A stretch of DNA of 20,090 nucleotides, from the IMG/VR virus record IMGVR_UViG_3300036046_000176, positions 1 to 20,090 of that record; one strand, written 5' to 3'. A program made the position numbers and the translations under genes. A model generated the notes under the pieces. It ran no database searches and was not told the DNA's origin. It saw nothing but the letters and a program-made list of their open reading frames with translations. The DNA comes from a virus. Below are positions 1 to 20,090 of this stretch, piece after piece. How positions within the stretch are numbered: the stretch's first letter is position 1; each line of letters starts with the position of its first letter.

Positions 1-102
1 GTGATCACCTGGCGGCTGAACGGCCGCGTGCCGTCGTCCCGGCGGTCGCAGCAGTTCGTGATCGAGAACGCGAACCGGCTGTCAAGGACAATCGTCCTGT
101 GA
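1..102 (+). CDS. 3' end of an unrecognised CDS (partial)
   Basis: Frame 1 is open from the window edge to a TGA at 100-102, giving 33 codons that end in ...NANRLSRTIVL. Third positions are mostly G or C, as in the coding regions further on, which favours a real C-terminus over chance. The first codon of the window happens to be GTG, but this is probably internal to a longer gene beginning outside. I do not recognise the fragment and see no domain motif. The next gene starts 400 bases later, so this gene is not tightly coupled to the methyltransferases. The main alternative is that this short open stretch is not coding. Confidence 0.35.
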   Translation: MITWRLNGRVPSSRRSQQFVIENANRLSRTIVL

Positions 103-263
103 CCGAATTTTCCGGTGTACATCGCAGGGCCTTACAGTTTCCGACCGGGGCGCTAGAAAAGGGATATGCTCGGGAGAGGAGCGCGCAGGCAAAGGCCGCG
201 CCGCTGGCTTCCGGGGTCCAGACAGGGAACCAGAGGGGTCCATCCCGCTAACCCACTGATATC

Positions 264-293
264 TTGGTTCCTTCCTGGCCATATTCGTATGCT
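264..293 (+). promoter_or_regulatory. Weak sigma70-like promoter candidate
   Basis: TTGGTT (264-269) and TATGCT (288-293) are separated by 18 bases and point toward the methyltransferase operon. Each box matches only part of the E. coli consensus and alphaproteobacterial promoters are poorly predicted this way, so this is only a candidate. Confidence 0.2.
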
Positions 294-413
294 GGCGGGC
301 GAAGCGCGGCGCATCGCTAGCGACAGGGCCGGATTTTTGGGAAGCCACCCGGAAGCCTGATCCATCTGATCCCGCGCAAACCCCAATGAACACTGGCCTT
401 TGGGCTGGATACC

Positions 414-457
414 CTGGACGCCGCTGGACCCCGAGTGGAGTCCAGCGCGGCGTCCAG
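414..457 (+). promoter_or_regulatory. Long GC-rich hairpin ahead of the ParB-methyltransferase gene
   Basis: The left arm CTGGACGCCGCTGGAC (414-429) pairs with GTCCAGCGCGGCGTCCAG (440-457), leaving a two-base bulge in the right arm and a ten-base loop. All 16 bases of the left arm are paired. No run of T follows, so it is not a classic intrinsic terminator. It ends 49 bases before the ATG at 507 and could be a leader-RNA structure or a protein binding site. Each arm carries TGGAC twice, so a DNA-binding site made of repeated half-sites is possible. Confidence 0.6.
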
Positions 458-506
458 TGTCCGGAATCTAGCCAGCATCCACCATCACATCGGAAACCAC
501 CCGACC

Positions 507-1847
507 ATGACGCTGAGCTTCGCCCCAGAGCGGATCGAGACCTGGCCGCTGGCCAGGCTCCAGCCCTATGCCCGTAATGCGAAGGCGCATGGCGCAGACC
601 AGGTCGCCAAAATCGCCGCCAGCATGGCCGAGTTCGGCTGGACCGTCCCGTGCCTCGTGGCCGAGGACGGCGAGCTCATCGCGGGCCATGGCCGCGTGTT
701 GGCAGCGACGCAGCTCGGTCTGACGGAAGCGCCGGTGATCGTGATCGGGCACCTGACCGAGGCGCAGCGCCGGGCCTATCGGATCGCGGACAACAAGCTG
801 ACCGAACTCGGCACCTGGGACGAGGCGCTGCTGTCGGCGGAACTGAACGACCTGCTGGCCGAGGATTTCGACCTGTCTCTGGTCGGCTTCTCGGACGGCG
901 AGTTGGACAAGCTGCTGGCCTTCGTGCCGGAGGGGGACGGTGAAGAAGGTGGCGCCGGGGGCTCCGTGCCGCCGGTGACCATCCCCGAACCGCCGCGCAA
1001 TCCGGCGTCAAGGACGGGTGATCTCTGGATCCTCGGCGACCACCGCCTCCTCTGCGGCGACAGCACCAGCACTGCTGATGTACGACGTCTAATGAACGGT
1101 GAGCGCGCGGTGCTGTTCGCGACCGACCCGCCGTATCTCGTCGACTACGATGGCTCCAACCATCCGACCCGCAACAAGGATTGGTCGGCGTCCTACGGCA
1201 CCACCTGGGACGACAGTTCGCAGGGGGCGGAACTCTACGACGGGTTCATCGCCGCCGCCGTGGCGGAAGCCATCGCCGAGGACGCCGCCTGGTACTGCTG
1301 GCACGCTTCGCGCCGCCAGGCGATGCTGGAAGCCTGCTGGGAGAAGGCCGGGGCCTTCGTCCATCAGCAGATCATCTGGGTGAAGGACCGCGGGGTGCTC
1401 ACCCGCTCGCATTACCTCTGGAAGCACGAACCCTGCTTCATGGGGTGGCGTCGGCCGAACCGCCCGCCGAAGGTGGCCGAGGAAACCCTGCCATCGACCT
1501 GGGCGCTGCCCAGCTTCGCGAAGGACGACCGGCCCGACCATCCGACCCCGAAACCTCTGGACGCGTTCGGGATCCCGATGCGGCAGCACGTAGCACGGGG
1601 CGGCCTTTGTTACGAGCCGTTCTCGGGGTCTGGTTCGCAGGTCATGGCAGGCGAGGCCAATGGCCGCCGCGTCTTCGCGATGGAAATCAGCCCGGCCTAT
1701 GTCGATGTCGCCGTCGAACGCTGGCAGGCCGAGACCGGCCGCAATGCGATCCTCGACGGTGACGGCCGGACCTTCGCGCAGGTGAGAAGCGAGCGGCTGG
1801 GGGATGCCCCGACCGCGCCTGAAACGCAACCCGAAGCCGCCGCGTGA
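507..1847 (+). CDS. ParB-like domain fused to a DNA amino-methyltransferase (N4-cytosine/N6-adenine type)
   Basis: The product (446 aa from the ATG at 507) should transfer a methyl group from S-adenosylmethionine to an exocyclic amino group of adenine or cytosine in phage DNA. Residues about 8-100 look like a ParB/sulfiredoxin-type domain with the box ELIAGHGR. The catalytic motif IV, DPPY, is at about 207-210, HPTPKP at 345-350 and the SAM-binding motif I, FSGSGS, at about 372-377 followed by an acidic residue in FAMEIS. Motif IV before motif I is the beta-class order. An in-frame GTG at 435 would add 24 residues but lies in a hairpin loop, so I prefer 507, although its ribosome binding site is weak. 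The 3' end overlaps the next methyltransferase gene. Such ParB-methyltransferase fusions are common in prophages and usually lack a partner restriction enzyme. Whether the target is adenine or cytosine cannot be read from the sequence. Confidence 0.88.
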   Translation: MTLSFAPERIETWPLARLQPYARNAKAHGADQVAKIAASMAEFGWTVPCLVAEDGELIAGHGRVLAATQLGLTEAPVIVIGHLTEAQRRAYRIADNKLTELGTWDEALLSAELNDLLAEDFDLSLVGFSDGELDKLLAFVPEGDGEEGGAGGSVPPVTIPEPPRNPASRTGDLWILGDHRLLCGDSTSTADVRRLMNGERAVLFATDPPYLVDYDGSNHPTRNKDWSASYGTTWDDSSQGAELYDGFIAAAVAEAIAEDAAWYCWHASRRQAMLEACWEKAGAFVHQQIIWVKDRGVLTRSHYLWKHEPCFMGWRRPNRPPKVAEETLPSTWALPSFAKDDRPDHPTPKPLDAFGIPMRQHVARGGLCYEPFSGSGSQVMAGEANGRRVFAMEISPAYVDVAVERWQAETGRNAILDGDGRTFAQVRSERLGDAPTAPETQPEAAA

Positions 1848-2946
1848 CATGCATGACCTGGCTTTATCTTCCTTCGGACGCGCTTCCGGGGTCGGAGACG
1901 CATGCCTGTTCGGCCTCTCGCTCTGTTCCGGCGCGGGCGGTCTCGATCTCGGGCTCACCATCGCCATCCCCGGATATCGTGCTGTGGGCCATGTCGAACG
2001 GGAAACCTTCGCCGCAGCCACTCTCGTGGCGCGGATGGAAGACGCGTCCATGGATCAGGCTGTTGTCTGGGACGACGTTGCAACCTTCGACGGCCGCCCA
2101 TGGCGTGGCGCGGTGGACATCGTCACTGCGGGATATCCGTGCCAGCCGTTCTCGGTCGCAGGCCGACGGCTCGGTGCCGATGATCCACGCCACCTCTGGC
2201 CGCATGTCGCGCGCATCATCGGCGAGGTCGAGCCGCCCTTCGTCTTCCTCGAGAATGTCGCCCATCATCTCCGCCTCGGCTTCCCCGAAGTCGCCGCAGG
2301 ACTGGTCGGCATGGGCTACCGCCTTGCGGCAGGCCTCTTCACGGCGGCGGAGGTCGGCGCACCCCACAAGCGCGAGAGACTGTTCATCCTTGCGATCCGC
2401 GACGGGGACGAGTTGGCCGACCCCGCGCGCCTGCTCTGGAACCCGGTCGAGTGGCGGGAACCGGACGGAGCTGTTGCGGCTCTGGCCGACGCCCCGGGCC
2501 AGCGCCAACGAGAACCGGCAGACGAAGCCGACGCCATCGCAGGAATCGGGCCAGCATGGGATGAACCTCGCGACTACGGCCGCTATGTGGCCGACGCCCA
2601 TGGCGAACGATGGGTGCAAGCCGAGCGCAGGCAATCGCCGCTCGGCCGACCTGACGCATTCGGCGGGGCTGTGGATGACGCCGACGGCGCGCGATCACAA
2701 GGACGGGGCGACGAGCCTTGCCAACACGCCGGTGAACGGGCTGCTTGGCCGCCAGGTCCTGGTGACGCCGATGGCTGGGAGCGATACCTCCGATGCGCGC
2801 CGGACCTTGAACCCGCTGTTCGTCGAGGCGCTGATGGGCTGGCCCACCGGGTGGACCGGCTTCGGCTCTGCGGCAACGGCGTGGTCCCCTTGGTTGCGGC
2901 GCATGCGCTGCGAGCTCTCGCGGCTGAATTGCTGGCCGATGGATGA
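1804..2946 (+). CDS. DNA cytosine-5 methyltransferase (frame-1 reading)
   Basis: This 380-residue product should methylate carbon 5 of cytosine. The motifs are in order: SAM-binding motif I CSGAGGLDLG (41-50), catalytic motif IV PCQPFSVAG (112-120, nucleophile Cys113), ENV (150-152), RERLFIL (190-196), and a late GNGVVP (357-362) matching motif X. The middle (about 205-325) is a low-complexity variable region with repeated ADA/ADG units, where the target recognition domain normally lies. The gene overlaps the preceding one by 44 bases; a second ATG at 1849 (residue 16) is an alternative start. Codon use is G/C-ending up to about 2460 and then clearly poorer in this frame, while frame 2 becomes G/C-ending and carries its own family-like protein text. 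Frame 1 is therefore a complete, motif-bearing reading, but its last 160 residues are in competition with the overlapping frame. Confidence 0.8.
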   Translation: MPRPRLKRNPKPPRDMHDLALSSFGRASGVGDACLFGLSLCSGAGGLDLGLTIAIPGYRAVGHVERETFAAATLVARMEDASMDQAVVWDDVATFDGRPWRGAVDIVTAGYPCQPFSVAGRRLGADDPRHLWPHVARIIGEVEPPFVFLENVAHHLRLGFPEVAAGLVGMGYRLAAGLFTAAEVGAPHKRERLFILAIRDGDELADPARLLWNPVEWREPDGAVAALADAPGQRQREPADEADAIAGIGPAWDEPRDYGRYVADAHGERWVQAERRQSPLGRPDAFGGAVDDADGARSQGRGDEPCQHAGERAAWPPGPGDADGWERYLRCAPDLEPAVRRGADGLAHRVDRLRLCGNGVVPLVAAHALRALAAELLADG

Positions 2947-2959
2947 GGTGGCGGCATGA
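2405..2959 (+). other. Overlapping +1-frame coding text: alternative methyltransferase C-terminal half
   Basis: Frame 2 is open across the whole second half of the C5 methyltransferase gene and ends in a TGA (2957-2959) that overlaps the next ATG (2956) as ATGA. It contains spaced WPTP-type units (tryptophan codons at 2414, 2483 and 2588, with WMTP at 2672) and then LNPLFVEALMGWPTGWT, a block I recall from the C-terminus of phage cytosine methyltransferases. Its third codon positions are overwhelmingly G or C from about 2480 to the stop, unlike those of frame 1. There is no strong start: candidates are TTG 2390, TTG 2474 and ATG 2561. I see no canonical slippery heptamer. It may be reached by ribosomal frameshifting, be a separate overlapping gene, or be the original 3' half after a frameshift mutation. 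Confidence 0.6.
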
Positions 2960-3222
2960 AGCAGTCGCGCGCCATGTCGCTGGTAGAGTCCGTCGCCAAT
3001 GTAGTCGTAGGCTACGGCGTCGCCGTGGTGACGCAGATCATGATCTTCCCGGTCTTCGGGCTGCACACGACACTGGCGCAGAACCTGAAGATGGGCGCGG
3101 CGTTCACTTTGGTGAGCATCGCGCGGTCCTACGTCCTGCGGCGGCTGTTCGAACGGGTCAGGGTTGCCAATCGCTCCGGCGACCATGGCGGACGTGCAGA
3201 ACCCGCACCGCACCGTCGATGA
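2956..3222 (+). CDS. Small two-helix membrane protein, DUF7220-like
   Basis: The 88-residue product begins MKQSRAMSLVESVANVVVGY and has two hydrophobic segments, about residues 10-34 and 45-62, followed by the basic stretch RRLFERVRV. That arrangement, and the text as I remember it, match a small prophage-associated family (DUF7220) of unknown function. The start overlaps the TGA of the upstream frame 2 as ATGA, which suggests translational coupling with the methyltransferase operon. The last 65 bases overlap the 3' end of the convergent toxin gene, and the residues encoded there (ANRSGDHGG onward) look less conserved than the rest. A second open frame starting at 2943 has poor protein text and is rejected. 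Confidence 0.75.
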   Translation: MKQSRAMSLVESVANVVVGYGVAVVTQIMIFPVFGLHTTLAQNLKMGAAFTLVSIARSYVLRRLFERVRVANRSGDHGGRAEPAPHRR

Positions 3223-3469
3223 CGGCATAGTAGATCCGCCAGCGCGTCGCCTTTCCGTAGAGCGCGCGACGGACGGCCACATCGAATTCACGCGACTCCG
3301 GGGCAATCGGATGCGCGTCGGGCATCGCGCCAAGGGCGAGGATGGTGTCGCGGATGCCCGCCAGCCATTCGTCCGCCGCCCTAGGATTGCGATCGCGCAG
3401 GTAAGTCCATGACGCTGTCAGATCATCCGCCGCGTTCGGCGTGATGATCACCGGGAGAGGGGAAGTCAT
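3158..3469 (-). CDS. RelE/ParE-family toxin of a type II toxin-antitoxin pair
   Basis: The 103-residue product starts MTSPLPVIITPNAADDL and has the RelE/ParE layout: an N-terminal strand, two helices (DDLTASWTYLRDRNPRAADEWLAGI), then strands including ATRWRIYYAVIDGAVRVLHVRHGR. Family members either cleave mRNA at the ribosome (RelE) or poison DNA gyrase (ParE); the sequence alone does not decide which. The ATG at 3469 overlaps the TGA of the antitoxin gene as ATGA, the standard coupled arrangement. The open frame extends 43 codons further upstream, but that part is antisense-quality text inside the antitoxin. The 3' end runs 65 bases into the convergent DUF7220-like gene. Confidence 0.85.
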   Translation of the reverse strand: MTSPLPVIITPNAADDLTASWTYLRDRNPRAADEWLAGIRDTILALGAMPDAHPIAPESREFDVAVRRALYGKATRWRIYYAVIDGAVRVLHVRHGRRSDWQP

Positions 3470-3741
3470 TTCGTCTTGGCGAGGCCGTCGAAGAACGTGC
3501 CCGCGTCGGTACCTTGACCGGCACGGGCCTGCGTCAGACCCTTGCGGATCCCCGCGACCGTTTCGGCATAGTCGAGCTGGTCCTGCATCTCCTGCCAAGC
3601 GGCGGCATCTATAACGACAACGGAAGGCTTGCCGTTCACGGTCAGGATCTGCGGCCGACCGGTCTCCTTGATCTGCGCGATCAGACGCGCCGAATCCCGC
3701 TTGAACTCGGTCAGCGGGCTGATGTCCTTGGTGATGTTCAT
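3466..3741 (-). CDS. Phd/YefM-family antitoxin
   Basis: The 91-residue product begins MNITKDISPLTEFKRD and contains the typical antitoxin core ARLIAQIKETGRPQILTVNGKPSVVVIDAAAWQEM, the dimerising DNA-binding domain of the Phd/YefM family. The C-terminal part (about 60-91) would be the flexible toxin-neutralising segment. I place the start at 3741 rather than at the upstream ATG (3762) because MNITKDISPL matches the family start and a GGGAGG precedes it at 8 bases. The gene lies directly upstream of and overlaps the toxin gene. It would bind the toxin and repress the pair through the inverted repeat upstream. Confidence 0.88.
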   Translation of the reverse strand: MNITKDISPLTEFKRDSARLIAQIKETGRPQILTVNGKPSVVVIDAAAWQEMQDQLDYAETVAGIRKGLTQARAGQGTDAGTFFDGLAKTK

Positions 3742-3756
3742 GACTGGCCTCCCGGC

Positions 3757-3804
3757 GCGCATCGAATTAGGTGCGAATATAGCGCCTTTTCCGATGCGCG
3801 TCGA
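3757..3804 (-). promoter_or_regulatory. Promoter and inverted repeat upstream of the Phd/RelE pair
   Basis: On the minus strand TCGACG (3799-3804) and TATATT (3776-3781) are separated by 17 bases, a plausible sigma70-type promoter 35 bases ahead of the antitoxin start. Perfect 8-base inverted arms GCGCATCG (3757-3764) and CGATGCGC (3792-3799) bracket the -10 box. This is where an autorepressing Phd-type antitoxin would be expected to bind. Confidence 0.45.
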
Positions 3805-3816
3805 GATGTTCTGCGC

Positions 3817-4329
3817 TTACTTCAGGGCGTAGACCCGCCCGCGTCCTTCGACCTTCTCGGAGGTCACCTCGAGCCCGAGCTTCTTCTTCAGGGGGCCCGC
3901 CATGGCCCCTCGGACCGTGTGACCAGCCCATTCGAGCGCGGTTGCGATCTCCTCGATGGTGGCGCCGCCCGGTGCGCGAAGCATTTCGATAAGGACGTCT
4001 TGCTTGGTGCCTTTCCGGCGCAGGACCGGTGCGGTGACGATTTCGGCTGGTGTCGTGGTGGCCTCAGCCTCCGTGATCCCGAGCGTGGTCTGTGCCAGCG
4101 GCGTCGCGCGCAGGGTGATCGGGCCGCGCTCCTCGTCGTGCCGCCAGACGGTGTTGAGGTCGGTGGCGGGGATTTCCTCGATCAGCCCGAGCTTCAGGAG
4201 GCTCTTGCAGACATTGCCGACTGCGCCGCCCTTCAGCTTGGCGGTGACGGGAAAGACCGCGCCTTCGTCGCGCGCGCAGGCCGCCGAGAGGACAACAGCT
4301 TGGGTATCGGTCAGCTGGATCTGGGTCAT
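3817..4329 (-). CDS. DUF3489 domain protein
   Basis: The 170-residue protein ends in a winged-helix-like module, GTKQDVLIEMLRAPGGATIEEIATALEW (about 107-134) followed by HTVRGAMAGPLKKKLGLEVTSEKVEGRGRVYAL, which I recognise as DUF3489. The N-terminal part (MTQIQLTDTQAVVLSAACAR) resembles a second helix-turn-helix-like segment and is joined by a linker rich in Thr, Ala and Glu. Function is unknown; a nucleic-acid-binding or regulatory role is an inference from the fold. It lies 96 bases downstream of a small conserved gene on the same strand, and the toxin-antitoxin pair follows 75 bases later. I associate DUF3489 genes with alphaproteobacterial prophages and integrated elements. Confidence 0.82.
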   Translation of the reverse strand: MTQIQLTDTQAVVLSAACARDEGAVFPVTAKLKGGAVGNVCKSLLKLGLIEEIPATDLNTVWRHDEERGPITLRATPLAQTTLGITEAEATTTPAEIVTAPVLRRKGTKQDVLIEMLRAPGGATIEEIATALEWAGHTVRGAMAGPLKKKLGLEVTSEKVEGRGRVYALK

Positions 4330-4384
4330 GGGGTCGTCTCCGTTCTCAGGGCCGCGACTGCCGCTGCCCTCCTACGACCCCAAG

Positions 4385-4401
4385 CCGCGCTGGGCGCGCG
4401 G
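4385..4401. repeat. Small perfect GC hairpin between two minus-strand genes
   Basis: CCGCGC (4385-4390) pairs with GCGCGG (4396-4401) around a five-base loop, in the 96-base gap between the DUF3489 gene and the small gene upstream of it. There is no T tract on the minus-strand side, so a terminator role is doubtful. Confidence 0.35.
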
Positions 4402-4425
4402 CGTGAGTTTTGGCATCGGAGGTGG

Positions 4426-4650
4426 TCAGATGGCGTGTTCGCCTTCCCTGAAGGCGCTGTCGCTGATCTCGCGCAGCTTGGCGCGGTAGTGGTTCAGGGT
4501 GCCGACATGGCCCCAATTGATCTCGTCGGGGTGGGTCTCGAAATGGTCTGCGCTCAGGGCGGCGAGGCGTTCCAGCATCAGGTCGATCTCGGTCTTCGCT
4601 GCGATGAAGGCGTCGAGGGCTTTCGTGTTCTCCTGTGCGCGGCGGGTCAT
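4426..4650 (-). CDS. Small conserved hypothetical protein
   Basis: The 74-residue product begins MTRRAQENTKALDAFIAAK and reads as a mostly helical, charged, soluble protein (IDLMLERLAALSADHFET, HVGTLNHYRAKLREISDSAF). I do not recognise a named domain. The ATG at 4650 is chosen over an upstream in-frame ATG (4764) because AAGGAG sits 8 bases ahead of it and the upstream residues fall in the divergent regulatory region. It leads a minus-strand group with DUF3489 and the toxin-antitoxin pair, and diverges from the terminase operon. Good codon use and a strong ribosome binding site argue that it is real. Confidence 0.72.
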   Translation of the reverse strand: MTRRAQENTKALDAFIAAKTEIDLMLERLAALSADHFETHPDEINWGHVGTLNHYRAKLREISDSAFREGEHAI

Positions 4651-4712
4651 TCTGGTGGCTCCTTGGGTCGAGTTGCATCGCTTCGTTGGAGTGACGTTCG
4701 CTCTGTCCGCGA

Positions 4713-4733
4713 CGCTTATCAACTCGATAAGCG
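4713..4733. promoter_or_regulatory. Perfect inverted repeat between divergent operons (candidate operator)
   Basis: CGCTTATC (4713-4720) and GATAAGCG (4726-4733) form perfect 8-base arms around AACTC. The site lies in the 113-base gap between the leftward small gene (start 4650) and the rightward terminase small subunit (start 4764), where a repressor could control both directions. AT-rich boxes TAGAAT (4741-4746) and GATAAT (4747-4752) beside it could be -10 elements for the late operon, though without a good -35. No T tract follows, so an operator is likelier than a terminator. Confidence 0.55.
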
Positions 4734-4763
4734 CATGGTTTAGAATGATAATCGGAGCCACCA

Positions 4764-5324
4764 ATGCAGGGCATGAGCGAGCGCCAGTACGCTGCCCATG
4801 TCGGGCTGTCGCGGGGCGCGATCCAGAAGGCGAAGACGGCCGAACGGCTGGTCCTCTATCCCGACGGCAGCATCAACGCGGTGGCCAGCGATGCGCGACG
4901 GGCGGATGCGACCGATCCGTCGAAAACCCGCAAGCCGCCCGAACCGAAGCTGAAGCCTGTCCCAGAGGCCGCGGTGACCGCTGTCGGCGACACGCTCCGC
5001 GAACAGGGGCTGGCAGTCCCTGCGGTCGGCGGCGGCACGACCTTCCTGCAGGCCAAGACCGCGAACGAGGTGCTGAAGGCGCAGGAACGGCGGATCCGGC
5101 TTCAGAAGCTGAAGGGGGAGTTGATCGAGCGGGCCCGGGCGCTGTCGCTGGTGTTTCGCCTCGCGCGGGAGGTGCGGGACGCGTGGGTGAACTGGCCTGC
5201 GCGCGCGGCGGCGCTGATGGCGGCCGATCTTGGCGTCGAGCCAGCCGCGATGCAGAAGGTCCTTGAGAAACATGTCCGTGCCCACCTCGACGAGCTTGCC
5301 GAGGTCCGGCCTGACTTCCGATGA
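4764..5324 (+). CDS. Terminase small subunit-like DNA packaging protein
   Basis: The 186-residue product begins MQGMSERQYAAHVGLSRGAIQKAK, a helix-turn-helix like that of the lambda Nu1-type small terminase subunits, which bind the packaging site on phage DNA. A Pro- and Lys-rich linker (about 50-75) leads to a helical segment (KTANEVLKAQERRIRLQKLKGEL) and a C-terminal region that would contact the large subunit. A GGAG lies about 6 bases before the ATG. The 3' end overlaps the large subunit gene by 53 bases, the usual arrangement. Similar proteins are sometimes labelled 'elements of external origin'. Assignment rests on the fold-like start, length and position directly before the large subunit. 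Confidence 0.78.
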   Translation: MQGMSERQYAAHVGLSRGAIQKAKTAERLVLYPDGSINAVASDARRADATDPSKTRKPPEPKLKPVPEAAVTAVGDTLREQGLAVPAVGGGTTFLQAKTANEVLKAQERRIRLQKLKGELIERARALSLVFRLAREVRDAWVNWPARAAALMAADLGVEPAAMQKVLEKHVRAHLDELAEVRPDFR

Positions 5325-7272
5325 CGGTGATCTGACCGACTTCGACGGCGCGGCGGAAATCCTGCGCACCTGGGGCGCGGGGCTGACGCCCGATCCTGAT
5401 CTCACAGTGTCACAATGGGCGGACCGGCATCGGATGCTGTCGGGTCGCGCATCGGCCGAACCGGGACGCTATCGCACCGCGCGCACGCCCTACATGCGCG
5501 AGATCATGGACCGGCTGTCGCCCGGCGACGCGATGCAGCGCATCGTGTTCATGAAGGCCGCGCAGGTCGGCGCGACCGAGGCGGGCAACAACTGGATCGG
5601 CTTCGCCATCCACCAGGCGCCGGGCCCGATGCTGGCGGTCCAGCCCACGGTGGAACTTGCCAAGCGCAACTCGCGCCAGCGGATCGACCCGCTGATCGAC
5701 GAAAGCCCCGAACTGCGGGACCGCGTCAAACCGGCCCGGTCGCGAGATGCGGGCAACACCATGCTGTCGAAGGAGTTCGCGGGCGGCATCCTGATCATGA
5801 CCGGCGCGAACTCGGCGGTCGGGCTGCGATCTACCCCGGCGCGCTACATCTTTCTCGACGAGGTCGATGCCTATCCGGCCTCGGCCGACGAGGAAGGCGA
5901 TCCGGTAACGCTGGCCGAGGCGCGGTCGCTGACCTTCGCCCATCGGCGGAAGGTGCTGCTGGTCTCGACGCCCACCATTCGGGGGCTGTCGCGCATCGAG
6001 CGCGAGTATGAGGCGTCCGACCAGCGCCGGTACTTCGTGCCGTGCCCGCATTGCGGGGCGATGCAATGGCTGAAGTTCGACCGGCTGCGCTGGCAGAAGG
6101 GCAAGCCAGAGACTGCGGAATATCACTGCGAAGGCTGCGATCAGCCCATCGGTGAGCACCACAAGACGGCGATGCTTGAGGTGGGTGAATGGCGGGCGAC
6201 GGCCGTTGCCGCCGACCCGACTACGGTCGGGTATCACCTCTCGGCGCTGTACTCACCGATCGGCTGGTTGAGTTGGGAGCGGATCGTGCGGTCATGGGAA
6301 GCAGCCCAAGGGTCGGACGAGGCGATCAAGGCGTTCCGCAACACGATCCTTGGCGAGACTTGGGTCGAAAGCGGCGAAGCGCCGGACTGGCAGCGGCTCT
6401 ATGACCGGCGCGAGGCATGGAAGCCGGGCACGGTACCAGCGGGCGGGTTGTTCCTGACCGCCGGGGCCGACGTCCAGAAAGACCGGATCGAAGTCGATGT
6501 CTGGGCTTGGGGTCGTGGCTTGGAGTCCTGGCTCGTCGATCACGTCGTCATCGAAGGCGGCCCTGATCGGCATGACGCCTGGTCGGAGCTGACCGCGCTG
6601 CTCGACCGGTCCTGGCCGCACGAGCGCGGCGCGCATCTGCGCATTGCGCGGCTCGCCATCGACACCGGCTACGAGGCCCCGGCGGTCTATTCCTGGTCGC
6701 GGGCGCAAGGTTTCGCGCAGGTGTCGCCGGTGAAGGGCGTCGAGGGGTTCAACCGCTCGAGCCCGGTGTCGGGGCCGACCTTCGTCGATGCGACCGAGGG
6801 CGGGAAGCGGCTGCGGCGCGGCGCGCGGCTCTGGACCGTGGCGGTCTCGACCTTCAAGGCCGAGACTTACCGCTTCCTGCGGCTGGCGCGCCCGACCGAG
6901 GAGGACATCGCCGACGGGGCGGCGTTCCCGCCCGGCTCGGTGCATCTGCCGCACTGGGTCGAGAACGAATTGCTGAAGCAGTTCGTGGCCGAACAGCTGG
7001 TGACGGTGCGCACCAAGCGCGGCTTCGCCCGGCTGGAATGGCAGAAGCTGCGCGAGCGCAACGAGGCGCTGGACTGCCGGGTCTATGCCCGCGCCGCCGC
7101 CTGGATCGCGGGCGCGGATCGCTGGTCTGAGGAGAAATGGCGCGATCTCGAGGATCAGCTCGGGGCCGCGCCGACGACGGAGGATACGGCGGAGCGGGTC
7201 CATCGACCGCAATCCGCATCCCAAGGAAAGCGGCAGTCGGATTGGCTGGGCCGACGCGGAGGATGTTTCTGA
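5272..7272 (+). CDS. Terminase large subunit, GpA family
   Basis: The 666-residue protein is the ATPase-nuclease that cuts phage DNA and drives it into the prohead. Visible motifs are the adenine-binding and P-loop region KAAQVGATEAG (about 95-105), Walker B YIFLDEVDA (192-200), the coupling motif VSTPT (about 231-235), a zinc-binding set CPHC (258-261) and CEGC (286-289), and a C-terminal RNase H-like nuclease with acidic boxes near ADVQKDRIEVDV and LAIDTGYEA. Length and order fit the lambda GpA family. I choose ATG 5272, overlapping the small subunit gene by 53 bases; an in-frame upstream start at 5230 adds residues without family character. The gene appears intact, although the genes that follow are damaged. 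Confidence 0.95.
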   Translation: MSVPTSTSLPRSGLTSDDGDLTDFDGAAEILRTWGAGLTPDPDLTVSQWADRHRMLSGRASAEPGRYRTARTPYMREIMDRLSPGDAMQRIVFMKAAQVGATEAGNNWIGFAIHQAPGPMLAVQPTVELAKRNSRQRIDPLIDESPELRDRVKPARSRDAGNTMLSKEFAGGILIMTGANSAVGLRSTPARYIFLDEVDAYPASADEEGDPVTLAEARSLTFAHRRKVLLVSTPTIRGLSRIEREYEASDQRRYFVPCPHCGAMQWLKFDRLRWQKGKPETAEYHCEGCDQPIGEHHKTAMLEVGEWRATAVAADPTTVGYHLSALYSPIGWLSWERIVRSWEAAQGSDEAIKAFRNTILGETWVESGEAPDWQRLYDRREAWKPGTVPAGGLFLTAGADVQKDRIEVDVWAWGRGLESWLVDHVVIEGGPDRHDAWSELTALLDRSWPHERGAHLRIARLAIDTGYEAPAVYSWSRAQGFAQVSPVKGVEGFNRSSPVSGPTFVDATEGGKRLRRGARLWTVAVSTFKAETYRFLRLARPTEEDIADGAAFPPGSVHLPHWVENELLKQFVAEQLVTVRTKRGFARLEWQKLRERNEALDCRVYARAAAWIAGADRWSEEKWRDLEDQLGAAPTTEDTAERVHRPQSASQGKRQSDWLGRRGGCF

Positions 7273-7282
7273 GTGAGGACCG

Positions 7283-7321
7283 GTCCGCGCAGCGGACGCG
7301 AGGCTCCAGTGGAGCGTCGCG
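7283..7321 (+). repeat. Two tandem hairpins after the terminase gene
   Basis: GTCCGC (7283-7288) pairs perfectly with GCGGAC (7292-7297) around GCA. It is followed directly by a second hairpin: CGCGA (7297-7301) plus GCTCC (7303-7307) pairing with GGAGC (7311-7315) plus TCGCG (7317-7321), with one G-G mismatch. They fill the 82-base gap before the gpW-like gene. The two stems share C7297 and so cannot both be complete at once. No T tract follows. They may be an mRNA-processing or stability element, or a dispersed genomic repeat. Confidence 0.5.
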
Positions 7322-7354
7322 AGGGAACGAACGCACTGAGCGGGAGCGAAGGGC

Positions 7355-7552
7355 ATGGACTGGACGGAGACAGAGCTGGGCGCCTTGCGCCGGGCCTATG
7401 CCAGCGGCACGACCCGCGTCAGCTATGACGGCAAGTCGGTGGACTATGACTCAGTCGAGGACCGCTTTATGGCTGAAGATCGGATTTGCCTAAATTGCAA
7501 TACTCACAGAGGACTTGAAGGTTCTCGATCTCGTTTCCGCCTCCTTTGCTGA
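7355..7552 (+). pseudogene. Truncated gpW-like head-tail joining protein
   Basis: The first part, MDWTETELGALRRAYASGTT then RVSYDGKSVDYDSVED, reads like the small gpW-type head-to-tail joining proteins that sit between terminase and portal genes. After about residue 37 the text changes (FMAEDRICLNCNTHRGLEG) to antisense of the HNH gene and stops at 7552, so the native C-terminus has been lost. The change coincides with the fall in GC and with the HNH stop codon at 7467-7469. Members are usually about 70 residues, so roughly 30 are missing. A GGGAGCGAAGGG precedes the ATG. The remnant is probably non-functional. Confidence 0.72.
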
Positions 7553-8176
7553 AAGGGATAACATGGTCAATGTGCAGAGTTGCCCCTTTCTGCGGAGTTG
7601 CCCCACACAACTGGCAACGTGCACCATCCCGCATTAGCACTCTCGCCCGACATCGCCAGCTTATATCGCGCTTGATCCTGTTAGATTTGGGCTTCTCGTA
7701 TCGCGGCAAATCGTATAATTCATCTGATGCGTTTGCCCACTCGACAAAGGCCTCCAGGGCGCGACGCCAGCCACCAAAGCGGCTCTCGTATGTGCTGGAC
7801 GAGACTCGTGAGCCCTCACAATTCATGTCCGTGCGTCTAGGCTGGTTTCCGAGCGCCTGCCAGACCGTGACGAGGTTATGAAAAAGTACTTCGTCGGGAA
7901 TCGCATGCCTCTTGCTGATCGGAGCGCCAATTCGCGTTAGGACGGTATTCCAGTTTCCAAGGCGATTTGTGATTGTTGTCGGACTATATTTCCCAAGCCT
8001 CTTATAGGCTCTTTGCGTAAGTCGCTTTCCTTCGAGTGTGATTGCGACCCGCCGAAGATCGGCAATGAGTTCTTCGTCCGGTACATTTCTATGGTATTCT
8101 GTAAGCTGAAATATTCTAGTCATCTCCAATAGCCTGAGAGTTGACGTCGCTCTGGGACGATCATCATAGAAGAAGT
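7466..8176 (-). mobile_element. HNH endonuclease cassette replacing phage head genes
   Basis: This stretch has clearly lower GC than its flanks: two 60-base samples inside (7681-7740 and 7981-8040) are 45% and 47% GC, against 72% at 7021-7080. It carries one minus-strand HNH gene and nothing else. The left edge cuts the gpW-like gene and the right edge cuts the portal gene, whose first roughly 200 codons are absent. I find no target-site duplication or terminal inverted repeats, so this is not an insertion sequence; a homing-type endonuclease insertion with deletion fits better. The edges are accurate only to about 10-20 bases. Confidence 0.7.
7467..8123 (-). CDS. HNH homing-type endonuclease with two N-terminal HNH-associated repeats
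   Basis: The 218-residue protein should be a metal-dependent DNA endonuclease. The C-terminal HNH domain has CQLC (170-173), HIDH (184-187), FSKGGGNEIENLQ and CEYCN (206-210) before LGKSD, that is, two zinc-binding CxxC pairs around the active His residues. The N-terminal half has two copies of a helical repeat, VPDEELIADLRRVA...NRLGNWNTVLTRIG and IPDEVLFHNLVTVW...SRFGGWRRALEAF, like the repeat associated with homing endonucleases, probably for DNA recognition. The start at ATG 8123 is chosen because the upstream extension is antisense to portal coding sequence. The gene faces against the late operon and is AT-richer than everything around it, which points to recent acquisition. Confidence 0.88.
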   Translation of the reverse strand: MTRIFQLTEYHRNVPDEELIADLRRVAITLEGKRLTQRAYKRLGKYSPTTITNRLGNWNTVLTRIGAPISKRHAIPDEVLFHNLVTVWQALGNQPRRTDMNCEGSRVSSSTYESRFGGWRRALEAFVEWANASDELYDLPRYEKPKSNRIKRDISWRCRARVLMRDGARCQLCGATPQKGATLHIDHVIPFSKGGGNEIENLQVLCEYCNLGKSDLQP

Positions 8177-9136
8177 ATGCCCTCAAACGGCGCACTTGGC
8201 AAGCGGCGGGCCTATTGGCTGCACACGGCACACCCCGGCGATGCCTGGGGCACGCTGCAGGGCGGGCTCGGGTCGCGCCCGGTCCCCGCGACCGAGATTG
8301 CCCATGTCTACGAGAAGCAGCGCACGCAGGCACGCGGCGTTCCCTGGGGCGCGCCGGTGACCCGCAGCTTGCGCGATCTTGACGATTACGAGGTGGCGGA
8401 ACTGGTCCGCAAGAAGACCGAGGCTTGCGTCACCGCCATCGTCTTCGGCGACGACGAGGCGCAGCAGGGGATCGCGCCCTCTGTGGTCGATGCCGACGGC
8501 AACCGGGTCGAGCAGTTCGAGCCGGGGCTGATCGCCTATGCGCGCGGCGGCAAGGACATCCGGTTCAACCAGCCCGCAGCCACTGGCGGCTATGGCGAAT
8601 ACAAGCGGGCGAGCCTTCACACGATCTCGGCCGGGTTCCGGGTGCCCTACGAGCTGCTGACCGGGGACCTGTCCCAGGTCAACTATTCCTCGATCCGGGC
8701 GGGGCTCGTGGAGTTCCGCCGCATCATCGACGCCGTCCAGTGGCAGCTCTTCATCCCGATGCTTTGCGCGCCGGTCTGGCGCTGGTTCACCGAGGCTGCA
8801 TGGGCAGCGGGGCAGATCCCGACGCCCGACGTGCCGGTGGAATGGTCGCCGCCGAAGTTCGATGCCGTCGATCCCTACAAGGATGCGATGGCCGACCTGC
8901 TGGCGATCCGGACAGGCACGATGACGCTGGCGCAGGCCATTGCCCGGCAGGGCCACAACCCGGATGCGGTCCTCGCGGAGATCGCCGCGACCAACGCCAA
9001 GCTCGACGGCCTCGGCCTCGTGCTCGACAGCGACCCACGCCGCGTCACCAAGACCGGCAGTGCGCAGGCGGGCGACCCGACTGGAGAGCCGACCAGTGAC
9101 CCGGCCGCCCCCGCATCCGAACCAGAGAAGGAATAG
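8177..9136 (+). pseudogene. Phage portal protein, lambda family, lacking its N-terminal part
   Basis: From about GALGKRRAYWLHTAHPGD onward the text matches the C-terminal portion of lambda-type portals: RGVPWGAPVTRSLRDLDDYE, the long helix AELVRKKTEACVTAIV, the segment GGKDIRFNQPAATGGYGEYK, then FRVPYELLTGDLSQVNYSSIRAGLVEF. Full-length relatives are about 500 residues, while only about 319 remain; the missing piece corresponds to the N-terminal roughly 200. The ATG at 8177 falls at the junction with the HNH cassette and is probably not the native start. An open frame from TTG 8141 adds 12 unrelated residues. The portal ring joins head to tail and is the packaging channel, so the truncation should block particle formation unless the missing part is supplied elsewhere. 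Confidence 0.85.
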
Positions 9137-9140
9137 GGCC

Positions 9141-11174
9141 ATGCCCGACACGATGATGGCGGCCCCGGTCGCCCTGCCGATGCAGCTGCGGCGCGCGCCG
9201 ATCCTGCCTGCGACCGTCAACACCCAGGCGCGCTCCGTCGACGTGGTCTTTACCACCGGCGCGGCCGTTCGGCGGCGACGCTGGACCGGCTGGGACACCT
9301 CCGTGCCCTTCGACGAGATCCTGGAGGTCAGCGACAGGGCGGTGGACCTGACGCGCCTCAATGCCGGGGCCCCGGCGCTCGACAGCCATTCCGTCTGGTC
9401 CTCGCATTCGCAGGTCGGCGTGGTCGAACGCGCCTGGATCGAGGGCAAGGAAGGCAAGGCCACCATCCGTTTCCCCCGCGAAGGGCTGGACCAGGCCGCC
9501 GACCGCATGTTCGGCCTGATCAGCGACGGCATCATCCGGAACGTCTCGGTCGGCTATTCCATCGAGCGGGTGAAGGTGGTCGAGCCCGCCGCCAAGGGCG
9601 AGGTCGAGCAGCGCATCGTCGAGCGCTGGACCCCGCTCGAGGTCAGCTTCGTGACCGTACCCGCCGATCCCCGCGCGCAGGTCCGCGCCGCCGATCAGGC
9701 CAGCTATCCCGTCGAGATCGTCGACACCCGCATGCAAAAGGAGGCATCCATGCCTGAGAGCACGACCACCGTGGCCGGGGATGTCCCCGCCAACCATGAG
9801 ACCCGCCAGACACCCGCAACGGCCCCGGCGCAGCCCGAACCGACCACCGCGCGCATGCCGGAACCTACCGCCGCGCCCGACGCCGAGGCCATCGCCACCC
9901 GCGCCCGCGAGGCCGAGCGCGACCGGGTCTCAACCATCTACGATCTGGCGGGCCGCCTGAACCTCGAGCGCAGCTTCGCCGAGGACCTGGTCAAGCGTGG
10001 GGTCAGCGTCGACGAGTCCCGTCGCCTGATCCTCGACCAGGTCGCCGCGAAGTCCGACGAGACCCGGACTTTCCCCCATGTGTCGGTCCCCCTCGGCGGC
10101 CGGGACGAGCGGATCACCCGCCGCGACGCGGTGGCGAACGCGCTCCTGCACCGCTACAGCCCGACGCTGTTCCCGCTGGAGGATGCCGCGCGCCAGTATC
10201 GCGGCATGACGCTGCTGGAACTGGCGCGCGAAAGCCTCGGCAATGCGGGGGTCAACACGCGCGGCCTGTCGCGTGACGAGGTGGCGACGCGTGCACTGCA
10301 TTCCACCTCGGACTTCCCCGAGATCCTCTCGGCGGTCACCAACAAGACCCTGCGCCAGGCCTATGACGCCTATCCCCGGACCTTCTCGCTCTTCTGCCGC
10401 CAGGTGCTGGCCACCGACTTCAAATCCATGCACCGCGTCCAGCTGGGCGAGGCGCCGCAGCTTCTGGAAGTGGGCGAAAGCGGCGAGTTCAAGCGCGGGA
10501 CGCTGGGCGAGAGCAAGGAAAGCTACAAGGTCAAGACCTATGGCCGCGTCGTCGCGATCACCCGTCAGGTGCTGATCAACGACGATCTCGACGCCTTCAC
10601 CCGGATCCCGGCGATGTACGGCAACTCCATCGCCCAACTGGAAAGCGACGTGGTCTGGGGCATCATCACCTCGAACCCGGCGATGGCCGACGGCAACGCG
10701 CTGTTCCACACCACGCACAAGAACCTCGCCGGTACCGGTGCGGCGCTGGATGTCGCCAGTGTCGGCGCGGCCCGGGCGGCGATGGCGCTGCAGACCGGCC
10801 TCGACAAGAAGACGGTGCTGAACATCCGCCCGGCCTTCCTGATCGTGCCCGCAGCCCTTGAACTGAAGGCCGAGCAGTTGGTGGCCCAGAACCTCGTCCC
10901 CGCCGACAGCGCCAAGGTGGTACCGCAGTCGATCCGCACGCTGGCGCCGATCAGCGAGCCGCGCCTCTATGCCGCCAGCGCCACCTCCTGGTATCTGGCG
11001 GCATCGCCCAACCAGATCGACACCATCGAATACGCCTATCTCGAGGGCCAGCAGGGCGCCTACATCGAGACCCGCAACGGCTTCGACGTCGACGGGGTCG
11101 AGATCAAATGCCGCCTCGACTTCGGGGCGAAGGCCATCGACTGGCGCGGCCTCTACAAGAACCCGGGCGCGTAA
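9141..11174 (+). CDS. Prohead protease fused to a Mu gpT-like major capsid protein
   Basis: The 677-residue product has three parts. Residues about 25-195 resemble a prohead serine protease, with the catalytic His in ALDSHS (His83) and Ser in IIRNVSVGYS (Ser136). Residues about 204-300 are Pro-, Ala- and Thr-rich and then charged helical (EAIATRAREAERDRVSTIYD), like a scaffold or delta domain. Residues about 380-677 match Mu-like major head proteins (SDFPEILSAVTNKTLRQAYD, RVVAITRQVLINDDLDAF). The ATG at 9141 lies 4 bases after the portal stop with AGAAGGA upstream. An in-frame ATG (9750) with a near-perfect Shine-Dalgarno sits exactly at the domain border. The fusion would couple maturation protease, scaffold and shell in one gene. 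Confidence 0.92.
   Translation: MPDTMMAAPVALPMQLRRAPILPATVNTQARSVDVVFTTGAAVRRRRWTGWDTSVPFDEILEVSDRAVDLTRLNAGAPALDSHSVWSSHSQVGVVERAWIEGKEGKATIRFPREGLDQAADRMFGLISDGIIRNVSVGYSIERVKVVEPAAKGEVEQRIVERWTPLEVSFVTVPADPRAQVRAADQASYPVEIVDTRMQKEASMPESTTTVAGDVPANHETRQTPATAPAQPEPTTARMPEPTAAPDAEAIATRAREAERDRVSTIYDLAGRLNLERSFAEDLVKRGVSVDESRRLILDQVAAKSDETRTFPHVSVPLGGRDERITRRDAVANALLHRYSPTLFPLEDAARQYRGMTLLELARESLGNAGVNTRGLSRDEVATRALHSTSDFPEILSAVTNKTLRQAYDAYPRTFSLFCRQVLATDFKSMHRVQLGEAPQLLEVGESGEFKRGTLGESKESYKVKTYGRVVAITRQVLINDDLDAFTRIPAMYGNSIAQLESDVVWGIITSNPAMADGNALFHTTHKNLAGTGAALDVASVGAARAAMALQTGLDKKTVLNIRPAFLIVPAALELKAEQLVAQNLVPADSAKVVPQSIRTLAPISEPRLYAASATSWYLAASPNQIDTIEYAYLEGQQGAYIETRNGFDVDGVEIKCRLDFGAKAIDWRGLYKNPGA
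9738..9752 (+). promoter_or_regulatory. Internal ribosome binding site and start inside the protease-capsid gene
   Basis: AAGGAGG (9738-9744) lies 5 bases before ATG (9750-9752), in frame at residue 204 of the fusion. It is the strongest Shine-Dalgarno match I noticed in the window and falls exactly between the protease and scaffold-capsid parts. Starting here would give a 474-residue scaffold-capsid protein, made in excess over the protease form. Confidence 0.65.
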
Positions 11175-11203
11175 CCCGCAGCCGATGCTGAATCCTGACA
11201 CGC

Positions 11204-11236
11204 GGGCGGTCCACTCGGTCCGCCCTTCGTCTTTCC
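11204..11236 (+). terminator. Terminator-like hairpin after the capsid gene
   Basis: GGGCGG (11204-11209) pairs with CCGCCC (11220-11225) around a ten-base loop and is followed by TTCGTCTTTCC. The T-rich tail is broken, so it may only reduce transcription into the following genes, in keeping with the need for far more capsid than joining proteins. Confidence 0.4.
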
Positions 11237-11251
11237 ACGAGGATCCTCCCC

Positions 11252-11587
11252 ATGAAAACCTACGTCCAGCCCGGCAACACCATCACCCTGACCGCGCCCT
11301 ACGCCGTCGCCGCGGGCGATGGCCTGCTCGTCGGTTCCATCTTCGGCGTGGCCTCCGGCACCGCCGCCCTCGGCGAGGCGGTCGAGGCCGCGCTCGTCGG
11401 CGTCTACGAGTTGAAGAAGCTCGGCTCGCAGGCTTGGGCGGTCGGCGACTGCATCTATTGGGACAACACCGTCCGCCAGACCACCAAGGTCACCACCTCG
11501 AACACGCTGATCGGCGTGGCGACCGAGGCGGTTGCAGGCGGCGCAGGCGATGTGGTCGGCCGGGTGCGTCTGAATGGGGCGTTCTGA
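11252..11587 (+). CDS. DUF2190-family capsid cement/decoration protein
   Basis: The 111-residue product begins MKTYVQPGNTITLTAPYAVA and has the beta-rich pattern of the DUF2190 family (VAAGDGLLVGSIFGVASGTA, AWAVGDCIYWDN, LIGVATEAVAGGAGDVVGRVRL). DUF2190 proteins are small capsid-binding proteins thought to stabilise the shell; the position directly after the capsid gene agrees. A GAGGAT lies about 10 bases before the ATG. The stop overlaps the next start codon by one base (TGATG), so the two are probably translationally coupled. The family is recognised with good confidence; the exact role is from family knowledge. Confidence 0.85.
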   Translation: MKTYVQPGNTITLTAPYAVAAGDGLLVGSIFGVASGTAALGEAVEAALVGVYELKKLGSQAWAVGDCIYWDNTVRQTTKVTTSNTLIGVATEAVAGGAGDVVGRVRLNGAF

Positions 11588-11898
11588 TGAGCGCCTTCGC
11601 TGCCGCCGTGGGCGCGCTCTTCGCCGATCCGAACATCGGTCGGGATGCCATCTACGTCGCCGAGGGCGGTGCGCCGGTCCTCGTGCGCATCGTCGCCCGG
11701 CGTGCCGATGCGATCACCGACTTCGGCGACGCGCGCCTCTGGTCCGAGACCATCCGGATCGACCTGCGCGTGGCCGAGGTGGCGAGCCCGCGCCCCGGTG
11801 ACCGCATAGAGATCGACGGCGACGCCTTCCTCATCCAGGGCGAGCCGGTCCGCGACCGCGAGCGCCTGGTCTGGACCGTGGATCTGAGGCCCGCGTGA
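11587..11898 (+). CDS. Head-tail joining protein (FII-like)
   Basis: The 103-residue product begins MSAFAAAVGALFADPNIGRD and continues with beta strands (APVLVRIVARR, IRIDLRVAEVA, GDRIEIDGDAFLIQGEPV, RLVWTVDLRPA). The size, strand pattern and place after the decoration protein fit the small head-completion/joining proteins of lambda FII type. The ATG overlaps the preceding stop by one base, and the TGA overlaps the following GTG as GTGA. The product would sit at the head-tail interface. The main alternative is a related but unnamed head-completion protein. Confidence 0.65.
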   Translation: MSAFAAAVGALFADPNIGRDAIYVAEGGAPVLVRIVARRADAITDFGDARLWSETIRIDLRVAEVASPRPGDRIEIDGDAFLIQGEPVRDRERLVWTVDLRPA

Positions 11899-12527
11899 GA
11901 CTGAAGCTCGACATCGATCCCGACATCGTCGCGATGATGGCGGCCGAGGTCGCGGCGGGCGAGCGGGCTGTGTCGGCTGCGATCCGCGAGGCCGGGACAG
12001 GGCTGAAGGCGGCCTGGCGACTGCAGATCACCGGCGCGGGCCTCGGGCCCCGGCTCGCCCGCACCATCCGGTCGGCGCAGTTCCCCAAGGCCACGCCCAG
12101 CCTGAACGCGGCCGCCGTGGTGTGGTCCAACGCCCCGGTCATCGTCGGCGCCCACGACACCGGCCCGCTGATCCGCTCGAAGAACGGCTTCTGGCTTGCG
12201 ATCCCGACGCCCGCCGCAGGCAAGTCCCTGCGCGGCGGCCGGATTACCCCCGGCGAATGGGAACGCCGCACCGGTCTGCGCCTGCGCTTCATCTATCGCC
12301 GCAGGGGTCCAAGCCTTCTGGTGGCCGAAGGGCGGCTGAACACTAAAGGTCGCGCCGTGGCCTCCCGGTCGAAGACAGGCCGTGCCCTCGTGACCGCGCC
12401 GATCTTCCTGCTGGTGCCACAGGTCAAGCTGCCGAAGCGGCTGGACCTGGCGCGAGATGCTGAGCGGGCGCATGACGCGGTGCCGGGGTTGATCGTGGCG
12501 AACTGGGTGGAGGGGCGAACCGGGTGA
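11895..12527 (+). CDS. DUF6441-family tail/joining protein
   Basis: The 210-residue product starts at GTG 11895, overlapping the upstream stop as GTGA. It begins MRLKLDIDPDIVAMMAAEVA, then a helical stretch (AGERAVSAAIREAGTGLKAA), the segment RLARTIRSAQFPKATPSLNA, NGFWLAIPTPAAGK and a basic strand region (RRTGLRLRFIYRRRGPSLLV). I recall this text as DUF6441, found between head-joining and tail-terminator genes of alphaproteobacterial prophages; position suggests a role like HK97 gp10 at the tail-completion step. Its TGA is immediately followed by the reverse-strand stop of the antitoxin gene, so the two genes abut with no spacer. Confidence 0.75.
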   Translation: MRLKLDIDPDIVAMMAAEVAAGERAVSAAIREAGTGLKAAWRLQITGAGLGPRLARTIRSAQFPKATPSLNAAAVVWSNAPVIVGAHDTGPLIRSKNGFWLAIPTPAAGKSLRGGRITPGEWERRTGLRLRFIYRRRGPSLLVAEGRLNTKGRAVASRSKTGRALVTAPIFLLVPQVKLPKRLDLARDAERAHDAVPGLIVANWVEGRTG

Positions 12528-12902
12528 TCACGCGCGCGCGGCGGCGCGTCCGTCGTCGCGCGCGGCACGACGGCGACGGCGCGGCTCCTCGGTCTCCCCG
12601 AGCCCCTCGATAGCCACCGGGGCCTTGCCGGGAAACTCGACCATCAGCTTGAGCGAGCCGCCCATCGCGCGCACATAGCTCGACAGAGTCGAAAGGAGCA
12701 GATCGCTCTGGCGCTCGTACTTCGCGACGGTCGCCTGCTGGATGCCGAGGGCTTCGGCCAGCTGGACCTGCGTCAGATCCTTGGCTTTCCGCAGTTCCTG
12801 CAGGGTCAGGTATTCAGTGTGGAGCCGGTCTGCCTCGGCCTCGATGCCCGCGCGACGGGCCGCATCGAGCGTGGCCAGCTTGTCCTTTAGGGTGCGTGCC
12901 AT
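12528..12902 (-). CDS. XRE-family (HigA-like) antitoxin
   Basis: The 124-residue product begins MARTLKDKLATLDAARRAGI and carries a helix-turn-helix: LRKAKDLTQVQLAEALGIQQATVAKYERQSDLLLSTLSSYVRAMGG. It should neutralise the toxin encoded just upstream and repress the pair. An ATG at 12911 overlaps the toxin stop as ATGA and would add three residues; I prefer 12902 because AAAGGA lies at a proper distance. The last 20 residues (EPRRRRRAARDDGRAAARA) are arginine-rich and come from a very GC-rich run of CG repeats. Such a tail is unusual for the family and may be a readthrough extension created where the gene was inserted. Toxin-first order is typical of HigBA. Confidence 0.85.
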   Translation of the reverse strand: MARTLKDKLATLDAARRAGIEAEADRLHTEYLTLQELRKAKDLTQVQLAEALGIQQATVAKYERQSDLLLSTLSSYVRAMGGSLKLMVEFPGKAPVAIEGLGETEEPRRRRRAARDDGRAAARA

Positions 12903-12907
12903 GGTCC

Positions 12908-13261
12908 TCATCCTTTCCGTTTCGCCAGATGGCGGTCGAACCGCTCATCGGCCCTCGCGATCAGCTGCTTGTAGAAGCGCTTCTCGCTCACGCCAGACTT
13001 GTCGCCGCCGACGAGCAGGATTGCCTGCCGGTCGGGATCGAATGCGAAGGCGATGCGCCACACGCCGTCAGCGGCGTTGCAGCGCAGTTCCTTCATGTTG
13101 GCATGCTTCGACCCGGTCAGGGTGTCGGCATGCGGACGTCCGAGTGTCGGCCCTTCGCGTTCCAGAAGGAGCGCGCGGGCCAGGATCGCGTCCTGAACCT
13201 CCGGTGGGAGTGCGTCGAACTCCGGTTCGAACTCCTCGGCAAACGAGACGGTCCACGGCAT
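12908..13261 (-). CDS. RelE/HigB-like toxin (phage Gp49-type)
   Basis: The 117-residue product begins MPWTVSFAEEFEPEFDALPP and has the family pattern: helix EVQDAILARALLLEREGPTLGRPHADTLTG, then strands KHANMKELRCNAADGVWRIAFAFDPDRQAILLVGGDKSG, then the C-terminal helix RFYKQLIARADERFDRHL. These toxins usually cleave mRNA at the ribosome. A GAGG lies 5 bases before the ATG, and a good promoter is just upstream. The gene overlaps its antitoxin and faces against the surrounding late operon, so it is an independently expressed accessory unit. It could aid lysogen maintenance or defence against other phages; this is inference. Confidence 0.85.
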   Translation of the reverse strand: MPWTVSFAEEFEPEFDALPPEVQDAILARALLLEREGPTLGRPHADTLTGSKHANMKELRCNAADGVWRIAFAFDPDRQAILLVGGDKSGVSEKRFYKQLIARADERFDRHLAKRKG

Positions 13262-13281
13262 GCGATCCTCATGTCTTGGAA

Positions 13282-13312
13282 GCTATATAGCCCTGAGGCA
13301 TTAATTTGGCAA
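13282..13312 (-). promoter_or_regulatory. Promoter with overlapping palindrome for the HigBA-like pair
   Basis: On the minus strand TTGCCA (13307-13312) and TATATA (13284-13289) are separated by exactly 17 bases, the best sigma70-type promoter I see in the window. The -10 box is embedded in the perfect palindrome GCTATATAGC (13282-13291), a natural site for autorepression by the antitoxin. Transcription would start about 16 bases before the toxin ATG. Confidence 0.7.
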
Positions 13313-13331
13313 GAACGGCCCGAGTAGATCG

Positions 13332-13751
13332 ATGCCCACCCCCCGCGAAACCATCCTCGCCGCGCTGCACGCGCGGCTTTCGGCGTTGCCCGCCACCGCT
13401 CTGCGTGGTGACGTGCTGCCCGAGCGCGTGCCCCCGGCCGGCCTCCTGATCCTGCGCGACGGCGAGCCGGGGGAGCCCGAGGTCACGCTCTCGCCCCTGC
13501 GCTACCACTACCAGCACCGGGCCGAGATCGAGGCGGTCGTGCAAGGAGCCACCCGTGATGCTGCCTTCGGCACCCTCTGCGCCGGCATTGGCGCGGCGAT
13601 TGCCGCCGACCGGACGCTGGGCGGCCTTTGCGACTGGGTGGAGGCCGAAGCGCCTCGACCGGTCGATCTGGCCGTCGAAGGTGCCGCCAGCCTGAAGGCA
13701 GCGGTGATCCCGGTCATCCTGCACTATTCCACGGCCGATCCGCTGGCCTGA
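13332..13751 (+). CDS. Tail terminator/completion protein (gpU-like)
   Basis: The 139-residue product begins MPTPRETILAALHARLSALP and has an alpha-beta pattern (PAGLLILRDGEPGEPEVTLS, HYQHRAEIEAVVQGATRDAA, SLKAAVIPVILHYSTADPLA) typical of proteins that cap the tail tube. Position between the head-joining genes and the tail tube gene supports this. Similar proteins are sometimes labelled 'acyl-CoA transferase', which I consider misleading. No clear Shine-Dalgarno precedes the ATG: the bases there belong to the toxin-antitoxin promoter, suggesting that the inserted unit ends very close to 13332 and removed the native leader. Confidence 0.7.
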   Translation: MPTPRETILAALHARLSALPATALRGDVLPERVPPAGLLILRDGEPGEPEVTLSPLRYHYQHRAEIEAVVQGATRDAAFGTLCAGIGAAIAADRTLGGLCDWVEAEAPRPVDLAVEGAASLKAAVIPVILHYSTADPLA

Positions 13752-13774
13752 CCCCTTCACCAAAGGAGACTACG

Positions 13775-14713
13775 ATGGCACGAGCCCATGGGGCGCGGGC
13801 GCAGATGGCGCTTGCGTTCGAAACCGTCTACGGCACTGCGCCCGCCTCGGGCTATCGCACGGTGCCTTTTGCCAGCACCACGCTCGGCTCAGAACAGCCG
13901 CTGATCGCCTCGGAACTGCTGGGCCAGGGACGCGACCCGCTCGCCCCGATCAGGGACGCGGTCACGGTCGATGGGGACGTCGTCGTTCCGATCGACGTCG
14001 AGAACTTCGGCCTCTGGCTGAAGGCGGCCTTCGGTCAGCCCACGACCACCGGCACGACGCCCAAGACCCACACCTTCCAGTCCGGCAGCTGGACGCTGCC
14101 GAGCATGGCTATCGAGACGGCGATGCCGGAGGTGCCGCGCTATGCGATGTACACCGGCTGCGTCTGCGATCAGTTGTCGTGGCAGATGGCACGCTCCGGC
14201 CTGCTGACCGCAACGGCGCGGCTGGTGGCGCAGGGCGAGAACGTTGCGGCTTCCACGGCCGCCGGCACGCCCACCACGCTCGCCCTGCAGCGGTTCGGTC
14301 ACTTCAACGGGGCGATCACCCGCAACGGCACACCGCTCGGCAACGTCATTTCGGCCGAGGTCACCTATTCCAATGGCCTCGACCGAATCGAGACCATCCG
14401 CTCCGACGGACGCATCGAGGGTGCTGACCCGGGCATGGCCGCGCTGACCGGCCGGGTGGAGGTCCGTTTCGCCGACACCACGCTGATCACGCAGGCCATC
14501 GACGGCACGCCTTGCGAATTGGTCTTCGCCTGGAGCCTCGGCGCGAACGCCAGCTTCGCCTTCACGGCGCACGCCGTCTACCTGCCGCGACCGCGCATCG
14601 AGATCCCGGGCCCGCAGGGCATCCAGGCGACCTTCGACTGGCAGGCGGCCAAGGCCACCAGCCCCGCCCGGATGTGCACCGCCGTCCTCGTCAACACCGT
14701 CGCAACCTACTGA
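13775..14713 (+). CDS. Phage tail tube protein
   Basis: The 312-residue product begins MARAHGARAQMALAFETVYG and has the repeated two-domain beta pattern of major tail tube proteins (GDVVVPIDVENFGLWLKAAF, CDQLSWQMARSGLLTATARLV, NVISAEVTYSNGLDRIETIR, ALTGRVEVRFADTTL). It would stack as rings around the tape measure to form the tail lumen. A strong AAAGGAG lies 7 bases before the ATG at 13775; the open frame runs further upstream only as an overlap with the previous gene. It is followed by the chaperone pair and tape measure, the canonical order. I recall related proteins from alphaproteobacterial prophages as Phage_tube_2-type. Confidence 0.85.
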   Translation: MARAHGARAQMALAFETVYGTAPASGYRTVPFASTTLGSEQPLIASELLGQGRDPLAPIRDAVTVDGDVVVPIDVENFGLWLKAAFGQPTTTGTTPKTHTFQSGSWTLPSMAIETAMPEVPRYAMYTGCVCDQLSWQMARSGLLTATARLVAQGENVAASTAAGTPTTLALQRFGHFNGAITRNGTPLGNVISAEVTYSNGLDRIETIRSDGRIEGADPGMAALTGRVEVRFADTTLITQAIDGTPCELVFAWSLGANASFAFTAHAVYLPRPRIEIPGPQGIQATFDWQAAKATSPARMCTAVLVNTVATY

Positions 14714-14724
14714 GAAGGCCCGCC

Positions 14725-15162
14725 ATGCTGACCCTCGACCTTTCGAACGCGCCGCAGTGGTGCGACCTCATCCCCGGCGTGCGTGTCCGGCTCCGCCCGC
14801 TGACCACGGCGTTGATGGTCTCCGCGCGTGGCGATCCGGCGATTGCCGATCTGCCCGAGGGGGCGGCAACCGAGGAAGCCGCACTCGCCATGGCCAAGGC
14901 GCTGGCGCGGCGCGCGATCCTTGCATGGGAAGGGATCGGCGATGCCGATGGCAATCCCATCGATCCAAGTCCCGATGCCATCGACGCGCTTCTCGACATC
15001 TGGCCTGCCTTCGAGGCGTTCCAGACCCTGTACGTCGCCAAGGCCCTCCTGCTGGACGCGGAAAAAAACGCCTCTGCGCCCTTGCCGACTGGGCCTTCGG
15101 CGGGGGCGAAGGCTACTGCACGGCCTGTGCAGGATCCTGTCCCGACTGCCCCGCGCGGCTGA
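14725..15162 (+). CDS. Tail assembly chaperone, zero-frame product (gpG-like)
   Basis: The 145-residue product begins MLTLDLSNAPQWCDLIPGVR and includes a helical core (TEEAALAMAKALARRAILAW, DAIDALLDIWPAFEAFQTLYVAKALLLDAEKNA). It lies between the tail tube and tape measure genes, where the G and G-T chaperones of long-tailed phages are encoded. These bind the tape measure and tube subunits during assembly and are absent from the finished tail. The codons GAA AAA AAC at 15061-15069 contain a slippery heptamer from which a fraction of ribosomes should shift to the -1 frame. Downstream of the slip the zero-frame text (SAPLPTGPSAGAKATARPVQ) is low-complexity, like a dispensable tail. Confidence 0.82.
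   Translation: MLTLDLSNAPQWCDLIPGVRVRLRPLTTALMVSARGDPAIADLPEGAATEEAALAMAKALARRAILAWEGIGDADGNPIDPSPDAIDALLDIWPAFEAFQTLYVAKALLLDAEKNASAPLPTGPSAGAKATARPVQDPVPTAPRG
15063..15069 (+). promoter_or_regulatory. Programmed -1 ribosomal frameshift site A AAA AAC
   Basis: The heptamer AAAAAAC is in the correct phase (gaA AAA AAC) for simultaneous slippage of two tRNAs. A perfect 7-base-pair stem follows: GCCTTCG (15093-15099) with CGAAGGC (15107-15113) and a 7-base loop. The distance from the heptamer (23 bases) is longer than usual, so another fold such as GCCGA (15084-15088) with TCGGC (15097-15101) may contribute. The -1 frame is open to 15389. Confidence 0.88.
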
Positions 15163-15389
15163 ACCGGCCGCTGACATTCGAAGGCATGCAGGTCTGGGAC
15201 CTGGCGCAGCGTCTTGGGGGGCAGATGCGCGTCATCCCCGGCGCGGTCATCGGCTGGGACATGGGCGCGGCGCTGGCACTGGGCGCGGCTCTCGGCATCT
15301 CCCCGCCTGCCATCGCCGAACTGCTGCCCGCCCTCGAGGCGGTGATGGTCCGCCGCGTCAACGAACACATCGCAGCGAACTGCGACTGA
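15069..15389 (+). CDS. -1-frame extension of the tail assembly chaperone (T part of a G-T fusion)
   Basis: This frame, joined to the zero frame at the slippery site, gives a 221-residue fusion beginning at 14725. The extension reads RLCALADWAFGGGEGYCTAC then AGSCPDCPARLNRPLTFEGM, and continues with helices (VWDLAQRLGG, MGAALALGAALGISPPAIAELLPALEAVMV). It has a C-x2-C-x3-C-x2-C cluster just after the shift, a possible zinc site that only the frameshifted product has. It may be annotated elsewhere as a separate small gene starting at an internal ATG (15186), a DUF7697-like family as I recall. Good codon use to the TGA at 15387-15389 and its place just before the tape measure support a real extension. 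Confidence 0.78.
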   Translation, partial: RLCALADWAFGGGEGYCTACAGSCPDCPARLNRPLTFEGMQVWDLAQRLGGQMRVIPGAVIGWDMGAALALGAALGISPPAIAELLPALEAVMVRRVNEHIAANCD

Positions 15390-15416
15390 CCCCATTCCAC
15401 CCGGAGCCCCGATCCA

Positions 15417-17879
15417 ATGGCCGAGAAACGCGTTTCCGTCCGGCTCGCCGCCGTGGGCGGCCGCCAGGTGCGTGCCGAACTGGAGGGCGTCGGAGAGGCC
15501 GGGGCGAAGGGCCTCGGCCGCCTGTCGCGCGAGATGGAACTGGCGAACACCCGGCTGGCCGCTTTCGCACGCCGGGCGGGCCTCGCCCTCGGGGCCGCAG
15601 CAGCGGCGGCCACGGCTTCGCTCGGGCTGATCGTCCGATCCACCGCCGAGAGTGCCGCGCAGATCCGTCAGTTCGCGCAGGTCGCCAATGCGACGCCGGA
15701 GGCGCTGCAGCGCTGGTCGGCCGGGGCTCGGACCGTTGGCATCGAGCAGGAGAAGCTGGCCGACATCCTGAAGGACGTAAACGACCGGGTGGGCGACTTC
15801 CTCCAGACCGGCGGCGGGCCGATGGCGGATTTCTTCGAGAATGTCGCGCCCCGCGTGGGCGTGACGGCCGACCAATTCGCACGTCTGTCAGGGCCGGAGG
15901 CTTTGCAGCTCTACGTCGACACGCTGGAACGCGCCGGTCTCAGCCAGCAGGAGATGACCTTCTATCTGGAGGCGATGGCCTCGGACGCCACGCGTCTGCT
16001 GCCGCTCTTGCGCAACGGCGGAGCGGAGATGACCCGCCTCGGCGACCAGGCCTCCGACCTTGGCGCGGTGCTGGATGGTGATGCGCTGGAAGCCTTGCGC
16101 CGCACGCAATTGGCGCTGGGTACCGTATCGCTGGTGTTCGAGGGTCTGCGCAACCGCATCGCCGTGGCCGTCGCCCCGACCATCGAGGCGCTGGCCAATG
16201 CCTTTGTGGCGCTCGCCTCCGATGGAGGGATCCTGCGCTCGGCCATCGACGGTCTGATCGGCAACCTTGGAAGGCTTGCGTCCTATGCCGCTACCGTCGC
16301 GGCCGTCATGGCTGGGCGCTGGGTCGCAGGCATGGCGGCCGCTGCTTTGTCGGTGCGTGGTCTTGCGACGGCACTCGTATTCCTGCGCGGCGCCCTCATC
16401 CGGACCGGCATCGGCGCTCTGATCGTCGGGGCGGGCGAACTGGTCTACCAGTTCTCGCAGCTCGTCGCCCGTGTCGGCGGCGTGGGCGAGGCCTTCCGGC
16501 TTCTCGGCGAACTGGCCCGCGAGGTCTGGTCGCGGATCGGCCTGTCGCTGGACGCGGCGTTGGCGCGGATGGCGGCAGGGTGGGAGGGGCTGAAGGCAGC
16601 CGGTCTCTCGGCCCTCGAAGGCACCATCGCGGGCGTGGTCAGCTTCGGCGACCGGACGGCAGCGATCTTCCAGGGGGCCTATGACGCCGCGGTGGCGATC
16701 TGGGGCAGTCTGCCCGGGGCGATCGGCGATTTCGCCTTCCAGGCCGCGAACGGGCTGATCTCGGGCGTCGAAGCGATGCTGAACGGCGTCGTCACCCGCA
16801 TCAACAGCTTCATCGAGACCCTGAACGCGGCCCTCGCGCTGCTGCCCGAATGGGCCACCGGCGAAGGTGGCGTGCGGATCGGCATCCTCGACCCGGTGGA
16901 ACTAGGGCGTATCGGTAATCCCTTCGAGGGCGTGGCAACGGCCGCAGGGGCTGCGGCGGCGGATGCCTTCTCGGCCGCGCTGGCGCGCACCTATCTCGAG
17001 CCACCGGACCTCGACCTCGGTGCCATGGCCGATGACGCCCGCGCCCGGGCCGACGGCTATCGCGAGGCGGCCGGGATGCTGGCCGATGCCGCCGGTCGGC
17101 CGCTGGCAAGTTGGCAGGCGCTGAAGGATGCGGTGACTAGCACAGGGACGGAGGCCGAAACCGCGCTGGCGGATGCGGCGGGTGCAGCCGATGCCCTGAC
17201 AGCCGGGCTGAATGACACGGCCACCGCCGCCGATGGCGCTGGCGGTGCTGCGCGCGACGCGGGGGCGGCTGCAGCCCAAGGCGCGGACACGGCCCTCACC
17301 GGCTGGCAGGCCGTCACCGCCGCACTCGCCGACTATGCCGCGAAGGCGCGCGATATCGGCGGGGACATCGGCAGCGCGCTGGTCGGGGCCTTCCAGAGCG
17401 CCGAGAACGCCATCGGCGACTTCGTGAAGACCGGGAAGCTCGACTTCCGGGATCTGGTGACCTCGATGATCGCCGACCTAGCCAAGCTCGCAGCACGCCG
17501 CTTCATCCTTGGAGCCATAGCCAATGCACTCTCCGGCGCGCTGGGCGGTGCGGGTGGGATCTTCGCAAACATCCTGCATGCGGGCGGCATGGTCGGCGGA
17601 CCCGGTCCCGGCCGGATGGTCCCGGCCCTGGCCTTCGCGGGTGCCCCGCGCATGCACAACGGGGGCTGGGCCGGGCTGCGGCCCGACGAGGTGCCCGCGA
17701 TCCTGCAACGCGGGGAGCGGGTCCTCTCCCGGCGCGAGGCGGCCGGTTACGGCCAAGTCAGCGCCTCGACCGTCAATGTCACGATCAACGCCCGCGACGC
17801 CGAGAGCTTCCGGCAATCGCGCACGCAGGTCGCGAGCGACATCGCCCGCGCCGTGTCGCTTGGGCGGCGCGGCATGTGA
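15417..17879 (+). CDS. Tail tape measure protein
   Basis: The 820-residue protein sets tail length and passes through the tail tube. It shows the expected features: an N-terminal helical region rich in Ala (MELANTRLAAFARRAGLALG), the conserved block QVANATPEALQRWSAGARTVG, hydrophobic segments in the middle (about 285-345: VAAVMAGRWVAGMAAAALS, GALIRTGIGALIVGAGELVY), Ala-rich coiled-coil stretches (about 590-650) and the C-terminal block FRDLVTSMIADLAKLAARRF then GGMVGGPGPG and VPAILQRGERVLSRRE, typical of lambda-type tape measures. By the usual rule of about 1.5 angstrom per residue, a tail of roughly 120 nm is expected. The ATG at 15417 is 27 bases after the chaperone extension. Confidence 0.93.
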   Translation: MAEKRVSVRLAAVGGRQVRAELEGVGEAGAKGLGRLSREMELANTRLAAFARRAGLALGAAAAAATASLGLIVRSTAESAAQIRQFAQVANATPEALQRWSAGARTVGIEQEKLADILKDVNDRVGDFLQTGGGPMADFFENVAPRVGVTADQFARLSGPEALQLYVDTLERAGLSQQEMTFYLEAMASDATRLLPLLRNGGAEMTRLGDQASDLGAVLDGDALEALRRTQLALGTVSLVFEGLRNRIAVAVAPTIEALANAFVALASDGGILRSAIDGLIGNLGRLASYAATVAAVMAGRWVAGMAAAALSVRGLATALVFLRGALIRTGIGALIVGAGELVYQFSQLVARVGGVGEAFRLLGELAREVWSRIGLSLDAALARMAAGWEGLKAAGLSALEGTIAGVVSFGDRTAAIFQGAYDAAVAIWGSLPGAIGDFAFQAANGLISGVEAMLNGVVTRINSFIETLNAALALLPEWATGEGGVRIGILDPVELGRIGNPFEGVATAAGAAAADAFSAALARTYLEPPDLDLGAMADDARARADGYREAAGMLADAAGRPLASWQALKDAVTSTGTEAETALADAAGAADALTAGLNDTATAADGAGGAARDAGAAAAQGADTALTGWQAVTAALADYAAKARDIGGDIGSALVGAFQSAENAIGDFVKTGKLDFRDLVTSMIADLAKLAARRFILGAIANALSGALGGAGGIFANILHAGGMVGGPGPGRMVPALAFAGAPRMHNGGWAGLRPDEVPAILQRGERVLSRREAAGYGQVSASTVNVTINARDAESFRQSRTQVASDIARAVSLGRRGM

Positions 17880-17888
17880 GGACAAGCC

Positions 17889-18515
17889 ATGGCTTTCCAC
17901 GAGGTCCGCTTTCCGGACAACATCAGCCGGGGCGCGCGCGGTGGCCCGGAACGGCGCACCCAGATCGTCGAACTGGCGAGCGGGGCCGAGGAGCGCAACG
18001 CCAGCTGGGCCAATAGCCGCCGCCGCTACGACGTCGCCTACGGCATCCGCCGCGCCGATGATCTGGCGGCGGTCGTCGCCTTCTTCGAGGCGAGGAACGC
18101 GCGTCTCCACGGCTTCCGCTTCAAGGACTGGGCCGATTTCAAGTCCTGCCTGCCGTCGCAGACGCCCGGGCCAGCCAATCAGCCGATCGGCACCGGGAAC
18201 GGGGCAGCCACTCTGTTCCAGCTCACCAAGCGCTACTCTTCCGGTGCGCAGTCATGGACGCGCACCATCACCAAGCCCGTCGCGGGCACCGTCACCATCG
18301 CCCTGAATGGAACCCCCCAAGCCTCTGGCTGGTCGGTCTCGACCACGACCGGCCTCATCACCTTCAGCGCCGCCCCGGCTGCGGGCGTGGCCATCACCGC
18401 GGGCTTCGAATTCGACGTCCCGGTCCGCTTCGACACCGACGCCCTCGACGTGACCCTCGATCTCGAGCGCCTCGGGTCGATCACCTCGATCCCCCTCGTC
18501 GAACTCCGCCTCTGA
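17889..18515 (+). CDS. DUF2460 protein (distal tail/hub component, GTA gp12-like)
   Basis: The 208-residue product begins MAFHEVRFPDNISRGARGGP and contains the family landmarks RRRYDVAYGIRRADDLAAVV, FFEARNARLHGFRFKDWADFKSC and a C-terminal half ending FDVPVRFDTDALDVTLDLERLGSITSIPLVEL. This is DUF2460, whose member in the Rhodobacter gene transfer agent is a distal tail protein just after the tape measure, exactly its place here. The ATG is 9 bases after the tape measure stop. It would form the ring linking the tube to the baseplate or tip. The usual next gene, DUF2163, is displaced here by three lysis-type genes. Confidence 0.9.
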   Translation: MAFHEVRFPDNISRGARGGPERRTQIVELASGAEERNASWANSRRRYDVAYGIRRADDLAAVVAFFEARNARLHGFRFKDWADFKSCLPSQTPGPANQPIGTGNGAATLFQLTKRYSSGAQSWTRTITKPVAGTVTIALNGTPQASGWSVSTTTGLITFSAAPAAGVAITAGFEFDVPVRFDTDALDVTLDLERLGSITSIPLVELRL

Positions 18516-18527
18516 AGGACCGATCCC

Positions 18528-18818
18528 ATGTCGGAACCCACGACCGTGCGCATGGGCGCACTGGCCGCCTACCTGAGCCTTGCCCTCGCGCTGTCGGCGC
18601 AAGGCGGGGCCGCGATCTGGTGGGCGGGCACGCAGAACACCCGCCTGACCTCGCTCGAGGCGCGGGTGGCCGAACTGCTCTCGACTTCACCGCTTTACCA
18701 CAACCAGGTGGTGGAGGCCGACCGCCGCATCGCCGTCATCGACGAGCGGATTGCCAACATCCTCGCCCGGATCGAAGCGCTGACCGCCGCGCTCGAGCGC
18801 CGCCACGACGCCCCCTGA
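18528..18818 (+). CDS. Small membrane-anchored coiled-coil protein of the lysis cassette
   Basis: The 96-residue product has a single hydrophobic segment (about 9-28: MGALAAYLSLALALSAQGGA) followed by IWWAGTQNTRLTSLEARVAE and a helical, coiled-coil-like tail (VVEADRRIAVIDERIANILARIEALTAALERR). An AAGGA lies about 8 bases before the ATG. One membrane helix plus a coiled coil directly before the lysozyme gene would suit an inner-membrane spanin component or an accessory holin, but no outer-membrane spanin partner is visible and I do not recognise the family. The function is therefore left open. Confidence 0.72.
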   Translation: MSEPTTVRMGALAAYLSLALALSAQGGAAIWWAGTQNTRLTSLEARVAELLSTSPLYHNQVVEADRRIAVIDERIANILARIEALTAALERRHDAP

Positions 18819-18839
18819 TCACCCCAAAGGACCATCGCC

Positions 18840-19490
18840 ATGCAGACCTCCGACCGGGGGCTCCTTGCCCTGATCCGGCACGAAGGCGTCGTGCCCGGAC
18901 CCTATCTCGACGTGAAGGACATCTGGACCTTTGGCATCGACCACACCGCCGCCGCTGGTCCGCCCGATCCGGCGCGAATGCCGCGCGGCATGCCCGCCGA
19001 TCTGGATGCCGGGATCCGTGAAGCCTTCCGGGTCTTCCGCACCGACCTCGCCACCTATGAGGCCGAGGTGCTGCGCGCCGTGAAGGTGCCGCTGGAACCC
19101 CACGAGTTTGATGCGCTGGTCTCCTTTCACTACAACACCGGCGGCATCGCCAAGGCCGCACTGACGCGCCACCTGAACGCAGGCAACCGCGCGGCGGCCG
19201 CAGCGGCCTTCATGGGCTGGCTCAAGCCCCCCGCCATCCGGCCCCGCCGGGAGGCGGAACGCGACCTCTTCGCGAAAGGTATCTACCCGACCGGCACCAT
19301 CCCGGTCTGGGCCGTCGACCGCAACGGCCGGGTCGACTTCTCGCGGCCGATCCGTCGGCTCAGCGAGGCCGAGGCGCTGGCACTGCTGCGCCCGAGCGGC
19401 ACGCCGATGCCGCCACCCGCCCAGCCCGCCACCACGCCCAGCTGGTGGCAGCGCCTTGCCAACCTCTTCACCGGAAAGGAACCGACATGA
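18840..19490 (+). CDS. Endolysin: GH24 (T4-type) lysozyme
   Basis: The 216-residue enzyme should cleave the N-acetylmuramic acid-N-acetylglucosamine bond of peptidoglycan. The GH24 catalytic triad spacing E-x8-D-x5-T is present at Glu15, Asp24 and Thr30 within RHEGVVPGPYLDVKDIWTFG, and the family block LEPHEFDALVSFHYNTGG follows at about 80-97. No signal peptide or N-terminal anchor is visible, so it should need a holin to cross the inner membrane. The C-terminus has a Pro-rich linker and a short amphipathic end (SWWQRLANLFTGK) of unknown role. AAAGGACC lies about 7 bases before the ATG. The stop overlaps the next start codon as ATGA. Confidence 0.93.
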   Translation: MQTSDRGLLALIRHEGVVPGPYLDVKDIWTFGIDHTAAAGPPDPARMPRGMPADLDAGIREAFRVFRTDLATYEAEVLRAVKVPLEPHEFDALVSFHYNTGGIAKAALTRHLNAGNRAAAAAAFMGWLKPPAIRPRREAERDLFAKGIYPTGTIPVWAVDRNGRVDFSRPIRRLSEAEALALLRPSGTPMPPPAQPATTPSWWQRLANLFTGKEPT

Positions 19491-19696
19491 ACTGGACCCT
19501 CGCACGCGGCCTCGTCTATCTCGCCTGCCTTGTCGCCTCCGGCCTCGCCATGGCGGGGCTGGCGGATTTCGACCTGGCGACCGGGACCTTCGACCTCAGG
19601 CCCTTCAACCTCTACGCCCTGACCGGTGCGGCAGGCGGGGTCGTCTCCTCGGCGCTGGCCTCGATCGCGCTCTGGCGCGGCTGGGGGCGTAAGTGA
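19487..19696 (+). CDS. Small two-helix membrane protein, holin-like
   Basis: The 69-residue product begins MNWTLARGLVYLACLVASGL and has two hydrophobic segments, about residues 8-25 and 44-62 (LTGAAGGVVSSALASIALW), with a basic C-terminus (RGWGRK). Size, two membrane segments and coupling to the lysozyme gene (ATGA overlap, AAAGGA 7 bases upstream) suit a holin, the pore that releases the endolysin. I do not recognise a named holin family, so the role is inferred from topology and place. Its TGA overlaps the following GTG as GTGA. Confidence 0.7.
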   Translation: MNWTLARGLVYLACLVASGLAMAGLADFDLATGTFDLRPFNLYALTGAAGGVVSSALASIALWRGWGRK

Positions 19697-20090
19697 AATC
19701 CCTTTCGCCCGCGCTGCAGGCGCATCTCGACGAGGGCACGACCACGCTCGCCTGGTGCTGGCGCATCATCCGGGCCGATGGCGTGACCTTCGGTTTCACC
19801 GACCACGACCGGACCCTCACCTTTGACGGCACGGAATTCGAACCGGAAAGCGGGCTAACCGCGTCCGAGGTGCGCTCAGGGTCGGACCTGTCGGTCGATG
19901 CGCAGGATGCCCAAGGGGTGCTGTCGTCGGACCGGATCACCGAGACCGACATCCTCGACGGGCGCTGGGACGCCGCAGTTGTCGAGGTCTGGCGGGTGAA
20001 CTGGTCGGCCCCGGCGCAGCGCGTGCTGCTGCGGCGCGGGGCCATCGGCCAGATCCGGCGCGGGAGGCTCGCCTTCGTGGCGGAGGTCCG
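19693..20090 (+). CDS. DUF2163 protein (tail tip, GTA gp13-like), 5' part
   Basis: From the GTG at 19693 the frame reads MKSLSPALQAHLDEGTTTLA then WCWRIIRADGVTFGFTDHDR, TLTFDGTEFEPESGLTASEV and so on to the window edge with no stop (132 codons seen). The block WRI...GFTDHD is characteristic of DUF2163, the gene that follows DUF2460 in the Rhodobacter gene transfer agent and related phages and codes for a tail hub component. The start overlaps the holin-like gene stop as GTGA. The gene continues beyond 20090. The family is clear; the molecular role is known mainly from the gene transfer agent tail. Confidence 0.88.
   Translation, partial: MKSLSPALQAHLDEGTTTLAWCWRIIRADGVTFGFTDHDRTLTFDGTEFEPESGLTASEVRSGSDLSVDAQDAQGVLSSDRITETDILDGRWDAAVVEVWRVNWSAPAQRVLLRRGAIGQIRRGRLAFVAEV

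Follow-up and report, generated by a model that had tools for sequence, protein, structure and literature searches.

Organisation of the locus

The window, as we call the whole stretch of DNA analysed here, is a virus record of 20,090 bp which represents a siphophage or prophage fragment of the Rhodobacter group. It encodes a terminase, a gpW-like protein, a portal, a fused protease/capsid protein, head-tail proteins, a tape measure protein and a lysozyme. In its head module, the start of a gpW-like gene (7355 to 7463, plus strand) is followed by a foreign insert (7462 to 8197) which carries one HNH endonuclease gene on the opposite strand (7467 to 8123, minus strand) and, after this, by the C-terminal part of the portal gene (8198 to 9136, plus strand). 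The nearest named phages are those of Rhodobacter capsulatus, e.g. RcDormio, with a DNA identity of about 70%. The portal modules of RcDormio and related prophages show the same gene order as the window, namely terS, terL, gpW-like, portal and capsid/protease, but keep an intact gpW and portal, which the window does not. Much closer kin is found among IMG/VR contigs, whose portals share 88% to 98% amino acid identity with that of the window, and among prophages in the bacterial genome family around G334. The comparison set comprised about 80 close relatives from IMG/VR together with about 20 prophages from host genomes; a second portal query yielded few contigs, which were more distant. Outside the insert and apart from some variable spots the window is collinear with these relatives over 20 kb. 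Its other core genes are intact, and the checked stretches of terL, portal and MCP contain zero stop codons.

One of the variable spots, located in the head-tail region (12510 to 13331), harbours an HTH antitoxin-like/Gp49-like toxin pair on the minus strand and differs in content and length among the relatives, which identifies it as a site of variable cargo. Upstream of the terminase, a ParE-like toxin and a Phd/YefM-like antitoxin are encoded on the minus strand (3158 to 3762), a stretch for which two compared relatives (G007 and G010) offer no DNA match. Two adjoining genes at the left end (435 to 2959) resemble, by the appearance of their sequence only, DNA methyltransferase genes of the ParB/N6 and the cytosine type. 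The gap between terL and gpW contains about 80 additional bases (7273 to 7357), GC-rich and with short inverted motifs, which are common to some relatives only (e.g. L046, L021 and L010).

Junctions of the insert

Alignment to the relatives places the end of the shared sequence on the left at about 7461 to 7463. Calculated per base over 75 relatives, the agreement mostly amounts to about 95% up to this point, is near 0 from 7464 onwards and leaps to about 100% at 8198. The bounds of the insert (7462 to 8197) are defined by this break of homology, which is found at 7461/8198 in all relatives and goes along with a change in GC content. The native spacing between the two junction points is 684 bp in 93 of 102 relatives and 678 to 740 bp in the other nine, and the net exchange is thus one of 736 bp in the window for 684 bp in the relatives. 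The insert with its HNH gene is absent from all 102. In a search of 293 further genomes with the junction region, well-matching prophages appeared as two separate blocks leaving the insert unmatched. An earlier note on this DNA, made from the sequence alone, had described an HNH stretch between a broken gpW and a broken portal, and had proposed a replacement with loss of an essential portal part instead of a clean insertion. The alignment of about 100 relatives bears out both statements and renders the structure exact. A split portal of the same kind in related phages, which according to that note would have spoken against its reading, was looked for among these relatives and not found.

Neither an exact 60-mer spanning the left junction nor a 31-mer from the insert has a match in viral contigs, and neither the junction nor the insert occurs on any further contig in the collections searched, so that the arrangement is represented by one record only. 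Terminal repeats, terminal inverted repeats of the insert and a target duplication were sought and not found. A search of Rfam over 7200 to 8500 returned nothing above cutoff and no intron match. A group I intron or an intein was rejected as the identity of the insert, as 684 bp are missing between the flanks and the host gene is not continuous.

A near-identical direct repeat of 13 nt (7387 to 7399 and 8203 to 8215), whose two copies code for RRAY in gpW and in the portal, lies near the junctions, not at them, and is native to the phage group. A deletion between its two copies was considered and rejected since the left junction falls outside the repeat.

The HNH gene

With a GC content of 51.4%, compared to 68.4% in the rest of the window, where the lowest value for any 736-bp stretch is 63.2%, the insert is of foreign, lower-GC origin. 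The low GC content given in the earlier note is thus correct in kind, while its figure of 45% to 47% is not. The insert consists of little beyond one complete minus-strand gene (from 8123 to 7467, with the stop right at the left junction, as that note had it), which is separated from the phage sequence by 4 to 6 bp on the left and by 74 bp on the right. It ends with a TAA stop codon (7469 to 7467) and encodes a protein of 218 amino acids, in which two HNH_repeat units precede a C-terminal HNH domain. The 74 bp upstream of its start (8124 to 8197, 51% GC) belong to the insert as well, and one weak promoter-like match on the minus strand (8202 to 8174) extends into them. Both Pfam domains score above their cutoffs (HNH_repeat, PF18780: 5.5e-25, 87.9 bits, cutoff 26; HNH, PF01844: 1.5e-13, 51.1 bits, cutoff 21.4), and the active-site residues His184, Asp186, His187 and Asn201 do not vary across an alignment (A1) that includes six relatives. 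The reading frame is intact, and the gene may be expressed.

Remnants of gpW and portal

In intact relatives gpW comprises 68 to 69 residues and the portal 503 to 507. In the window, gpW is cut after residue 35 to 36 (about residue 37 in the earlier note), from where its frame enters the insert and homology is lost, leaving about 33 residues missing. The portal lacks exactly 195 N-terminal residues and is kept from native residue 196 onwards (about residue 200 in that note), i.e. for about 310 residues. Accordingly, the Pfam family Phage_portal_2 is matched over profile positions 160 to 354 in the window compared to 2 to 354 in an intact relative, and the full-length domain to be expected of a functional lambda-family portal is not present. 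The portal relatives found by a sequence search of the PDB (8gtd, 8vhx and 8k38) match mainly the retained part. The rest of the 20-kb window contains no copy of the missing 684-bp segment (no match longer than 30 bp); a search for the lost portal N-terminus, as suggested earlier, found it nowhere else in the fragment.

Within the insert, an ATG at 8177 that is in frame with the remnant opens a possible truncated frame of 319 amino acids (8177 to 9136, plus strand; taken from the sequence and the list of open reading frames), and translation of the remnant could possibly start there. Together with the conservation of the remnant and with the precedent of genes working in pieces, such as the split nrdA of phage Aeh1 (PMC2988022), this start codon might suggest a functional split or shortened portal. 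The 195 N-terminal codons, however, are missing from the window and not merely displaced, and every compared relative keeps the full gene, which makes a functional remnant scarcely plausible. Rather, the loss of the gpW C-terminus and of the portal N-terminal third would leave the phage portal-null unless another prophage supplied both proteins, and the copy in the window can probably not form particles unaided. For the 20-kb fragment, this agrees with the former view that a working portal would have to be supplied in trans.

The portal remnant differs from the consensus in six amino acids, compared to a median of nine in intact relatives, and ten of 870 bases are rare among the relatives, eight of these ten being synonymous. 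This rate is close to the 36 of 3200 bases (about 1%) counted in blocks of terL and the capsid gene. In the gpW remnant, by comparison, six of 104 bases are rare, three of which are located at 7449 to 7455, within 13 bp of the junction. The absence of decay and the background substitution rate of the portal remnant would fit a recent event or an artefact of assembly or amplification in which an HNH gene from another organism in the sample had been joined to the phage at both ends. Such a chimera would also account for the absence of a sister contig with the junctions and of a donor or any close HNH gene in the sampled hosts of the phage group. Yet it requires two independent false joins which bracket one complete gene and, 684 bp later, lead back into the same phage, in flanks collinear with the relatives for kilobases on both sides, and the gpW remnant shows an accumulation of unusual substitutions next to the junction. 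We therefore regard an assembly chimera as unlikely.

Relatives of the HNH gene and known systems

Full-length relatives of the HNH protein are few and distant, with 36% to 55% amino acid identity, the same domain order and similar length. Those at 47% to 55% stem from an Ottowia, a Polaromonas and the metagenome-assembled genomes (MAGs) of a member of the Burkholderiales, one of the Thermodesulfovibrionia and one of the Chloroflexi. One was found in a sample of 395 genomes of the host family (at 40%), two among 385 genomes of the host class and six among 250 genomes of the order to which the Ottowia relative belongs. No donor above 55% amino acid identity was found in phages, plasmids, viral contigs or genome collections, nor has the insert DNA a plasmid match of its own. 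By its domains and conserved active-site residues the protein belongs to the class of solitary HNH_repeat (PF18780) plus HNH proteins (L086 to L090, L101 and L176 to L183). The genes of this class are rare and, in the loci examined, mostly lie between intact-looking chromosomal genes, whereas in the window such a gene stands in place of the central part of a phage head module. The gene thus sits cleanly elsewhere, and the damage in the window is exceptional. In one of these loci (L101, 1495 to 2160, minus strand) the HNH stop codon overlaps that of carB end-to-end and without spacer; this carB matches its relatives to the end and is intact.

Two of the relatives (L087 and L086) reside on contigs that also encode an integron integrase (TIGR02249, above the curated cutoff). 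In the Ottowia contig (L087, 2329 to 9846) the integrase (464 bits) precedes a series of small genes, one of which is the HNH relative, and the recurring short ORFs around the genes of this series resemble attC repeats. The insert might on these grounds be an integron cassette that entered a secondary site and was later trimmed by deletion. Its HNH stop codon, however, lies 4 to 6 bp from the phage junction, and no attC fits directly downstream; likewise, a search of the relatives' loci with Rfam detected no attC and lent the cassette no support. We consider this origin extremely unlikely.

HNH proteins of the HK97 gp74 and Skunavirus HrdP type, which act in packaging, also carry an HNH domain encoded near terL and portal, in Skunavirus between the two (PMC12724721), and the insert occupies this very position. 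In contrast to these, the gene of the window is found on the opposite strand, encodes two additional HNH_repeat units, is absent from about 100 relatives instead of being co-directional and conserved in the phage group, and comes with the removal of part of the portal. Phage HNH families align to its product mainly over the HNH domain, and a library of defence proteins matches it at the domain level only. The protein is not a typical phage HNH or terminase-linked HNH protein, and the probability of a packaging role is next to negligible.

The label "homing-type", which the earlier note had attached to the gene, is not borne out; the full-length relatives are mostly solitary chromosomal genes, two of them on contigs with an integron integrase, and not phage homing genes. 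A homing function is suggested by the name of the Pfam repeat family only. The free-standing homing endonucleases of phages, e.g. the seg and mob genes of T4 and the mobE that splits nrdA in Aeh1, resemble the present case in that a conserved gene of the phage is disrupted by one endonuclease gene, and such enzymes often target conserved genes (PMC2988022). The T4-type genes, however, merely split phage genes which stay functional (PMC2988022), whereas 684 bp are lost in the window, where cleavage and homing are putative. Of the clean insertion with intact flanks and the same allele in several phages which mark a mobile homing gene, neither was seen among the 102 relatives or in the collections searched. 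One might nevertheless conceive of a homing endonuclease with a damaging allele, which cuts an intact portal or gpW and thereby spreads the deletion to co-infecting phages or to co-resident prophages that supply the portal. The family name HNH_repeat (homing-endonuclease-associated repeat) and the position of the gene well inside a conserved core gene would agree with this. Against it stand the absence of the allele from about 100 relatives, the failure to find full-length relatives of the protein in the phages searched and their varied chromosomal sites; moreover, the spread of a portal-null allele would be self-limiting. A damaging homing allele thus appears highly unlikely.

Discussion

A solitary, lower-GC, foreign HNH gene with almost no flanking DNA has taken the place of 684 bp that begin midway in gpW and extend to codon 195 of the portal gene. 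We think it likely, with some reservation, that this single capture or replacement is a recent and probably unique lesion which leaves the phage portal-null. The replacement is best read as illegitimate, in one or two steps. Either the head module could have suffered a break whose DNA ends were then joined to an HNH fragment that had been captured, or the HNH gene could have inserted cleanly before a deletion removed the sequence up to its edges; both paths fit the data. The arrangement has the look of a one-off lesion rather than of a new system, and as a mobile HNH gene that breaks a core phage gene it would be unusual only in degree.

We assign a very small chance to a stranger reading, in which a helper-dependent, portal-null prophage employs its endonuclease to attack an intact gpW-portal region, borrows the portal from the phage that is cut and, as a cheater, turns its helpers into copies of itself. 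Such a prophage would itself be immune, since it lacks the gene which its enzyme attacks.

Since one record is at hand and no donor was found, we regard the illegitimate replacement which we favour chiefly as a well-documented lesion, behind which there is a small chance that something stranger lies. In general, one expects selfish endonuclease genes to settle in phage genomes and spare the essential genes. A clear case of recent replacement would demonstrate that they are also able to render phages defective, and the site described here would allow one to ask whether the deletion was driven by the enzyme.
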